Assembly (NCBI RefSeq): GCF_036013745.1
Contig: NZ_CP107880.1
Location: forward strand, 5,084,001 to 5,148,000
Length of the DNA: 64,000 bases
Direction of reading: 5' to 3'
From: Streptomyces sp. NBC_00483
GTDB taxonomy: Bacteria > Actinomycetota > Actinomycetes > Streptomycetales > Streptomycetaceae
How positions within the stretch are numbered: the stretch's first letter is position 1; each line of letters begins with the position of its first letter. Position numbers and translations under genes: made by a program. Shown piece after piece: positions 1 through 64,000 of this stretch. The notes below the pieces were generated by a model. The model was not told the DNA's origin, made no database searches, and saw only the letters and a list, made by a program, of their open reading frames with translations.

Positions 1-432
1 CGCCTCGGCCCGCCCGCCGGCTCCATGACCGTCGACCACACCACCGACAGCGGGCTGCTCTGCCTGGGCGGCGGCACCGGCATCGCGCCCATCAAGGCGC
101 TCGTCGAGGACGTGGCCGAGCATGGGCACCAGCGCTCGGTCGAGGTGTTCTACGGCGCCCGCACCAACCACGATCTGTACGACATCGACACGATGCTGCG
201 CCTCTCGCAGAGCCACCCGTGGCTCTCGGTGCGTCCCATCGTCGACCAGCAGGCCCACCTCCAGCTGCCGGACGCGGTACGGGAGTACGGCCCCTGGAAC
301 GAGTACGACGCGTATCTCTCCGGGCCGCCCGGCATGATCCGCAGCAGCATCGACACCCTGCGGCGCATCGGTATCCCCGGCAGCCGCATCCGGCACGACT
401 CGGTCGAGGACCTGGTCGCTGCGGCGGACTGA
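1..432 (+). CDS. Flavohaemoglobin-type FAD/NAD(P)H reductase, C-terminal part (cut by window edge)
   Basis: The frame is open from the first base and ends at TGA 430-432, so only the last 143 residues are present. It opens with a GPPAGSMTVD-like stretch at the end of the flavin domain, then GGGTGIAP (nt 67-90), the pyrophosphate loop of the ferredoxin-reductase NAD(P) domain, and later LSGPPGM, the usual second nucleotide-binding motif near the C-terminus. This fits the reductase half of an Hmp-like flavohaemoglobin or a related globin-coupled or phenol-hydroxylase-type reductase. The N-terminal domain, which would decide between these, lies outside the window. The next gene converges from the other strand. 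Confidence 0.8.
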   Translation, partial: RLGPPAGSMTVDHTTDSGLLCLGGGTGIAPIKALVEDVAEHGHQRSVEVFYGARTNHDLYDIDTMLRLSQSHPWLSVRPIVDQQAHLQLPDAVREYGPWNEYDAYLSGPPGMIRSSIDTLRRIGIPGSRIRHDSVEDLVAAAD

Positions 433-443
433 GCCCTCGATGC

Positions 444-483
444 GCGGCGCCGCCCCCACGCCTCGTAGCGAGGTGCGGCGCCG
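444..483. terminator. Imperfect hairpin between converging genes
   Basis: GCGGCGCCG-type arms at about 444-452 and 475-483 enclose an inner stem, CCTCG-TAG-CGAGG (461-473). It lies between the stop of the reductase (432) and the stop of the NUDIX gene (508), where a bidirectional terminator is expected. There is no U-tract, as is usual in Streptomyces. Confidence 0.45.
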
Positions 484-507
484 TCCCACACCTCGTACAG
501 CGGGGCG

Positions 508-990
508 TCAGCCCAGATCGGGCGCGTGCATCGCCCGTACGCCCTCGATGTTGCCGTCCAGGTAGTGACGCAGCGAGAGCGGCACCAGATGGACCGAGGC
601 GATGCCGACGCGGGTGAACGGCACCCGCACGATCTCGTAGCTGCCGCACGGGTCCTCGACCTCGGGCCCGTGCCGCTCGTCGGTGTCCATCGATTCCAGT
701 CGGCAGACGAAGAAGTGCTGGACCTTCACGCCGGTCGCGCCGCCGTCCTCGCCGATGTGCTCGACGGTGTCCACGAAGCAGGGCACCACGTCGACGATCT
801 TGGCGCCGAGTTCCTCGTGCACCTCGCGATGGAGGGCGTCCACGACGGTCGTGTCCTCCGGCTCGACCCCACCACCGGGAGTCACCCAGTACGGATCGAC
901 GCCGGGCTTGGTTCGCTTGATCAGAATCAGGTTGTCGCCATCCAGCAGGACGGCGCGTGCGGTGCGCTTGACCACGGGTCGGACGGTCAT
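508..990 (-). CDS. NUDIX hydrolase
   Basis: A 160-residue protein starting at ATG 988-990. It contains a full NUDIX box from about residue 38: GGGVEPED, then a spacer, then REVHEELGA. This is the GX5EX7REUXEE pattern that binds Mg2+ and positions the diphosphate of a nucleoside-diphosphate-X substrate. The protein is a single cytoplasmic domain of usual family length. The substrate cannot be told from sequence (nucleotide sanitation, ADP-ribose and similar are possible). A parS-type site sits 22-35 bp upstream of the start codon, in its 5' region. The frame stays open upstream through the parS site, but the conserved domain begins right after this ATG. Confidence 0.85.
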   Translation of the reverse strand: MTVRPVVKRTARAVLLDGDNLILIKRTKPGVDPYWVTPGGGVEPEDTTVVDALHREVHEELGAKIVDVVPCFVDTVEHIGEDGGATGVKVQHFFVCRLESMDTDERHGPEVEDPCGSYEIVRVPFTRVGIASVHLVPLSLRHYLDGNIEGVRAMHAPDLG

Positions 991-1011
991 GGGAGAAATG
1001 TGGCCCGGCTG

Positions 1012-1025
1012 GTTCCACGTGAAAC
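1012..1025. promoter_or_regulatory. parS-type ParB binding site (GTTCCACGTGAAAC)
   Basis: The sequence GTTCCACGTGAAAC fits the bacterial parS consensus GTTNCACGTGAAAC; one arm base departs from the perfect palindrome GTTTCACGTGAAAC used in Streptomyces. It lies in the short gap between the NUDIX gene and the LysR gene. parS sites nucleate ParB spreading for origin segregation and cluster near oriC. Confidence 0.75.
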
Positions 1026-1049
1026 ATCCCGTATCGCTCGGTGCCCCGA

Positions 1050-1955
1050 TCACGACCAGTCGACGGCAGCGCGTAGTAGCCACTCGTGCGCCCGCGCGAT
1101 GTGCGGCATGGCGAGTGTGCCGGTGCGCACCACCAGGAAATACGTACGCAGCGGCGGCACGGGCGGGTCGAGCAGGGCGACGATTTCCCCGCGCTCCAGG
1201 TTCTCCTCGCAGAGATAGCGCGGCAGGACGGCGAGGCCGGCTCCCGCGATCACACAGGCGAGCACCGCGCGCAGATCGGGCACGACGACCGTGGCGGAGA
1301 CAGCGGGCCGGGAGTCGAAGACTGCGGCCCAGTAGCGGCTGACCAGGGGCAACGACTCGTGCACCTCGACCACCGGGAACTTCTCCAGGGACGGCGCCGC
1401 GTCGCGGTGCAGCATGCCGCGGCCGATCCGGGCGGCCAGGCGCGGGGCGGCGGCCAGCACATGCTCCTCGTCGCAGAGCGGAGTCGCCGTGTGCAGGGCG
1501 CCGCGCGGACGGGCCGTCGCGATGGCCAGATCGTGATGCCCCGCGGCGAGCCCCTCCAGGGTTTCCTCGGCCGTGCCGAAGCTCGTCCGTAACGCGATGC
1601 TCTGCCCGTCGTCCCGGGTCAGGGCCGTCAGCGCAGGTAGGGCGCGCTCCGCGGTGAACTCCGGAGGCCCCGCCAGGTGCAGGGTGCGCACGGCGGACTC
1701 CTCGCCGAGCCCTGCCTCGGCGATCTCCACGAGGGCGTCGAGATGCGGAGCCGCCTTGTGGGCCAGCTCGTCGGCGATCGTCGTGGCCGTCACACCGCGC
1801 GCCTGGCGCAGGAAGAGCGGGCGCCCCAGCTGCCGCTCCAACGTGCGGATCTGGGAGGTGACCGCCGGCTGGGACAGGCCGAGCAGCGCGGCGGCGCGGG
1901 TGAACGAACCGGCGCGATGCACCGTCACAAAGGTGCGCAGCAACGCGAGATCCAT
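1050..1955 (-). CDS. LysR-family transcriptional regulator
   Basis: 301 residues, the family norm. The N-terminal winged HTH (residues 1-60) has the classic LysR pattern LLRTFVTVHRAGSFTRAAALL followed by SQPAVTSQIRTLE. The rest is a LysR substrate-binding domain (about 90-295). ATG 1953-1955 starts the HTH directly, as usual. Upstream (about 2003-2020) a CTAT-N10-ATAG inverted repeat resembles the T-N11-A dyads bound by this family and could be an autoregulatory site. No divergent target gene is adjacent, because the next gene upstream is on the same strand and has its own terminator, so the regulon and effector are unknown. Confidence 0.9.
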   Translation of the reverse strand: MDLALLRTFVTVHRAGSFTRAAALLGLSQPAVTSQIRTLERQLGRPLFLRQARGVTATTIADELAHKAAPHLDALVEIAEAGLGEESAVRTLHLAGPPEFTAERALPALTALTRDDGQSIALRTSFGTAEETLEGLAAGHHDLAIATARPRGALHTATPLCDEEHVLAAAPRLAARIGRGMLHRDAAPSLEKFPVVEVHESLPLVSRYWAAVFDSRPAVSATVVVPDLRAVLACVIAGAGLAVLPRYLCEENLERGEIVALLDPPVPPLRTYFLVVRTGTLAMPHIARAHEWLLRAAVDWS

Positions 1956-2070
1956 CGCGGCACACCTCCCCTTCCCAACCCCAGAGCCGCGCCCAACTAT
2001 AAATAAGTCGATAGGTCTCTGTCGCTACCGTGATTGGACACTGACACAGAGTCAACTAGCCTTGTTCGCG

Positions 2071-2132
2071 CGGTTCTTCGCGCGTAAGAACCGGGACGGT
2101 CCGAGCCACGAGGGGGGAGGCTCGGACCGTCC
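2071..2132 (-). terminator. Two consecutive hairpins after the PLP-enzyme gene
   Basis: GGACGGTCCGAGCC (2094-2107) pairs perfectly with 2119-2132 (14 bp, 11-nt loop). Next to it CGGTTCTT (2071-2078) pairs with AAGAACCG (2086-2093) around a 7-nt loop. They lie just past the stop at 2155 in the direction of transcription, a strong rho-independent-type terminator without a U-tract. Confidence 0.8.
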
Positions 2133-2154
2133 GTTGTACGTAGCGCGCGCGGTA

Positions 2155-3339
2155 CTAGGGCCCTTCTGACGGGTCTCGGGCCCCGTCCAGCGCCCGCAGC
2201 ACGTCCGCCACCAGGTCCTCGGTGTTCTCGGCGCCCGCGGAGAAGCGGATGAAGCCTTCGGTGACGGCATCCCCGCCCCAGCGCCCGCGCCGCTCGGCGG
2301 TGGACCGTACGCCGCCGAAGCTCGTCGCGTCGTCCACCAGGGTCAGGGCTTCCAGGAACCGCTCGGCCCGGGCGCGCGAGGGCAGCTCGAAGGCGACCAC
2401 GCAGCCGAACCGCCGCATCTGCCCGGCGGCGACGTCATGGGACGGATCACCGGGCAGACCGGGATGACGCACCGCGGCGACGTCCTCGCGTTCCAGCAGC
2501 GCCTGTGCCACGGCCAGCGCGTTGGCGCTCTGCCGCTCGGCGCGCAGCTCGAGCGTGGCGAGGGACCGATGCGCGAGCCAGGCCTCCATCGGCCCCGGAA
2601 TCGCTCCGACGATCTTGCGCCAGCGCTTCACCGAGGCGATCAACTCGGCGTCGGCGCACGCGACGTAGCCGAGCAGGAGGTCGCCGTGGCCCGTGGGCTG
2701 CTTGGTGCCGCTGGCCACCGCGAAGTCCGCGCCGAGCTCCAGCGGGCGCTGCCCGAGCGGCGTCGCGAGCGTGTTGTCCACGGCGACGAGCGCCCCGCGC
2801 GCGTGGGCGGCGTCGGCGAGGCGCCGGATGTCGCAGACGTCGAGGCCCGGGTTGGACGGCGTCTCCAGCCACAGCAGGCGTGCCCCGTCGAGCACGTCGA
2901 GCTGCGCGTCACCGCCGGTCGGCGCGGTACGCACCTCGATCCCGTACGCCGTGAGCTGCTCGCGGACGAGCGGGAAGACCTGGTAGCCGTCGGCCGGCAG
3001 AACCACCGCGTCGCCGGCGCGCAGTTGCGAGAAGAGGACCGCGGAGATCGCGGCCATGCCGGAGGCGAAGGCCAGCGTCTCCACGCCGGAGCGCCCCGGA
3101 GCCTCCAACTCGCTGATGGCGCGCTCGAGATGCGTCCACGTCGGGTTCTCGTCGCGGCCGTACGCATAGGGCCCCGACACATCGCCGGGCAGATGGAAGT
3201 GTGCGGCGAACACCGGCCCCGGCAGGGTCGGTTCGTTCTTGACCGGCTCGGGCAGACCCGCCCGGACCGCCCGCGTGCCGTCTCCGGGCTCCTGTGCCGA
3301 AGGCTCCGTTCCCGGTTCCGGTGCCGAGGGCTCCGTCAT
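2155..3339 (-). CDS. Cystathionine gamma-lyase/synthase-type PLP enzyme
   Basis: A Cys/Met-metabolism PLP enzyme of 394 residues acting on gamma-substituted amino acids in transsulfuration. Visible are the PLP phosphate region FASGMAAISAV (about 91-101), the ETPSNPGLDVCD loop (159-170), the cofactor Asp in VAVDNTLATPL (about 188) and the Schiff-base Lys213 in SGTKQPTGHGD. The ATG at 3337-3339 is chosen because it forms an ATGA overlap with the stop of the upstream phosphatase gene; a longer frame upstream lies inside that gene. A Pro/Glu-rich leader of about 35 residues precedes the fold. Whether it is a gamma-lyase, gamma-synthase or a paralogue of relaxed specificity cannot be decided. It is translationally coupled to the phosphatase. 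Confidence 0.88.
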   Translation of the reverse strand: MTEPSAPEPGTEPSAQEPGDGTRAVRAGLPEPVKNEPTLPGPVFAAHFHLPGDVSGPYAYGRDENPTWTHLERAISELEAPGRSGVETLAFASGMAAISAVLFSQLRAGDAVVLPADGYQVFPLVREQLTAYGIEVRTAPTGGDAQLDVLDGARLLWLETPSNPGLDVCDIRRLADAAHARGALVAVDNTLATPLGQRPLELGADFAVASGTKQPTGHGDLLLGYVACADAELIASVKRWRKIVGAIPGPMEAWLAHRSLATLELRAERQSANALAVAQALLEREDVAAVRHPGLPGDPSHDVAAGQMRRFGCVVAFELPSRARAERFLEALTLVDDATSFGGVRSTAERRGRWGGDAVTEGFIRFSAGAENTEDLVADVLRALDGARDPSEGP

Positions 3340-3830
3340 GCGACCTGTCCTCCCGCTGCTTCGCGCACGGATACGAGAAGGCCGTCGGAGGCCGCCTCGA
3401 CGAGCTTCAGGCACTCCTCGAAGCCGCCCAGATCGCCGTAGTACGGATCGGGGACGTCCAGGTCCGAGGGATCGGCTTCGGCGTCGTAGGAACGCAGCAG
3501 GCGCACCTTCTCGGCGTCCTCGGGCGTCGACGCCAGGCGGCGCAGGGTGCGCAGATGGCCGTGGTCGAGGGCGACGACCAGGTCGAGGCGGTCGAACCAG
3601 TCGCGGTGGAAGCGGCGGGCCGTGTGCTCGGAGGCGTAGCCGTTCTCGGTGAGGACAAGGACGGTGCGCGGGTCGGCGCCGTCGCCCTCGTGCCAGCCGT
3701 CCGTGCCCGCGCTGTCGACCTCGACGAGGCCGTCGAGCCCCGCCTCCTCAACGCGGGCGCGGAAGACGTGCTCGGCCATGGGCGAGCGGCAGATGTTGCC
3801 GGTGCAGACGAAACAGACGCGGTAGGTCAT
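3336..3830 (-). CDS. Low-molecular-weight protein-tyrosine phosphatase
   Basis: 164 residues. It has the N-terminal P-loop VCTGNICRS with catalytic Cys9 and Arg15 (C-X5-R-S) and the general-acid Asp in DVPDPYYG near residue 127, so all catalytic residues of the LMW-PTP family are present. Members dephosphorylate protein phosphotyrosine and in Streptomyces (PtpA) influence secondary metabolism; a role here is inferred from the family only. The last four bases, ATGA (3336-3339), overlap the start of the PLP enzyme, giving a two-gene operon. Confidence 0.92.
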   Translation of the reverse strand: MTYRVCFVCTGNICRSPMAEHVFRARVEEAGLDGLVEVDSAGTDGWHEGDGADPRTVLVLTENGYASEHTARRFHRDWFDRLDLVVALDHGHLRTLRRLASTPEDAEKVRLLRSYDAEADPSDLDVPDPYYGDLGGFEECLKLVEAASDGLLVSVREAAGGQVA

Positions 3831-3842
3831 CCTCGGCCGCTC

Positions 3843-4223
3843 TCAGTCCTTGCCCTCGGGCAGCACGACGTTCAGCGCCCAGGAGACGATCGACACGATC
3901 AGGCCACCGAGGATCGCGGTCCAGAGGCCGTCGACGTGGAAGCTGAGGTCCACTTGATCGGCCAGCCACGAGGTCAGCAGCAGCATCACGGCGTTCACGA
4001 TCAGCGTGATCAGGCCGAGCGTGAGGACGAACAGCGGGAAGGTCAGGAGCTTTACGATCGGCTTCACGATCACGTTGACCAGGCCGAAGATGAGGGCGAC
4101 GAGGATCAGCGTGCCGATCTTCTTGCCGGTGCTGTCGCCGGTGAGGGTGATCTTGTCGAGCACCCAGACGGCGACGGCCAGGGCGCCCGCGTTGGCGATC
4201 GTCTTGACGAGGAAATTCTTCAT
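3843..4223 (-). CDS. Phage-holin-4-superfamily (DUF) membrane protein
   Basis: 126 residues with four hydrophobic segments: roughly 10-25, 35-55 (VALIFGLVNVIVKPIVKLL), 60-82 (FVLTLGLITLIVNAVML) and 98-120. The NVIVKPIVKLLTFP motif is typical of the widespread 'phage holin family' (PF04020-like) proteins. These are ordinary chromosomal membrane proteins of unknown function despite the name, and no phage genes are near. The start MKNFL (ATG 4221-4223) is preferred; an in-frame ATG lies seven codons upstream at 4244. It lies 12 bp from the phosphatase start and may be cotranscribed with it. Confidence 0.8.
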   Translation of the reverse strand: MKNFLVKTIANAGALAVAVWVLDKITLTGDSTGKKIGTLILVALIFGLVNVIVKPIVKLLTFPLFVLTLGLITLIVNAVMLLLTSWLADQVDLSFHVDGLWTAILGGLIVSIVSWALNVVLPEGKD

Positions 4224-4271
4224 GTGTCTGATCGTTGCAGACATGATCGGTGACAGGGGTGGGCGAGGCTG

Positions 4272-4589
4272 ATGAAGGCGTTCCGGTTGGATGAGCTCGA
4301 GGCGGAGAGAGCCGCCAACGACGGGGCCTATCTGCAGTTCCTGCGTGAGCGCAATATGTCGGTCGGGCTGTACGCGCTCGACGCGGGTACACAGGACCGG
4401 CAGCAGCCGCACCAGCAGGACGAGGTCTATCTCGTGGTCAGCGGCCGCGCTTCGATCACGGTCGGCATGGAGACCACTCAGGTCGGCCGGGGCAGCGTCG
4501 TGTACGTGCCGGCCGGTGTCGCGCACAAGTTCCACCACATCAGCGAGGACCTGCGCGTCCTCGTCGTCTTCTCGCCTCCGGAGAGCTGA
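4272..4589 (+). CDS. Small cupin-domain protein
   Basis: 105 residues, one conserved beta-barrel. Cupin motif 1 is seen around HQQDEVYLVVSGRA (about 56-70) and motif 2 as GSVVYVPAGVAHKFHHI (about 77-93). The His and Glu residues of a metal site are partly conserved: H in the first motif, H and HH in the second. Such stand-alone cupins may be metal-dependent enzymes or ligand sensors, and no substrate can be assigned. It is divergent from the holin-like gene, with 48 bp between starts. Confidence 0.75.
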   Translation: MKAFRLDELEAERAANDGAYLQFLRERNMSVGLYALDAGTQDRQQPHQQDEVYLVVSGRASITVGMETTQVGRGSVVYVPAGVAHKFHHISEDLRVLVVFSPPES

Positions 4590-4690
4590 CGGGTAGGCCC
4601 CGCGGACGGCCCCGACCTCGGGGTTCCCTAGGGGGCGGGTCAGGGGAGGACAAGGGATCGGAAGGGCCCGCACGGGCCTTCGACGTGCCA

Positions 4691-4770
4691 GCATCGAAGC
4701 AGAACACCGAAGTAGAACACTGAAGCAGAAGCATCGAAGCAGAAGCCTCGAAGCAGAAGCATCCAAGAGA
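4691..4770 (+). repeat. Six imperfect 13-14-bp tandem repeats upstream of a small membrane-protein gene
   Basis: Units related to GCATCGAAGCAGAA begin at 4691, 4705, 4718, 4731, 4745 and 4759. The array ends six bases before the GGAGGA ribosome site of the gene at 4786, so it would be in the mRNA leader or promoter. It is unusually A-rich for this genome. Confidence 0.8.
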
Positions 4771-4785
4771 CAACGGAGGAGAGCG

Positions 4786-5007
4786 ATGGCAGTGCGAGAA
4801 ATATTCGCGGACATGCCGTGGTGGGTGAAGTGGGTCGCGGTGCCGGTCATCGCCATCGTCGTGTTCGGCGGTCTGATCGCGAGCGTCGTCGGTTTTGTGA
4901 TCGGCCTGCTGTTCAAGGTGCTCGTGTTCGCCGCTCTGGTGGGTGGACTCATCTACGTAGTGCGGAAGTTCATGGTCGGTTCGTCGTCGCGGAGCCGCGA
5001 CTGGTGA
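4786..5007 (+). CDS. DUF5326-type small membrane protein
   Basis: 73 residues. A conserved N-terminal stretch, MPWWVKWVAVPVIAIVVFGG (about 10-29), is followed by a second long hydrophobic segment (about 34-60) and a basic tail. This two-helix pattern matches the Streptomyces DUF5326 family as I remember it; the function is unknown. The start is set by a strong GGAGGAGAG site at 4775-4783. The gene is preceded by the unusual short-repeat array. Confidence 0.8.
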   Translation: MAVREIFADMPWWVKWVAVPVIAIVVFGGLIASVVGFVIGLLFKVLVFAALVGGLIYVVRKFMVGSSSRSRDW

Positions 5008-5033
5008 AGCCGGGCACGCACTTGTGTGCGGAT

Positions 5034-5071
5034 CCCGGTCGTTGCGTCGCGCGACCTTTCGCACGACCGGG
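5034..5071 (+). terminator. Hairpin between the DUF5326 gene and ssgR
   Basis: CCCGGTCGT (5034-5042) pairs with ACGACCGGG (5063-5071); the loop holds a further GTCGCGCGAC palindrome. It probably ends transcription of the upstream gene before the ssgR promoter region. Confidence 0.55.
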
Positions 5072-5194
5072 GGAAGTTTCCTTGCGCGGCAGGCGCCAAT
5101 CGGTGGCCAAGGGTTAGAGTCCGGAATTCGATGGCTTTAGCCCCCTGCGAGCCTCGAACACGCGGGGGTTCCCCACGCGCATCGGGAGTGAACC

Positions 5195-5974
5195 TTGGCC
5201 ACGGTCGATACCGCACCCGCCGCTGCCCCGCAGACACTCATCGGCTCCGTACAGCGGGCCATGCGACTGCTCGAGGCGGTCGCCTCCCATGACGACGGGG
5301 CGCCGGCCAAGCAACTCGCGCGGGAAGCCGGCCTCGCCCTTCCCACCGCGTACCACCTGCTGCGCACGCTGACCCACGAGGGATATCTCCGCCGGGAGAA
5401 CGGCGTCTTTGTTTTCGGTGACGCCGCCGAGCGTTTGAGCAGCAGCGGAGCGCAGCAGAATCGTCGCAGCATGATCACCGATGCGCTGCGGCACTGGCGC
5501 GACACCATCGGCGTCCCGGTCTATTTCGCGGTCTACCGGGACGGCGAGATCGAGCTCGTCGCCGTCGCCGACACCCCGGCCAATCCGGCCGTCGAGGAGT
5601 GGGCCGACTTCCGGGAGACCGGCCATGCCCACGCCATCGGCCAGTGTCTGCTCTCTCAGCTCGACGAGGAGGCCCGCAAGGACCACCTCGAGCGCTACCC
5701 CGCGCAGTCCATCACTCCGTATTCGGTCCGTGACGACCGCGCGCTGCTACGGAAGCTGAGCCGGGTGGGTCGCATGGAACCGGTCGTCGAGCGTCAGGAG
5801 TATGCGCTGGGCACGGCCTGTGCCGCGTTCCCGCTGACGATCGGGTCGACCGCGGCAACTTTGGCCATTTCTCTCCCTTCCCACCAGGCGGAGAAACTGC
5901 TGCCCACAGCCCGCCAGTTGCAGCACGAGATCGGCAGGCTGGTAGGAACACTCGCCTTCTCTATCAGCATTTGA
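5195..5974 (+). CDS. ssgR: SsgR, IclR-family activator of ssgA
   Basis: 259 residues. It has an N-terminal winged HTH (about 15-75; SVQRAMRLLEAVASHDDGAP, then AREAGLALPTAYHLLRTLTH) and a C-terminal IclR effector domain (about 90-255). The position directly before ssgA identifies it as SsgR, which in S. coelicolor (SCO3925) activates transcription of ssgA. The start is TTG 5195 with GGGAG at 5184-5188 in front; no in-frame ATG precedes the HTH. The 100-bp gap to ssgA is where SsgR is expected to act. Confidence 0.93.
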   Translation: MATVDTAPAAAPQTLIGSVQRAMRLLEAVASHDDGAPAKQLAREAGLALPTAYHLLRTLTHEGYLRRENGVFVFGDAAERLSSSGAQQNRRSMITDALRHWRDTIGVPVYFAVYRDGEIELVAVADTPANPAVEEWADFRETGHAHAIGQCLLSQLDEEARKDHLERYPAQSITPYSVRDDRALLRKLSRVGRMEPVVERQEYALGTACAAFPLTIGSTAATLAISLPSHQAEKLLPTARQLQHEIGRLVGTLAFSISI

Positions 5975-6074
5975 AAACTCACTCCTTGTGATCCTGTGTG
6001 TACGTTGAGCAAGATGCCAGCAGTGTCAGGGAGATGATTCCTGGCCAATCGACGGCAAGTTGACGGGGTAGGCG

Positions 6075-6539
6075 ATGCGCGAGTCCGTACAAGCAGTCCA
6101 AGCAGAGGTCATGATGAGCTTCCTCGTCTCCGAGGAGCTCTCGTTCCGCATTCCGGTGGAGCTCCGGTACGAGTCCACCGATCCGTACGCCGTGCGGCTG
6201 ACCTTCCATCTCCCCGGAGACGCGCCCGTGACCTGGGCGTTCGGCCGGGAGCTCCTCGTCGACGGGGTCAACGGGGCCAGTGGCGAAGGGGATGTACAGG
6301 TCACACCGGTGGAGCGGGTGGGTGGCGCTGTCGGCGAGATGCCGGGAGAGGTGCACATCAGGCTCCAGGTCGGGGCGGACCAGGCCCTGTTCCGGGCCGG
6401 GGTCGCACCGCTCGTGGCGTTCCTCGACCGGACGGACAGGCTCGTCCCGCTGGGCCAGGAGGAGACCGGCGCGGACTTCGAGTCCGACCTCGACGAGGCT
6501 CTCGACCGGATCCTCGCCGAGGAGCAGAGCGCGGGCTGA
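6075..6539 (+). CDS. ssgA: SsgA, sporulation-specific septation activator (SALP family)
   Basis: 154 residues from ATG 6075, or 141-142 from the internal ATGs at about 6111-6116. The stretch SFLVSEELSFRIPVELRYE, then TFHLPGDAPVTWAFGRELL and VAFLDRTDRLVPLGQE, is diagnostic of SsgA. SsgA directs the sites of septation and peptidoglycan growth during sporulation, working upstream of SsgB and FtsZ. The longer start is chosen because the N-terminus MRESVQA..MMSFL resembles the annotated S. griseus protein and a GGGG site lies at 6064-6067. It is found only in sporulating actinomycetes, which supports the assignment of the organism. Confidence 0.95.
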   Translation: MRESVQAVQAEVMMSFLVSEELSFRIPVELRYESTDPYAVRLTFHLPGDAPVTWAFGRELLVDGVNGASGEGDVQVTPVERVGGAVGEMPGEVHIRLQVGADQALFRAGVAPLVAFLDRTDRLVPLGQEETGADFESDLDEALDRILAEEQSAG

Positions 6540-6547
6540 CTCCCCAT

Positions 6548-6604
6548 CGGCCCGCACGACAGCAGACGGCACGCACAGCAGCAGACGGCCCGCACGACAG
6601 CGGG
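6548..6604 (+). repeat. Three 19-bp tandem repeats after ssgA
   Basis: Units start at 6548, 6567 and 6586 with the form CGGCCCGCACGACAGCAGA; the first and third agree over their first 16 bases. They occupy the gap between ssgA and the converging membrane-protein gene. No clear terminator hairpin was seen there. Confidence 0.75.
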
Positions 6605-6692
6605 CGGCTCTCGCGACATCAGATGGTTTGTGCGACACAGGACCAGACGTAACGCTTCAGCAGCGCGGTGCACCCGAGCAGTTCCGCGCCCT

Positions 6693-8051
6693 TCAGCGTT
6701 TACGCCGCCGGCCTCCGCCACCGCGTCCAGGAGAGGGAGCGGCCGTCGCGGGCTCCCGTGTCTCCGGGTGGTCGCCGTGTGTCTCCGGGCGGTCGGCGGA
6801 GACCACGAGCGCGGCCAGTGCGGTGGTCACCGGCACCGAGGCGACGAGGCCGATCGAGCCGACCAGCGTACGCACGATCTCCTCGGCCACCAGTTCGCTG
6901 TTGGCCACGTCGGTGACGCTGCTCTGCGCGATCGAGAAGAGCAGCAGTAGCGGCAGCGCGGCGCCCGCGTAGGCCAGGACGAGCGTGTTGACGACGGACG
7001 CGATGTGGTCGCGGCCGATGCGGATCGCCGCCCGGTACAGGGCGCGTCGACCCAGCGTCGGGTTCGCCTCGTGCAGCTCCCACACGGCGGAGGTCTGCGT
7101 GACCGTCACGTCGTCGAGCACACCGAGTGAGCCGATGATGACGCCGGCGAGCAGCAGACCGCTCATGTCGATGTCCGGGTACAGGCCGTGGATCAGTCCC
7201 GTGTTGTCGTCGGTGTTGCCCGTCAGGGCCGCCCAGCCGATGAACAGCGAGCCCAACAGGCCGATCAACAGCAGCGAGACCAGGGTGCCGAGCACGGCGA
7301 CGGAGGTTCTGGCCGTCAGGCCGTGACACATGTAGAGCGCGATCAGCATGATCGCGCTGGCTCCGACCACCGCGACGACCAGGGGGTTCGACCCCTGCAG
7401 AATCGCGGGCAGGATGAAGAACGTCAGCACCATAAAGCTGACCGCGAGCGCGACCAGCGCCATGACGCCGCGCATCCGGCCCACCACGACCACGGCCAGG
7501 GCGAAGATCCCGGCCAGCAGCACCATCGGAACCTTGCGGTTCACATCGGTGACCGAGTACTGCAGGTCCTTGGGTGCGTCCGGCGCGTAGGCGGCGATCA
7601 CCTTCTGGCCCTCGTGCAACTGCCGCGGTGAATCCGGCTGAACGACCTCGGTGAACGTACGGCCCTTGTCCTTGCCGCTGTCGATCCGGATCGTCGCGTT
7701 CTCGCAGGTGCCACTGGTCTTCTGCTCGCCTGTGGTGCCCTGCTGCGCCGTGGGGTCCCCGGTCGAGCTCTGGCCCTGGGCGTGCACGGACGAGCAGTCG
7801 ACCTTCTCGACGCGGGTGACCGTGGCCTGCTGTGTCTGCCGGTCGAAGCCGACACCGCTGCGCTCGTGCGGCGGTGCGCCGCCCGGCCAGAGCACCGCGA
7901 GGCCCACGACGACCGCGACCGAGAACGGGATCAGGACGGCCGCGATCACCTTGCGCAAGTGCCGGGAGACAGGCGCCGCTGGGCCGTGGCTGTGGGAGTG
8001 CCCATGCGGCGCGTGGGACGGCGGAGCTGAGGGCTGCTGTCTGGTGGTCAC
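6693..8051 (-). CDS. YibE/F-family multi-pass membrane protein
   Basis: 452 residues from GTG 8049-8051. A His-rich N-terminus (HGHSHSHG, about 16-23) precedes the first membrane helix (about 35-55), a 100-residue extracytoplasmic region, then seven or so helices (about 160-415). The pattern ends in a PVTTALAALVVS helix and a charged tail. YibE/F proteins are of unconfirmed function. The His-rich tail might bind metal, but that is inference. The gene is divergent from the thiC riboswitch and convergent with ssgA. Confidence 0.85.
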   Translation of the reverse strand: MTTRQQPSAPPSHAPHGHSHSHGPAAPVSRHLRKVIAAVLIPFSVAVVVGLAVLWPGGAPPHERSGVGFDRQTQQATVTRVEKVDCSSVHAQGQSSTGDPTAQQGTTGEQKTSGTCENATIRIDSGKDKGRTFTEVVQPDSPRQLHEGQKVIAAYAPDAPKDLQYSVTDVNRKVPMVLLAGIFALAVVVVGRMRGVMALVALAVSFMVLTFFILPAILQGSNPLVVAVVGASAIMLIALYMCHGLTARTSVAVLGTLVSLLLIGLLGSLFIGWAALTGNTDDNTGLIHGLYPDIDMSGLLLAGVIIGSLGVLDDVTVTQTSAVWELHEANPTLGRRALYRAAIRIGRDHIASVVNTLVLAYAGAALPLLLLFSIAQSSVTDVANSELVAEEIVRTLVGSIGLVASVPVTTALAALVVSADRPETHGDHPETREPATAAPSPGRGGGGRRRKR

Positions 8052-8130
8052 CGCCAGATCATCGCAAGAACGGAGGGGGGCCCTCTGTTCAACGCGGCGT
8101 GCGTCACGTTAGCGTGGAGCCGCTTTTGCC

Positions 8131-10062
<1,932 letters not shown>

Positions 10063-10076
10063 CGGCATGACGGTGG

Positions 10077-10098
10077 GGCCCCTCGTGCGCGAGGGGCC
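10077..10098 (+). terminator. thiC terminator hairpin
   Basis: A perfect 9-bp stem, GGCCCCTCG / CGAGGGGCC, around a TGCG loop, 14 bases after the thiC stop. The next gene converges (stop at 10134), so it may serve both. Confidence 0.85.
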
Positions 10099-10133
10099 TC
10101 GTCGTCGGTCACGGCCTGGTGGCCGCCGGAGGA

Positions 10134-10952
10134 TCAGTCCGGCTGGTGGTCCGGGCCGCCGAAGTCCGGGCTGGAGAAGTCCGGGCTCGAATAGCCGGCG
10201 CGCTGGCCCGTGGCCGTGCCGCCGCCGTCGGGGCTGCTGAACCCCGGCCTGTTGTAGCCGAGTTGCGGCATGCGCCCGCCGGAGCCGCCGCGGCCCCCGA
10301 GGGGCGAGCCGCCGCCCGCCGATGGATCCGCCAGGGCGTCCCGCAGGAACGGCAGGATGCCCCGGTCCAGGAGCGCGACGCGCCAGGCTTCCCTGGCCTG
10401 CTTCACTTCCTCGCTGGCCTCGCCGTGCGCGCTCGCCTGGAGAGACGTCGATCCATTGCGCAAGGCCGCGAGCAGCAGGCAGACGGCCGCGACGAGAATG
10501 CTTGCCGCGGCGATCACGCCGAAGACCCAGCCGAAGGTGCGCAGGGTCCTCGCGAGGCCCGGCACCGGGTTGAGCATGCCCAGGATGTAGCCGACGAGCA
10601 GGAAGATCACGGCTGCGGTCCCTGCCAGGACCGGGGCGAGCACGACGGCGACCGCGGCGACGCCCGGTCCCGTGCTCTCCCCGCTGGTTTTGCCTCCTTC
10701 GCGTAGCGGACGCAGGAGCCGCGGCGTGGAGCGCAGTTCCTCGCGGACCTTGACGTAGCGCTGGTACTCGTCGGCGGCCGCCGTGTTGATCAGTGCGGCG
10801 GCGCCGAGCGCCATGGTGCGCAGCTGCTCGGGGTTGAGCCGCTGGCCCACAGCGGCGAGTTCAGGCCGATTCGGTGCGGTACGCAGCGCGTCATCGAGGA
10901 GCCGCTCGAACTCGGGACGGTCCTCGTTCAGCAAATGCGGAGCGCTGTTCAT
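10134..10952 (-). CDS. Hypothetical membrane protein with Gly/Ser/Pro-rich tail
   Basis: 272 residues from ATG 10950-10952, preferred over an ATG two codons upstream because GGGGG then has proper spacing. An acidic cytoplasmic-looking N-terminal domain (1-100) contains LNPEQLRTMALGAAALINTA. Two hydrophobic segments follow (about 112-140 and 152-180), then a helical stretch and a low-complexity tail with repeated GYSSPDFSSPDF-like units (about 225-272). I recognise no family with a known role. The repeated F-S-S-P-D/G motifs suggest a flexible tail, perhaps for protein contacts. It is transcribed alone. Confidence 0.7.
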   Translation of the reverse strand: MNSAPHLLNEDRPEFERLLDDALRTAPNRPELAAVGQRLNPEQLRTMALGAAALINTAAADEYQRYVKVREELRSTPRLLRPLREGGKTSGESTGPGVAAVAVVLAPVLAGTAAVIFLLVGYILGMLNPVPGLARTLRTFGWVFGVIAAASILVAAVCLLLAALRNGSTSLQASAHGEASEEVKQAREAWRVALLDRGILPFLRDALADPSAGGGSPLGGRGGSGGRMPQLGYNRPGFSSPDGGGTATGQRAGYSSPDFSSPDFGGPDHQPD

Positions 10953-11140
10953 GTGCATCCCCCGATGCTCCGTAGGGCTTGGTGGCCCGCATGGGTGCGA
11001 GCCGTCGGGCAGAAACGGAGGGGAGCCTGCTACGGATAAGCCGATGGTAGAGCTGTCACGGCACGCGGTGACAGGGGGTTTCCGGAAATTGGCCCTGCGG
11101 CCAGTCGGATCCTCCGCTTTCGCGTCTGCCCCGCGAAGTC

Positions 11141-12205
11141 TCAGATATCCATGGGCAGTTGCTGGACGAGCAGCTTTCCGGCCATGGTCACGCCGCCGTC
11201 CATGGCGATGGCCAGGCCGTTCGCGTACACATGCGGGCCCTCGACGGGGGGCCTGCTGTCCTCGCTGTCCCCGTCCTCACCACCGACCTCGCCGAGCAGA
11301 TACGGAATCGGGCTGTGGCCGTGCACGATGCGCGAGCCGCCGAAGGCGTCGAGGAGCTGTCGTGCGGCGCTGGGCCCCGATTCCTCGTCCTTGAACGCGA
11401 ACCGCTTGGTGAACTTGCGGAACAGGTCCCAGCACTCGTCCGCGTCATTGCGCGTGAGGGTCTCGCGCACCGTGTCGTTGACGGCCTCGATGGAGTCGCC
11501 GTAGTCGAGATACGCGGTGGTGTCCGAGTGCGTGAGCAGATGGTCGTCCTCGATCTCGATCGCGTCGAGCCGGGACATCCACTGCAGATGCACGTCCTGG
11601 AGGCGGTCCATGTCGGCCTTCTGCCCGCCGTTGAGCAACCAGGCCGCCTGGAACGTGGCGGTGCCCGCTCCGGAGTTCACGGGCGTGTCGCCGAACCGCT
11701 TCGCGCCGAGCAGCAGCAGCTCGTGGTTGCCCATGAGCGCCTTGCAGTAGCCGCCCGCGGCCGCCGCCTCCGCGGACAGCCGCATGACGAGGTCGATGAC
11801 GCCGATCCCGTCCGGCCCGCGGTCGGTGAAGTCGCCGAGGAACCACAGGCGCGCGGTGCCCGCCGCCCAGTTGCCCTCCGCGTCGATCAGGCCCTTCTCG
11901 CAGAGCGCGGCGAGCAGCTCGTCGAGGTAGCCGTGCACATCGCCGACGACGAACAGCGGGCCGAGGCCCTCGTCCCCCGTGGGCGCGGGCTGCGCCACCT
12001 CGACCTGGACCGTGTCGCCCTGGTTGATGACCGGCAGGTCACGCTCGGTCGGCGTGTAACCGTCGGGACTCTCTGCGCCGGGCGCGGGGACGTCGGGGTC
12101 CGTCGGCTGCACGTTCGCCGGTACGTCATGGACGTACGCGGGAACACGGAAGTCGCGCAGCGTCTCCGTCTCCGCTGCGGATCCCGGACCGGCCCCCTGA
12201 GTCAT
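11141..12205 (-). CDS. Calcineurin-like metallophosphoesterase
   Basis: 354 residues from ATG 12203-12205 with GGAGGGG just upstream; longer in-frame starts exist at 12223 and 12289. The PPP/metallophosphatase motifs are in order: GDVHGYLDE (about 90), GDFTDRGPDG (about 125), GNHELLLLG (about 160), then THSDTTAY and GHSPIPYL for the later metal His residues. All metal ligands of the Fe/Zn/Mn dinuclear site are seen. The N-terminal 75 residues are acidic and Pro-rich, without a clear fold. The substrate is unknown (protein phosphate or a nucleotide such as Ap4A are possible). Confidence 0.85.
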   Translation of the reverse strand: MTQGAGPGSAAETETLRDFRVPAYVHDVPANVQPTDPDVPAPGAESPDGYTPTERDLPVINQGDTVQVEVAQPAPTGDEGLGPLFVVGDVHGYLDELLAALCEKGLIDAEGNWAAGTARLWFLGDFTDRGPDGIGVIDLVMRLSAEAAAAGGYCKALMGNHELLLLGAKRFGDTPVNSGAGTATFQAAWLLNGGQKADMDRLQDVHLQWMSRLDAIEIEDDHLLTHSDTTAYLDYGDSIEAVNDTVRETLTRNDADECWDLFRKFTKRFAFKDEESGPSAARQLLDAFGGSRIVHGHSPIPYLLGEVGGEDGDSEDSRPPVEGPHVYANGLAIAMDGGVTMAGKLLVQQLPMDI

Positions 12206-12422
12206 CGACCCCTCCACCACCATTGCGCCGCCTGTGCACCGTATCGGACTGCCTGGTCGCAGCGGCCCGCGGTGTCGTGCGCCCATCATAGGAATGCGGC
12301 TCGCGCTGTGTGATGCACCAGGGGTGGTGAATCGGTGACGGGCGGCTGATCGCCGTGCATTTCTCCCGAATTGGTGTGGACTTTTCTCTTCGGAGGAGTC
12401 GGTGGAGGGGGCGGGCGGGGGC

Positions 12423-12458
12423 GGTCAGCCCTGTCCCGGAGACCGGGGAGGGCTGACC
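12423..12458 (-). terminator. Hairpin overlapping the stop of the LacI-type gene
   Basis: GGTCAGCCCT (12423-12432) pairs with AGGGCTGACC (12449-12458). The stop codon of the regulator (12425-12427) lies inside the distal arm, so the structure forms from the last codons of the message. Confidence 0.5.
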
Positions 12459-13537
12459 GTGGTGCGGTGCGGGCGTCGATGGGACGAGGTCCGCACGATG
12501 AGTTCGGTCGGCATCACCTGCTCGACCGGCTGGTCGGAATCGACCCCTTCGATGGCGTCGATGAGGAGCTGCACGACGGACGTCCCGATCCGCCGCGGTT
12601 TGAGCGAGAGGGTGGTGATGGGCGGTTCCGTGTTCGCGTAGACCATCGACTCGCTGCAGCACACCAGCAGCAGGTCGTCCGGGACACGCAGCCCGTAGCG
12701 GCGCGCGGCGGCGAGCAGATCGGTGCCGTTGGGATCGAAGAGGCCGTAGACCGCGTCGGGGCGGTCGGGCCGGGCGAGCAGCCGGTCGGCGGCGACGGCG
12801 CCCGCGCACGGGTCGTGCGCGGGGTACGACTCGTAGACCGGTTCCTGTCCGATCCGCTCGCACCAGCGCAGATACGCCGAGGTGGAGAGGTGCGTGTACG
12901 TGTCGGTGGTGGTGCCGGTCAGTAGGCCGATGCGGCGGGCGCCGGACTCGGCGAGGTGGTCGAGGATGCCGAGCACGGCGGCCTCGTGGTCGTTGTCGAC
13001 CCAGGCGGTCACGGGCAGGGTGCCCGCGGGACGTCCGTCGGAGACGACCGGCAGGCCCTGGCGGACCAGCTCGGTGACGACCGGATCGTGGTCGGAGGGG
13101 TCGATGACGACGGTGCCGTCAAGGGCGACGTTCGACCACACGTCGTGGCGTGAGGTGGCGGGCAGGATGACGAGGGCGTACCCGCGGGCGAGCGCGGCGG
13201 AGGTGGCGGCGCGCGCCATCTCGGCGAAGTACGCGAATTCTGTGAAGGTGAAAGGTTCATCCCCGTACGTCGTCACTGTCAGGCCGATGAGGCCCGATTT
13301 CCCGGTACGGAGCGTGCGAGCGGCCGCGGAGGGGCGATAGCCCAACCGGTCGGCGACCTCGCGAACGTGGCGTCGGGTGGCGTCCGGGAGCCGGCCCTTA
13401 CCGTTGAGCGCATCGGACACAGTCGTGATCGAGACCCCGGCGGCTGCGGCAACGTCTCTGATGCCTGCCCGGCTCGGCCGGGTGCCCCTGCGGGTCGTCT
13501 CTGCCCGGCTCACCTGGTGCTTCCCTGCTGCTGTCAT
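12425..13537 (-). CDS. LacI-family transcriptional regulator
   Basis: 370 residues from ATG 13535-13537; an alternative ATG lies 11 codons upstream at 13570, and neither has a strong ribosome site. The HTH is at about 27-75 (GIRDVAAAAGVSITTVSDAL followed by the hinge region GYRPSAAARTLRTGKSGLIG). A periplasmic-binding-type effector domain follows (80-350), with the typical DPNGTDLLAAARRYGLRVPDD near its end. The ligand is unknown. A TGATGG-C-CCATCA palindrome about 80 bp upstream is a candidate operator for self-control. It is divergent from the aminotransferase gene, with a 366-bp shared region. Confidence 0.92.
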   Translation of the reverse strand: MTAAGKHQVSRAETTRRGTRPSRAGIRDVAAAAGVSITTVSDALNGKGRLPDATRRHVREVADRLGYRPSAAARTLRTGKSGLIGLTVTTYGDEPFTFTEFAYFAEMARAATSAALARGYALVILPATSRHDVWSNVALDGTVVIDPSDHDPVVTELVRQGLPVVSDGRPAGTLPVTAWVDNDHEAAVLGILDHLAESGARRIGLLTGTTTDTYTHLSTSAYLRWCERIGQEPVYESYPAHDPCAGAVAADRLLARPDRPDAVYGLFDPNGTDLLAAARRYGLRVPDDLLLVCCSESMVYANTEPPITTLSLKPRRIGTSVVQLLIDAIEGVDSDQPVEQVMPTELIVRTSSHRRPHRTTVSPPRSPGQG

Positions 13538-13903
13538 GGCGAGCCGATAGTAGGGCTCATTCGGCTGCATGGTGGGGGAGCATATGCAGGCGTTGACAGG
13601 CACGTTTCTGCAAGGTGATGGCCCATCATCAACCTTTAAATAAAAGGGAGTTGAAGGGTCAGGGTATGGCACTTCGCTTGTCGTCACGCAGGGGCCTGCC
13701 AAGTCGGCGATGTTGCGAGTAGGTCTCAACTCACCTTCACGGGTGATGCGCGCCACGGCGCGAGCCACCGGCGCGCGCCAGGGCGAGGAGCGCTCCCCCC
13801 TCTCCGCACGCCTTGCGGAGGGTCGGGACCCGGGCCATTGGGGAGCGCGGCGAATCCTCTTAAGGTGAGCAGTATTGGAACGGTGCCCACAAGGAGGACT
13901 GCG
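13538..13903. promoter_or_regulatory. Divergent regulatory region between lacI-type gene and aminotransferase
   Basis: This 366-bp gap holds a 13-bp palindrome TGATGG-C-CCATCA (13616-13628), flanked by AAGGT (13612-13616) and ACCTT (13632-13636) and followed by an AT-rich stretch (CTTTAAATAAAAGG) that is unusual in this genome. It also holds a nested inverted repeat at 13790-13848. A good ribosome site, AAGGAGG (13891-13897), serves the rightward gene. No further gene is apparent. Confidence 0.55.
13790..13848 (+). promoter_or_regulatory. Nested inverted repeats before the aminotransferase gene
   Basis: The outer arms GCGCTCCCC (13790-13798) and GGGGAGCGC (13840-13848) enclose an inner perfect stem CTCCGCA (13802-13808) / TGCGGAG (13814-13820). 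The structure ends 56 bases before the start codon, so it is a leader-RNA hairpin or an operator. Confidence 0.5.
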
Positions 13904-14983
13904 GTGAGCGAGATCAACCCCAAGCTGCGTGCGGAGCTGGCGGGGATCCCTGCCTACAAGCCCGGCAAGCCGGCCGCCGCCGGGGGGCCGGTGGCGTACA
14001 AGCTGTCCTCCAACGAGAATCCCTATCCTCCGCTGCCCGGAGTGATGGAGCAGGCGATCGCGGCCGCCGGGACCTTCAACCGCTACCCGGACATGGCGTG
14101 CACCGGCCTGATGAACGAGCTGTCCGACCGTTTCGGTGTGCCCGTCTCGCACCTCGCCACCGGCACCGGCTCGGTCGGCGTCGCGCAGCAGATGCTCCAG
14201 GCGACCTCGGGGCCGGGTGACGAGGTCATCTACGCGTGGCGGTCCTTCGAGGCGTACCCGATCATCACGCAGATCAGCGGCGCGAAGTCGGTGCAGGTGC
14301 CGCTCACGCCGAGCGAGGACCTCGACCTCGACGCGATGATCGACGCGATCACCGACCGCACGCGCCTCATCTTCGTCTGCAACCCCAACAACCCCACGGG
14401 CAATGCCATCCGCCGGGCCGAGCTGGAACGGTTCCTCGACCGGGTGCCCGCCGATGTCCTGGTGGTCCTCGACGAGGCGTACCGGGAGTTCATCCGCGAC
14501 ACCGAGGTGCCGGACGGCGTCGAGATCTACCGGGACCGGCCGAACGTGGCGGTGCTGCGGACCTTCTCGAAGGCGTACGGGCTCGCGGGGCTCCGGGTGG
14601 GCTTCGCCATCGCGCACGAGCCGGTCGCCGCGGCGCTGCGCAAGACGGCGGTCCCCTTCGGTGTGAGCCAGCTCGCGCAGGACGCGGCGGTGGCCTCGCT
14701 GCGCGCGGAGGACGAGCTGCTCGGCCGGGTCGGCTCGTTGGTGGCCGAGCGCACGCGGGTCGTCGAGGGGCTGCGGGCGCAGGGCTGGACGGTGCCCGAG
14801 ACGCAGGCCAACTTCGTGTGGCTGCGCCTGGGGGAGAAGACGATGGACTTCGCGGCGGCCTGTGAGCAGGCGGGCGTGGTCGTGCGGCCGTTCGCGGGCG
14901 AGGGTGTGCGCACCACGATCGCGGAGACCGAGGCCAACGACATCTTCCTGCAGACGGCCGCGGAGTTCCGCAAGGAGCTCTGA
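13904..14983 (+). CDS. HisC-like (histidinol-phosphate / aromatic) aminotransferase
   Basis: 359 residues, a class I/II fold-type I PLP aminotransferase. Visible are [13 protein letters not shown] (about 36-48), CNPNNPTGN (about 159-167), LDEAYREF (about 190) and the PLP Lys in [15 protein letters not shown] (about 220-234), plus the C-terminal [14 protein letters not shown]. The start is GTG 13904 with AAGGAGG seven bases upstream; a longer frame upstream has no such site. Because it stands apart from a his operon, an aromatic amino acid transaminase role (Pat-like) is as likely as HisC. It ends at a very strong hairpin. Confidence 0.88.
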
Positions 14984-15015
14984 CCTGCCCCGCGTTGGGC
15001 GGAGATCGTAGGCGA

Positions 15016-15048
15016 AGGGGGTCCCCCCGAAGTTAAGGGGGACCCCCT
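15016..15048 (+). terminator. Strong terminator after the aminotransferase gene
   Basis: A perfect 12-bp stem, AGGGGGTCCCCC (15016-15027) with GGGGGACCCCCT (15037-15048), around a 9-nt loop. It insulates the cyd promoter that follows. Confidence 0.88.
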
Positions 15049-15087
15049 CTCGTATGCCGACAACCAGTACGACATAATGCTTGTGAA

Positions 15088-15103
15088 TGTGAACGCGTTC
15101 ACA
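15088..15103. promoter_or_regulatory. Rex operator (ROP) upstream of cydA
   Basis: TGTGAACGCGTTCACA is a perfect 16-bp palindrome and matches the operator of the redox repressor Rex of S. coelicolor as I remember it. It lies 85 bp before the cydA start. Rex leaves DNA when NADH/NAD+ rises under oxygen limitation, so the cyd operon should be induced then. A partial direct copy, TTGTGAATGTGAAC, overlaps on the left (15081-15094). Confidence 0.92.
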
Positions 15104-15187
15104 AGCGTGTCCCGGTTCCTCCCGGGATTTGTGGGATTAAAGGGGCAAACTGCCGCTGTGACCACGGCGATGTAAGGAGAAGACGCA

Positions 15188-16762
15188 GTGGACCCGACAA
15201 CGATCGCCCTCGCGCCGGAGACCCTGGCGCGATGGCAGTTCGGCATCACCACCGTCTACCACTTCCTGTTCGTCCCACTGACGATCTCTCTGGCCGCGCT
15301 CACGGCGGGCCTGGAGACGGCATGGGTACGCACGGGCAAGGAGAAGTACTTCCACGCCACGAAGTTCTGGGGGAAGCTTTTCCTGATCAATATCGCGATC
15401 GGCGTCGCGACCGGCCTCGTGCAGGAGTTCCAGTTCGGCATGAACTGGTCGGACTACTCGAAGTTCGTCGGTGACGTCTTCGGTGCTCCGCTCGCGATGG
15501 AGGCGCTGATCGCCTTCTTCTTCGAGTCCACCTTCATCGGACTGTGGATCTTCGGCTGGGACAAGCTGCCGAAGAAGCTCCACTGCGCCTGCATGTGGAT
15601 GGTGTCGATCGGCACACTGGCCTCGGGCTACTTCATCCTGGCGGCCAACTCCTGGATGCAGCACCCGGTGGGCTACGAGATCGACCCGAAGACCGGCGTG
15701 GCCCGGCTCAACGACATCTGGCACGTCCTCTTCCAGAACACCGCGGTCGTCCAGTTCGCGCACACCATCTCCTCCGCCTTCCTGACCGGCGGAGCCTTCA
15801 TGATCGGCGTCTCCAGCTTCCTGCTCTGGAAGATCAAGAAGCAGAAGGACGCCGGCGAGCAGGTCGACCGCAAGCGGACCATCACGCTGCGCAGCTCGCT
15901 CCGGCTCGGTCTGGTGACCGCGATGATCGCGGGCGTCCTGGTCGCCCTCTCCGGCGACCAGCTGGCCAAGGTGATGTTCAAGCAGCAGCCGATGAAGATG
16001 GCTTCGGCCGAGGCGCTGTGGGACACCGAATGCCCCGCGCCGTTCTCCATCTTCGCCGTCGGCAATGTGAACAAGGGCCACAACTCCGTCGAGATAGAGC
16101 TTCCGGGCCTGCTCTCCTTCCTGGCCGACGACAACTTCTCCAGCTGTGTCCCCGGCATCCACGAGACCGCCAAGGCCGAGGCCGAGAAGTACGGCGGCAA
16201 GGCCGAGGACTACATCCCCAACATCTTCGTCACCTTCTGGGGCTTCCGCCTGATGATCGGCATCGGGCTCACCGCTGCCGTCGCCGCGGGCGCCGGATTC
16301 TGGCTGACCCGGAAGCGGCGATGGCTGTTGCCCGAGCATCGAAGGGGTGAGGACGAAATCCCCAAGCTGATGCTCACCAACAAGAAGGAACTCGGCCCGA
16401 CCGTCACGAAGTGGGGCTGGCGGGTCGGCATGGCCTCGCTGATCTTCCCCTTCATCGCCAACTCCATCGGCTGGATCTTCACCGAGATGGGCCGTCAGCC
16501 CTGGGCCGTCTTCGGCCTGTTCCGGACCGCTGACTCGGTCTCCCCCGGCGTCAGCCAGACCGAGATGGCGATCTCGCTGACCGCGCTGACCCTGCTGTAC
16601 GCGGTGCTGTTCTGGATCAACGTACGGCTGATGAAGAAGTACGCCATCAAGGGTCCCGACACGGACGAGGAACCGCCGACCAAGGACCCGAAGCTGCGTG
16701 GTCCTTCGGGGGACGACTCCGATGACGACGACGCCGACAAGCCACTGACCTTCGCGTACTGA
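15188..16762 (+). CDS. cydA: Cytochrome bd oxidase subunit I
   Basis: 524 residues from GTG 15188, with AAGGAGA upstream. This is the quinol-oxidising, haem-bearing subunit of the high-affinity terminal oxidase in the cytoplasmic membrane. The N-terminal WQFGITTVYHFLFVPLTI holds the haem ligand His near residue 19. Later, GWIFTEMGRQPWAVFG (about 435-450) is the conserved GRQPW signature. There are nine or so membrane segments and an acidic C-terminal tail (about 490-520, with DDSDDDDADK). It is first in the cydA-cydB-cydCD cluster and 14 bp from cydB. Confidence 0.97.
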   Translation: MDPTTIALAPETLARWQFGITTVYHFLFVPLTISLAALTAGLETAWVRTGKEKYFHATKFWGKLFLINIAIGVATGLVQEFQFGMNWSDYSKFVGDVFGAPLAMEALIAFFFESTFIGLWIFGWDKLPKKLHCACMWMVSIGTLASGYFILAANSWMQHPVGYEIDPKTGVARLNDIWHVLFQNTAVVQFAHTISSAFLTGGAFMIGVSSFLLWKIKKQKDAGEQVDRKRTITLRSSLRLGLVTAMIAGVLVALSGDQLAKVMFKQQPMKMASAEALWDTECPAPFSIFAVGNVNKGHNSVEIELPGLLSFLADDNFSSCVPGIHETAKAEAEKYGGKAEDYIPNIFVTFWGFRLMIGIGLTAAVAAGAGFWLTRKRRWLLPEHRRGEDEIPKLMLTNKKELGPTVTKWGWRVGMASLIFPFIANSIGWIFTEMGRQPWAVFGLFRTADSVSPGVSQTEMAISLTALTLLYAVLFWINVRLMKKYAIKGPDTDEEPPTKDPKLRGPSGDDSDDDDADKPLTFAY

Positions 16763-16775
16763 GAGGAGAAACGCC

Positions 16776-17780
16776 ATGGGCCTCAACGACTTCTGGTTCC
16801 TTCTGATCGCCGTTCTGTGGACCGGCTACTTCTTCCTCGAAGGCTTCGACTTCGGGGTGGGCATCCTGACGCGGCTGCTCGCGCGCGACAGGACCGAGCG
16901 GCGCGTGCTGATCAACATCATCGGGCCGGTGTGGGACGGCAACGAGGTCTGGCTGCTCACCGCGGCCGGTGCGATGTTCGCCGCGTTCCCCATCTGGTAC
17001 GCGACGTTCTTCAGTGCCTTCTACCTGCTGCTCGTAATCGCGCTGCTGCTGCTGATCGTGCGCGTGCTGTCCTTCGAGTACCGGCACCAGCGGCCCGAGG
17101 AGAGCTGGCAGCGCAACTGGGAGCTGGTGCTCTTCGTCAGCTCGCTGCTGCTGCCGTTCCTGTGGGGCGTGATGTTCGCGAACATGGTGCACGGCGTTCC
17201 GATCAACTCCAAGCAGGACTTCGCCGGTTCGTTCGGCGACCTGCTGACCTGGTGGGGGCTGCTCGGCGGGCTCGCCTTCACGGCCGTGTGCACGCTGCAC
17301 GGTGCGGTGTTCACCGCGCTGAAGACGGACGGCGACATCCGGGTGCGGGCGCGTGCGCTCGCGACGAAGGCGGGTGTGGCCACCGTGCTCCTGGGCGGCG
17401 GGTTCCTCGCCTGGCTCCAGGTCGAGCGCGGGACGGCGTGGACCGCGGTGGCGTTCGCCGTGGCGGTCGTCGGACTGCTCGGGACGCTCGTGATGAACGC
17501 CAGGGGACGCGAAGGCTGGGCGTTCTCCTTCAACGGGGTCGCGATCGCGGCCGTGGTGGCGGCGATCTTCCTGGCCCTGGTGCCGAACGTCATGCCCTCC
17601 TCGCTCAACGAGGCGTGGAACCTGACGATCGACAACACGTCCTCGGGTCCGTACACGCTGAAGGTGATGACCTGGGTCGCGGGGATCATGACGCCGCTGG
17701 TCCTGCTCTACCAGGGCTGGACCTACTGGGTGTTCCGCAAGCGGCTCAGCACGAAGAGCATTCCTGCCGGGGCGCACTGA
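16776..17780 (+). CDS. cydB: Cytochrome bd oxidase subunit II
   Basis: 334 residues with eight hydrophobic segments. The N-terminal WFLLIAVLWTGYFFLEGFDF and the following GPVWDGNEVWLLTAAGAMFAA are the family signature. It pairs with CydA to form the oxidase. GAGAGGAGA lies upstream of ATG 16776. The length is normal. Confidence 0.97.
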   Translation: MGLNDFWFLLIAVLWTGYFFLEGFDFGVGILTRLLARDRTERRVLINIIGPVWDGNEVWLLTAAGAMFAAFPIWYATFFSAFYLLLVIALLLLIVRVLSFEYRHQRPEESWQRNWELVLFVSSLLLPFLWGVMFANMVHGVPINSKQDFAGSFGDLLTWWGLLGGLAFTAVCTLHGAVFTALKTDGDIRVRARALATKAGVATVLLGGGFLAWLQVERGTAWTAVAFAVAVVGLLGTLVMNARGREGWAFSFNGVAIAAVVAAIFLALVPNVMPSSLNEAWNLTIDNTSSGPYTLKVMTWVAGIMTPLVLLYQGWTYWVFRKRLSTKSIPAGAH

Positions 17781-17850
17781 GCTCCTGAAAAGGGGCGCAC
17801 TGAGCGTCTTAGCTCCGTCTTCGCCCGTCTGCGTTCGTCTACGTGAGGGT

Positions 17851-20800
17851 GTGTTTCACGTGAAACCGATCGACCAGCGTCTGTTCCGGTACGGCCGGGC
17901 CTCGCGTCTCTTCCTGATCGCGGTGGTGGTGCTTGGCGCCGCCGGGGCGGGCCTGGTCATCGCGCAGGCGATGCTCATCGCCGAGGTCGTGGTGGGCGCG
18001 TTCCAGCACGGCCTCGACGTGGCCGAACTGCGGGCACCGCTGCTGTTGTTGGCGGCGGTCGCGGCCGGTCGCGGGCTCGTGGCCTGGCTGACCGAGCTGG
18101 CCGCGCACCGGGCGAGCGCGGCGGTCAAGTCGGAGCTGCGCAGGCGTCTGTTGGAGCGGGCCTCGCGGCTCGGCCCCGGGTGGTTGAGCGGGCAGCGCAC
18201 CGGGTCCCTCGTGGCGCTCGCGACGCGCGGCGTGGACGCCCTCGACGACTACTTCTCCCGCTATCTGCCGCAGTTGGGGCTCGCGGTGGTGGTCCCGGTG
18301 GCGGTGCTCGCCCGTGTCGTCACCGAGGACTGGGTGTCGGCGGCGATCATCGTCGGCACGCTGCCCCTCATCCCGATCTTCATGATGCTGATCGGCTGGG
18401 CGACCCAGTCCCGGATGGACCGTCAGTGGCGGCTGCTCTCCCGGCTTTCTGGCCACTTCCTGGACGTCGTCGCGGGCCTGCCGACCCTGAAGGTGTTCGG
18501 CCGCGCCAAGGCGCAGGCCGAGTCCATCCGCAAGATCACCGATGAGTACCGCAGGGCGACGATGCGCACCCTGCGGATCGCCTTCCTCTCGTCGTTCGCG
18601 CTGGAGCTGCTGGCCACACTGTCGGTCGCGCTCGTCGCCGTGACCATCGGCATGCGGCTCGTGCACGGCGAGATGGATCTGTACATCGGGCTCGTGATTC
18701 TGGTGCTCGCGCCCGAGGCGTATCTGCCGCTGCGACAGGTGGGCGCGCAGTACCACGCGGCCGCCGAGGGGCTCGCCGCGGCGGAGGAGATCTTCGCGGT
18801 TCTGGAGTCGCCGCTGCCCGAGGACGGCACGAGGGAGGCCCCCTCGGCCGGCGGAATCGGGTTTGAAAGCGTTTCTGTTCGCTACGAAGGGCGGTCCTTC
18901 GACGCCGTCTCGGATGTCTCCTTCAAGGTGGCCGATGGCGAGACCGTGGCCCTCGTAGGGCCGAGCGGAGCGGGCAAGTCGACGCTGGTCAGTGCCCTGT
19001 TGGGTTTTGTACGCCCTTGTAGTGGGCGAATCGCCGTCGGCGGTGTCGACCTCGCCGAGGTGTCGCGGGAGGCGTGGCACGCGCGCGTGGCGTGGGTTCC
19101 GCAGCGGCCGCAGCTGTACGCCGGGTCGATCGCGGACAACGTGCGGCTCGCGCGGCCGGACGCCGATGACGCCGCGGTGCTCGCCGCGCTGCGGGAGGCC
19201 GGGGCCCTGGAGTTCGTCGAGGTGCTGCCCCAGGGCGTGGCGACCGTGCTCGGGGAGGACGGCGCCGGGCTCTCGGCCGGGCAGCGGCAGCGGCTCGCGC
19301 TCGCGCGGGCGTTCCTGGCGGACCGGCCGGTCGTGCTGCTCGACGAGCCCACGGCCGCGCTGGACGGCGAGACCGAGGCGGGCATCGTCGACGCGGTGCG
19401 CAGGCTCGCCGTGGGGCGGACCGTACTGCTCGTCGTGCACCGTCCCGCGCTGCTCGCCGTCGCGGACCGGGTCGTACGGGTCGAGGCACCTGGCGCGGTG
19501 CCGGCGCAGGTGCGTGGCGCCGTGCAGGGGAGCCCGTCCGCGCAGGTCCTTGCCGGTGCCGTCGAAGCCGCCCCGGTGGCGGTGCCCGGCGACGTGCCGG
19601 TGGGCCGGCGCCATGTGCTCGCACGGCTGCGTGACGCCGCCAGGCCGCGCCGCTCGCGGCTCGCCCTCGCCCTGCTGCTCGGCGCGCTCGCGCTCGGCAG
19701 CGCGGTCGGCCTGATGGCGACGTCCGGGTGGCTGATCTCGCGGGCCTCGCAGATGCCGCCGGTGCTCTACCTGATGGTCGCGGTGACGGCCACGCGCGCG
19801 TTCGGCATCGGACGGGCGATCTTCCGGTACATGGAGCGGCTCGTGTCGCACGACGCGGTGCTGCGGATGCTGGCCGACACCCGGGTCGCCGTGTACCGGC
19901 GCCTGGAGCGGCTCGCCCCTGCGGGGCTGCGCACGACGCGGCGCGGCGACCTGCTCTCCCGGCTCGTCGCCGATGTGGACGCCCTGCAGGACTACTGGCT
20001 GCGCTGGCTGTTGCCCGCGTCGGTCGCCGCGCTCGTGGGCGTGGGGTCGGTGGCGTTCACCGCGTGGATGCTGCCCGCCGCGGGTGCCGTGCTCGCGGTC
20101 GGGCTGCTGCTCGCCGGCGTCGGGGTGCCGCTGCTGTCGGGCGCGGTGTCCCGGCGCGCGGAGCGGAGGCTGGCCCCCGCGCGCGGTGTGCTCGCCACGA
20201 AGGCGGCCGAACTGCTCACCGGTACCGCCGAACTGACGGTCTCGGGCGCTCTGCCGCGACGGACGAAGGAGGCCGCGGAAGCCGACTCCGTGCTCACGCG
20301 GATCGCCTCGCGCGCCGCCACCGCGACCGCGCTCGGCGACGGGCTCAGCGCGCTGATCACCGGCCTGACCGTGGCGGCGGCCGCGTTCGTCGGCGTCCAG
20401 GGCGTGCGCACCGGGCAGCTCCACGGGGTGTCGCTCGCGGTCGTCGTCCTGACGCCGCTCGCCGCGTTCGAGGCGGTGCTCGGCCTGCCGCTCGCCGTGC
20501 AGCACCGCCAGCGCGTCCACAAGAGCGCCGAGCGGGTCTACGAGGTCCTGGACGCGCAGGAACCCGTACGGGAGCCCGAGCGGCCCGCACAGGCGCCGCG
20601 GGACCCCTTCCCGCTCGCCGTGCACGGCCTCACCGCCCGCTACGAGGGCCAGGAGCGGGACGCGCTCGCCGGCCTCGACCTGACGCTGGAGCGCGGCCGC
20701 CGCGTCGCCGTCGTCGGCCCGTCGGGGTCCGGCAAGACGACCCTCGCCCAGGTGTTGCTGCGCTTCCTCGACGCGGACGCCGGGACGTACACGCTCGGCG

Positions 20801-21360
20801 GTGTCGACGCGGCGGCCCTCGACGGCGACGCGGTCCGGCGGATCGTCGGGCTGTGCGCCCAGGACGCGCACCTCTTCGACAGCAGCCTCCGCGAGAATCT
20901 GCTGCTCGCCAAGAAGGACGCCACCGAGGACGACCTGTGGGCAGTGCTCGGCCGCGTACGTCTTCGGGAGTGGGCGCAGGCGCTGCCGGACGGGCTCGAC
21001 ACCCTGGTGGGTGAGCACGCCGCACGTCTCTCCGGCGGCCAGCGGCAGCGGCTCGCGCTCGCCCGCGCGCTGCTCGCCGACTTCCCCGTCCTCGTGCTCG
21101 ACGAGCCCGCCGAACACCTCGATCTGGAGACGGCGGACGCGCTCACCGCGGACCTCCTGGACGCCACGCGGGGCCGGACGACAGTGCTGATCACGCACCG
21201 GCTCGCCGGTCTGGAGGCCGTGGACGAAGTGCTCGTGCTCGGCGGGGGCCGGGTCGCCCAGCGCGGCGCGTACGCCGAGCTCGTCGCGGTCGACGGGCCG
21301 CTTCGGGAGCTTCGACGTCGGGAGGGCGCGGCGGAGGCGCTGGCCTGCGCGGAGGGCTGA
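17851..21360 (+). CDS. cydCD: CydDC fusion: heterodimeric ABC exporter for cytochrome bd assembly
   Basis: 1169 residues: two full ABC half-transporters in one chain, the usual Streptomyces arrangement. The first has a membrane domain (about 15-320), Walker A GPSGAGKST (about 370-378), signature LSAGQRQRLALARA and Walker B VVLLDEPTAAL. The second has a membrane domain (about 600-900), Walker A GPSGSGKTT (about 956-964), signature LSGGQRQRLALARA and Walker B VLVLDEPAEHLD. In E. coli the two-subunit CydDC exports thiols and haem-related compounds needed for haem d insertion. The start is GTG 17851. Codons 1-6 (MFHVKP) consist of a parS palindrome and no clear ribosome site is seen, so an alternative start cannot be excluded. 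Confidence 0.95.
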   Translation: MFHVKPIDQRLFRYGRASRLFLIAVVVLGAAGAGLVIAQAMLIAEVVVGAFQHGLDVAELRAPLLLLAAVAAGRGLVAWLTELAAHRASAAVKSELRRRLLERASRLGPGWLSGQRTGSLVALATRGVDALDDYFSRYLPQLGLAVVVPVAVLARVVTEDWVSAAIIVGTLPLIPIFMMLIGWATQSRMDRQWRLLSRLSGHFLDVVAGLPTLKVFGRAKAQAESIRKITDEYRRATMRTLRIAFLSSFALELLATLSVALVAVTIGMRLVHGEMDLYIGLVILVLAPEAYLPLRQVGAQYHAAAEGLAAAEEIFAVLESPLPEDGTREAPSAGGIGFESVSVRYEGRSFDAVSDVSFKVADGETVALVGPSGAGKSTLVSALLGFVRPCSGRIAVGGVDLAEVSREAWHARVAWVPQRPQLYAGSIADNVRLARPDADDAAVLAALREAGALEFVEVLPQGVATVLGEDGAGLSAGQRQRLALARAFLADRPVVLLDEPTAALDGETEAGIVDAVRRLAVGRTVLLVVHRPALLAVADRVVRVEAPGAVPAQVRGAVQGSPSAQVLAGAVEAAPVAVPGDVPVGRRHVLARLRDAARPRRSRLALALLLGALALGSAVGLMATSGWLISRASQMPPVLYLMVAVTATRAFGIGRAIFRYMERLVSHDAVLRMLADTRVAVYRRLERLAPAGLRTTRRGDLLSRLVADVDALQDYWLRWLLPASVAALVGVGSVAFTAWMLPAAGAVLAVGLLLAGVGVPLLSGAVSRRAERRLAPARGVLATKAAELLTGTAELTVSGALPRRTKEAAEADSVLTRIASRAATATALGDGLSALITGLTVAAAAFVGVQGVRTGQLHGVSLAVVVLTPLAAFEAVLGLPLAVQHRQRVHKSAERVYEVLDAQEPVREPERPAQAPRDPFPLAVHGLTARYEGQERDALAGLDLTLERGRRVAVVGPSGSGKTTLAQVLLRFLDADAGTYTLGGVDAAALDGDAVRRIVGLCAQDAHLFDSSLRENLLLAKKDATEDDLWAVLGRVRLREWAQALPDGLDTLVGEHAARLSGGQRQRLALARALLADFPVLVLDEPAEHLDLETADALTADLLDATRGRTTVLITHRLAGLEAVDEVLVLGGGRVAQRGAYAELVAVDGPLRELRRREGAAEALACAEG
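17853..17866. promoter_or_regulatory. parS site (GTTTCACGTGAAAC) at the start of cydCD
   Basis: A perfect Streptomyces parS palindrome that begins at the third base of the GTG start codon and supplies the codons Phe-His-Val-Lys. It is a double-use sequence of ParB nucleation site and coding start. Confidence 0.9.
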
Positions 21361-21477
21361 GGACGCGTTGAGGACGCGCTGAGGCCCTGCGGAGGACCCG
21401 CGGAAGACCCGCCTCTTCTCTCCCGCCCACCCGGATCCCGACTTTCCTCGCCAATCGGCACTAATTAGGCTCGTCGC

Positions 21478-23208
21478 ATGGCAGCACCCACGGATCCCGG
21501 CGCCCCGCCTCCCGCCGAGCCCGCCGCGGCTTCCCTGGAGGCGGCGACCGAGGCGACACGCAGCCTTCACGGTCTGTCGGCCGAGCTGACCGCCCGGCTG
21601 CCGCAGCTCCTGGAAGCGATGCGTTCCGTGGGCACGGGCCTCGAGCTGCACACCACGCTCGACCGGATCTGCGAGACGGCCGCCGAACTGACCGATGCCA
21701 AGTACGCCGCGATCGGCGTCGTCGCCGAGGACGGCGAGGGGCTCTCGGACTTCGTCTACTCCGGAGTCGACGAGGAGACCGCGCGGCTCATCGGGCGGCT
21801 GCCCGACGGGCACAAGGGGCTGCTCGGCGCGCTCATCCACGACCCCGTGACGGTGCGCCTGGCGAACCTCGCGGACGACCCGCGCTCCTGCGGCTTTCCC
21901 GCGAACCATCCGCCGATGCACACGTTTCTCGGCCTCCCCATCCGCGTACAGGGCGAGATCTTCGGAAACCTCTATCTCACGGAGAAGCACGACGGCGGAG
22001 AGTTCAACGACGACGACCTGAACATGGTCCGGGTGCTCGCCACGGAGGCGGGCATCGCCATCGGCAACGCGCGCCTCTACGAAGCGGCCAAGCAGCGCGA
22101 GCGGTGGATCGACGGCTCGGTGGCGGTGACCACCGCGCTCCTTTCGGGCGGCGACGCCGACGACGCGCTCCAGGTGGTCGCCGAACAGTCCCGGCACCTC
22201 TCGGACTCGGCGGCCGGCATAGTGATGCTGCCCGCGGAGGAGGGCGGCATGGAGATCGTCGCCGTCGACGCGGACGGGCCCTCCGCCGCGCTCGGTGTGA
22301 TCGTGCCCTCGGAGAGCGAGGTCATCTCCGAACTGCTCGAAGGCCAGGCCGTGTTCGTCGACGACGCGGCCACCGACCCCCGCATGCTGACCGGCCTCGC
22401 GCAGGACTACGGGCCGTCCATGATGCTGCCCCTCCAGAGCGGCGGACGGGTCCTGGGGACGTTGGTGATGACCCGCGCGCGTGGGGAGCGTCCTTTCAGC
22501 GAGGCGGAGCGCACCCTGGCAACCCAGTTCGCCTCCCAGGCCGCGCTCGCCCTGGTCTCGGCCGACGCGCAGCGCGACCGGGAGCGCCTCGCCGTCCTGG
22601 AGGACCGCGACCGGATCGCGCGCGATCTGCACGACCTCGTCATCCAGCGCCTCTTCGCCACCGGGATGATGCTGGAGACCGCCCAGCGCCGCTCCGTGGT
22701 GCCCGAGGTGCAGGCAGGCGTCGGCAAGGCGGTCGACGAGCTCGACACCACGATCCAGGAGATCCGCACCGCGATCTTCGCGCTCCAGCAAGGGCCGACC
22801 GAGGCGCCGTCGGGCCTGCGCACCAAGGTGCTCCGCGAGATCAACATGGCCGCCGTGCCGCTCGGGTTCAAGCCCTCGCACCGCTTCCTCGGACCCGTCG
22901 ACACGGTCGTCGGCGAGCTCACCGGCAAGCACCTCATCGCGGCGCTGCGCGAGGCCCTGTCGAACGCGTTCCGGCACGCGGAGGCCGAACGCATCGACGT
23001 CGTCGTGGACGCCACCGTGCTCCTCCCCGACGGGCGGCAGGGCGTCCGTCTGACGGTCGCGGACGACGGCGTGGGCATCAAGGAGGGCGGGCGGCGCAGC
23101 GGCCTGAAGAACCTTCAGAAGCGGGCCGAATCGCTCGGCGGCGCCAGTTGGCACGGGGCGGGGATCGACGGGGACGGTACGACGGTGGTGTGGCAGGCGC
23201 CTCACTGA
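21478..23208 (+). CDS. DevS/DosS-like sensor histidine kinase (GAF-GAF-HisKA_3-HATPase)
   Basis: 576 residues, without membrane segments. GAF-A (about 50-195) contains GFPANHPPMHTFLGLPIR; its first His, residue 144, aligns with the haem-ligand His149 of M. tuberculosis DevS/DosS in the same HPPM context. GAF-B is at about 215-370. HisKA_3 follows with the phospho-His in RDLHDLVIQRLFATG (about 385) and then HATPase_c (ALREALSNAFRHAEAE, ADDGVGIKEGG). It therefore probably senses oxygen, NO or redox state through haem. No response regulator is adjacent, so it is an orphan or partners with a distant DevR/OsdR-type regulator. It lies 117 bp after cydCD. Confidence 0.9.
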   Translation: MAAPTDPGAPPPAEPAAASLEAATEATRSLHGLSAELTARLPQLLEAMRSVGTGLELHTTLDRICETAAELTDAKYAAIGVVAEDGEGLSDFVYSGVDEETARLIGRLPDGHKGLLGALIHDPVTVRLANLADDPRSCGFPANHPPMHTFLGLPIRVQGEIFGNLYLTEKHDGGEFNDDDLNMVRVLATEAGIAIGNARLYEAAKQRERWIDGSVAVTTALLSGGDADDALQVVAEQSRHLSDSAAGIVMLPAEEGGMEIVAVDADGPSAALGVIVPSESEVISELLEGQAVFVDDAATDPRMLTGLAQDYGPSMMLPLQSGGRVLGTLVMTRARGERPFSEAERTLATQFASQAALALVSADAQRDRERLAVLEDRDRIARDLHDLVIQRLFATGMMLETAQRRSVVPEVQAGVGKAVDELDTTIQEIRTAIFALQQGPTEAPSGLRTKVLREINMAAVPLGFKPSHRFLGPVDTVVGELTGKHLIAALREALSNAFRHAEAERIDVVVDATVLLPDGRQGVRLTVADDGVGIKEGGRRSGLKNLQKRAESLGGASWHGAGIDGDGTTVVWQAPH

Positions 23209-23363
23209 GGGCTGTGCGGCTGCGTTCCGCGGACCGCCGGCTCCGAAGACCACTGGCTCCGAAGACCGCCGGCCGGCGCCGCCCGCCCCGGTTTGGCGGT
23301 ACGTTCCTGCGCCGTACGGGGCACCCGTTCCCTCGGCCGTACCAGCCCCACAGGAAGCCCGGC

Positions 23364-24437
23364 GTGCGGCGGTCGACGATCCGATGCATGCGTCTTGGAC
23401 CCCGCCGAACCAGCACATCGCTCGTCCTCCCGGTGCTGCTGTGCGCCCTCGTGGCCCTCGGTGGCCCGCCCACGGTCTCCCAGGGCGCGGAGGGCCCGGA
23501 GGCGAGCGCGGACGTGGCGCGCCTCTTCGAGGAGGCGTCCAAGGCGACGCAGCGCTACGAAGCGGGACGGAAGGCCGCCTCCGTACAGAAGGCGGAGGTA
23601 CGGACGATGGAGCGGCTGCTCGTGCGGGAGCGGCGGCAGATCTCCGTGCTCCACGGGGACCTCGGCCGGATCGCCCGCGCCCAGTACCGCAGCGGCGGCG
23701 ACATCCCCATCACGGCGCAGATGCTGCTGGCCGGGAACCCCGAGAAGCTGATGCACGGCCAACGGGCGGTCTGGCAGGCCGACTTGGCACTCAACAACGC
23801 CGTGGACAAGAGCAGGCGCGCCGAGCGCAGGCTCGCGGACGGACAGCGCAGGGCGGCGGACGCGTTGCGCGCCCTGAAGGAGCGCAACGCACGGCTCGTC
23901 ATCCTTAAGAAGGGCATCGAGAGCAAGCTCGAAGCGGCACGCTGGCAGCTCCAGGGACAGGCGGACACCTCGGTCGCCGCGGGGAAGTGCCGGGGCGCCG
24001 TACGCCTCAAGGAGCCGAAGAACTCAACCACGCGCGCGTGGCTGCCTCCTGTGGAGAAGTACGAGCTGTCCGCGGGCTTCGACAGCGCGGGCGAGCGCTG
24101 GTCGCACCGGCACACCGGACAGGACTTCGCGGTCGACATCGGCACGCCGGTGCGGGCGGCGGGCGCGGGCCGCGTGGTGAGCGTGTCCTGCGGCGGCGCC
24201 TTCGGCATCGAGGTCGTCGTGCGGCACCCCGGCGGCTACTACACGCAGTACGCGCACCTCGCCGCGGTCACCGTCGACCAGGGGCAGAAGCTCCGCGCGG
24301 GGCAGTGGGTCGGCCAGTCGGGCACCACCGGCAACTCGACGGGGCCGCACCTCCACTTCGAGGTGCGGCTCACGCCGTATCTGGGGTCCGGGGTGGACCC
24401 GGTGAAGTGGTTCGCCGAGCGCCACGTGAAGCTGTAG
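23364..24437 (+). CDS. Secreted M23-family (lysostaphin-type) peptidase with coiled coil
   Basis: 357 residues from GTG 23364, which has AGGAAG well placed upstream; ATG 23388 gives 349 residues with the same signal peptide. The N-terminus has basic residues, then TSLVLPVLLCALVALGG and a cleavage region. Residues about 45-205 are charged and helical (coiled coil, like the EnvC/NlpD type). The C-terminal M23 domain has the zinc ligands HRHTGQDFAVD (H...D) and HLHFE. All catalytic residues are present, so it should cut peptidoglycan cross-bridges or act in cell-wall remodelling. Confidence 0.9.
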   Translation: MRRSTIRCMRLGPRRTSTSLVLPVLLCALVALGGPPTVSQGAEGPEASADVARLFEEASKATQRYEAGRKAASVQKAEVRTMERLLVRERRQISVLHGDLGRIARAQYRSGGDIPITAQMLLAGNPEKLMHGQRAVWQADLALNNAVDKSRRAERRLADGQRRAADALRALKERNARLVILKKGIESKLEAARWQLQGQADTSVAAGKCRGAVRLKEPKNSTTRAWLPPVEKYELSAGFDSAGERWSHRHTGQDFAVDIGTPVRAAGAGRVVSVSCGGAFGIEVVVRHPGGYYTQYAHLAAVTVDQGQKLRAGQWVGQSGTTGNSTGPHLHFEVRLTPYLGSGVDPVKWFAERHVKL

Positions 24438-24488
24438 GCGCCAATGGGCAAGCCGGACTAGTCGGACAAGTCGGGCAGGCCGGAGCCG

Positions 24489-25379
24489 CTACCGGGCAGG
24501 CGCGTGCGCGGCCAGGATGTCCTCGATGACGCGGGCCACGCCGTCCTCGTTGTTGGTCGCCGTACGGGCGGTCGCGGAGGCTAGGACCTCGGGGTGCGCG
24601 TTCCCCATCGCGTAGGACGTGCCCGCCCAGGCGAGCATCTCCATGTCGTTGGGCATGTCCCCGACGGCGACCACCTCGGCGGGCGCGATGCCGCGCTCCG
24701 CACAGCACATGGCGAGCGTGCTCGCCTTGGAGACGCCGGGTCCGCTGACCTCCAGGAGCGCGCTCGGGCTCGACCGCGTGATGGCCGCCCGGTCGCCCAC
24801 GCCCGCGCGGGCCAGCGCGAGGAACGCGTCGGGGTCGAGCTCGGGGTGGTACGCGAGGAGCTTGAGCACCGGCTGGTCCGCGACGGCCGCGCCCTCGAAG
24901 TCCGCGGCCAGCAGCTTCTCCGCGGGGGCGACGGTCTCCCCGGGGTCCAGGTGCAGCGGCGGGTACGTCGGCTCGTGGTGCAGGCCGCCGGTGCGCTCGA
25001 CGGCGAAGGTGGTGCCGGGCGCGACGCCGCGCAGGATGCGGACGACGTCGAGCGCGTCCGGGACCGTCAGCTCGCGGATCTTGACGAAGCGGTGCTCGCC
25101 CGCGCCGCCGTGCAGGTCCACGACGGCGGCGCCGTTCCCGCAGATCGCCAGGCCGTGGCCGTGCACATGGTCGCTGACGACATCCATCCAGCGGGCCGGC
25201 CGGCCTGTCACGAAGAAAACCTCGATGCCGGCCTCTTCCGCGGCGGCGAGCGCGGCGACCGTACGCGGCGAAACGGTCTTGTCGTCGTGCAGCAACGTTC
25301 CGTCGAGGTCGGTGGCGATCAGCCGGGGCGTGGGGGCGGAGGGGGCCGGAGTCCGGGGCCCGGGAGTCGGTGAGGTCAC
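24489..25379 (-). CDS. Cof-type HAD-superfamily phosphatase
   Basis: 296 residues from GTG 25377-25379 (an alternative GTG lies at 25427; no strong ribosome site at either). The HAD motifs are all present: [29 protein letters not shown] around [10 protein letters not shown] and [16 protein letters not shown]. It has the C2b cap typical of Cof/YidA sugar-phosphate phosphatases. The substrate is unknown. The window holds a second, similar HAD gene at 35303-36127. Confidence 0.88.
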
Positions 25380-25486
25380 CGAACCATGTTCGCGTATATG
25401 CGCGCACGGGCGTGCTGCGGGGCGCACAGATGAGAGCGCACCTGGCTCATGCGCCCCGCCCGGGCCCCGGCGTGACGGAGTCCGAT

Positions 25487-26440
25487 TCAGTCGAGTTGGG
25501 CCAGGGCCTCCGTGGCGATCGCCTCGAAGACCTTCTGGTCGGCCGCGAAGTCGGTGTCGGGGATCGGCCAGTGCAGGACGAGCTCGGTGAAGCCCAGCTC
25601 CCGGTGCCTGCCCGCGAAGTCCACGAAGGCGTCGACGGAGGCGAGGGGGCGGGCGCGGTCCGGGGTGAATCCGGTGAGCAGGATCTTGTCCGGTTCGTCC
25701 GCGTCACGGCCGATGGCCTCGCACGCGGCGGCCAGCTTCGAGACCTGCCCGCGAATGGCCTGAATCGACTCCTCCGGGGTGCCCGTCGCGTACAGCTTCG
25801 GGTCGCCGGTGGTCACCCACGCCTGTCCGTGCCGCGCGGCGAGCTTCAGGCCGCGCGGACCCGTCGCGGCCACCGCGAACGGCAGCCGGGGGCGCTGTAC
25901 GCAGCCCGGGATGTTCTGCGCGCCGACGTCGCCGCCTGCCGAGTAGAAGGTCCCGTCGTACGAGACCGTGTCCTCGGTGAGCAGCCGGTCGAGCAGCGGG
26001 ACGAACTCGGCGAAACGGTCGGCCCGCTCCCGCGGCGTCCACGGTTCCTGCCCGCTGTGCGCGAGGGCGCTCGCGTCGAAGCCCGTGCCGCCCGCGCCGA
26101 TACCGAGCGTGATCCGGCCACCGGAGATGTCGTCGAGCGAGAGCAGTTCCTTGGCGAGGGTGACGGGGTGCCGGAAGTTCGGCGAGGTCACAAGGGTGCC
26201 CAGGCGGATCCGCTCGGTGGCGGTGGCCGCGGCCGTCAGCGTCGGGACCGCCCCGAACCACGGCCCGTCCCGGAACGGCACGCGCCACGACAGATGGTCG
26301 TACGTGTACGCGGTGTGGAAACCCAGCTCCTCCGCGCGCAGCCATGCCTCGCGGGCGCCCTCGTGCCAGCGGCGGTAGGGCAGGATCACGGTGCTCAGGC
26401 GCAGCGGGCGAGGGGGTGTGGCGGGAGCGTTGTCGGTCAT
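25487..26440 (-). CDS. LLM-class F420-dependent oxidoreductase
   Basis: 317 residues from ATG 26438-26440; the frame continues 17 codons upstream without a better start. The luciferase-like TIM-barrel pattern is seen: [17 protein letters not shown] (about 35-50), [45 protein letters not shown] core (split over about 80-120) and [18 protein letters not shown]. Streptomyces makes F420, and family members reduce or oxidise diverse substrates. The specific reaction is unknown. Confidence 0.85.
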
Positions 26441-26512
26441 GACTGTGAGCGTATGCGCAGTGGGCGCGGCGGTCGTCCGGGGCGGTTCCACCGTGTGGCC
26501 GCGAGCGCGGGC

Positions 26513-27055
26513 TCAGCGGGAAAAGCGCAGGTAGCGTGGGGATACAGCGGTCGTGAGCCAGACGCCGTTGGCGCTCAGCCGGAACGTGTGGCCGTCCCGG
26601 TGCATCGCGCCCGAGTCGACCGGGAGCACGACGGGCCGACCGCGCCGGGCGCCGACCCGGGTGGCGGTCTCACGGTCGGCGGAGAGGTGCACGTCGTGCC
26701 GGTTCATCGGCTTGAGGCCCTCGTGGCGGATCGCGTCGAGGAAGCGGGCGACGGTGCCGTGGTACAGGTACGCGGGCGGTTCGGCCACGGGCAGGTCGAG
26801 GTCGATCTCGATCGAGTGGCCCTGGCTCGCGCGGATCCGGGAGCCGTCGATGGCGAAGCGCCGTTTGTCGTTCTCGGCGACCACCTGCTCCAGCTCGGCC
26901 CGCTCGATGGTGAACCCGTGCGCACGGGCCGCGTCGAGCAGCTCGTCGATCTCCACCCAGCCCGCCTCGTCGAGCGTCAGGCCGATGCGCTCCGGCTGAT
27001 GCCGCAGGTGCTTGGAGAGGTACTTCGAGACCCTGACGACGCGTTGCTCGTTCAT
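26513..27055 (-). CDS. kptA: KptA/Tpt1 RNA 2'-phosphotransferase
   Basis: 180 residues from ATG 27053-27055. The family removes a 2'-phosphate from RNA using NAD+, giving ADP-ribose 1''-2''-cyclic phosphate. The signatures are [17 protein letters not shown] at the N-terminus (about 10-26), then [14 protein letters not shown], and the NAD-binding H-V-H-L-S ([11 protein letters not shown]). The conserved Arg/His residues of the catalytic tetrad appear intact. The bacterial role is unclear, since classic tRNA splicing is absent. The 150 bp upstream contains three DnaA boxes. Confidence 0.9.
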
Positions 27056-27148
27056 CGCGCCAGAGTGCCCGGGAGAGTCTCCGCGGCGCATGTGGATTTC
27101 CCTTGCGGACCCCCTTGGATTGCTTTCGCAAATTTTGGTCCGGATGTT

Positions 27149-27202
27149 TGATCCACAGCCAAGTCCAGTTATCCACAGGCCAGTTGGCAATTCTGTGGAC
27201 AA
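27149..27202. promoter_or_regulatory. Three DnaA boxes upstream of kptA
   Basis: TGATCCACA (27149-27157, one mismatch to TTATCCACA), TTATCCACA (27169-27177, perfect) and TGTGGACAA (27194-27202, perfect TTGTCCACA on the other strand) lie within 54 bp, in the short gap between kptA and the MerR gene. Confidence 0.8.
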
Positions 27203-27205
27203 CTC

Positions 27206-28186
27206 TCAAGCAAGATCGCCCTTTTGGTCAACAGTGGGAGTATTGCCGGGGTTTGAGGTCAATGCGTCCAATGTCCTTGTCTGTACCTCTCGTTCGGCTG
27301 CCGCCGCGATGAAGGCAGAGACGTGCTCGGGGCCAACAAGCCTGCGCACGGCCCGCATTGTCTCCACCGGTATGGCGACGGATTGCTGCTCATCCGCCAC
27401 TTCGACCGCCGGTCCTTCGGCAAGGTGGCGATGGAGGTGCCGGGTGGCGAACATCCGCATTGCCCGGGCAAGTTCGGCGTCCACGGACTGCTGCGCGAGC
27501 GGCCGGAGTCGTCGTACGAGCGAGGCCGCTTCGGCCGCTTCCGTGTCCGTCGGCGGTTGCGGACCGAGATAGCGCGCGAAGACATGCTCGGTGGTGAACT
27601 CCAGGAAACGCGCCGCTATATGTTCGACGTGCCCCCTCAACTCCCGCAGATGACCGGAAATTGCGGACAGGGGGACGCCTGCCGCGTGCAACTCGGCGGC
27701 GACCGCCAGCTCTTGAGGGCTCGGTACGAGGAACTCGTCGTCCTTGCCCGGCACGCGTTCGAGCACACCGAGGTCGAGCGCGTCCCGCACGGCGGCCTCA
27801 TCGGGTTCGCCGCCGAACCTCTCGTCCAGCTCCGCGCGCGTGATGCGCCCCGCCCGCTCGTCCGTCCACGGGCCGTCCACCTCCGCGACCAGACCGAGCA
27901 CGCCGCCCAGACCGCGCCCCGCGTCCCAGGCCTCCAGCAGCTCCTTGATGGACGCCAGGGTGTAGCCGCGGTCCAACAGGTCGGCGATCTGGCGCAGCCT
28001 GGACAGATGCGTGTCCGTGTACACATTGGCCCGCCCGCGGCGCTCGGGCCGCGGCAGCAGCCCACGGTCCTGGTAGGCGCGGATCGTACGGACCGTGGCA
28101 CCGCTGTGGTGGGCCAGGTCCTCGATCCGGTACTCGGCGGCCGACTGCTCCGCCCTCTCCTGTGGTCCCGGGGCCTCGCTGCTCAC
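27206..28186 (-). CDS. MerR-family transcriptional regulator
   Basis: 326 residues from GTG 28184-28186. The N-terminal HTH (about 20-65: YRIEDLAHHSGATVRTIRAY, then GRANVYTDTHLSRLRQIADL) and linker helix are typical. The C-terminal 240 residues are helical with no recognised ligand domain and lack the Cys residues of metal-sensing MerR proteins. The GTGA overlap with the stop of the EphD-like gene shows translational coupling, so it probably regulates that operon. The C-terminal DNA lies next to the DnaA boxes. Confidence 0.9.
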   Translation of the reverse strand: MSSEAPGPQERAEQSAAEYRIEDLAHHSGATVRTIRAYQDRGLLPRPERRGRANVYTDTHLSRLRQIADLLDRGYTLASIKELLEAWDAGRGLGGVLGLVAEVDGPWTDERAGRITRAELDERFGGEPDEAAVRDALDLGVLERVPGKDDEFLVPSPQELAVAAELHAAGVPLSAISGHLRELRGHVEHIAARFLEFTTEHVFARYLGPQPPTDTEAAEAASLVRRLRPLAQQSVDAELARAMRMFATRHLHRHLAEGPAVEVADEQQSVAIPVETMRAVRRLVGPEHVSAFIAAAAEREVQTRTLDALTSNPGNTPTVDQKGDLA

Positions 28187-29973
28187 AGTGGCGGCTCCAT
28201 CCGTGCGACCGCGCGCAGGGCCTTGGGCGTGAAGCGGGACATGAGGTGGGCGCCGCGGGCCTCCGGGGTGACAGGGACGACCGCCTTGTTGTGCACGACG
28301 GCGCCCAGGATCGCCTCCGCGACCTTCTCCGGCGGGTAGTTGCGCAGGCCGTACAGGCGGGAGGACTTCTTCTGGCGGCGCTGCTCCTCCTCGGCGTCCA
28401 CCCCGGCGAAGCGGGCCGTCGCCGTGATGTTCGTGTTCACCAGGCCGGGGCAGATCGCGGAGACCCCGATGCCCTGCCCGGCCAGCTCGGCGCGCAGGCA
28501 CTCGCTGAGCATCAGGACGGCGGCCTTGGAGGTCGAGTACGCGGGGAGCGCCTTCGAGGGCTGGTACGCCGCCGCGGACGCGGTGTTCACGATGTGGCCG
28601 CCCTGCCCGCGCTCGGCCATCTGCTTGCCGAACAGGCGACAGCCGTGGATGACGCCCCACAGATTGACGTCGAGGACCTTCTTCCAGTCCTCCGGGGTGG
28701 TGTCGAAGAACGAGCCGGACAGGCCGATCCCCGCGTTGTTCACCAGGACGTCGACCACGCCGTACTCGGCGGCGACCTTCTCGGCGAGCTTCTCCATGGC
28801 CTGCTCGTCCGTGACGTCCACGGTCTCGCCCCACGCCTCGGGGGCGCCTATGAGCTGGGCCAGCTCGGCGGTCCGCGCGACGCTCTCTGCGTCCCGGTCG
28901 ACGGCGACCACGCGCGCGCCGGCCTCCGCGAAGGCGAACGCGGTGGCCCGGCCGATGCCGCTGCCCGCACCGGTCACCAGGACCAGCTGACCGGCGAACC
29001 GGTCCGCGTGCTTCCCGTCGGCCGCCGGGCGCTGCGCGGGCACTCCCGCCGCTTGCCCCTCGTGCGCGGTGACGAACTCGGTGATCCAGGCCGCGAGTTG
29101 GTCGGGGCGGGTGCGCGGAACCCAGTGCTTGGCGGGCAGGACGCGGCGCGTCAACTGCGGCGCCCACAGCTCCAGCTGGTCGTACAGCTTCGGCGACAGG
29201 AAGGCGTCCCCGAGCGGCGTGATGAGCTGCACGGGCGCGTGCGCGTACGCGTCCTCGCGCGGGCGGCGCAGTCGCGACCGTACGTTGTCCCGGTACAGCC
29301 AGGCTCCGCGGGCGGCGTCCGAGGGCAGCGACGACGTCGGGTAGTCGCCCGCAGGGACCCGCTCGACGCGCTCCAGGATCTTCGGCCAGCGCTTGCCGAG
29401 CGGACCGCGCCAGGCGAGCTCGGGAAGCACCGGCGTGTGCAGCATGTACACGTACCAGGACTTGGCGCCCTGGCCGAGCAGCTGGCCCACCTTGGCGGGC
29501 GTGGGCTTCTTCACGCGCTGCTTGATCCAGTGCCCGAAGTGGTCGAGGGACGGGCCCGACATCGACGTGAAGGACGCGATGCGGCCCTGCGTGCGCTTGA
29601 CCGTGACGAACTCCCACGACTGCACCGAACCCCAGTCGTGTCCCACCAGGTGCACGGGCCGGTCCGGGCTCACCGCGTCGACGACCGCCAGGAAGTCGTC
29701 CGTCAGCTTCTCCAGGGTGAAGCCGCCGCGCAGCGGCTGCGGCGCCGTCGACCCGCCGTGTCCGCGTACGTCGTAGAGCACCACATGGAAGTGATCAGCG
29801 AGGCGCGCGGCGACCTCCGACCACACCTCCTTGGAGTCCGGGTAGCCGTGCACGAGCACCACTGTCGGCCGCTCGGCCCCGCCGGGTTCCCCCAGCTCGA
29901 CGACGCACAGCTCGATACCGCCCGTGCGCACCCGGCGCTCGCGCGCGCCGTCGATCTTCATCAGGTCCGTCAT
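28183..29973 (-). CDS. EphD-like fusion: alpha/beta-hydrolase (epoxide hydrolase type) + short-chain dehydrogenase
   Basis: 596 residues from ATG 29971-29973 (TGATG overlap with the peptidase stop). The N-terminal alpha/beta hydrolase (about 15-300) has the oxyanion motif HGYPDSKEVW and the nucleophile elbow VGHDWGS, where Asp is the nucleophile as in epoxide hydrolases. The C-terminal SDR (about 325-595) has TGAGSGIG, NNAG and the catalytic YSTSK. This architecture is that of M. tuberculosis EphD (about 590 residues). It may open an epoxide and oxidise or reduce the product, or process lipid substrates. It lies in a three-gene coupled operon with an M24 peptidase and a MerR regulator. Confidence 0.92.
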   Translation of the reverse strand: MTDLMKIDGARERRVRTGGIELCVVELGEPGGAERPTVVLVHGYPDSKEVWSEVAARLADHFHVVLYDVRGHGGSTAPQPLRGGFTLEKLTDDFLAVVDAVSPDRPVHLVGHDWGSVQSWEFVTVKRTQGRIASFTSMSGPSLDHFGHWIKQRVKKPTPAKVGQLLGQGAKSWYVYMLHTPVLPELAWRGPLGKRWPKILERVERVPAGDYPTSSLPSDAARGAWLYRDNVRSRLRRPREDAYAHAPVQLITPLGDAFLSPKLYDQLELWAPQLTRRVLPAKHWVPRTRPDQLAAWITEFVTAHEGQAAGVPAQRPAADGKHADRFAGQLVLVTGAGSGIGRATAFAFAEAGARVVAVDRDAESVARTAELAQLIGAPEAWGETVDVTDEQAMEKLAEKVAAEYGVVDVLVNNAGIGLSGSFFDTTPEDWKKVLDVNLWGVIHGCRLFGKQMAERGQGGHIVNTASAAAYQPSKALPAYSTSKAAVLMLSECLRAELAGQGIGVSAICPGLVNTNITATARFAGVDAEEEQRRQKKSSRLYGLRNYPPEKVAEAILGAVVHNKAVVPVTPEARGAHLMSRFTPKALRAVARMEPPL

Positions 29974-30815
29974 CAGATGCCCTCCGCCCAGCGCCGCACG
30001 TGCGGCAGATCGTCGTCCAGCCAAAAGGCGCTCTCCTGCGGGTCCTTGGAGTCGGTGACCACGAGAAGCTCCTCGAACTTGGCGCCCGTGCCCCGGAATC
30101 CGAGGTGGGGTTCGACCGCCCACAGCCCCGGCTGCGGCGGGTGGTCGGAGAACTTGTACGGCGACCACAGCGGCGACCAGCCGTCCCTGTGCCCGTGCAG
30201 CGCGTCGCTCGCCAGGCCCTTCAGGGACTGGGTGCCGAAGCCGAACAGCGTGGCGTTGAACCGCCGCTCCTTGACCCGGTCGACCTTGTGCGCGATCACG
30301 CCGAAGGGATACGCCCGGTGCCGGTTCGCATAGCCCTGGCGGACCATCAACCGCTCCACGTCTTCGTAGATCTCCCGCAGTGAACGCCGCTCGCGCAGCT
30401 CGCGCAGGATCAGCTCGCGGTGCGCCTCGAGGTCCGAAAGCAGCTTGTCGTGCACGGGGTTGAGGCCGAGGCAGCCCGAGTAGCCGATGTCCGCGGTGTA
30501 CCCCTGGTGGACCGGCGCCATGTCGAGGATGAAGGGCATCCCCGCCTCCAGCTTCCGGTTCGTCGGGAAGAACTGCAGCGGTACGCGGAAGTTCGCGAAC
30601 GCCGTGCGGTCCCCGAACCAGGCGAAGGGCAGATGGAACCAGTCCCGCACCCCGCGCTCGCGCAGCCACTCCCGCTGCATCCGCGCCGCCTCGCGCTCCG
30701 TCACACCCGGCTTGAGCTGTGCCGCGACCGATTCCGCGCACTCGTACGCGAGCCTCTGTACTTCTCTGAACCCCCGCAGTTCCGCCGAGAGTTCACGTAC
30801 CACCGCTGAGGTCAT
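29973..30815 (-). CDS. M24-family metallopeptidase (Xaa-Pro dipeptidase-like)
   Basis: 280 residues from ATG 30813-30815 with GGTGG upstream; a longer frame to 30905 runs into the putative promoter. The pita-bread metal ligands are visible: D-X10-D in DMAPVHQGYTAD (about 100-111), a His in FGVIAHK (about 180), and Glu residues in AVEPHLGF and KFEELLVV. It lacks the N-terminal domain of aminopeptidase P and is short for prolidase. It may be a peptidase or a creatinase-fold enzyme on another substrate. It is first gene of the peptidase-EphD-MerR operon. Confidence 0.85.
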   Translation of the reverse strand: MTSAVVRELSAELRGFREVQRLAYECAESVAAQLKPGVTEREAARMQREWLRERGVRDWFHLPFAWFGDRTAFANFRVPLQFFPTNRKLEAGMPFILDMAPVHQGYTADIGYSGCLGLNPVHDKLLSDLEAHRELILRELRERRSLREIYEDVERLMVRQGYANRHRAYPFGVIAHKVDRVKERRFNATLFGFGTQSLKGLASDALHGHRDGWSPLWSPYKFSDHPPQPGLWAVEPHLGFRGTGAKFEELLVVTDSKDPQESAFWLDDDLPHVRRWAEGI

Positions 30816-30883
30816 GCCACCGTCCGTCCCGGTCGCGGCCGCCCCGATGCCGTGACCGGGTCGTCGCCGTACGCGTTCGTAAC

Positions 30884-30905
30884 TTGACACTGATGAATGT
30901 GACAA
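30884..30905 (-). promoter_or_regulatory. Imperfect dyad in the promoter region of the peptidase-ephD-merR operon
   Basis: TTGACAC (30884-30890) and GTGACAA (30899-30905) form a dyad TTG-N-CAC-N8-GTG-N-CAA about 70 bp upstream of the first gene. On the minus strand TTGTCA followed 17 nt later by TTACGA could be a promoter. MerR regulators often bind a dyad lying in the -35/-10 spacer, so this is a candidate operator; the assignment is inference. Confidence 0.35.
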
Positions 30906-31041
30906 TGCTTGGCGGCGACGTCAAGGGGCTTGCACGGGCTACTCAGGGTGGACCCCTAGGGATCCGTAATACTCAGGTCTTAGGCGAGGTCGACCCCACG
31001 GTCTGACGAATTGGTGTGGCCTGCGCCACTACGGTCGAACC

Positions 31042-32067
31042 GTGACTGTGATCGCGACCGAAAGCCTGAGCAAGCGGTTCCCCAAGGTGACCGCCCTTGA
31101 CCGGCTGACCATGGACATCGGGCCCGGTGTGACCGGACTCGTCGGATCCAATGGAGCCGGCAAGTCCACCATGATCAAGATTCTGCTTGGTCTGTCCCCC
31201 GCGACGGAGGGCCGAGCCGAAGTGCTCGGGCTCGACGTCGCGGACCCCTCATCGGGTCCCAAGATCCGTGAGCGCGTCGGCTACATGCCGGAGCACGACT
31301 GCCTGCCGCCGGACGTCTCGGCGACCGAGTTCGTCGTCCACATGGCGCGCATGTCGGGCCTGCCGCCCACGGCAGCCCGCGAGCGCACCGCGGACACCCT
31401 GCGCCACGTCGGCCTGTACGAGGAGCGCTACCGCCCCATCGGCGGTTACTCGACGGGCATGAAGCAGCGCGTGAAGCTGGCCCAGGCGCTGGTGCACGAC
31501 CCGCAGCTGGTGTTCCTTGACGAGCCGACGAACGGCCTGGACCCGGTCGGCCGTGACGACATGCTCGGCCTGATCCGGCGCGTGCACGCCGACTTCGGCA
31601 TCTCGGTCCTCGTCACCTCGCACCTGCTCGGCGAGCTCGAGCGCACCTGCGACCACGTCGTCATCATCGACGGCGGCAAGCTGCTGCGCTCCAGCTCCAC
31701 CACGGACTTCACGCAGGCCACGGCGACGCTGGCGATCGAGGTCACCGACAGCGACGAACACCCGGACGGGACAAAGGCGTTGCGCGAGGCGTTCGCGCAG
31801 CGCGGCATCGAGACCAGCGCCGGCGGTGAGCTGCCCGGCGCCGGGCACACCGTCCTCATCACGGCGCAGGGCGAGGAGACGTACGACGTCGTGCGCGACA
31901 TCGTCGCGGACCTCGGCCTCGGCCTGATCCGCATGGAACAGCGCAGGCACCAGATCGCGGAGGTCTTCCGCCCCGAGGCCGAGGCGCAGCAGGAGCAGGG
32001 CTCCGAGCGCGCGGCGGCCTGGGCGGCCACCGCCGCATCGCAGCAGACGGGAGGCGCGGCGCGATGA
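31042..32067 (+). CDS. ABC transporter ATP-binding protein (first of two)
   Basis: 341 residues. It has Walker A GSNGAGKST (about 36-44), a variant signature YSTGMKQRVKLAQAL and Walker B LVFLDEPTNGLDP, then the H-loop TSHLLGELE. Residues after about 230 form an extra regulatory-type domain and an Ala/Gln-rich tail. The family exports drugs, lantibiotics or lipids with separate permeases. It starts at GTG 31042; no Shine-Dalgarno is visible, so the message may be leaderless. ATGA overlap with the permease. Confidence 0.9.
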   Translation: MTVIATESLSKRFPKVTALDRLTMDIGPGVTGLVGSNGAGKSTMIKILLGLSPATEGRAEVLGLDVADPSSGPKIRERVGYMPEHDCLPPDVSATEFVVHMARMSGLPPTAARERTADTLRHVGLYEERYRPIGGYSTGMKQRVKLAQALVHDPQLVFLDEPTNGLDPVGRDDMLGLIRRVHADFGISVLVTSHLLGELERTCDHVVIIDGGKLLRSSSTTDFTQATATLAIEVTDSDEHPDGTKALREAFAQRGIETSAGGELPGAGHTVLITAQGEETYDVVRDIVADLGLGLIRMEQRRHQIAEVFRPEAEAQQEQGSERAAAWAATAASQQTGGAAR

Positions 32068-32966
32068 CCACCGAGCCCATGCCGACGGACCGCGCGTCCA
32101 CCCAGATCCACAACATCGGCTACCGCCATTACGACGGCCCCCGCCTGGGCCGCGCGTACTCGCGCCGCTCGCTCTTCTCACAGAGCCTGCGCGCTGCCTA
32201 CGGACTCGGCCGCTCGGCCAAGTCCAAGGTGCTGCCGATGCTGCTCTTCGTCGTGATGTGCGTCCCGGCGCTGATCATGGTCGCGGTGGCCGTCGCCACG
32301 AAGGCCAACGACCTGCCCGTCGCCTACACGCGCTACGCGGTCATCCTCCAGGCGGTGATCGGCCTCTACGTGGCGTCCGCCGCGCCGAACGCCGTCTCCC
32401 TGGACCTGCGCTTCAAGTCGATCCCGCTCTACTTCTCCCGCCCCATCGAGCGCGTCGACTACGTAGTAGCGAAGTTCGCCGCCATGGCGTCGGCCCTGTT
32501 CATCCTCACGGCCGCGCCGCTGATCGTGCTCTACGTAGGCTCTCTGCTCGCCAAGCTGGACTTCACGGAGCAGACCAAGGGATTCGCCCAAGGACTGGTA
32601 TCCGTGGCGCTGTTGTCGCTGCTCTTCGCCGGGATCGGACTCGTCGTCTCCGCCGTCACCCCGCGCCGCGGGTTCGGCATCGCCGCCGTCATCGCCGTCC
32701 TGACGATCACCTACGGCGCGGTGTCCACGGTCCAGGCGATCGCCGACGCCCAGGACAACGCCGGGGCGGTGACCTGGCTCGGCCTCTTCTCACCGATCAC
32801 GCTCATCGACGGAGTGGGGACCGCGTTCCTCGGAGCGAGCTCGTCCTTCCCCGGGGCACACGGACCCTCGACCGGCCAGGGACTCGTCTATCTGCTCATC
32901 GTCCTCGGGCTCATCGCCGGCTCCTACGGGCTGCTGATGCGCCGCTACCGGAAGGTCGGACTGTGA
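32064..32966 (+). CDS. ABC transporter permease (ABC-2 type)
   Basis: 300 residues, six hydrophobic segments: about 55-78, 90-112, 135-160, 175-200, 205-225 and 270-290. A cytoplasmic N-terminus contains IHNIGYRHYDGPRLGR, a motif seen in this ABC-2 family. Coupled by ATGA to the first ATPase and by GTGA to the second. Confidence 0.88.
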   Translation: MTTEPMPTDRASTQIHNIGYRHYDGPRLGRAYSRRSLFSQSLRAAYGLGRSAKSKVLPMLLFVVMCVPALIMVAVAVATKANDLPVAYTRYAVILQAVIGLYVASAAPNAVSLDLRFKSIPLYFSRPIERVDYVVAKFAAMASALFILTAAPLIVLYVGSLLAKLDFTEQTKGFAQGLVSVALLSLLFAGIGLVVSAVTPRRGFGIAAVIAVLTITYGAVSTVQAIADAQDNAGAVTWLGLFSPITLIDGVGTAFLGASSSFPGAHGPSTGQGLVYLLIVLGLIAGSYGLLMRRYRKVGL

Positions 32967-33874
32967 CCACGATCAACATCGACCACGTCTCGCGCTGGTT
33001 CGGCAATGTCGTCGCGGTCAACGACGTCACGATGAACATCGCCCCCGGAGTGACCGGCCTGCTGGGGCCGAACGGCGCGGGCAAGTCCACGCTCATCAAC
33101 ATGATGGGCGGCTTCCTCGCCCCCTCGAACGGATCGGTGACCCTCGACGGACAGCCGATCTGGCGCAACGAACAGATCTACCGCCACATCGGCATCGTCC
33201 CCGAGCGCGAGGGGATGTACGACTTCCTCACGGGACGCGAATTCGTCGTCGCCAACGCCGAGTTGCACGGCCTCGGCAAGAAGGCTGCCCAGGAGGCGCT
33301 GGCCACGGTCGAGATGGAGTACGCGCAGGACCGCAAGATCTCGACGTACTCCAAGGGCATGCGGCAGCGCGTGAAGATGGCTTCCGCGCTCGTCCACACG
33401 CCGTCGGTGCTGCTGCTCGACGAGCCGTTCAACGGCATGGACCCGCGCCAGCGCATGCAGCTCATGGAGTTGCTGCGGCGCATGGGGGACGAGGGCCGCA
33501 CCGTCCTGTTCTCCTCGCACATCCTCGAAGAGGTCGAGCAACTGGCCTCCCACATCGAGGTGGTCGTCGCGGGCCGGCACGCCGCGAGCGGCGACTTCCG
33601 CAAGATCCGCCGCCTGATGACCGACCGTCCGCACCGCTATCTGATCCGCTCCAGCGACGACCGGGCGCTGGCCGCCGTACTGATCGCGGACCCGTCGACG
33701 GCGGGCATCGAGGTCGACCTGAAGGAGGGCGCGCTGCACGTCCAGGCCGTCGACTTCGGCCGGTTCACGACGCTGCTCCCGAAGGTCGCGCAGGCGCACG
33801 GCATCCGGCTGCTCACGGTCTCGCCGTCCGACGAGTCCCTCGAGTCCGTCTTCTCGTATCTGGTCGCGGCGTAG
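32963..33874 (+). CDS. ABC transporter ATP-binding protein (second)
   Basis: 303 residues from GTG 32963, in a GTGA overlap with the permease stop. It has Walker A GPNGAGKST (about 34-42), the signature-like YSKGMRQRVKMASAL, Walker B VLLLDEPFNGMDP and H-loop SSHILEE. Its N-terminal motif resembles the first ATPase, suggesting an old duplication within the operon. The two ATPases may pair with each other or each serve one permease. Confidence 0.9.
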   Translation: MTTINIDHVSRWFGNVVAVNDVTMNIAPGVTGLLGPNGAGKSTLINMMGGFLAPSNGSVTLDGQPIWRNEQIYRHIGIVPEREGMYDFLTGREFVVANAELHGLGKKAAQEALATVEMEYAQDRKISTYSKGMRQRVKMASALVHTPSVLLLDEPFNGMDPRQRMQLMELLRRMGDEGRTVLFSSHILEEVEQLASHIEVVVAGRHAASGDFRKIRRLMTDRPHRYLIRSSDDRALAAVLIADPSTAGIEVDLKEGALHVQAVDFGRFTTLLPKVAQAHGIRLLTVSPSDESLESVFSYLVAA

Positions 33875-33883
33875 GAGGCCCTG

Positions 33884-34603
33884 ATGTACGACCCCACTGT
33901 CGCCCGACTCACCTACCGGGCCCTGCTCGGCAGGCGCCGGGCCCTCATTCTCTTCGCGCTGCCCGTGCTGCTGATCGTGATCGCCGCGCTCGTGCGCGGG
34001 CTCACGGGGGCAGACGACCAGACCGCGTCCGACCTCCTCGGCGGCTTCGCGCTCGCCACGATGGTGCCGCTGATCGGTGTCATCGCGGGGACCGGAGCCA
34101 TCGGCCCGGAGATCGACGACGGCTCCGTGGTCTACCTGCTCTCGAAGCCGCTCAAGCGGCCCACGATCATCTTCACCAAGCTCATCGTGGCGATCGGCGT
34201 GACCATGGTGTTCTCCGCCGTCCCGACGCTCATCGCGGGCCTCATCCTGAACGGGAACGGGCAGCAGATCGCCGTCGCCTACACGATCGCGGCTCTCGTC
34301 GCCTCCATCGCGTACGCGGCGATCTTCCTGCTGCTCGGAACGGTCACCCGGCACGCGGTCGTCTTCGGCCTCGTCTACGCCCTCGTATGGGAGGCCCTGT
34401 TCGGGTCCCTGGTCTCCGGGGCGCGCACGCTCAGCGTGCAGCAGTGGTCGCTCGCGGTCGCCCAGAAGGTGGCCGGCGGCGACCTCGTCACCTCGGACGT
34501 GGGGCTGCCGCTCGCGACGGTGCTCCTGGTGGTGGTGACGGTTCTGGCGACCTGGTACGCCGGGCAGAAGCTGCGGACCCTGAAGCTGGCCGGTGAGGAG
34601 TAG
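33884..34603 (+). CDS. ABC transporter permease (second)
   Basis: 239 residues with six hydrophobic segments; the stretch GPEIDDGSVVYLLSKPLKRP (about 73-92) is typical of ABC-2 permeases. Nine bp after the second ATPase. This closes the operon, which ends at a perfect 14-bp hairpin. The substrate is unknown. Confidence 0.88.
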   Translation: MYDPTVARLTYRALLGRRRALILFALPVLLIVIAALVRGLTGADDQTASDLLGGFALATMVPLIGVIAGTGAIGPEIDDGSVVYLLSKPLKRPTIIFTKLIVAIGVTMVFSAVPTLIAGLILNGNGQQIAVAYTIAALVASIAYAAIFLLLGTVTRHAVVFGLVYALVWEALFGSLVSGARTLSVQQWSLAVAQKVAGGDLVTSDVGLPLATVLLVVVTVLATWYAGQKLRTLKLAGEE

Positions 34604-34649
34604 GACCCGGCCGCCGCACGGGCTCCGGGTCGGTTCTTGATGCCGATTT

Positions 34650-34681
34650 CACCCTCCCACCAGGACACTGGTGGGAGGGTG
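34650..34681 (+). terminator. Terminator of the ABC transporter operon
   Basis: CACCCTCCCACCAG pairs perfectly with CTGGTGGGAGGGTG around a GACA loop (14 bp). Confidence 0.9.
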
Positions 34682-34733
34682 CGCCGTTCGGCAGGCGCCC
34701 CGATGAAGACCCGGAGTACCCGGAGGACCCGCG

Positions 34734-34976
34734 ATGGCACACGAACCGAACCGCGAGGGGGACCGGCCCGGTCAGGGCGACGACACCTGGGACGACGTCG
34801 TCCTGGACACCGACTTCATACGTGCCGCCGAGACGACCGAACCGTCGGCGCGGGCCCGCATGCTCGCCGAGCGGTGGCGAAAGGGTGGGCCCGAGCCCCA
34901 GCCGTGGCGCTCGGACGAGCCGCCCGCGGGGTGGTTCTTCAGCAAGGCGCGGCGGCGCAGGCGGCGCCGCCGGTGA
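34734..34976 (+). CDS. Small hypothetical protein with Arg-rich C-terminus
   Basis: 80 residues. It has an acidic N-terminal half (DDTWDDVVLDTDFIRAAE), then ARARMLAERWRK and a C-terminus ending in eight arginines after WFFSKARR. It is charge-polarised and probably cytoplasmic and nucleic-acid or membrane associating, but no function is known. The codon pattern is good. Its 3' end overlaps a possible small gene on the other strand by 38 bp. Confidence 0.65.
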   Translation: MAHEPNREGDRPGQGDDTWDDVVLDTDFIRAAETTEPSARARMLAERWRKGGPEPQPWRSDEPPAGWFFSKARRRRRRRR

Positions 34977-35150
34977 GCCGGTGGGCGTCGGCGATGAATT
35001 CGGTGGCGTCGAACTCCGCCGCGCGGCACAGTAGTTGTGTCAGTGCGCCGACCGTGGCGCTCAAGGACCGGGAGAGGAGCGCGGCGATGTCCTTCAACGG
35101 TCCGTCGAGCTCCCGGCAGGGCGGCCCGAGGCAGGCTCCGGAGTAGTCAT
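34939..35150 (-). pseudogene. Possible small gene split by a frameshift (or a coupled uORF plus small ORF)
   Basis: ATG 35148-35150 has GGAG four bases upstream and begins an 18-codon frame (MTTPEPASGRPAGSSTDR), which stops at TGA 35094-35096. Overlapping that stop, TTG 35095-35097 opens a 52-codon frame beginning MKDIAALLSRSLSATVGAL and ending at 34939. One extra base at the junction would join them into a protein of about 70 residues. The downstream part has GC-rich third positions and an amphipathic helical look. It could be a frameshifted gene, a sequencing error, or a leader ORF coupled to a TTG start. Confidence 0.4.
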
Positions 35151-35242
35151 TGCACTCCGTCGAGCCGCGCCCAGGGTGTCGCCCGGGGCGGCCGCTTCGA
35201 GCGCGTGTCCTTCTTCCGTGACACGCGGGCCGCCCACCCTTT

Positions 35243-35287
35243 GCATCGAGGGCCGACCCCGGTACAGCCGGGGCCGGCCCTCGATGC
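35243..35287. terminator. Long hairpin before the second HAD gene's 3' end
   Basis: GCATCGAGGGCC (35243-35254) pairs with GGCCCTCGATGC (35276-35287), with an inner CCCCGG/CCGGGG stem. It lies 16 bp past the stop of the leftward HAD gene and is its probable terminator. Confidence 0.85.
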
Positions 35288-35302
35288 GACATCACAAACC
35301 GC

Positions 35303-36127
35303 TCAGCCGAGCAACCGCTCCAGCACCACCGCGATGCCATCGTCCTCGTTCGACGACGTCACCTCGTTGGCCACCGTCTTGAGCTCCTCGTGGGCGTTCG
35401 ACATGGCCACGCCGTGGGACGCCCAGCCGAACATCGGGATGTCGTTGGGCATGTCGCCGAAGGCGATCGTGTCAACGGCCTTCGCGCCCAGGCGGCGGGC
35501 CGCAAGGGAGAGCCCCGTGGCCTTGGAGAGGCCGAGCGGGAGCAGCTCCACGATGCCCTCGCCCGCCATCGTGACCCCCACCAGGCCGCCGGCGACGGTA
35601 CGCGCGACCTCCGCCAGCTGGTCGTCGGTCAGGCCCGGATGCTGGACGTACACCTTGTTGAGCGGCTGTGCCCACAGCTCCGCGAGCTCCGTGAACGGGA
35701 CGACCGGGAGCGGGCCCTCCTGCACCTCGTAGCCGGGGCCGACGATGACCTCGCCCTCGAGGCCGTCGCGGCTCGCGGCGAGCGCCAGCGGGCCGAGCTC
35801 GGCCTCGATCTTGGCGAGCGCGAGCCCCGCCAGCTGTCGGTCGAGCGTCACCGAGGTGAGCAGCCGGTGCTCCCCCGCGTGGTAGACCTGCGCGCCCTGG
35901 CCGCACACCGCGAGCCCCTCGTAGCCGAGGTCGTCGAGGATGTGGCGGGTCCAGGGCACGGCCCTGCCGGTCACGATGATGTGCGCGGCGCCCGCCGCGG
36001 TGGCCGCGGTGAGCGCGTCACGCGTGCGCTCGGAGACCGTGTCGTCGGAACGCAGCAGCGTTCCGTCGAGATCGGTCGCCACGAGCTTGTACGGAAAGGC
36101 AGGGGCGAGGGGAGCGGGGTGGCTCAC
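35303..36127 (-). CDS. Cof-type HAD-superfamily phosphatase (second)
   Basis: 274 residues from GTG 36125-36127. Motif I is [15 protein letters not shown] (Asp nucleophile about 17), motif II HIIVTGRAVPWT, motif III around LSKATGLSLAA and motif IV AFGDMPNDIPMFGW. It is similar in all parts to the HAD gene at 24489-25379, probably a paralogue. It probably acts on a small phosphorylated metabolite. It lies directly downstream of serS (about 50 bp) and may be cotranscribed with it. Confidence 0.9.
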   Translation of the reverse strand: MSHPAPLAPAFPYKLVATDLDGTLLRSDDTVSERTRDALTAATAAGAAHIIVTGRAVPWTRHILDDLGYEGLAVCGQGAQVYHAGEHRLLTSVTLDRQLAGLALAKIEAELGPLALAASRDGLEGEVIVGPGYEVQEGPLPVVPFTELAELWAQPLNKVYVQHPGLTDDQLAEVARTVAGGLVGVTMAGEGIVELLPLGLSKATGLSLAARRLGAKAVDTIAFGDMPNDIPMFGWASHGVAMSNAHEELKTVANEVTSSNEDDGIAVVLERLLG

Positions 36128-36178
36128 TTGGCGTTCGGCTCCAGGCTGGGCAGGCTGCGCAGGCCGGTCAGGCTGCGA

Positions 36179-37450
36179 TTACTTGGGGTCCAGGGTGGTG
36201 CGTCCCCCAAGGTAGGGCCGCAGCATCTCCGGAACCCGCACCGAGCCGTCGGCCTGCTGGTGATTCTCCAGGATCGCGACGATCGTGCGCGGGACGGCGC
36301 ACAGCGTGCCGTTCAGCGTCGCGAGCGGCTGGACCTTCTTGCCGTCGCGCATCCGGATCGACAGGCGGCGCGCCTGGAATCCGTCGCAGTTCGAGGCCGA
36401 GGTCAGCTCGCGGTACTTGCCCTGCGTCGGGATCCACGCCTCGCAGTCGAACTTGCGCGAGGCCGAGGCGCCGAGGTCACCGGTGGCGACGTCGATCACC
36501 TGGAAGGGCAGCTCGAGGCCGGTCAGCCACTGCTTCTCCCACTCCAGGAGCCGCTGGTGCTCGTTCTCCGCGTCCTCCGGGGCGACGTACGAGAACATCT
36601 CGACCTTGTTGAACTGGTGGACGCGGAAGATGCCGCGGGTGTCCTTGCCGTACGTGCCGGCCTCGCGGCGGTAGGACGGCGAGAAGCCGGCGTAGCGCAG
36701 CGGCAGCTGGGAGCCGTCGACGATCTCGTCCATGTGGTACGCGGCGAGCGGGACCTCGGAGGTGCCGACCAGGTAGTAGTCGTCCTTCTCCAGGTGGTAC
36801 ACGTTCTCCGCGGCCTGGCCGAGGAAGCCGGTGCCCTCCATGGCGCGCGGGCGCACCAGGGACGGGGTCAGCATCGGCGTGAAGTCGGCCTCGGTGGCCT
36901 GCGCGATCGCCGCGTTGACCAGGGCGAGCTCGAGCAGCGCGCCGACGCCGGTCATGTAGTAGAAGCGCGAGCCGGAGACCTTCGCGCCGCGCTCGACGTC
37001 GATGGCGCCGAGCGCCTCGCCGAGCTCCAGGTGGTCCTTGGGCTCGAAGCCCTCGGCGCCGAAGTCGCGGATCGTGCCGTGCGTCTCCAGGACGACGAAG
37101 TCCTCCTCGCCGCCGCGCGGGACGTCGGGGTGCACGATGTTGCCCAGCTGGAGCGCCAGGCGCTGCGTCTCTTCCTCGGCCTCGCGCTGCTCGGCCTCTG
37201 CGGCCTTGACGGCGGCGGAGAGCTCGCCCGTCTTCTTCAGCAGCTCCTGGCGCTCCTCGGGGGAGGCCTTGGGGATCAGCTTGCCGAGCGACTTCTGCTC
37301 GGAACGGAGTTCGTCGAAGCGGAGCCCGGACGACCTGCGCCGCTCGTCGGCGGACAGGACGGAGTCGACGAGCGCGACGTCCTCTCCACGGGCGCGCTGG
37401 GAGGCGCGAACACGGTCGGGGTCCTCACGGAGCAGGCGAAGGTCAATCAC
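36179..37450 (-). CDS. serS: Seryl-tRNA synthetase
   Basis: 423 residues from GTG 37448-37450, the usual length. An N-terminal long coiled-coil arm (about 25-110) binds the tRNA long variable arm. The class II core has motif 2 ([25 protein letters not shown] split around residues 255-280) and motif 3 ([18 protein letters not shown]). It charges tRNA-Ser, and one such gene lies in this window at 55741. The upstream 640-bp spacer to pheA is rich in DnaA boxes. Confidence 0.98.
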
Positions 37451-38093
37451 CCCTCAAGGTTACCGTTGCCCGCTTCCGGCCCACGACCCGATATCCGTTG
37501 CACTCCCTTATGCCCTATTTGCCGGAATGTGAATTGAGGGTGGAGCGCGGCTGGAAAAGATCCACACGAGGCCCCGTCGGGCGTGTCAAGGAAAACTGCC
37601 ACTTTCCCTTGAGAGGGGCAGACGCGGCACTTCACCTTGACCCGATCCCCTTGCCGTGGGCGGGACTTGGGGGCCCGCTATCCACAGTGATGCACAGGCC
37701 AGAAAAGTTATCCACAGGCTGTGAAAGTGATCTGTGGATGCCGGAAGAGATCATTCCGAAAGCCACATGCGTAACGAAGAATTCCCCTCTCAAACCGCTC
37801 GCAAGCTCACTTTCGGGTGGAAATGCTTCACTCCAAAGAGTTGATCACGGCAAATGCATGGACGAAGGGTGACCTGCCGGGCTGTGGACGCATCTGGGGG
37901 CTGTGGGCCGATTTGTCGACCAACCACCACCTTCCTGTCGACTTGTCCCCAGGTCGAGAAGACGCCCTGTGGATAACTTCTGTGGATGAAGAAAATCCGC
38001 TGGTAGGACCGGGTGTCCAGGCAAAAAGGAGCCGGATCCGGCGGTGGACAACCCGGATCCGGCAGTGGATTACGGCCGGCTAGGGCCGATGCG
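37451..38093. promoter_or_regulatory. serS-pheA spacer with a DnaA-box cluster
   Basis: This 643-bp region, with lower GC than its surroundings, holds no convincing gene. It has two perfect DnaA boxes, TTATCCACA (37708-37716) and TGTGGATAA (37968-37976). Close matches are CTATCCACA (37678-37686), TGTGGATGA (37981-37989) and GGTGGACAA (38043-38051), each one mismatch. Weaker ones are at 37733-37741, 37883-37891 and 38064-38072. It probably also contains the serS promoter (leftward). The arrangement fits a DnaA-titrating cluster near oriC. Confidence 0.8.
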
Positions 38094-39029
38094 CTAGAAC
38101 CGGCCGTCCTGGCAGCGCGCCAGCCAGTCCGACGCCGCCACGAACTCGCCGTCCGAGGTTCCCGAGCGCAGCGGGCGCACGTCCTCGACGGCGACCCCGG
38201 CCCGCGGGTACGAGCCGAGGAAGCGCACCTCCGGGCAGGCCCGCTTCAGCCCCATCAACGCCTCGGCCACCCGGCGGTCCGCGATGTGCCCCTCCGCGTC
38301 GATCGCGAAGCAGTAGTCGCCGATGCCCGTGCCGGTGGGCCGGGACTGCAGCAGCACCAGGTTGACCCCGCGGATGGCGAACTCTTGGAGCAGCTCCATC
38401 AGCCCACCGGGGTGGTCCTCGCGCTGCCAGATGACGACCGAGGTCTTGTCCGCGCCGGTGGGCGCCGCGGGCCGGGCCGGCCTGCCGACCAGGACGAAGC
38501 GCGTCTGCGCGTTCTCCGCGTCGTGGATCTCGGTGACCAGTGGCACGAGCCCGTACTTCTCGGCCGCGAACTCGCCGGCGAACGCGGCGTCGTAGCGCCC
38601 CTCCTGTACGAGACGCGCGCCGTCGGCGTTCGACGCCGCGGACTCCCAGATCACGTCCTCGGCCAGGTTGGCCTTCATCCACTTGCGCACCTGCGGCTGG
38701 GCGGCCGGGTGCGCGGTGACCGTCTTGATGTCGGAGATCGCGGTGCCGGGGCGGACGAGCAGCGCGAAGGTGATGTCGAGCAGCACCTCGCGGTAGATCA
38801 TCAGCGGCTCGCCGGCGACCAGCTCGTCGAGGGTCGTGGTGATGCCGCCCTCGACGGAGTTCTCGATCGGCACGAACGCGGCCTCGGCCTTGCCACTGCG
38901 GACGGCGTCGAGCGCCGCGGGCACGGACACCACGGGGACGAGTTCCCGGGTGGCCGTCTCCGGGAGCGTGCGCAGGGCGACTTCGGTGAAGGTGCCCTCG
39001 GGGCCGAGATACACGTAGCTGGCTGGCAT
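38094..39029 (-). CDS. pheA: Prephenate dehydratase
   Basis: 311 residues. Converts prephenate to phenylpyruvate in phenylalanine synthesis. The PDT domain has YLGPEGTFTEVAL at the start (about 6-18), VPIENSVEGG (about 52-61) and the catalytic TRF motif in AQTRFVLVG (about 172-175). A C-terminal ACT domain (about 195-290, with the GGLMELL and ESRP-like LLQSRPTGTG motif) gives Phe feedback control. It is monofunctional, without a chorismate mutase domain. The ATG 39029 start is followed directly by the fold. Confidence 0.97.
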   Translation of the reverse strand: MPASYVYLGPEGTFTEVALRTLPETATRELVPVVSVPAALDAVRSGKAEAAFVPIENSVEGGITTTLDELVAGEPLMIYREVLLDITFALLVRPGTAISDIKTVTAHPAAQPQVRKWMKANLAEDVIWESAASNADGARLVQEGRYDAAFAGEFAAEKYGLVPLVTEIHDAENAQTRFVLVGRPARPAAPTGADKTSVVIWQREDHPGGLMELLQEFAIRGVNLVLLQSRPTGTGIGDYCFAIDAEGHIADRRVAEALMGLKRACPEVRFLGSYPRAGVAVEDVRPLRSGTSDGEFVAASDWLARCQDGRF

Positions 39030-39115
39030 GGGCTCACCCTAATGCGCCCTACGAGGCAGGGCTCACGGATGCGTCACGGGCCACCTCGCCCGGCGACGGC
39101 CCCACCCGGACCCGC

Positions 39116-40408
39116 TCACCCCTCCAGCAACGCCTGCCCCACATAGCCGCCCTTCTCGGCGCCGCCGGGCACCGCGAAGAGCCCGCTCGCCTCGTGCCGG
39201 ATGAACTTCGACAGGGCGTCGCCGCGGTCGAGCTTGCGCTGCACCGGCACGAAGCCGCGCAGCGGATCCGCCTGCCAGCAGATGAAGAGCAGGCCGGCGT
39301 CCGGGGTGCCGTCCTTGTCGTAGCCGTCGTGGTACGAGAACGGGCGGCGCAGCAGCGCGGATCCGCCGTTCTGGTCGGGCCGGGTGATGCGGGCGTGCGC
39401 GTTGAGCGGGATGACGAGGTCGCCGCTGGCGTCCGTCTTCTCCAGGTCCGGCTCGGTGGTCTCCTTGCCGCCGGTCAGCGGGGCGCCGCTGGACTTCTTG
39501 CGCCCGATGACGTGCTCCTGCGCCGTCGTCGACAGCTTCTCCCAGTCGTCGAGGAGCATCCGGATGCGGCGTACGACGACGTACGAGCCGCCTCCCATCC
39601 ATGCGGGGGACTGCGTGGAGCCCGAACCCGGCACGAAGATCCGCTTGTTGAAGTCGGCCTCGGACGGCTTGGGGTTGTTGGTGCCGTCGACCTGGCCCAT
39701 CAGATTGCGGACCGTCATCGGGTGGGCGGTGGCGCCCGGCGAGCGGTTGAAGCCGTTCATCTGCCAGCGCAGCCTGGCCACGCCGCCCGCGTCCTTCTGG
39801 ATCGCGCGCAGCGCGTGGAAGGCGACGAGCGGGTCGTTCGCGCCGATCTGCACCCACAGGTCGCCGTTGCTGCGCGCCTTGTCGAGGTGGTCGGAGTAGA
39901 AGTCCGGCAGCGGGTCGAGGGCGCCGGGGCGCTGCTTCTCGAGTCCCGTACGGGAGAAGAAGCTGTGGCCGAAGCCGAAGGTGACCGTCAGCGACGAGGG
40001 GCCCGCGTCCCGGGCCACATCCGTGTCGTCCGAGGCCGAGGGCTCGCCCGCCATCAACCGCTCGGCCGTCGCCGACCAGCGGCGCAGTAGGGCCGCGGCC
40101 TCCTTGCGCCCTGCACTCGCGGCCAGGTCGAACGCGACGAGGTGCCCACTGGACTGCATCGCGGTGGTGATGCCGGGCTGATGTTTCCCGTGAAACATCA
40201 CCTCGTCCGCCCCGATCGAGGTCAACGCGGCCTGCTGCTCGGGGGAGTTCGAGGACGCCACGGCGTACCCCGCGCCCGCACCGACGGCGCCGAGGGCGAC
40301 GCCGGTGGCACCCGCTGTCCCGATGAGGCGGCGCCGCGAGATGCCCGCGGCCCCCGGGGAGGACTCGGTACTGCTCTTGGAGTCAGCCGTGTCAGTCGTG
40401 TCAGCCAT
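39116..40408 (-). CDS. dtpA: DtpA-type Tat-exported dye-decolourising haem peroxidase
   Basis: 430 residues. A twin-arginine signal, ISRRRLIGTAGATGVALGAV (about 23-42), precedes the mature protein. The DyP signature GXXDG occurs as GQVDGTNNP with the distal Asp. The probable proximal haem His is in LNAHARITRP, and the distal Arg in LLRRPFSYHDGY. In S. lividans DtpA receives no copper itself but acts with the Sco/ECuC copper chaperones and GlxA in morphogenesis, as far as I recall. Its neighbours here (CopCD, PCuAC, Sco) match that locus. Eight bp separate it from copCD. It contains a parS-like sequence. Confidence 0.93.
   Translation of the reverse strand: MADTTDTADSKSSTESSPGAAGISRRRLIGTAGATGVALGAVGAGAGYAVASSNSPEQQAALTSIGADEVMFHGKHQPGITTAMQSSGHLVAFDLAASAGRKEAAALLRRWSATAERLMAGEPSASDDTDVARDAGPSSLTVTFGFGHSFFSRTGLEKQRPGALDPLPDFYSDHLDKARSNGDLWVQIGANDPLVAFHALRAIQKDAGGVARLRWQMNGFNRSPGATAHPMTVRNLMGQVDGTNNPKPSEADFNKRIFVPGSGSTQSPAWMGGGSYVVVRRIRMLLDDWEKLSTTAQEHVIGRKKSSGAPLTGGKETTEPDLEKTDASGDLVIPLNAHARITRPDQNGGSALLRRPFSYHDGYDKDGTPDAGLLFICWQADPLRGFVPVQRKLDRGDALSKFIRHEASGLFAVPGGAEKGGYVGQALLEG
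40183..40196. promoter_or_regulatory. parS-like site with one core mismatch, inside dtpA
   Basis: GTTTCCCGTGAAAC differs from parS in one core base (CACGTG becomes CCCGTG), but the arms extend symmetrically (TGATGTTTC...GAAACATCA). It encodes part of MFHGKHQ. ParB may bind weakly. Confidence 0.5.
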
Positions 40409-40416
40409 GGGGCGGG

Positions 40417-42351
40417 TCAGCCGATCTTCGCGTTCTTGTTGATGGTGATCTGGTCGATGTCCGACGTACGCACGGTCAGCGCGACCTTCCAGTCGCCCGC
40501 CACGGGGATCTGCACACCGCTCGCCGTCCAGTGTCCCGTGGCGATGTGATCGGGCACGACGGGCAGCGGCCCGATCTTCTTCGCCTCTTGGGTGAGAGCG
40601 AGCTTCACCTCGGGGACGTCGAAGGCCTTGCCGTTCGGCCGCTCTATGTAGAGGTGCATTTCGTTGTTGCCGGTGCGTCCGGGGTCCATCTCCAGGAGGG
40701 CGGTGCCCTTGCCGTCCGCGCCTCCGGTGTCGAACGGAATCTTCAGGGAGAGCGGTCCGGTCTGCGCCTGCGCGGCCGAGGTGGCGGACTTGGCCTCCTC
40801 CTCCGTGCGGCCCGGCTCGGTGGACGTCAGCACGGTGGTGACCGCGAGCAGGACGACCGCGATGCCCGCCTCGACGAGCACCGAGCGGCGAAGACCGAAG
40901 CGGTGCGGATCGGCGTCGCGCACCCGCTTCTCGCGTGCGCTCGCCATCGCGGCGCGCTGCCGGGCGAGTTGGGCGGCGCGCTCGGGGGTCGCGCCCTTCC
41001 CGCCGGCGGCGGCCACGGAGACCGGCTCCTTCTCCTCGGACACCTCGGACGCCTGCTCCTGGGCCACAGGTGCGGCGGCCACGGTCTCGGTGAGCCGCGC
41101 CGTCCACTTCCGGGAGATCCAGGCGACGCCAACGAGTACGGCGACGAGCCCGACCTTCACCATCAGCAGCTGCCCGTACGCCGTCCCGGTCAGCGCCGAC
41201 CAGGAGCCGACCTGGCGCCACGACTGGTAGAGCCCGGTGGCGACGAGGACGAGGACGCTGCAGAAGGCGACCCGGGAGAAGCGGCGCACGGCCGAGCCCT
41301 CGATCGTCGGCACCCGGTACAGGGCGACGAGCAGCGTGGTCAGTCCGCCGAGCCAGGCGGCGACGGCCAGCAGGTGCAGCACGTCGACGGGCATCGCCAG
41401 GGCCGCCTGGATACCGGTCGAGGCGTGCTCGGCCATGGCCCAGGTGGCGGCGAGCCCGGCCGCGACGACGGCGCCGCCGACGGAGAGCCCGAAGGTCAGA
41501 TCGTTCCGCTCCTTGGCCTTGGCGTCCCGACCGTCCTTCCCTTCCTCGCCGCCCTCTCCGTCCTCCTCGTTCTTCTTCGCGTACGCCCCGAAGAGCACGG
41601 CGATGAACAGGGCCGCCGCCGCGAGCAGCAGCAGTCGGGAGGTGAGCGCGGCGCCGGTCTTCGTCTGCAGGACCTGGCCGAGCAGCGACATGTCGAAGAC
41701 GTCGCCGAGCTTCCCGGACCCGGTGTACGAGCCGCGCAGCAGCAGCATGGCCAGGGTGGCGGCGGTGAGCGCGGTCCAGGCGCCGACCACGACGCGCTGC
41801 ACCGGCTTGCTGCCCGCGCCGCGCCGCCAGCAGCCGAGCACGAACGCGGCGCCGCCCACGAGCAGTGCGAAGCCCGCGTACGAGACGTAGCGTGCGATGC
41901 CGTAGATCACGCCGACGACGCCACCGCCGGCGTTCTGGTCGGCCACCACCGCGGTCGTCTTGGAGGGCGCGCCGATGGAGAAGGTGTAGGCGCCGGCGAC
42001 GGGGTGGCTGTCGGCGGAGACGACCTGGTAGGCGACGGTGAACGTGCCGTCGGGCAGGCCCGAGTGCACTCCCACCGTGTAGGTCGTGCCGCCGGAGTGG
42101 GCGACCTTGCCGTCGTCGACGCGCTTGCCCGCGGGGTCGAGGACGCGGACCGCGCCGTCGGAGATCGCGACGCTCTCGGAGAAGGTGAGCGACACCTTCT
42201 TCGGCGCCGTGTCGACCACCGCTCCCTGCTTGGGGTCGCTCCCGGTCAGCGCGGCGTGCGCGGACGCGGGGGCGGCGCCGGCCAGGAGTGCGCCGGTGAC
42301 GGCGAGGAAGAGCAGCACCAGCTGCCAGGTGCGGGGAGCGATGGTCTTCAC
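40417..42351 (-). CDS. CopC-CopD copper import/resistance fusion
   Basis: 644 residues from GTG 42349-42351. A signal peptide (to about ASA-HAAL, residue 32) leaves an N-terminal His. The CopC domain (about 32-125) has HAALTGSDP and the second ligand region DSHPVAGAYTFSIG, a Cu(II) site. CopD follows, with eight or so membrane helices (about 150-430). A charged linker and another membrane helix lead to an extracytoplasmic C-terminal domain (about 540-644; YtkA/FixH-like). It is proposed to move copper into the cytoplasm or to periplasmic-side enzymes. It is second in the dtpA cluster order and follows PCuAC by 16 bp. Confidence 0.92.
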   Translation of the reverse strand: MKTIAPRTWQLVLLFLAVTGALLAGAAPASAHAALTGSDPKQGAVVDTAPKKVSLTFSESVAISDGAVRVLDPAGKRVDDGKVAHSGGTTYTVGVHSGLPDGTFTVAYQVVSADSHPVAGAYTFSIGAPSKTTAVVADQNAGGGVVGVIYGIARYVSYAGFALLVGGAAFVLGCWRRGAGSKPVQRVVVGAWTALTAATLAMLLLRGSYTGSGKLGDVFDMSLLGQVLQTKTGAALTSRLLLLAAAALFIAVLFGAYAKKNEEDGEGGEEGKDGRDAKAKERNDLTFGLSVGGAVVAAGLAATWAMAEHASTGIQAALAMPVDVLHLLAVAAWLGGLTTLLVALYRVPTIEGSAVRRFSRVAFCSVLVLVATGLYQSWRQVGSWSALTGTAYGQLLMVKVGLVAVLVGVAWISRKWTARLTETVAAAPVAQEQASEVSEEKEPVSVAAAGGKGATPERAAQLARQRAAMASAREKRVRDADPHRFGLRRSVLVEAGIAVVLLAVTTVLTSTEPGRTEEEAKSATSAAQAQTGPLSLKIPFDTGGADGKGTALLEMDPGRTGNNEMHLYIERPNGKAFDVPEVKLALTQEAKKIGPLPVVPDHIATGHWTASGVQIPVAGDWKVALTVRTSDIDQITINKNAKIG

Positions 42352-42367
42352 GTACGAGTCAGCCCCT

Positions 42368-42832
42368 TCAGTGTGAAGCGTGCGACGGGTTGTAGGTGGC
42401 GGCCTTCACCGGGAACGAGACAGTGACGGTCCCGGACTTGGTGAAGTGCAGCTGCACCGACACCTTGTCGCCCTCCGCGGGCTTGCGCTTCAGGTTCTCG
42501 AACATGAGGTGGTTGCCGCCGCGTTCGAAGTCGAGTTCGCCGTTCGCGGGCACGGCGAAGGACTTCTGCTCCTTCATCACACCGCCCTTGGTGCTGTGCA
42601 GGGTGACCTTCTGGGAAATATCGCTGCTCACGGACGTGAGGGTGTCGGCGGCACCCTTGTTGTGCACGGTGAAGAACCCGGCCGCCATGTCGCCGGAAGC
42701 GGGCGCGGGCATGAACGCGCCCTCGACCTTCACGTCGGGCTTGTCGGCGGCATCGGAGCCGGAGCCGCAGGCGGTCAGGGCGAGCCCCGCCGCGAGCGTC
42801 AGGGCGCCGAGGACGAGGGGCGTGCGCCTCAC
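42368..42832 (-). CDS. PCuAC-family copper chaperone lipoprotein
   Basis: 154 residues from GTG 42830-42832, which overlaps the sco stop (GTGA). Lipobox LTAC follows a hydrophobic signal (LVLGALTLAAGLALTAC). The copper ligands of the H-M...H-X-M type are seen: LHSTKGGVM (about 78-86) and GNHLMF (about 108-113). The role is extracytoplasmic delivery of Cu(I), usually to the CuA site of cytochrome oxidase, together with Sco. Confidence 0.93.
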   Translation of the reverse strand: MRRTPLVLGALTLAAGLALTACGSGSDAADKPDVKVEGAFMPAPASGDMAAGFFTVHNKGAADTLTSVSSDISQKVTLHSTKGGVMKEQKSFAVPANGELDFERGGNHLMFENLKRKPAEGDKVSVQLHFTKSGTVTVSFPVKAATYNPSHASH

Positions 42833-43512
42833 GGCTTCTCCCCCTTGACGATCTTGGGGAGGTCCTTGGTGTAGTCGTCGACGGTGGCGTCCTCGCCGTA
42901 CAGCACGTAACCGGCGTCGTTCTTCGGCGAGAAGGCGATCACCTGCGTGCCGTGCATCGACACGAGCTTGCCCTTCTTGTCCTTCTGCGTCGGCTCGATC
43001 GAGATGCCGAGCGTCCGGGCGCTGCCCTGGATGGTGGCGAAGTCGCCGGTCAGGCCGATGAAGTCGGGGTCCTGCGCCTTGAGCCACTTGCCGAGGACGG
43101 ACGGGGTGTCGCGGTCCGGGTCGGTGGTGACGAAGACGACCTGGAGCTTGTCCTGCTCGGACTTGGGCAGCGACTTCTTGGCGACGGCGATGTTGCTCAT
43201 CGTCAGCGGGCAGACGTCGGGGCAGTGCGTGTAGCCGAAGTAGATCAGCGTCGGCTTGTTCTTGGTCTGCTCGCGCAGGTCGAACTTCTTGCCGTGGGTG
43301 TCGGTGAGGACCAGATCCGGCTTCTTGAACGGCTTGTCGAGGACCGTCGCGGCCTTCTTCGCGCCGGTGTCGGAGGACACCTCGGCGACCGGCTTGCCGC
43401 TGTCGTCGCCGCTGCCGCAGGCGGACAGGGCGAAGGTCGCGACGGTGACGAGCCCGACCGCGGCCAGCAGGCTCTTCCTGTTGAACGTCGTGTTCTTGCG
43501 GGGGTTGCGCAT
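42829..43512 (-). CDS. sco: Sco1/SenC copper chaperone lipoprotein
   Basis: 227 residues. Signal peptide with lipobox LSAC (about 27-30). The thioredoxin-like domain holds the copper-binding YTHCPDVCPLTM (CXXXC, about 92-103) and the third ligand His in SMHGTQVIAF (about 187-196). It delivers copper to the CuA centre of cytochrome c oxidase and in S. lividans is needed for development. Overlap with the PCuAC gene shows coupled translation. ATG 43512 starts the signal. Confidence 0.94.
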   Translation of the reverse strand: MRNPRKNTTFNRKSLLAAVGLVTVATFALSACGSGDDSGKPVAEVSSDTGAKKAATVLDKPFKKPDLVLTDTHGKKFDLREQTKNKPTLIYFGYTHCPDVCPLTMSNIAVAKKSLPKSEQDKLQVVFVTTDPDRDTPSVLGKWLKAQDPDFIGLTGDFATIQGSARTLGISIEPTQKDKKGKLVSMHGTQVIAFSPKNDAGYVLYGEDATVDDYTKDLPKIVKGEKP

Positions 43513-43543
43513 AGAAAAATGTCCCAGATGTGAGGTGGCCGGC

Positions 43544-43578
43544 GGGTGCCGGGGTCGCCCACCGCGACCCCGGCACCC
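43544..43578 (-). terminator. Terminator between ycnI-like gene and sco
   Basis: Perfect 15-bp stem, GGGTGCCGGGGTCGC (43544-43558) with its complement (43564-43578), 5-nt loop CCACC. It separates the YcnI gene from the sco promoter or gives polarity within the cluster. Confidence 0.88.
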
Positions 43579-43590
43579 ACCGAGAGTGGC

Positions 43591-44331
43591 TCAGCTGTTG
43601 GTACGCCGACGGCCCGCCATGACGCCGAACGCCACACCGGCGGCGCCGACGACGATGCCGACGATGCCGAGGGCGCGGGCGGTGGTGTCGCTGCTGGAAC
43701 CGCCGGAGTCCGTGGTCGCGGCGGCGGTCTCCTTCTCGGCGCCGTCGTCGGAGGCGCCCGAGGCACCGTGACCGTCGTCCTTGGCGGCCGAGAGTTCAAG
43801 GGTGGGCGCCGGGTTCTCCGGCTCCTCCTGGCCCTTCTGCTGCGGCTCGATCCAGCGCACGACCTCCTTGTTGTCGTACGTCTGGATCGCCTTGAAGACG
43901 AGCTGGTCGGAGTCGGTCGGCAGCTGGCCGATGGACACCGGGAACTTCTGGAAGTAGCCGGGCTGCACGCCCTTGTCCTTGCCGGAACCGGTCGCGGTCC
44001 AGGTGACCTTGGAGACGGCCTCGGTGATCTTCTCGCCGTGCATCTCCATCGGCTTGTCGAGCTTCGTCTTGGTGACGTCGGCCTTCCAGCCCGGCACCGG
44101 CTCGGGCATCACCGAGGCGAGCGGGTGCTCGGTCGGGAAGTTGACCTCGAGCTTGGTGGTCGCGGCGTCGTCGCGCTCGTTGGGCACCTTGAAGTCGACG
44201 ACGGCGTAGTCGCCCTTGGCGGCCTCACCCTCCGGCTGCACGCTCACGTGCGCGAAGGCGGGGGCGGACACGAGGACGACGGAGGAGACGGCGGCGGCAC
44301 CGACGAGAGCGGCGCGGGACATCTTCTTCAT
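43591..44331 (-). CDS. YcnI-like (DUF1775) secreted copper-binding protein
   Basis: 246 residues from ATG 44329-44331 (a second start three codons in). The signal peptide ends in APAFA-HVSVQPEG, leaving an N-terminal His, the key Cu(II) ligand of YcnI. A DUF1775 domain follows (about 28-170, with VPNERDDAATTKLEV and WTATG). A charged Ser/Asp/Glu-rich linker and a C-terminal membrane helix (about 215-240) end with RRR. It fits the copper theme of the cluster. Confidence 0.9.
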   Translation of the reverse strand: MKKMSRAALVGAAAVSSVVLVSAPAFAHVSVQPEGEAAKGDYAVVDFKVPNERDDAATTKLEVNFPTEHPLASVMPEPVPGWKADVTKTKLDKPMEMHGEKITEAVSKVTWTATGSGKDKGVQPGYFQKFPVSIGQLPTDSDQLVFKAIQTYDNKEVVRWIEPQQKGQEEPENPAPTLELSAAKDDGHGASGASDDGAEKETAAATTDSGGSSSDTTARALGIVGIVVGAAGVAFGVMAGRRRTNS

Positions 44332-44489
44332 GACAGGGAGAACTCCACGTTCAGCGGGATCCGTACTTCGGAAGGGAAGCTGGCGCGACCGCGAAACACC
44401 GCACTACGTAGGCGGCGAAAAGCAGGTACGCGCGCGTGCCAACGGCACGACTCATCCCCACGCAGTACGCGGTGGAGCATGCGTGCCGT

Positions 44490-45281
44490 TCAGGCAGCGA
44501 GAAGGAACGTGTCGGCCGCGGGTGGCCCGCGCCGGCTCACGGAGTGCTGAAGTGCCGCCGCCCGCAGGGCCGGTGGTTCGGGGAACCCGGCACGAGCGGC
44601 GGGCGCCGGGGCAGGTGCACACCTGAGCCCGGCCCTGAGGACGCGTACGAGGCCGAGGGCGGCCCGCAGCGAACGGATGGGCGCCGCATGGGCGACGCCC
44701 TGCGCGGAGAGCCGCGAGAGCCGCACGACGCGGCTCAGGGCGAGGTCTCCGTGGCGCAGCAGCCAGCCTGCGCCGGCCGCGGCGAGCAGGTGCCCGAGAA
44801 GCATCGGCAGCGACGGCAGCAGCGACATCGCGGAGCCGGTCGCGCCCGCCATGTGGTGTGCATCGCCGGACGGCACGCGCGCGTGGTCGAGGATCCGCTG
44901 GGCCTGTGCCGGGCTGAGCGTCGACGCGCCCGCCCCGCACATGAGCCGCGCGGCCCGCTCGACCGCCGAGGGTTCGCCCGACGCGCCGGTCATGGTCATG
45001 GTGTGCTGCTGGCCGAGGCCGAAGAGGCTGTGCAGCGCGATCTGCCCGGCCCCCAGCGTGGCGGCGATGCCCGGCAGCGACCGCTCGCGGCCCGCCAGCG
45101 GCAGGGCCACACAGAAGACGGCGAGGAAGCCGAGCGACAGCGTCCACAGCGGGACGGTGGCCGTCGAACCGAGGACGTGCCCCGCCGCGGACAGCATGAC
45201 GCAGACCGCGGCGAACACCGCGGCCCTGAGCAGCCGGAGATCGGCTGCGCTGCGCGCCTGGCGCTCGTGGGGGGCAGACAT
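44490..45281 (-). CDS. Membrane protein with His/Met-rich loops next to the copper cluster
   Basis: 263 residues with five hydrophobic segments: about 20-40, 43-62, 68-90 (ending GQQHTMTMTG), 145-170 and possibly 180-200. Predicted outside loops carry H, M and C residues: QQHTMTMTG (about 91-99), LMCGAGAS and HARVPSGDAHHMAG (about 132-145). No family is recognised with certainty. The residue pattern and the position beside YcnI, Sco, PCuAC and CopCD suggest copper handling, which is inference. The C-terminal 65 residues are Ala/Arg/Pro-rich and cytoplasmic-looking. Confidence 0.75.
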   Translation of the reverse strand: MSAPHERQARSAADLRLLRAAVFAAVCVMLSAAGHVLGSTATVPLWTLSLGFLAVFCVALPLAGRERSLPGIAATLGAGQIALHSLFGLGQQHTMTMTGASGEPSAVERAARLMCGAGASTLSPAQAQRILDHARVPSGDAHHMAGATGSAMSLLPSLPMLLGHLLAAAGAGWLLRHGDLALSRVVRLSRLSAQGVAHAAPIRSLRAALGLVRVLRAGLRCAPAPAPAARAGFPEPPALRAAALQHSVSRRGPPAADTFLLAA

Positions 45282-45472
45282 GGCGGCCTCATCATCGCAC
45301 TGGCTTCACACGCTCCATACAGCAGGTCCGCAAGGTCCCAAATCTCCCGTACACCGCCGAACCCCGTATGCGCGTCCGCCGTATGGGCGTCATCACGTCA
45401 ACTGCGCGATTGCGCGGGGCCGGTGGTGGCAATACGTATCGGTATGTCGAGTCGTTGCCGGGAGGCGGGGGC

Positions 45473-45931
45473 ATGAGCATCTGGTGGTCCTTCCAACTAC
45501 GGCGCAATGCCGCGAGCGTGCCGCTCGCCCGGCGCCTCCTCATGGGCACCATGGAGACCGCGGGCGTCGACCCCGACATCTCCTACGACCTGTCGGTCGC
45601 GCTCAGCGAGGCGTGTGCGAACGCCGTGGAGCACGGCGGCGCGGCGACGAGCGAGGCGACGGACGCGTTTCGGGTCACCGCGTACCTGGACGGCGAGATG
45701 TGCCGCATCGAAGTGGCCGACACCGGACCCGGCTTCACCGCCACGGGTGGCCGCGCGGCGGTGTCCGTCCGCCCGGCGCCCGACTACGCGGAGCACGGCC
45801 GCGGCCTGTGTCTGATCCAGGAACTCGCCGACCATGTGCACTTCGTGAACAGACCCGGCAAGGGCGGCGCCGTGGTCAGCTTCGACAAGATCCTCAAGTG
45901 GCGGGAGGACGCACCGCTGATGGCGGTGTGA
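45473..45931 (+). CDS. RsbW-type ATP-binding (anti-sigma factor-like) protein
   Basis: 152 residues from ATG 45473 with GGGAGG close upstream. A HATPase_c fold of the anti-sigma serine-kinase type: the N-box SEACANAVEHG (about 44-54), ADTGPGF (about 81-87) and GRGLCLIQELAD (about 106-117). Streptomyces has dozens of such proteins; they bind sigma or anti-anti-sigma partners. No partner gene is adjacent, but a GAF-SpoIIE phosphatase-like gene lies 1.6 kb away. Confidence 0.88.
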   Translation: MSIWWSFQLRRNAASVPLARRLLMGTMETAGVDPDISYDLSVALSEACANAVEHGGAATSEATDAFRVTAYLDGEMCRIEVADTGPGFTATGGRAAVSVRPAPDYAEHGRGLCLIQELADHVHFVNRPGKGGAVVSFDKILKWREDAPLMAV

Positions 45932-45959
45932 ACGCGAAAAGGCGGCGCTTACGTAGCGA

Positions 45960-45989
45960 AAAGGCCGCGCCTACGTAGGCGCGGCCTTT
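45960..45989. terminator. Bidirectional terminator
   Basis: A 12-bp stem, AAAGGCCGCGCC / GGCGCGGCCTTT, around TACGTA lies between converging genes. A near copy of its left half, GCGAAAAGGCGGCGCTTACGTA-like, precedes it at 45934-45955. Confidence 0.88.
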
Positions 45990-46004
45990 CCTTCATGTGA
46001 GGTG

Positions 46005-47459
46005 TCAGCCCTTCAGGCGGGCCATCCACGCCTCGACCTCGTCGGCCTTGCGAGGCAGACCGGCCGACAGGTTCTTGTTGCCGTCCTCGGTGACGAGGAT
46101 GTCGTCCTCGATACGGACGCCGATGCCGCGGTACTCCTCCGGCACGGTCAGGTCGTCGGCCTGGAAGTACAGACCGGGCTCGACCGTGAGCACCATGCCG
46201 GGCTCCAGCGTGCCGTTCACGTACGACTCGGTGCGCGCGACCGCGCAGTCGTGGACGTCCATGCCGAGCATGTGACCGGTGCCGTGCAGGGTCCAGCGGC
46301 GCTGCAGGCCCAGCTCCAGGACGCGCTCGACCGGGCCCTCGACCAGGCCCCACTCGACGAGCTTCGCGGCGAGCACACGCTGCGCGGCGTCGTGGAAGTC
46401 CCGGAACTTGCCGCCCGGCTTGACGGCCGCGATACCGGCCTCCTGGGCCTCGTACACGGCGTCGTAGATCTTGCGCTGGAGCTCGTTGTACGTGCCGTTG
46501 ATCGGCAGCGTGCGCGTGACGTCGGCGGTGTAGTACGTGTGCGTCTCCACGCCCGCGTCGAGCAGCAGCAGGTCGCCGGAGCGGACCGCGCCGTCGTTGC
46601 GGACCCAGTGCAGCGTGCAGGCGTGCGGGCCCGCGGCGCAGATGGAGCCGTAGCCGATGTCGTTGCCCTCCACGCGTGCGCGGAGGAAGAACGTGCCCTC
46701 GATGTAGCGCTCGGAGGTGGCCTCGGCCTTGTCGAGCACCTTCACGACGTCCTCGAAGCCGCGCACGGTCGAGTCGACCGCCTTCTGCAGCTCGCCGATC
46801 TCGAACGCGTCCTTCACGACGCGCGCCTCGGAGAGGAAGACCTTCAGCTCGTCGTCGCGCTCGGCGGTGACCTTGTCGGTCAGGGCGGCCTCGACGCCGG
46901 CGTCGTAGCCGCGCACGACGCGCACCGGGCCGGTGGCCTCGGCCAGCTTGTCGGTCAGCTCGCGCACGTCGGAGGCGGGGATGCCGTAGTGCTTCTCGGC
47001 CTCGGTCAGGGAGTGCCGGCGGCCCACCCACAGCTCGCCCTGGCCGTCGAGCCAGAACTCGCCGTTCTCGCGGTCGGAGCGCGGCAGCAGGTAGAGCGTG
47101 GCGTCGTACCCACCGGCCTTCGGCTCCATGACGAGGACGCCGTCCTCCGTCTGGTTGCCGGTCAGGTAGGCGTACTCGACCGAGGCGCGAAAGGCGTACT
47201 CCGTGTCGTTCGAGCGGGTCTTGAGGTTGCCCGCGGGCACCACGAGGCGCTCGCCCGGGAAGCGGGCGGACAGGGCGGCACGGCGGGCGGCGGTCTCGGC
47301 GGCCTGCGCGATCGGCCGCAGGTCGTGCAGCTCGGTGTCGGCCCAGCCGGACTTCATGTTCTCGGCGAGCTCGTCGGACACGCCCGGGTAGAGGCCGTTC
47401 TTGCGCTGCTTGATGGGCTCTTCGGCCTCCGGGGCCTCCGGGTTGAGCTCCTCCGACAC
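46005..47459 (-). CDS. Aminopeptidase P (M24 family)
   Basis: 484 residues from GTG 47457-47459 with GGAGGAAC before it. The N-terminal AMP_N domain (about 40-190) and C-terminal creatinase-fold catalytic domain are present. Metal ligands are seen: Asp in LLLLDAGVETHTYYTADVTRT (two Asp, D-X10-D), His in HGTGHMLGMDVHD, Glu in TVEPGLYF and Glu/Asp near VRIEDDILV. It removes the N-terminal residue before Pro in peptides, in the cytoplasm. Transcribed alone. Confidence 0.95.
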   Translation of the reverse strand: MSEELNPEAPEAEEPIKQRKNGLYPGVSDELAENMKSGWADTELHDLRPIAQAAETAARRAALSARFPGERLVVPAGNLKTRSNDTEYAFRASVEYAYLTGNQTEDGVLVMEPKAGGYDATLYLLPRSDRENGEFWLDGQGELWVGRRHSLTEAEKHYGIPASDVRELTDKLAEATGPVRVVRGYDAGVEAALTDKVTAERDDELKVFLSEARVVKDAFEIGELQKAVDSTVRGFEDVVKVLDKAEATSERYIEGTFFLRARVEGNDIGYGSICAAGPHACTLHWVRNDGAVRSGDLLLLDAGVETHTYYTADVTRTLPINGTYNELQRKIYDAVYEAQEAGIAAVKPGGKFRDFHDAAQRVLAAKLVEWGLVEGPVERVLELGLQRRWTLHGTGHMLGMDVHDCAVARTESYVNGTLEPGMVLTVEPGLYFQADDLTVPEEYRGIGVRIEDDILVTEDGNKNLSAGLPRKADEVEAWMARLKG

Positions 47460-47583
47460 AGTTCCTCCTCGACACGGCGGCCCGGTGAAATGCCCTGGAT
47501 ACGGCAGTGGACCCCCTCCATCGTACGAGCGTGAGGAAGGGGGTCCAGGGCCGGAGGGCCTGTTACACACAGCGTCTCGGAGG

Positions 47584-49092
47584 TCACTCGAAGCGCGCCG
47601 CGAGCAGCACCACGTCCTCCTCGCTCTCCGCTGTGTCGAGGCCGTCCGGGAGCACCGAGCGCAGCACGTGGTCGGCGATCGCCCCGGGGTCGTCACGGAT
47701 CGCCTTGGGCACCCCGGCGGCGGCCGCGTGCAGCCGGGCGAACGCGCGGTCCATGGGATCGCCGGTGCGGCGCAGCAGGCCGTCCGTGTAGAGCAGCACG
47801 GTCTCGCCCGGCTCCGGCGTGATCTCCACGCTCGGCGCCTCCCAGCAGGCGAGCATCCCGAGCGGCGCGGACAGCGTCGTCTCTGCGTACTCGGTGCGCC
47901 GTTCGCCGATCACCAGGGGCGGGCTGTGCCCGGCTCCGGCGAGGACGATCTTGCGCTGCGCGGGCTCGCAGTACGCGAACAGGGCGGTCGCACTGCGCGC
48001 CGGCTCGGTCAGGCGCAACAGAAGCTCCAGATCGGACAGGACCGCCACCGGGTCCTCCCCCTCCATGACCGCGTACGCCCGCAGAGAGGCGCGCAGCCGA
48101 CCCATCGCGGCGACCGCGCTCGCGCCGGAGCCGCTGACCGAGCCGACCGCGAGCCCGAGCGCCCCCTCGGGCAGCGGCAGCGCGTCGTACCAGTCGCCGC
48201 CGCCGCGCGGCCCTGTGCGGTGCCGCGCGGCGAGCTGCACACCGGCGACCCGGGGCAGGCGCGGTGGCAGCAGCTCGTCGGCGACGGTGCGTGACCACGC
48301 GCGCGTGCGCTCCAGTTCCAGGAGGCGGGCGAGGTGCTCGGTGGCGTAGCGCGTGTAGAGCCCGATGAGGTGGCGCTGGCGCTCGCCGGGCTCGGCCGGC
48401 TCGTCGTAGAGCCAGACGGCGGCGCCGAGCCGGCCGGCCGCCTCGGTGGCGAGCGGCATCGCGTAACTCGCGGCGTAGCCAAGGCGCGCGGCGACCTCGC
48501 GGTGGCGCGGGTCGAGCCCGTCCTCGGCGAGCAGATCGGCGCGCGCCTCGGGCTCGGCGCACAGCCCGTCGAGGATCCGTCCGTACGAGGTCGCGCCACG
48601 CGGCACCGTCTCGATGTGCCCGAGGTCGGGCCTGGACAGGCCGAGGCCGACGGTGGTGTCGGGGCCGCGTCCGTCGCCCGGTTCCAGGACGACAAGTCCG
48701 CGCCGGGCACCCACCAGGGCGGCTCCGGCGCGCAGCAGTTCGTGCAGTGCGTCCTCGAGTGCGGCCGTGCGGGCCAGGCGTTCCGTGAGTTCGTGCAGCG
48801 TCGTGAGATCGGAGACCCAGCCCGCGAGCCGGTCCTGGATCACGGCTCCGGGTGCCACGGCGGAGGGAGTGATCTGCGACACGGGGGGAGCGGGCGTGAC
48901 GCCGGGGGTGGGAGGGGGAACCTGTCCAGGAGAGGAATCGATTCCGGCCACTTTCGGCAGGCGTGGGGTCGTCATGGCTTCCGGCTTTCCGGCCGGTGCA
49001 TATTGCTCTTTAGCATCGCAAACCCCCATGTCATTCTGCGCCGCTAGCAATGCCTCCACATGTACACGGACTCGTAAGGGGATGTCCAGCAT
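47584..49092 (-). CDS. GAF plus SpoIIE/PP2C-type phosphatase, lacking one metal Asp
   Basis: 502 residues from ATG 49090-49092 (GGGAC upstream); a second ATG 39 codons in is followed by TTPRLPKVAG. A GAF domain (about 95-255) precedes the PP2C_SpoIIE domain (about 275-500). GGDWYDALPLP has the first Asp, but the usual GDVSGHG loop reads GSVSGSG, so a metal-binding Asp and the His are replaced. YTDGL and EEDVVLLAAR near the end are kept. It may therefore be weakly active or a non-catalytic binding protein. Family members dephosphorylate anti-anti-sigma factors, in keeping with two nearby RsbW-like genes. Confidence 0.85.
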   Translation of the reverse strand: MLDIPLRVRVHVEALLAAQNDMGVCDAKEQYAPAGKPEAMTTPRLPKVAGIDSSPGQVPPPTPGVTPAPPVSQITPSAVAPGAVIQDRLAGWVSDLTTLHELTERLARTAALEDALHELLRAGAALVGARRGLVVLEPGDGRGPDTTVGLGLSRPDLGHIETVPRGATSYGRILDGLCAEPEARADLLAEDGLDPRHREVAARLGYAASYAMPLATEAAGRLGAAVWLYDEPAEPGERQRHLIGLYTRYATEHLARLLELERTRAWSRTVADELLPPRLPRVAGVQLAARHRTGPRGGGDWYDALPLPEGALGLAVGSVSGSGASAVAAMGRLRASLRAYAVMEGEDPVAVLSDLELLLRLTEPARSATALFAYCEPAQRKIVLAGAGHSPPLVIGERRTEYAETTLSAPLGMLACWEAPSVEITPEPGETVLLYTDGLLRRTGDPMDRAFARLHAAAAGVPKAIRDDPGAIADHVLRSVLPDGLDTAESEEDVVLLAARFE

Positions 49093-49626
49093 TGTCCCGT
49101 TGGGATTGTGGGTGTCTGCCGTGGTCAGGTGCCATCCGCACTAAAAACGATCTCGGTTCTCATATGTGATCTCCTCCCGATCCCGAGCCGATCCCGATCG
49201 TTCGAAGATGGCCAAAAACCGCCTGGGGGAAGCGCCTATTGCGGTCGACTGGCATTGTTCAGCTGTGGTCGACAGAGCGTCATAGCGGCCGCGATGGGTA
49301 CGTACTCGGTGAAGACCAGGGGTAGTTGGGATCCGCCCGGAACCTGGTGACGGAACCGGGCGTCATAACCATCGGCGACCGTGTCCCATCCTCCGGTGGC
49401 GGAGGCGGCGAGAAATACGCGGGACGGCAAACGCCAGGCGCCGCCACCCCACGCCAGGCTTTTCAAGCACACAGCACGCGCTCGGACTATAGGGGTTCTC
49501 CCTGCCTCAGGCCGGCGGATCGGGCTGGGGTGCGGCGCTGCAACACGTACACGCAGTGACTGATCGACACATGGTGTGATGTGGCCCATAGCGTTCTCTT
49601 CGGTCTACGGAAAGGAACGAGCGCTC
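49093..49626. other. Divergent spacer, no convincing gene
   Basis: 534 bp between the phosphatase-like gene (left) and the PrimPol-like gene (right). It contains CGATCCCGA twice (49178-49186, 49189-49197) and a CGCCCGG/CCGGGCG hairpin (49334-49340 with 49356-49362). A leftward open frame of 117 codons (49589-49236) has no ribosome site or recognisable domain. Promoters for both genes should lie here but no strong consensus was seen. Confidence 0.5.
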
Positions 49627-50322
49627 ATGCGCGAGATCCTCGGAAGGCGACGCAGGCTCCTGTCCAGGCGTGACAACGGGAAGTCTGACCTGATCAGCGC
49701 GGCCCTCACGTTCGCGACAGCGTGGCAGTGGCCGGTCCTGCCGGGCATAGGGCTCGAAGCGGGAGGCCGTCGTGACGGCGTCCGCTGCGCCTGCCCCGAC
49801 CCTGAGTGCACAGTGCCGGGCGCGCACCCCTTCGACCCGGGGCTGCTCGCCGCGACGACCGATGAGCGCATGGTCCGCTGGTGGTGGACCAACCGTCCCG
49901 ACGCGCCGATCGTGCTCGCCACTGGTGCCCCGTCCGGGGCCTCCGGGGGGCACGCACCTTGTGCCGTGAGCCTCCCGGCCGACGCGGGCGCCCGCGCGCT
50001 TGCCGCGCTCGACCGCAGGGACGTCCGGCTCGGCCCGGTGATCGCGACGCCGGAGCGGCTCGCGATCCTCGTGGCGCCCTACTCGCTGGAGCAGCTCGGC
50101 GAACTCCTGTACGCGCAGGACTTCGTGCCCGGTTCGCTGCGGTTCCACGGGGAGGGCGGATATCTCGCCCTGCCGCCGTCGGTCTCGGGCGCGGGGCAGG
50201 TGTGTTGGGAGCGCGCGCCGCTGCCCGGCTCGGCGGCCCCGTGGGTGCCGGATGTGGAGGCCGTGGTCGGCACGTTGGTCGACGCCCTCACCCGTACGGG
50301 TGTGAGCGCGCCCGAGTTGTAG
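49627..50322 (+). CDS. PrimPol-like N-terminal domain protein with degenerate catalytic motifs
   Basis: 231 residues from ATG 49627 (AAGGAA upstream, with long spacing); an in-frame ATG lies at 49576. The N-terminus is basic (MREILGRRRRLLSRR), then SAALTFATAWQWPVLPG, CPDPECTVPGAHPFDPGL and WWWTNRPDAPIVLATG. These show a 'bifunctional DNA primase/polymerase' N-terminal domain. However, the DXD and SGGRH motifs of archaeo-eukaryotic primases are replaced (PCAVSLPAD, TPERLAIL), so it is probably inactive as a polymerase. The late motif HGEGGYLALPPS remains. Streptomyces keeps this gene as a chromosomal, non-mobile locus; the function is unknown. Compare the intact paralogue at 55912-56805. Confidence 0.8.
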   Translation: MREILGRRRRLLSRRDNGKSDLISAALTFATAWQWPVLPGIGLEAGGRRDGVRCACPDPECTVPGAHPFDPGLLAATTDERMVRWWWTNRPDAPIVLATGAPSGASGGHAPCAVSLPADAGARALAALDRRDVRLGPVIATPERLAILVAPYSLEQLGELLYAQDFVPGSLRFHGEGGYLALPPSVSGAGQVCWERAPLPGSAAPWVPDVEAVVGTLVDALTRTGVSAPEL

Positions 50323-50378
50323 CGGAATCCGGCGCGCGGCGGGCCGGTGGGCGGCGTGTGCGCCGATATCTTCGGCGC

Positions 50379-51080
50379 ATGCCTGCCGCGCCACGCCTCC
50401 CCCAGCTCCCGGACGAGATCGAGCGGGAGCGGCCGCGCGCGCGACTCCGGCTGTTCGGTCTGCTCGCCGTGGTGGTTCTCACAGCGGCGCTGCCCCTGGC
50501 GGGTGCGTCCGCGGGTCCTGTGGACGACGGGCCCACGCGACAGACGGCCACCAAGGCCAGCGCCTCCGAGGCCGACGCCACCGAGGCGGACGTTCCCGAT
50601 GAAGCCGACAAGGCGAACGCCAAGCCGAATGACAAGGCGAGCGACAGCGGGGACGAAAACAGGGGCGAAAACGGGGACGCCAAACCGGCTGAGCGGAACA
50701 CCGGAAAGCCCTCCCTGCTGACCGGTCTCGGCCTGACCACCGAGGCCCACTGCGGTCCCCAACTGTCCGCCCCCGACGGCATCGAGGCGCAGACCTGCGT
50801 GCTCGTCCAGGGGCACGAGACCTGGGCGCGTACCTATTACCGCAACGCGACGGGCTCGGGTCTGGCCGCCGTACTGACCCTGATGGCACCCGGCGGACGC
50901 ACGGTGCAGCTGCACTGTGCCGTGGGTGTGGAGGACGAGCCGGGGATGTGCGAGACGCCGCGGGGACGTACGCGGGGAGAGCCCGGCCAGTACACGGCGG
51001 TGGCGGAGTACGCGAAGGGTGCGGAAGGCCCGCTGCTGTTGCGCTCCGGAAGCAACTCGGCGCCGCCGTACGGGGGTTGA
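50379..51080 (+). CDS. Secreted or membrane-anchored hypothetical protein
   Basis: 233 residues from ATG 50379. A charged N-terminus (ERERPRARLRL) and one hydrophobic segment LFGLLAVVVLTAALPLAGAS (about 25-44) act as signal or anchor. A low-complexity Ala/Asp/Glu/Lys/Asn linker (about 48-110) follows, then a Cys-bearing folded part (about 118-215) with HCGPQLSAPDGIEAQTCV and QLHCAVGVEDEPGMCE; four Cys could form two disulfides. I recognise no function. Codon use is normal for the genome. Confidence 0.7.
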   Translation: MPAAPRLPQLPDEIERERPRARLRLFGLLAVVVLTAALPLAGASAGPVDDGPTRQTATKASASEADATEADVPDEADKANAKPNDKASDSGDENRGENGDAKPAERNTGKPSLLTGLGLTTEAHCGPQLSAPDGIEAQTCVLVQGHETWARTYYRNATGSGLAAVLTLMAPGGRTVQLHCAVGVEDEPGMCETPRGRTRGEPGQYTAVAEYAKGAEGPLLLRSGSNSAPPYGG

Positions 51081-51317
51081 GACCCGGTGGGCGCTGGGCG
51101 CACATGGAAGCGCCCGGTTGCTGGCGACGGGGGATGCACCAGCAACCGGGCTACTTGAACGGTAACAAGAGATCGCCGGTTAGCAAATTCGATCTCTTCT
51201 ATTCGGACATGGATTTACCTGCAACTACCGGGAGTTGTGACCCGGCTCACCTCGCGGTTCGGAGAGGTGTTCACGTCCCGGTGGGCTGACTGGTCGGTCA
51301 GCCCCCGAAGCTGTGAA

Positions 51318-52304
51318 TCAGCTGAGCGTCACCTGTCGGTTGGTGAGTCCTCCGCGGGCCCGGCGCTCGTCCGGGGTCAGCGGTGCGTCCGAGGCCAGCG
51401 CGGCGGCCAGCCGCTCGGCGAACTCGGTGGCCGGCTTCTCGATGTCCTCCGCCTGCATCGCGCTGGGCAGGTCCCAGACCGGAACGGTCAGGCCGTGCGC
51501 CCTGAAGGAGCCCACCAGACGGGTGCCATCGCCGAGCGACGACGTGCCCGCCGCGTGCAGCCGCGCCAGCGCGTCGAGCAGCTTCTCCTCCGCGTGCGGC
51601 ATGACCCACCGGAGGTGGTTCTTCTCCGGCGTCTCGCACCAGTAGGCGCTGTCCACGCCGGAGAGCTTCACCGTGGGGATCGCCGCGGCGTTGGCCCGCT
51701 CCAGGGAGGCGGCGACCTCGCCCGAAGCGTTCTCCGAGTCCGGAACCCAGAATTCGAAACCGGTGTGGACGATGGGCTCGAAAGTGCCCTCTGGGGCGAG
51801 CACGTCCTGAAGGCGCGGCCCGTCGGCCGGCGCGCGGCGGGTCTGCACCGGGTTGCCCGGCTCCGCGGCCAGCGCGCGCAGCAGCGTGTCGGCCAGGTCC
51901 CGGCTGATGTCCCCGGAAGGCGTCTCGTTCTGCAGGCCGAGCAGGACCGAGCCGTCGTCGCGGCGCAGCGCCGGCCAGGCCATGGGCAGCACGGTGGCGA
52001 GCGTGACCGAGGGGACGCCCTCCGGGAGGCCGTCCTTCAGCGTCAGCTCGGCCGTCGCGGCCGGTACCAGCTCGCGCAGCGCGACCCAGTCGCCCTCGCC
52101 CGGCAGGCCCTCGAAGGGGCGCTGCACGAGCTCGGTCACGGCGTGCGCGGCGGCCCGGCCGTGGCACGCCTTGTAGCGGCGACCGCTGCCACAGGGGCAG
52201 GGTTCGCGGGCACCGACGACCGGGAAGTTCCCGTCAGCGCCTCCGGCGCGGGCACCAGCGGTGACGTGCGGCTTGCCCTTGGTCTGCGGGCGCTTCTTGG
52301 CCAT
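51318..52304 (-). CDS. SEC-C-motif protein (DUF5926-type)
   Basis: 328 residues from ATG 52302-52304. The N-terminal SEC-C zinc motif is EPCPCGSGRRYKACHG (about 35-50), with CXCX8CH ligands for Zn. Before it is a basic patch, AKKRPQTKGK. The remaining 275 residues (DUF5926, many Leu/Ala/Asp) have no known activity. The start places the zinc motif as usual near the N-terminus. It is preceded by a 237-bp spacer (51081-51317) in which I see no gene. Confidence 0.85.
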   Translation of the reverse strand: MAKKRPQTKGKPHVTAGARAGGADGNFPVVGAREPCPCGSGRRYKACHGRAAAHAVTELVQRPFEGLPGEGDWVALRELVPAATAELTLKDGLPEGVPSVTLATVLPMAWPALRRDDGSVLLGLQNETPSGDISRDLADTLLRALAAEPGNPVQTRRAPADGPRLQDVLAPEGTFEPIVHTGFEFWVPDSENASGEVAASLERANAAAIPTVKLSGVDSAYWCETPEKNHLRWVMPHAEEKLLDALARLHAAGTSSLGDGTRLVGSFRAHGLTVPVWDLPSAMQAEDIEKPATEFAERLAAALASDAPLTPDERRARGGLTNRQVTLS

Positions 52305-52406
52305 CTTGGGTGTCTCCCGGATACGGCGCTCATACGTACGGCGCGAGCCTAGCCGCTCGTACCGACAAGAGGGGGATGCGCCCAACTGGCCGCGCCCGGG
52401 CGGCTT

Positions 52407-53045
52407 TCAGCCCAGCTCGTCGAAAGCGTCCGGGAAGCCCAGGTCGGCCAGGTCCGCGACGGGTGGCGCGGCCACCCGCGAGGCGAAGTCGTCCCGGCGG
52501 CCTGCCATGGCCTCCGCGTGGACGTCCTTGTGGACGATCACCCAGACGGTGACCTCGCCGCGCATGCCGTCACGTACGCCCCAGTCGTCGGCGAGCGCCG
52601 TGATGATGTTGAGCCCGCGGCCGCCGTGTGCCGTGATCGAGGGTGTGGCCGGAATCGGGCGGGTGGGCCCGCCGCCGTCCGTCACCTCGACCGCGAGGCA
52701 GCCACGGTCGTCTACGCGCCATGCGGCGCGTACGTCACCGTCGCCGGCCAGATCGTCGCCGAGCGGCCGGCCGTGCCGGCACGCATTGCTGAGCAGTTCC
52801 GAAAGGATGAGAACCGCATCGTCGATGACCGTTTCCGGTACGCCACTCATGCGCAGCTGTTCACGCATACGACGCCTTGCCGCGCCCACGCCCGCAGGGC
52901 CATGGGGTACGGCCATGCTCGACGACGCGGGCACCTCCTGTGCCACCACCAACGCCACCCCCGAGACCTCCTTTGCCCCACGCCACGGTGTGAATGCCCC
53001 AATGGACTGGACCGGAAACCGGCCATCCCGCTTCCGGTGACGCAC
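52407..53045 (-). CDS. RsbW-type ATP-binding (anti-sigma factor-like) protein
   Basis: 212 residues from GTG 53043-53045. HATPase_c motifs: N-box LSELLSNACRHGRPL (about 95-110), VTDGGGPTRP (about 137-146) and GGRGLNIITALADDWG (about 159-174). A leader of about 40 residues, RKRDGRFPVQSIGAFTPWRG, precedes the fold and is not needed for it; a later start is possible. It is a separate paralogue of the RsbW-like gene at 45473. Confidence 0.85.
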   Translation of the reverse strand: MRHRKRDGRFPVQSIGAFTPWRGAKEVSGVALVVAQEVPASSSMAVPHGPAGVGAARRRMREQLRMSGVPETVIDDAVLILSELLSNACRHGRPLGDDLAGDGDVRAAWRVDDRGCLAVEVTDGGGPTRPIPATPSITAHGGRGLNIITALADDWGVRDGMRGEVTVWVIVHKDVHAEAMAGRRDDFASRVAAPPVADLADLGFPDAFDELG

Positions 53046-53152
53046 TCGTGACGATCGAATACGGTCCGAACGCGCCGGGGCACACCCTGTGACGGCGTGG
53101 GGGAAAGGTGGCCGGATTCAATCCCTGCCGCGGCTCGTGCCGACGCCTCTGC

Positions 53153-53956
53153 TCAGGCCCTGCCGAGTCGGCGCAGCACCGCCGCCGGGCGATTGGTGAT
53201 GATCGCGTCGACGCCCAGGCTCGCGCAGAGGTCGACGTCCTCGGGTTCGTCCACCGTCCAGACATGAACCTGGTGACCCGCGCGCGCGAGCTTCTCGACG
53301 TACCCGGGGTGGCCCCGCACGATCCGGATGCCGGGGGCCGCGATGTGCACGCCCCTGGGGAGGCGCCCTTCGCGGTGGAGGGGTGAGACGAACTGCATCA
53401 GGTAGACCGTCGGCAGCGTCGGAGAGGCCTCCTGGACACGCGACAAGGAGCGCGCGGAAAAGCTCATCACGCGCACGCGCGAGGGCTCGTCGGGCGCCGG
53501 GGCGTCCAGACCGAACCGCTTGAGCAGGAGCAGCAGGCGCTCCTCCACCTGCCCCGCCCACCGCGTGGGGTGCTTGGTCTCGATCGCCAGCTCCACCCGG
53601 CGCCCCGCGTCGGTCACCAGCTCCAGCAGGCGCTCCAGGGTCAGGACGGAGGTGTCGGCCGCGCTGCCCGCCCAGTCGGGGCGCTCCTCGCGGTCCTTCC
53701 AGGAGCCGAAGTCGAGGGCGGCGAGGTCCGAGAGCTCCAGCGCGGAGACGGCTCCACGGCCGTTCGACGTACGGTTGATGCGGCGGTCGTGCACGCATAC
53801 GAGATGACCGTCCGCCGTCAGCCGCACATCGCATTCGAGGCCGTCCGCACCGTCCTCGATCGCCTTCTTGTAGGCGGCCAATGTGTGCTCGGGGGCGTCC
53901 TGAGAGGCACCGCGGTGGGCAACGACCTGAATGCGCTGCTGTTGTGCGAGGGTCAC
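53153..53956 (-). CDS. Glycerophosphodiester phosphodiesterase
   Basis: 267 residues from GTG 53954-53956. TIM-barrel GDPD motifs: VVAHRGASQDAPEHTLAAY (about 11-29; catalytic HR and E), DGLECDVRLTADGHLVCVHD (about 38-57; metal E/D and catalytic H), then the late WTVDEPEDV. It hydrolyses glycerophosphodiesters to glycerol-3-phosphate and an alcohol. No signal peptide, so a cytoplasmic enzyme. It is divergent from the HtrA-like protease. Confidence 0.93.
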   Translation of the reverse strand: MTLAQQQRIQVVAHRGASQDAPEHTLAAYKKAIEDGADGLECDVRLTADGHLVCVHDRRINRTSNGRGAVSALELSDLAALDFGSWKDREERPDWAGSAADTSVLTLERLLELVTDAGRRVELAIETKHPTRWAGQVEERLLLLLKRFGLDAPAPDEPSRVRVMSFSARSLSRVQEASPTLPTVYLMQFVSPLHREGRLPRGVHIAAPGIRIVRGHPGYVEKLARAGHQVHVWTVDEPEDVDLCASLGVDAIITNRPAAVLRRLGRA

Positions 53957-54225
53957 CGCGTCATGGTGCCACCGCGCGGCGGTCGACCAGGAAAAGTTCG
54001 GCCCAGCGGATGCGTCCGTTTTGCCGGACGTAAAGGATGTCAGGGGACGCACAGGCTCGTCTTACGGTGGCCTGACGTCCCGTGGGAAAGGCTGACGACG
54101 TACAACAGCACAAGTGGACCGTGACAGGACCATGCCGGGACGGCGGCGCATGCGACAGCCGGCGTCCCTGAGCATCCAGACAGGACGGACCGGCGACGAC
54201 AGCCGTGGATCGAGGAGAGAAAGCT

Positions 54226-55671
54226 GTGAGCACCGAGAACGAGGGCACTGAGGTTCCACCGGCCCCGTCCGCACCTCCTGTGCCGGTGGACGCTCCCGCT
54301 GCTCCCGCGCCGGCTCCCCAGGGGGCCGGACCTGACCCTGCGGGCCAGGAGCCGAGGCCCGCCGAGCACCACGGAGCGCCCGCCGCGTCGGCGGCGTCCT
54401 CCATGGGCACCGCGCCGGGTGCGGCAGGACCGGCCCACGGCGGCGACTGGCCGCCCCCGCCGCCCGCCGTGCCGGCCTACGCGTCGGACGGTGGCGGCGG
54501 AGGCTGGGGCGCCTCGTACCAGCAGCAGCCGGCGCCCAAGCCGGGCGGCCGGCGCGGCGGCCTGGTCGCCGGGATCATCGCGGCGGCACTGGTCGCGGGC
54601 GCGGTCGGCGGCGGCGTGGGCTACTGGGCGGCCGAGCGGGGCGACGGGTCGAGCACCGGCTCGACCACCGTCTCCGCCTCCAACCCGGCCGACCTCAAGC
54701 GCGACAAGGGCACCGTCGCGGGCATCGCCGCCAAGGCGCTGCCCAGCACGGTCACCATCGAGGCCGAGGGCAACAGCGGCGAGGGCGGCACCGGCACCGG
54801 CTTCGTGTACGACACGCAGGGCCACATCCTCACCAACAACCACGTGGTGGCGGAGGCCGCCGACGGCGGCAAGCTGTCGGCGACGTTCTCGAACGGCAAG
54901 AAGTACGACGCCGAGGTGATCGGCAAGGCGCAGGGCTACGACGTGGCGGTCATCAAGCTCAAGAACGCGCCGGACGGCCTGAAGCCGCTCACCCTCGGCA
55001 ATTCCGACCAGGTCGCGGTCGGTGACTCGACCATCGCGATCGGCGCGCCCTTCGGCCTGTCGAACACGGTGACCACGGGCATCGTCTCCGCGAAGGACCG
55101 CCCGGTGGCCTCCAGCGACGGCTCCGGCACCAGCAAGGCCTCCTACATGAGCGCCCTGCAGACCGACGCCTCGATCAACCCGGGCAACTCCGGCGGCCCG
55201 CTGCTCGACGGCAACGGGAACGTGATCGGCATCAACTCCGCCATCCAGTCCGCCTCCAGCGGCGGCATGGGCGGCGGTTCGGGCCAGTCCGGCTCGATCG
55301 GTCTCGGCTTCGCCATCCCGATCAACCAGGCGAAGATGGTCGCCCAGCAGCTCATCAAGACCGGGCAGCCGGTCTACCCGGTGATCGGTGCCTCCGTCTC
55401 CCTGGAAGAGGGCACCGGCGGCGCGAAGATCACCGAGCAGGGCGCGGGCGGCTCCGCGGCCGTCACGGCGAACGGTCCTGCGGACAAGGCGGGCCTCAAG
55501 CCCGGCGACGTCATCACGAAGCTCGACGACCAGCCCATCGACTCGGGACCGACCCTGATCGGCCAGATCTGGACGCACAAGCCGGGCGACTCCGTGAAGC
55601 TCACCTACACGCGCGACGGCAAGGAGCACACGGTCGACGTGACCCTGGGCGAGCGCAAGGGCGACAGCTGA
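54226..55671 (+). CDS. HtrA/DegP-like membrane-anchored S1C serine protease with PDZ domain
   Basis: 481 residues from GTG 54226 with GAGGAGAG upstream. A long Pro/Ala-rich cytoplasmic leader (1-110) precedes one membrane helix (about 112-132, GGLVAGIIAAALVAGAVGGG). The trypsin-like domain has the catalytic triad His in TNNHVVAEA (about 206), Asp in YDVAVIKL (about 240) and Ser in NPGNSGGPLL (about 323). A C-terminal PDZ domain (about 380-475, AGLKPGDVITKLDDQPI) binds C-termini of substrates. The role is outside-membrane quality control of secreted proteins. Confidence 0.96.
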   Translation: MSTENEGTEVPPAPSAPPVPVDAPAAPAPAPQGAGPDPAGQEPRPAEHHGAPAASAASSMGTAPGAAGPAHGGDWPPPPPAVPAYASDGGGGGWGASYQQQPAPKPGGRRGGLVAGIIAAALVAGAVGGGVGYWAAERGDGSSTGSTTVSASNPADLKRDKGTVAGIAAKALPSTVTIEAEGNSGEGGTGTGFVYDTQGHILTNNHVVAEAADGGKLSATFSNGKKYDAEVIGKAQGYDVAVIKLKNAPDGLKPLTLGNSDQVAVGDSTIAIGAPFGLSNTVTTGIVSAKDRPVASSDGSGTSKASYMSALQTDASINPGNSGGPLLDGNGNVIGINSAIQSASSGGMGGGSGQSGSIGLGFAIPINQAKMVAQQLIKTGQPVYPVIGASVSLEEGTGGAKITEQGAGGSAAVTANGPADKAGLKPGDVITKLDDQPIDSGPTLIGQIWTHKPGDSVKLTYTRDGKEHTVDVTLGERKGDS

Positions 55672-55703
55672 TCGGGTCCGCGACCCGACCCGCTACCCTG
55701 GTC

Positions 55704-55740
55704 CCGCGCCTCGACGGTTTTCAAGACCGCTGCGGCGCGG
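55704..55740 (+). other. Leader hairpin complementary to the tRNA-Ser anticodon arm
   Basis: The stem CCGCGCC (55704-55710) / GGCGCGG (55734-55740) ends exactly at the first base of tRNA-Ser. Its upper part, GACGGTTTTCAAGACCG (55713-55729), is the exact reverse complement (17 of 17) of the anticodon arm CGGTCTTGAAAACCGTC (55769-55785). It can fold as CGGT-TTTCAAG-ACCG with a 7-nt loop complementary to the anticodon loop CTTGAAA. The -10-like TACCCT (55694-55699) is just upstream, so the hairpin should be in the precursor RNA. Confidence 0.8.
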
Positions 55741-55825
55741 GGTGGGTTGCCCGAGCGGCCTAAGGGAACGGTCTTGAAAACCGTCGTGGCGAGAGTCACC
55801 GTGGGTTCAAATCCCACACCCACCG
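55741..55825 (+). tRNA. tRNA-Ser(TGA)
   Basis: 85 nt. The acceptor stem is GGTGGGT / ACCCACC with discriminator G at 55825. The anticodon arm is ACGGT-CTTGAAA-ACCGT with anticodon TGA at 55775-55777. A long variable arm (GTGGCGAGAGTCAC) marks a class II tRNA. The T arm is GTGGG-TTCAAAT-CCCAC. The 3' CCA is not encoded. Decodes UCN Ser codons. Confidence 0.97.
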
Positions 55826-55832
55826 CGTAGTT

Positions 55833-55873
55833 GAGCGAGCCCCCGACCCGGGATCAGGGTCGGGGGCTCGCTC
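55833..55873. terminator. Terminator after tRNA-Ser
   Basis: Perfect 17-bp stem, GAGCGAGCCCCCGACCC (55833-55849) with its complement (55857-55873), 7-nt loop. It also lies past the stop of the leftward PrimPol gene (55912), so it is probably bidirectional. Confidence 0.92.
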
Positions 55874-55911
55874 GCGTTCGGGGCTGCCGCGGTTCGGCCC
55901 GATCGGCCTCG

Positions 55912-56805
55912 CTACGGACCCGCCGTCAGGCGCTCCGCGGAGGCGATCGTGGAGCGGGCCTCGCGCTCCGTCAGACCGGTGCGCACCGCAGCGTCCGTCA
56001 GGGCGTCCGAGAGGGTCTCACCGACGCCGTTCTCGTACGCGCGGCAGGCCGCCCAGAAGAGGCGCGTGTTGCGCTGGCCCTCGTGGGCGCTGAGGACGAA
56101 CTGGACGAGGCCCAGACCGTGTTGACCGGGGCGGCCGGTCATGGGGTGGTGCGCGCGCGGCGGGGGCGTGAGCAGGCGGAGAAGCGCCGGTGGGCAGGGT
56201 GCGGGCGGCAGATGCCCGGTGCCCGGCACCGTGCCGTAGACGCCGTGTTCGGTGCGCGAGCCGGGCCCCACGAGGTAGCCGCCGGCGCCCCGGATGTCGA
56301 TGCTGGGCGCGAGGCGGCCCGCGGAATTGGGCACCACGGCGTCCGGCGGCCCGGAGAGCCACAGGTGCCGGCCGCCGCTCGGTGTGGCCACGACCACCGT
56401 GTCGGGGATCGTGAAGAGATGCCGTAAGGCCAGCTCACGCAGGGAAGCGGAGGCATCCGTACCGGATTTGGTGTCCAGATCGACGCCGATCAGGTGGTGC
56501 GGGGCCAGGCCGCACGCGATGCCGTAGCCGGTCGCCCGGGGCGCGGCCGCGAAGAGCGCGCGGATGCGGCGCGGATCGGTCGAGGCGTCGTACACGCCGT
56601 GCCCCGGAAGGCCGCATTCGCCGTGGCAGCGCGGGGCCGATGGCGGGTCGCTGCGGTGCGGCGAGGGCAGCGCGGGGAGCTTGGTCCTGGCCAGGGGGAT
56701 GACGGCGAGCCCGCGTTCGGCGGCGGACAGGGCGTGCGCGAGGGCCAGGGTCGCGAGAGACGGGTGGGGTGGGCAGTGGGGCGGGTGCCGGTCCATGGTG
56801 GCCAT
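55912..56805 (-). CDS. PrimPol N-terminal domain protein with intact catalytic motifs
   Basis: 297 residues from ATG 56803-56805 (another ATG three codons in). Motifs of archaeo-eukaryotic primase-polymerases are intact: DXD in LIGVDLDTKSG (about 105-115), S-X-G-X-H in TPSGGRHLWLSG (about 140-151) and the third Asp in SIDIRGAGGYLVGPGS (about 167-182). There is no helicase domain, so it resembles the N-terminal part of mobile-element replication proteins but stands alone. A Cys/His group RCHGECGLPGHGVYD precedes the fold. The C-terminal 80 residues are helical. It is next to tRNA-Ser, a common integration target, so an origin from an integrated element is possible, but no integrase or att repeats were found. 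Confidence 0.8.
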   Translation of the reverse strand: MATMDRHPPHCPPHPSLATLALAHALSAAERGLAVIPLARTKLPALPSPHRSDPPSAPRCHGECGLPGHGVYDASTDPRRIRALFAAAPRATGYGIACGLAPHHLIGVDLDTKSGTDASASLRELALRHLFTIPDTVVVATPSGGRHLWLSGPPDAVVPNSAGRLAPSIDIRGAGGYLVGPGSRTEHGVYGTVPGTGHLPPAPCPPALLRLLTPPPRAHHPMTGRPGQHGLGLVQFVLSAHEGQRNTRLFWAACRAYENGVGETLSDALTDAAVRTGLTEREARSTIASAERLTAGP

Positions 56806-57177
56806 GCCCCTATTTTCGTACGCATGTTCGAAGAAGGGAAGTGGGGCCGGTCATCCGAGGGAAGCATTTACCAAAAATGTGCTGAAACGCTTCGTCGTTT
56901 GTGGCGCTTGGGGCGAGCTGGTCCCGAGGTGGCCCACTCCGACCTGAGCTGGGGTTTTGTGGGCGTGAAGAGGGTTTATCGACATGTCCTCACGCTTGCG
57001 AGCGAATAGCGGCTTCCGGGGTGGTTCGCCGGGGATTCGGTGGGCAATTCTGATCTCGCGACGTCGTGAACATCGCCGAGGCGGTCGGCCAACTGCCTTG
57101 GTACATCCCGTACTTAACGGGTGGCCGGACCCCGTCCGAGCGCCCGGAGCGTACTTCCTGTTCCTGGAGGAATAGAC
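56806..57177. other. Divergent spacer, no gene seen
   Basis: 372 bp between the PrimPol gene and the small secreted protein gene. Third-position GC of open frames here is low (for example a 61-codon frame from 56824), so I read it as non-coding. It is the likely promoter region for both genes. GGAGGAA at 57166-57172 is the ribosome site of the rightward gene. Confidence 0.6.
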
Positions 57178-57483
57178 ATGGCTTCCATCCGTACCGCCCG
57201 CGCCATCGCCGCCGTCGCCGCTCTGCCCCTCGCGGCAGCACTCTTCTCCGGAGTGGCCATGGCCGACAACGGCTCCTTCGCGGACAGCGGATCGAACGCG
57301 GGGGTGGCGACGGTCAGCGGCAGTGGTGTCGGCGACGACAACTTCGGCAACTCGTCCACCACGCAGCAGCAGGCGGTCGGCAACGGCGCCTCCAACCAGA
57401 ACAACGAGGCTCAGGTGAACGGCTCCGGCTTCACGGCGATCGACCAGTCGAACGTGAACGTGAACTTCACCGAGCTCTGGTAA
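57178..57483 (+). CDS. Small secreted Asn/Gln/Ser-rich protein
   Basis: 101 residues. The signal peptide (MASIRTARAIAAVAALPLAA...FSGVAMA, cut about residue 29) is followed by a mature part of about 70 residues rich in Asn, Gln, Ser, Gly, with no Cys or Lys. Short spaced units such as GDDNFGNSS, QQQAVGNGASNQNN, AQVNGSGF and DQSNVNVNF recall the N/Q-ladder spacing of curli-type amyloid repeats. It is not a chaplin (no chaplin domain or Cys pair) and not a rodlin by sequence. Excellent ribosome site GGAGGAAT. Transcribed alone, with its own terminator. Confidence 0.8.
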   Translation: MASIRTARAIAAVAALPLAAALFSGVAMADNGSFADSGSNAGVATVSGSGVGDDNFGNSSTTQQQAVGNGASNQNNEAQVNGSGFTAIDQSNVNVNFTELW

Positions 57484-57531
57484 TCCGCCGGCTCCTGCGC
57501 GGCGGGGGTCTTCCGTGGGGTGCGTGACAGT

Positions 57532-57563
57532 CTGCGCGGCGGTGCTTCGGCGCCGCCGCGCAG
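57532..57563 (+). terminator. Terminator after the small secreted protein gene
   Basis: 11-bp stem, CTGCGCGGCGG (57532-57542) with CCGCCGCGCAG (57553-57563), around a TGCTTCGGCG loop. Confidence 0.85.
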
Positions 57564-57565
57564 GC

Positions 57566-57620
57566 GTGTGTGGCGGGCGGCGGTGGTGTGTGGCAGGCGG
57601 TGGTGTGTGGGCCAGGGCGG
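57566..57620 (+). repeat. Short GT-rich tandem repeats
   Basis: GTGTGTGGCGGGCGG-like units start at 57566, 57586 and 57603 (the last partial). They lie between the terminator and the promoter of the acyl-CoA operon. Confidence 0.6.
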
Positions 57621-57651
57621 TGGCGTGCCGATCTCTTGACAGCCGTCGGTA

Positions 57652-57668
57652 TCTGACGGACAGTCAGA
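57652..57668. promoter_or_regulatory. TetR-type operator candidate before the acyl-CoA operon
   Basis: TCTGAC-GGACA-GTCAGA is a perfect 6-bp-arm palindrome. It overlaps the probable -10 of a promoter whose -35 TTGACA lies at 57636-57641 (17-nt spacing to GACAGT). The position, 42 bp before the first gene, fits repression by a TetR-like acyl-CoA-responsive regulator encoded elsewhere. Confidence 0.55.
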
Positions 57669-57709
57669 AACCCTTGTCGGTACGAGGCCAGTCCTGGAGG
57701 GCAGCCGCC

Positions 57710-58909
57710 GTGCACCTCGCCCCCACCGAGCGCCAGCGCGAGCTGCGCGTTCAACTGCGTGAGAGATTCCGTACGTTGATGCCCGGCGGGCCGCCGGCGG
57801 CCGACGATCCGAGCGGTCAGCGCCGGCTGCTGCGCCGCATCGGTGACGAGGGCCTCCTGGGCCTCGGCTGGCCCGTCGAGTACGGCGGTCAGGGGCGCGG
57901 CGCGGACGAGCAGTTCGTGTTCTTCGACGAGGCGTACCGGGCAGGCGCACCGGTCTCCATGGTCACGCTCAACACGGTCGGCCCCACGCTCATGAAGTAC
58001 GGGACCGAGGAGCAGAAGGCCTACTTCCTGCCCCGGATCCTCAAGGGCGACCTGGTCTTCGCGATCGGCTACAGCGAGCCGTCGGCGGGCACGGACCTCG
58101 CGTCCCTGCGCACGCGCGCGGTGCGCGACGAAGCGAGCGGCGACTGGGTGATCGACGGGCAGAAGGTGTTCACGTCGAACGCGCAGAACGCCGACTGGAT
58201 CTGGCTCGCCTGCCGGACCGACCCCGAGGCGCCCAAGCACAAGGGCATCTCGATCATCCTCGTGCCGACCGACGCACCCGGTTTCTCGTGGACCCCGATC
58301 GACACCGTCGGCGGCCTGACCACGACGGCCACGTACTACGACGGGATCCGGGTCCCCGGTTCGAACCTCGTCGGCGAGGAGAACGCGGGCTGGGGCCTGA
58401 TCACCAACCAGCTCAATCACGAGCGGGTCGCCCTCGCCGCGATCGGGATGCAGGCCGAGGACTTCTACGAGCGGGTGGCCGACGCCGCCCGTACCCCCGA
58501 TCCAGTGACCGGTGAGCGCCGCGTTGACACGCCTTGGGTCCGATCTCAACTGGCCGAAGCGCATGCCCGGCTGGCGGCAACGCGCCTGCTCAACTGGCGT
58601 TTGGTGGGGGATGTCGGAGCGGGTCGACTGGCCCCCGGAGACGCCAGCGGCGTGAAGTTCGCGGGAACGGAATCCGCGGTCGAGACGTATCGAATATGTC
58701 AGCAGATCGCGGGCGACGCCGGGTGGGTGAGGGCCGGTTCACCCGGCGCGTTCGGCGATACGGGGGGCGGTGCGGCGGGTGTGGGTGAGGGCGAGTTGGA
58801 GCGGATGAACCGCGCGGCGCAGATCAACACCTTCGGCGGCGGGGTGAGTGAGGTGCAGCGCGAGATCGTGGCGACGATGCGGCTCGGGATGCGGAGGGGG
58901 AAGCGGTGA
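57710..58909 (+). CDS. Acyl-CoA dehydrogenase, FadE29/ChsE2-like
   Basis: 399 residues from GTG 57710, with CTGGAGGGC upstream. Full ACAD features: YGGQGRGADEQFVFFDEAYRAG, FAIGYSEPSAGTDLASLRTRA (FAD/substrate region, about 118-138) and the helical C-terminal domain with VAATMRLG-like end (EVQREIVATMRLGMRRG). First gene of a five-gene operon with all junctions overlapping or within 2 bp. In mycobacteria, ChsE1-ChsE2 heterotetramers dehydrogenate the steroid C3-side-chain CoA ester. The steroid assignment rests on operon content. Confidence 0.85.
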   Translation: MHLAPTERQRELRVQLRERFRTLMPGGPPAADDPSGQRRLLRRIGDEGLLGLGWPVEYGGQGRGADEQFVFFDEAYRAGAPVSMVTLNTVGPTLMKYGTEEQKAYFLPRILKGDLVFAIGYSEPSAGTDLASLRTRAVRDEASGDWVIDGQKVFTSNAQNADWIWLACRTDPEAPKHKGISIILVPTDAPGFSWTPIDTVGGLTTTATYYDGIRVPGSNLVGEENAGWGLITNQLNHERVALAAIGMQAEDFYERVADAARTPDPVTGERRVDTPWVRSQLAEAHARLAATRLLNWRLVGDVGAGRLAPGDASGVKFAGTESAVETYRICQQIAGDAGWVRAGSPGAFGDTGGGAAGVGEGELERMNRAAQINTFGGGVSEVQREIVATMRLGMRRGKR

Positions 58910-59901
58910 GCGCGGGTGTTGCGGGTCAGGAGTTCATGGGGCACGAGCCCTTGGCGTACGAGAAGTTGAAGACCTTCGAGGGGCGGGTCGCGGCCACCGA
59001 GGCCGAGGGTCTCGACCCGGTGAACGCGCCGATGATCCGGCACTGGTGCGAGGCCATGGGCGATACGAACCCCGCCTACGAGGGGCCGGACGCGATCGCG
59101 CCGCCGACCATGCTGCAGGCCTGGACGATGGCGGGTCTGACCAGTTACGAGGGGCGCTCGCCGGCCCACGACGAGCTGTTCGCGCTGCTCGAAGGCGCGG
59201 GGTACACCTCGGTGGTCGCCACCGACTGCGAGCAGGAGTATCTGCGGCCGCTGCGGCCCGGTGACGTGATCACCTACGACTCGGTGATCGAGTCGGTCTC
59301 GCCGCTGAAGACGACGAAGCTGGGCACGGGGCACTTCATCACGACGCGGATGAACGTCCGGGTGGGCGGGGAGATCGCCGGGACGCATCTGTTCAGGATC
59401 TTGAAGTACACGCCCGCCAGGCGGAGTTCAGGCGGCCCGGCAGCGAAGAAGGACAAGCCACAGCGGCCGCGCCCCGTCATCAACCGGGACAACGCCGGCT
59501 TCTGGGAGGGCGTCGCCGAGCACCGGCTGCTCATCCAGCGCTGCCGCGCGTGCGAGACGCTGCGCTTCCCCTGGCTTCCGGGGTGCAACACGTGCGGCGG
59601 GCAGGAGTGGGACACCGTCGAGGCGAGCGGCGAGGGCACCGTCTACAGCTATGTGGTCATGCACCACCCGCCCTTCCCGGCCTTCACTGTGTCTGATCAT
59701 GGTGCTGACGCACCGGGGCCCTACGCGGTGGTGCTCATCGAGCTGGCCGAGGGCGTGCGCATGGTGAGCAACGTCGTGGGGGTGTCGAGCGACAAGGTAC
59801 GGATCGGGATGCCCGTACGTCTCGAATACCTCGCTGTGGACGACGAGTTGGAGCTGCCCGTCTTCCGTGTGGTCGACGAGGCCGAGGGTGGTGAGGTCTG
59901 A
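58906..59901 (+). CDS. MaoC-DUF35 two-domain protein, ChsH2-like
   Basis: 331 residues from GTG 58906 (GTGA overlap). The N-terminal MaoC hot-dog domain (about 15-170) includes the dehydratase-like MIRHWCEAMGDTNPAYEG. The C-terminal DUF35 has a zinc ribbon, CRACETLRFPWLPGCNTC (about 211-228), and an OB-fold (about 230-325). This exact two-part architecture is ChsH2, which hydrates the steroid enoyl-CoA with ChsH1 and whose DUF35 part recruits the Ltp2 aldolase. The Asp/His of the hydratase site should come partly from the small MaoC partner. Confidence 0.88.
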   Translation: MSAGVAGQEFMGHEPLAYEKLKTFEGRVAATEAEGLDPVNAPMIRHWCEAMGDTNPAYEGPDAIAPPTMLQAWTMAGLTSYEGRSPAHDELFALLEGAGYTSVVATDCEQEYLRPLRPGDVITYDSVIESVSPLKTTKLGTGHFITTRMNVRVGGEIAGTHLFRILKYTPARRSSGGPAAKKDKPQRPRPVINRDNAGFWEGVAEHRLLIQRCRACETLRFPWLPGCNTCGGQEWDTVEASGEGTVYSYVVMHHPPFPAFTVSDHGADAPGPYAVVLIELAEGVRMVSNVVGVSSDKVRIGMPVRLEYLAVDDELELPVFRVVDEAEGGEV

Positions 59902-59902
59902 C

Positions 59903-60982
59903 ATGGACTTCACCCCTACCCCCGAGCAGGAGGCGGCGCGGGAGCTCGCCGCGCGGATCTTCGGGGATCTGTCCACGCCGGAGCGGCTCGCGGGCCTCGG
60001 CGGCGGCACGGACGGCGAGCTCTGGAAGGAGCTGGGCGCGGCGGGCCTCGTGGGCGCGGTGGAGGAGACCGGGCTGCTCGGGCTCGTCCTGATGCTGGAG
60101 GAACAGGGCAGGACGACGGCGCAGGTGCCGTTCGCCGCGAGCTGTGTGTACGGCCTGCTTGCGGTGGCGGCGCACGGCACGGACGAGCAGCGGGAGCGGC
60201 TGCTGCCGGGGCTCCGGGACGGTTCGGCCGTGGCGGCGGGGGCGTTTCCCGCGCGTGGTGGGATCGTGGTGGACACCCTGCCGGACGGGCGGGCGCGGCT
60301 GAGCGGGGCCGTGCCGTGGGTGCCGTGGCTGCGGGACGCGACGCACGTACTGGTGGCGGTGCGGGGCGAAACCGAAAAAGATGTCCACAGCCTGTGGATG
60401 GCGCGGGCGCGGGACGCCGGGTGCGAGCCGGTCGAGCTGACCGCACCCTGGTCCGCGGGGCGGCTCGTGCTCGACGGAGTGGAGGCCGAGCGGATCGGCG
60501 GCCCCGAGGCGTACGGGGACGTGCTCGCGGCCGCCCGGACCGCCTTCGCCGGGCTGCAGGCCGGGGTCTGCGCGGGATCGCTGGACCGGGCCGTGGAGTA
60601 CACGAACGAGCGGGAGCAGTTCGGCAGGCCGCTCGCCGCCAAGCAGGGCGTCCAACTCCGCGCCGCGGAGGCGTACATGGACATCGAGGCGATCCGGGTG
60701 ACCGCGTACGAGGCGGCCTGGCGGCGTGACGCCGGGCTCGACCACGAGAGCCATGCGTTGACCGCGGCCTGGTGGGCCTCGGAGGCGGGCAAGCGGGTCG
60801 TGCACACGGGCCAGCATCTGCACGGCGGCATGGGCGCCGACCTGGACCACCCGGTGCACCGGCACTTCCTGTGGGGTCGGCAGCTGGACGGATATCTGGG
60901 GTGCGGCGCCGAACTCCTGGAGGAGCTGGGCGAAGTGATCGCGTCGGGAGCGGGCGCGGCCGACGGAGGGGAGGCCGCATGA
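59903..60982 (+). CDS. Acyl-CoA dehydrogenase, FadE28/ChsE1-like
   Basis: 359 residues from ATG 59903, one base after the previous stop. The sequence is shorter and more divergent than the first ACAD: MDFTPTPEQEAARELAARIF at the N-terminus, then long Gly/Ala-rich turns, and a conserved EYTNEREQFGRPLAAKQGVQ (about 233-252), the FAD-contacting helix. In ChsE1-E2 complexes the ChsE1 subunit contributes half of the shared FAD/substrate sites. It overlaps the next gene by ATGA. Confidence 0.85.
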   Translation: MDFTPTPEQEAARELAARIFGDLSTPERLAGLGGGTDGELWKELGAAGLVGAVEETGLLGLVLMLEEQGRTTAQVPFAASCVYGLLAVAAHGTDEQRERLLPGLRDGSAVAAGAFPARGGIVVDTLPDGRARLSGAVPWVPWLRDATHVLVAVRGETEKDVHSLWMARARDAGCEPVELTAPWSAGRLVLDGVEAERIGGPEAYGDVLAAARTAFAGLQAGVCAGSLDRAVEYTNEREQFGRPLAAKQGVQLRAAEAYMDIEAIRVTAYEAAWRRDAGLDHESHALTAAWWASEAGKRVVHTGQHLHGGMGADLDHPVHRHFLWGRQLDGYLGCGAELLEELGEVIASGAGAADGGEAA

Positions 60983-61422
60983 AGGCCGGAGCACGGTTCG
61001 GGACGAAGGCCGGAGCGCGGTTCGAGATGAAGGCGGGGGACGAGCTCGAACCCCTGACGATCCCGATCACCCGGACGCTGATCGTCTCCGGGGCGATCGC
61101 GTCCCGCGACTACCAAGATGTGCACCACGACGCGGAGTTGGCGCACCAGAAGGGCTCCCCCGACATCTTCATGAACATCCTCACGACGAACGGCCTGGTG
61201 GGGCGCTACATCACCGACCACTTCGGGCCCGACGCCGTCCTTCGTAAGGTCGCGATACGGCTCGGGGCGCCCAACTATCCGGGCGACACCATGGTGTTGA
61301 GCGGCACGATCGCCGAGGTGGAAGGCGACACGGCGCAGGTGAAGGTCGTCGGCAGGAACGGCATCGGCAGCCACGTCACCGGCACGGTCACGGTCACCGT
61401 CTCCGAGGGGAGCGCGGCATGA
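60979..61422 (+). CDS. Small MaoC-like hydratase subunit, ChsH1-like
   Basis: 147 residues from ATG 60979, with GGAGGGGAGG upstream. A single hot-dog domain: IVSGAIASRDYQDVHHDAELA (about 36-56), with the catalytic D...H of R-hydratases in RDYQDVHHD. The first 24 residues are a tandem duplication (KAGARFGT, KAGARFEM, then KAGDELEP), so the original start may be the ATG at 61027. The ribosome site favours 60979. It should form the hydratase with the preceding MaoC-DUF35 protein. Confidence 0.87.
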   Translation: MKAGARFGTKAGARFEMKAGDELEPLTIPITRTLIVSGAIASRDYQDVHHDAELAHQKGSPDIFMNILTTNGLVGRYITDHFGPDAVLRKVAIRLGAPNYPGDTMVLSGTIAEVEGDTAQVKVVGRNGIGSHVTGTVTVTVSEGSAA

Positions 61423-62585
61423 GCGTGCGCGGCAAGGACCAACTCGGCGGGAAGGCCGCGATCGTCGGCATCGGCGCCACGGAATTCTCCAAGGACTCCG
61501 GACGCAGCGAGCTGAAGCTCGCGGTGGAGGCGGTGCACACGGCGCTCGACGACGCGGGCCTGTCCCCGTCCGATGTCGACGGCCTGGTCACCTTCACCAT
61601 GGACACCAACCCGGAGATCACCGTGGCGCAGGCCGCGGGCATGGGGGAGCTCTCCTTCTTCTCGCGGGTGCACTACGGAGGCGGCGCGGCCTGCGGCACC
61701 GTGCAGCAGGCCGCTCTCGCGGTGGCGAGCGGCGTGGCCGACGTGGTGGTCTGCTACCGGGCCTTCAACGAGCGTTCGGGCCGGCGCTTCGGCTCGGGCG
61801 TGCAGCACAGGGAGCCGTCGGCGGAGGGCGCGGCGCTCGGCTGGAACCTGCCGTTCGGGCTGCTCACCCCGGCGTCCTGGGTGGCGATGGCGGCGCAGCG
61901 CTATCTGCACACGTACGGGCTGACCCCCGAGGCCTTCGGCCATGTCGCGGTCACCGACCGCAAGTACGCGGCGACGAACCCGGCGGCGTACTTCTACGAG
62001 AAGCCGATCACGCTCGCCGACCACGCGGAGTCCCGCTGGATCGTCGACCCGCTGCGGCTGCTCGACTGCTGCCAGGAGACGGACGGCGGGCAGGCGATCG
62101 TCGTCACCAGCGTGGAGCGGGCGCGCGATCTGCCGAACCCGCCCGCGGTGATCCGGGCTGCGGCGCAGGGCGCGGGCCGCGCGCAGGAGCAGATGACGAG
62201 CTTCTACCGGGACGAGCTGACGGGCCTCCCCGAGATGAGCGTCGTGGCGCGGCAGTTGTGGCGCACGGCCGGGCTCGGCCCCGACGGGATCGACGTGGGG
62301 ATCCTCTACGACCACTTCACGCCGTTCGTGCTGATGCAGCTGGAGGAATTCGGTTTCTGCGCGCCGGGCGAGGCGACCGGTTTCGTGGCGGAGGAGAGGC
62401 TGCCGCTCAACACCCATGGCGGGCAGCTGGGCGAGGCGTATCTGCACGGTATGAACGGGATAGCGGAGGGCGTGCGCCAGGTGCGCGGCACGGCCGTGAA
62501 CCAGATATCCGGCGCGGCCACCGCGCTGGTCACGGCGGGCACCGGGGTTCCCACGTCGGGTCTTATCCTGGGGGCGGACGGCTGA
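61419..62585 (+). CDS. Thiolase-like lipid-transfer protein, Ltp2-type retro-aldolase
   Basis: 388 residues from ATG 61419 (ATGA overlap). Thiolase-fold (SCPx/lipid transfer type) core: AAIVGIGATEFSKDSGRSEL (about 13-32), FFSRVHYGGGAACGTVQQA and the C-terminal EEFGFCAPGEATGF, LPLNTHGGQLGEAYLHGMNG (about 327-346). The usual thiolase nucleophile Cys is absent from its normal context, as in the Ltp2/SCP2-thiolase aldolases. Ltp2 cleaves 17-hydroxy-steroid side-chain CoA to a 17-ketosteroid and propionyl-CoA. The last gene of the operon. Confidence 0.88.
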   Translation: MSVRGKDQLGGKAAIVGIGATEFSKDSGRSELKLAVEAVHTALDDAGLSPSDVDGLVTFTMDTNPEITVAQAAGMGELSFFSRVHYGGGAACGTVQQAALAVASGVADVVVCYRAFNERSGRRFGSGVQHREPSAEGAALGWNLPFGLLTPASWVAMAAQRYLHTYGLTPEAFGHVAVTDRKYAATNPAAYFYEKPITLADHAESRWIVDPLRLLDCCQETDGGQAIVVTSVERARDLPNPPAVIRAAAQGAGRAQEQMTSFYRDELTGLPEMSVVARQLWRTAGLGPDGIDVGILYDHFTPFVLMQLEEFGFCAPGEATGFVAEERLPLNTHGGQLGEAYLHGMNGIAEGVRQVRGTAVNQISGAATALVTAGTGVPTSGLILGADG

Positions 62586-62640
62586 ACGGGGTGCGTGCAC
62601 CGGCTTCCGCCCGCGAGAACCGGGCCCGTCCGCGCGAAGG

Positions 62641-62681
62641 GGAGTCAGGGCCGTCCCCCAGGGGACCCCGCCCCCGACTCC
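62641..62681 (+). terminator. Imperfect terminator hairpin after the acyl-CoA operon
   Basis: GGAGTC (62641-62646) pairs with GACTCC (62676-62681), with inner GTCCC/GGGAC. A second small stem CCACCT/AGGTGG follows at about 62680-62696. Confidence 0.6.
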
Positions 62682-62786
62682 ACCTTCAGGAGGTGGGGCC
62701 AGCACCCCTCGTACAACCTGAGGCGGACGCAGCTTCGGGACCTCCGGCCGATCCCCGGAAGTAGGGGGCGCTCATAGCGTGTAGCC

Positions 62787-63407
62787 ATGACCGCAACTCT
62801 GGCGCCTGTCCGCACCAGCGCAGCCGAGGCCGCGCCGCGCACCCACTCCGTGACGCGTCCGGCACCCGCGTCCGTGAAGCGCACCCACTCCGTGACGCGT
62901 CCGGCACCCGCGATGTACCCGTCGTTCGCGTCGTACGTCCGGGCGCGTCAGCCGGTGCTCCTGCGCACCGCCCGGTCGTTGACGTCGAACCCGTGCGACG
63001 CCGAGGACCTGCTGCAGACCGCGCTCGCGAAGACATACGTCGCATGGGACCGGATCGAGGACCACCGGGCGCTCGACGGCTATGTGCGCAGGGCCCTGTT
63101 GAACACCCGGACCTCGCAGTGGCGCAAGCGCAAGGTCGACGAGTTCGTCTGCGACGAGCTGCCGGAGCACCGGGAGACCCCGGCCGGGGACCCCGCCGAA
63201 CAGCAGGCGCTGCACGACGCGATGTGGCGGGCCATCACCAAACTGCCCGCGCGGCAGCGGGCGATGGTCGTCCTGCGCTATTACGAGGACCTGAGCGAGG
63301 CCCAGACGGCCCAGGTGCTCGGCGTCTCCATCGGCACCGTGAAGAGCGCGGTGTCGCGGGCGCTCGGCAAGCTCCGGGAGGACCCGGAACTGCGGCACAC
63401 GGCGTGA
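62787..63407 (+). CDS. SigE-family ECF RNA polymerase sigma factor
   Basis: 206 residues from ATG 62787. Sigma region 2 is at about 50-120 (CDAEDLLQTALAKTYVAWDRI is the core-binding helix 2.2/2.3). Region 4 is at about 150-200 (LPARQRAMVVLRYYEDLSEA, then the HTH AQVLGVSIGTVKSAVSRAL). A basic, Pro/Thr-rich N-terminal extension of about 45 residues contains a perfect direct duplication of an 11-residue unit. No anti-sigma gene is adjacent, and the target promoters are unknown. It is 200 bp after the steroid-type operon; linkage to it is only suggestive. Confidence 0.9.
   Translation: MTATLAPVRTSAAEAAPRTHSVTRPAPASVKRTHSVTRPAPAMYPSFASYVRARQPVLLRTARSLTSNPCDAEDLLQTALAKTYVAWDRIEDHRALDGYVRRALLNTRTSQWRKRKVDEFVCDELPEHRETPAGDPAEQQALHDAMWRAITKLPARQRAMVVLRYYEDLSEAQTAQVLGVSIGTVKSAVSRALGKLREDPELRHTA
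62837..62912 (+). repeat. 34-bp perfect direct repeat in the sigma factor N-terminus
   Basis: Copies at 62837-62870 and 62879-62912 (spacing 42 bp) duplicate RTHSVTRPAPA in the protein. Both copies are identical, which points to a recent duplication. Confidence 0.9.
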
Positions 63408-63459
63408 CCAGCGGTGAGTCCTGGGTGATTCGGTGATCGATCATCCCGGGAAGTAGTGA

Positions 63460-63475
63460 CATACCGCCTGGTATG
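63460..63475. promoter_or_regulatory. Palindrome before the acyl-CoA ligase gene
   Basis: CATACC-GCCT-GGTATG, perfect 6-bp arms, 54 bp upstream of the ligase start. It has the form of a TetR-family operator (fatty-acid or acyl-CoA control is usual for fadD genes). Confidence 0.5.
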
Positions 63476-63528
63476 CAGTGAGAATCAGCGGACCCTTACT
63501 GCTCCGTAGCGCCCACCGGGAGGACGCC

Positions 63529-64000
63529 GTGCTGAGCACGATGCAGGACGTACCGCTGACCGTGACCCGCATTCTTCAACACGGCGCGCGGGTGCACGGT
63601 TCGTCCCAGATCACCACGTGGACCGGCGAGGCGGAGCCGCACCGCCGCAGCTTCCGCGAGGCCGCCGAGCGCGCGAACCAGCTCGCGAACGCGCTGCGCG
63701 ACGAGCTCGGCGTGCGCGAGGACGACCGGGTCGCCACGCTGATGTGGAACAACGCGGAGCACGTCGAGGCGTACTTCGCCGTGCCGTGCATGGGCGCGAT
63801 CCTGCACACGCTCAACCTGCGGCTGCCCGCCGAGCAGTTGGCGTGGATCGTGAACCACGCCGCCGACAAGGTCGTCCTCGTCAACGGCTCGCTGCTCCCG
63901 ATGATCGCCCCGCTGCTCTCGAAGCTGCCGACGGTCGAGCACATCGTGGTGTCCGGGCCCGGCGACCGCTCCGTACTCGACGGTGCCTCCGCGCAGGTGC
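63529..64000 (+). CDS. AMP-dependent acyl-CoA ligase, N-terminal part (cut by window edge)
   Basis: The frame starts at GTG 63529 with GGGAGG five bases upstream and stays open to the end of the window (157 complete codons). The N-terminal ANL-superfamily pattern is seen: FREAAERANQLANALRDELGV, RVATLMWNNAEHVEAYFAVPCMGAI-type region (split) and LNLRLPAEQLAWIVNHAADKVV. It would activate fatty or steroid side-chain acids to CoA esters. The C-terminal catalytic motifs lie outside the window. Its position after the steroid-type operon suggests a matching substrate, not proven. Confidence 0.85.
   Translation, partial: MLSTMQDVPLTVTRILQHGARVHGSSQITTWTGEAEPHRRSFREAAERANQLANALRDELGVREDDRVATLMWNNAEHVEAYFAVPCMGAILHTLNLRLPAEQLAWIVNHAADKVVLVNGSLLPMIAPLLSKLPTVEHIVVSGPGDRSVLDGASAQV

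Follow-up and report, generated by a model that had tools for sequence, protein, structure and literature searches.

A conserved near-origin cluster of putative DnaA-binding sites between serS and pheA in Streptomyces, with its two strong boxes in helical phase

The closest described systems to the locus in this report come from Streptomyces coelicolor, Escherichia coli, and Bacillus subtilis. The S. coelicolor DnaA-box cluster D78 has a higher affinity for DnaA than does oriC, and the “78” of its name is that of a cosmid, not a number of kilobases. Smulczyk-Krawczyszyn et al., in 2006, reportedly found that removal of D78 increases initiation and that extra copies reduce it. Passages in three papers describe an S. 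coelicolor cluster of DnaA boxes that represses untimely initiation (PMC5742627, PMC4585315, PMC10950094); like our locus, that cluster is near oriC (PMC5742627), and it belongs to the same genus. For E. coli, the part of PMC5835720 that deals with these elements gives datA as having two consensus boxes and four boxes with one misfit, as in the spacer described below, and as requiring boxes 2 and 3 with the IHF site between them; DARS1 and DARS2 are presented there as small groups of DnaA boxes whose orientation matters. datA differs in that it needs IHF and drives the hydrolysis of ATP-DnaA. The DARS elements differ in raising ATP-DnaA and promoting initiation, the opposite of the effect reported for the S. 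coelicolor cluster. The DnaA-box clusters of B. subtilis, likened here by description, are also among the closest known systems.

The locus lies in a 64,000-nucleotide stretch of the chromosome of Streptomyces sp. NBC_00483, here called the window. The box consensus used is TTRTCCACA, and a “perfect” box is TTATCCACA. The features in and around the spacer are as follows, in window coordinates.

36179..37450, minus strand: serS, seryl-tRNA synthetase (Pfam PF00587 and PF02403)
37451..38093, no strand: 643-bp serS-pheA spacer with the DnaA-box locus (genome coordinates 5121451-5122093)
37678..37686, plus strand: box F, CTATCCACA, 30 bp past E (box with ≤2 mismatches at +29 to +32 in 170/182 spacers)
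37708..37716, plus strand: box E, TTATCCACA, the second arm's strong box, in the extended form AGTTATCCACAGG, 260 bp from B
37733..37741, minus strand: box D, GCATCCACA, forming a convergent pair with E, 25 bp apart (box with ≤2 mismatches at E-25 in 171/182)
37883..37891, minus strand: GCGTCCACA, in the putative loop, moderately conserved in the alignment
37913..37921, plus strand: box G, TTGTCGACC, a misfit box 30 bp past C (box with ≤2 mismatches at B+55 in 138/182)
37943..37951, plus strand: box C, TTGTCCCCA, forming a convergent pair with B (offset of 25 in 164/182 spacers)
37968..37976, minus strand: box B, TTATCCACA, the first arm's strong box, in the extended form AGTTATCCACAGG, box columns 98-100% conserved
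37981..37989, minus strand: box A, TCATCCACA, 13 bp before B (box with ≤2 mismatches at -12/-13 in 141/182 spacers)
38031..38063, no strand: inverted repeat (11 bp, perfect) that follows pheA, poorly conserved and a possible terminator hairpin
38094..39029, minus strand: pheA, prephenate dehydratase (Pfam PF00800 and ACT)

The initial annotation had noted a dense group of DnaA boxes between serS and pheA, and the closer analysis confirms it: six boxes lie within 395 bp, between genes that Pfam identifies, and the next-densest site in the window outside the spacer (27149-27202) has three. The two perfect boxes that it had placed at 37708 (+) and 37968 (-) are both present, and its “at least three” one-mismatch boxes are in fact four, at 37678, 37943, 37981, and 38043 (TTGTCCACC). 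The last of these occupies the loop of the 38031-38063 inverted repeat and is probably incidental, because it sits in a repeat loop within poorly conserved sequence. Boxes with two mismatches and some conservation, absent from the initial annotation, are found at 37733, 37913, and, more weakly, 37883. The spacer is lower in GC, as had also been claimed (58.6%, against 70.2% for the window), and has a single match in its own genome. The TCCACA core occurs seven times in it, compared with 0.34 expected from the window frequency. Chromosome-wide, TTRTCCACA has 55 matches, compared to 17 for a reversed control. The high-affinity DnaA box of S. coelicolor is given in the relevant part of PMC4285127 as TTGTCCACA; scored against it, both “perfect” boxes have one mismatch, and 20 sites in the window match it with at most one mismatch, compared to 5.6 in shuffles. 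A promoter and terminator scan found nothing, and an RNA element in the spacer was rejected, the only match being a subthreshold one to naRNA4 (38030-38105; 22.5 bits versus 59.5).

In the 10.24-Mb chromosome, oriC is marked by dnaA (ATPase domain at 5040636-5041121) and a box-rich neighbor at 5039342-5039914, which has 11 boxes with one perfect, compared to two perfect boxes in the spacer. The spacer is ~82 kb from this oriC. It is a box cluster in noncoding DNA near oriC, as a D78-type locus should be, and adjoins neither dnaA nor dnaN, as a part of oriC would. In 58 Streptomyces genomes that have pheA and dnaA on the same contig, the two are 76 to 138 kb apart (median, 87.6), and in 46 of the 58 the distance is within 75 to 100 kb; this set consists of 60 genomes minus G026, G053, and G115, in which dnaA is at the sequence end, plus G000. 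In other genera of the Streptomycetaceae the serS-dnaA distance is ~64 to 170 kb, as read from the 22 genomes, out of 25, in which a single contig holds both. Nearness to oriC, one of the checks attached to the D78-type reading in the initial annotation, holds here and in those 58 genomes, although 78 kb itself is unusable as a test of identity and was dropped as one, since the number is that of a cosmid. On the opposite side, ~18 kb beyond oriC, three perfect boxes lie within 210 bp (G000:C1:5020979-5021188); they may correspond to another of the S. coelicolor clusters.

The boxes are conserved throughout the genus. The locus was taken from 110 genomes of a set of 121 (all but G007, G009, G035, G036, G047, G071, G083, G109, G110, G117, and G118). 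The comparison set of 182 distinct Streptomyces spacers leaves out L136, which has no serS, L034, which is the window itself, and seven identical spacers, and near-identical ones may remain in it. All 182 have at least two perfect boxes, with a mean of 3.2 (two in 21 spacers, three in 101, four in 59, and five in one), against 0.007 in dinucleotide-shuffled spacers. In the other genera of the family, pheA is within 1.5 kb of serS in 38 of 49 genomes examined, and all 38 of these spacers likewise have at least two perfect boxes. Relatives thus bear out the conservation that the D78-type reading called for. The remaining 11 genomes lack perfect boxes up to 900 bp from serS, and two of them have one one-mismatch box there. 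In five (L316-L319 and L321) serS is farther away and the boxes lie between it and the end of pheA, and in the other six (L311-L315 and L320, of g85/g82) they are on the other side of pheA, with the perfect ones ~1 kb off. Eleven genomes of other families, picked from the 177 of a class sample, have no box with ≤1 mismatch in the spacer or in the 900 bp before serS, and in five of these serS and pheA are nonetheless adjacent. This boxless junction suggests that the cluster arose in a junction older than the family; in this small outgroup sample, the cluster appears to be the younger of the two. By these comparisons the spacer would hold an old, conserved cluster of likely DnaA binding sites. 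Kept family-wide, closer to the consensus than the boxes of its own oriC, and near the origin, the boxes are consistent with a DnaA reservoir.

The boxes are arranged in two arms. Read from pheA to serS, with signs for orientation, the order is A+ 13 B+ 25 C- 30 G- ... D+ 25 E- 30/31 F-, with F at 30 or 31 bp from E in 161/182 spacers. B and E were selected as two perfect boxes 180 to 330 bp apart, a pair present in 182/182 spacers; the selection itself accounts in part for their presence, but not for the peaks in their distance. In the window the two sit in a 20-nucleotide inverted repeat that is 90% complementary. The weaker boxes are also kept. The TCCACA core of D is 98-99% conserved, and the columns of G are 84-95% conserved, apart from the last (51%). 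In C, the misfit letter (C at position 7) is kept in 94%, from which it seems that this box is selected as a weak box, or else binds something else. A genome-wide search for the convergent pair TTRTCCACA-N16-TGKGGAYAA with ≤2 mismatches gave three sites, two of them in the spacer and the third at 27169-27202, and the reversed control gave none.

The distance between B and E varies in steps of about 10.5 bp. In 180 of the 182 spacers it falls in narrow peaks, at 249-250, 257-262, 267-271, 278-281, 289-291, 301-303, and 312 bp, which were drawn after seeing the data; the two others are at 273. Tree-independent pairs were taken as disjoint pairs differing by 4 to 45 bp on a FastTree tree from 580 nucleotides of serS, and a difference was called in phase if it lay no more than 2 from some multiple of 10.5, for which chance is 0.43 if differences are even. 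For B-E, 20.2 of 28 pairs are in phase (p 0.002 for 20/28). The control intervals gave 19.8/46.4 (pheA stop to B), 14.2/28 (Dyp-peroxidase stop to pheA start; 109 loci), and 6.1/21 (serS stop to HAD start; 80 loci). Bins fixed beforehand were then applied to 108 rows among the matches listed (276 of 392 genomes matched; handles above G120). With relatedness ignored, 106 of these 108 rows are in phase, and of those outside the modal class, 23 of 25 are (chance, 0.36). Exact contig coordinates show that 15 of the 108 are discovery loci, and five more (G219, G256, G265, G291, and G300) had been seen earlier; with those 20 rows removed, and again ignoring relatedness, the bins hold 86 of 88 among the matches listed, including 16 of the 18 that differ from the modal class. 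The B-E gaps in five aligned close pairs fall at differing places, and one gap on the serS side is a tandem duplication; anchor-by-anchor mapping of indels was noisy. Among spacers of other genera, only 14 of the 21 distances that could be read fall in the Streptomyces bins (15 of 31 for all values), two distances are out of phase at 274, and ten further spacers, with 217 to 248 bp, are arranged differently. In Streptomyces, these results show that the strong boxes are held in helical phase over 249 to 312 bp. The paired-triad architecture and the phasing were both found in this analysis.

A loop or ordered filament requires phase between its arms, and the phasing of B and E therefore suggests a looped DnaA nucleoprotein. 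We consider it probable that the spacer is a regulatory locus that binds DnaA and is an ortholog of the S. coelicolor cluster (D78-type), with two phased arms that would be joined in a loop. DnaA would load first on B and E and then spread to the weaker partner boxes. Contacts between DnaA molecules, by way of domain I dimers and a long domain II, would hold the arms face to face and close a loop of ~260 bp, and the complex may bind DnaA away from oriC and so titrate it. At ~82 kb from oriC the locus would be duplicated soon after initiation, and the doubled sites would then lower free DnaA and delay reinitiation. A datA-like action on the nucleotide state of DnaA is a guess that could be added. 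The consulted part of PMC13270200 gives domain I dimers for the DnaA of Actinomycetes, and for S. lividans DnaA a domain II of >200 residues, proposed as a linker of distant oriC box clusters. In the DnaA of our strain the ATPase domain begins at residue 347 of a 686-amino-acid frame, leaving up to 346 residues before it (the start is uncertain), and Pfam recognized no domain I in this frame. Replication timing is poorly known in these linear, multigenomic actinomycetes, and a conserved DnaA locus with helically phased arms is a specific, testable mechanical hypothesis.

The same sequences could instead serve as a passive DnaA sponge that acts by the number and affinity of its boxes, with no loop, the phasing being due to other proteins on the conserved interior. 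Several interior blocks without boxes are indeed conserved, and ScbR2 binds the region in S. coelicolor, according to the part of PMC4595836 that treats it. The strictest spacings, however, are those from box to box (25, 30, and 13 bp), and it is the two strong boxes that stay in phase with each other, so that we regard a simple sponge as rather unlikely. Further conserved blocks without canonical boxes are seen in the window at 37740-37930; in consensus form they are GTCGACAAATCG, TTGATCAA, CATTTCCACCCGAAAGTG, and GGCTTTCGGAATGATCA.

Two features bear on the serS side and on the interior.

37451..37493, minus strand: conserved serS leader or promoter block (alignment), its distance from E stepping by ~11 bp
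37848..37875, minus strand: block that aligns to the predicted ScbR2 site of S. coelicolor serS, 20/28 bases, near control level when taken alone

The distance from E to the serS start steps by ~11 bp across the genus, with 34.9 of 43.5 tree-independent pairs in phase (p about 3e-7 for 35/43), which hints at a promoter role. A promoter as the cause of these steps was left without support, an exact TTGACA following E in only 49/182 spacers. An operator reading would have DnaA regulate serS transcription from these boxes, coupling translation capacity to replication. The boxes are upstream of serS, and the stepping of the E-serS distance in turns is as that reading would have it. Where extra DNA is present, on the other hand, the cluster stays at the pheA end, at least ~0.9 kb from serS (L281, L285, L288, L296, L316-L319, and L321). 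Furthermore, S. coelicolor serS is at 0.947-fold without ScbR2 in Table 2 of PMC4595836, which is a test of ScbR2 and not of DnaA. We judge an operator for serS to be unlikely.

Binding of ScbR2 to the S. coelicolor sco3961/serS promoter is described, by ChIP-seq and EMSA, in the same portion of PMC4595836, where the 28-base site is the authors' prediction; pheA of that species is SCO3962, as stated in a passage of PMC6585502. In four other spacers the predicted site is matched at 27/28 bases, at B+101, between the arms. At ≤10 mismatches it is found in 100/182 spacers and lies between B and E in 98 of them; the remaining 82 are at the level of the reversed control (16/182 at ≤10 mismatches). 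If this site acts on the locus, it would tie antibiotic and butyrolactone signaling directly to replication control. From the 27/28 matches between the arms, S. coelicolor very probably carries the same locus upstream of serS. That the serS-pheA spacer is the D78 cluster of that species is likely, as our inference. The paired triads and their phasing are known from the present spacers; the D78-type reading of the initial annotation draws its support from distance and conservation. A literature search whose reach stopped short of the original 2006 description found no D78 box map; in two of its hits “D78” denotes a residue and a page number.

A second triad lies upstream of a KptA-family gene, ~10.5 kb nearer oriC than the serS-pheA cluster.

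26513..27091, minus strand: KptA/Tpt1-type RNA 2'-phosphotransferase, downstream of the second triad (Pfam PF01885)
27149..27202, no strand: second DnaA triad, TGATCCACA (plus, 27149), TTATCCACA (plus, 27169), and TTGTCCACA (minus, 27194), the last two 25 bp apart

This triad is present in 9/9 relatives chosen for having the pair (L322-L330), with TGGTCCACA as the first box in L330, and a KptA homolog is beside the second pair in 5/5 loci (L245-L249). Such a pair with ≤1 mismatch, 8.9 to 14.8 kb from the serS-pheA pair, is found in 13/19 Streptomyces of the class sample, and a box pair at ≤1 mismatch in 57/60 genomes. The interior of the kptA-side triad resembles AATTGGCGATTC in many relatives among the matches listed. 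A more elaborate version of the looped DnaA complex would make it a phase-locked, switchable nucleoprotein rather than a sponge, used for DnaA hydrolysis or storage, able to respond to a developmental signal by way of the ScbR2 site in the loop, and paired with the kptA triad ~9 to 15 kb nearer oriC. We put this forward tentatively, as a possibility with the balance somewhat against it.

In genus g30 of another family, f15 (L231-L240), the 25-bp convergent pair is beside dnaA or dnaN in 5/5 genomes; in L231, Pfam confirmed dnaN, and dnaA was outside that scan. The presence of this same pair within oriC there, together with the many boxes and the lower GC of our spacer, might be taken to indicate a second ori-like element, that is, an auxiliary origin instead of a regulator. 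We think this very improbable, since an oriC with boxes of its own is beside dnaA ~82 kb away and the spacer cluster is flanked by serS and pheA. A chance build-up of TCCACA words in a spacer that is AT-richer than the window is refuted by the shuffles, the fixed spacings, and the family-wide conservation across genomes. In genus g30 the pair recurs beside a second DnaN-like gene in 5/5 genomes; this second pair has a DUF2786 gene on its other side in L232 and L238 and is ~12 to 26 kb from serS in three genomes.
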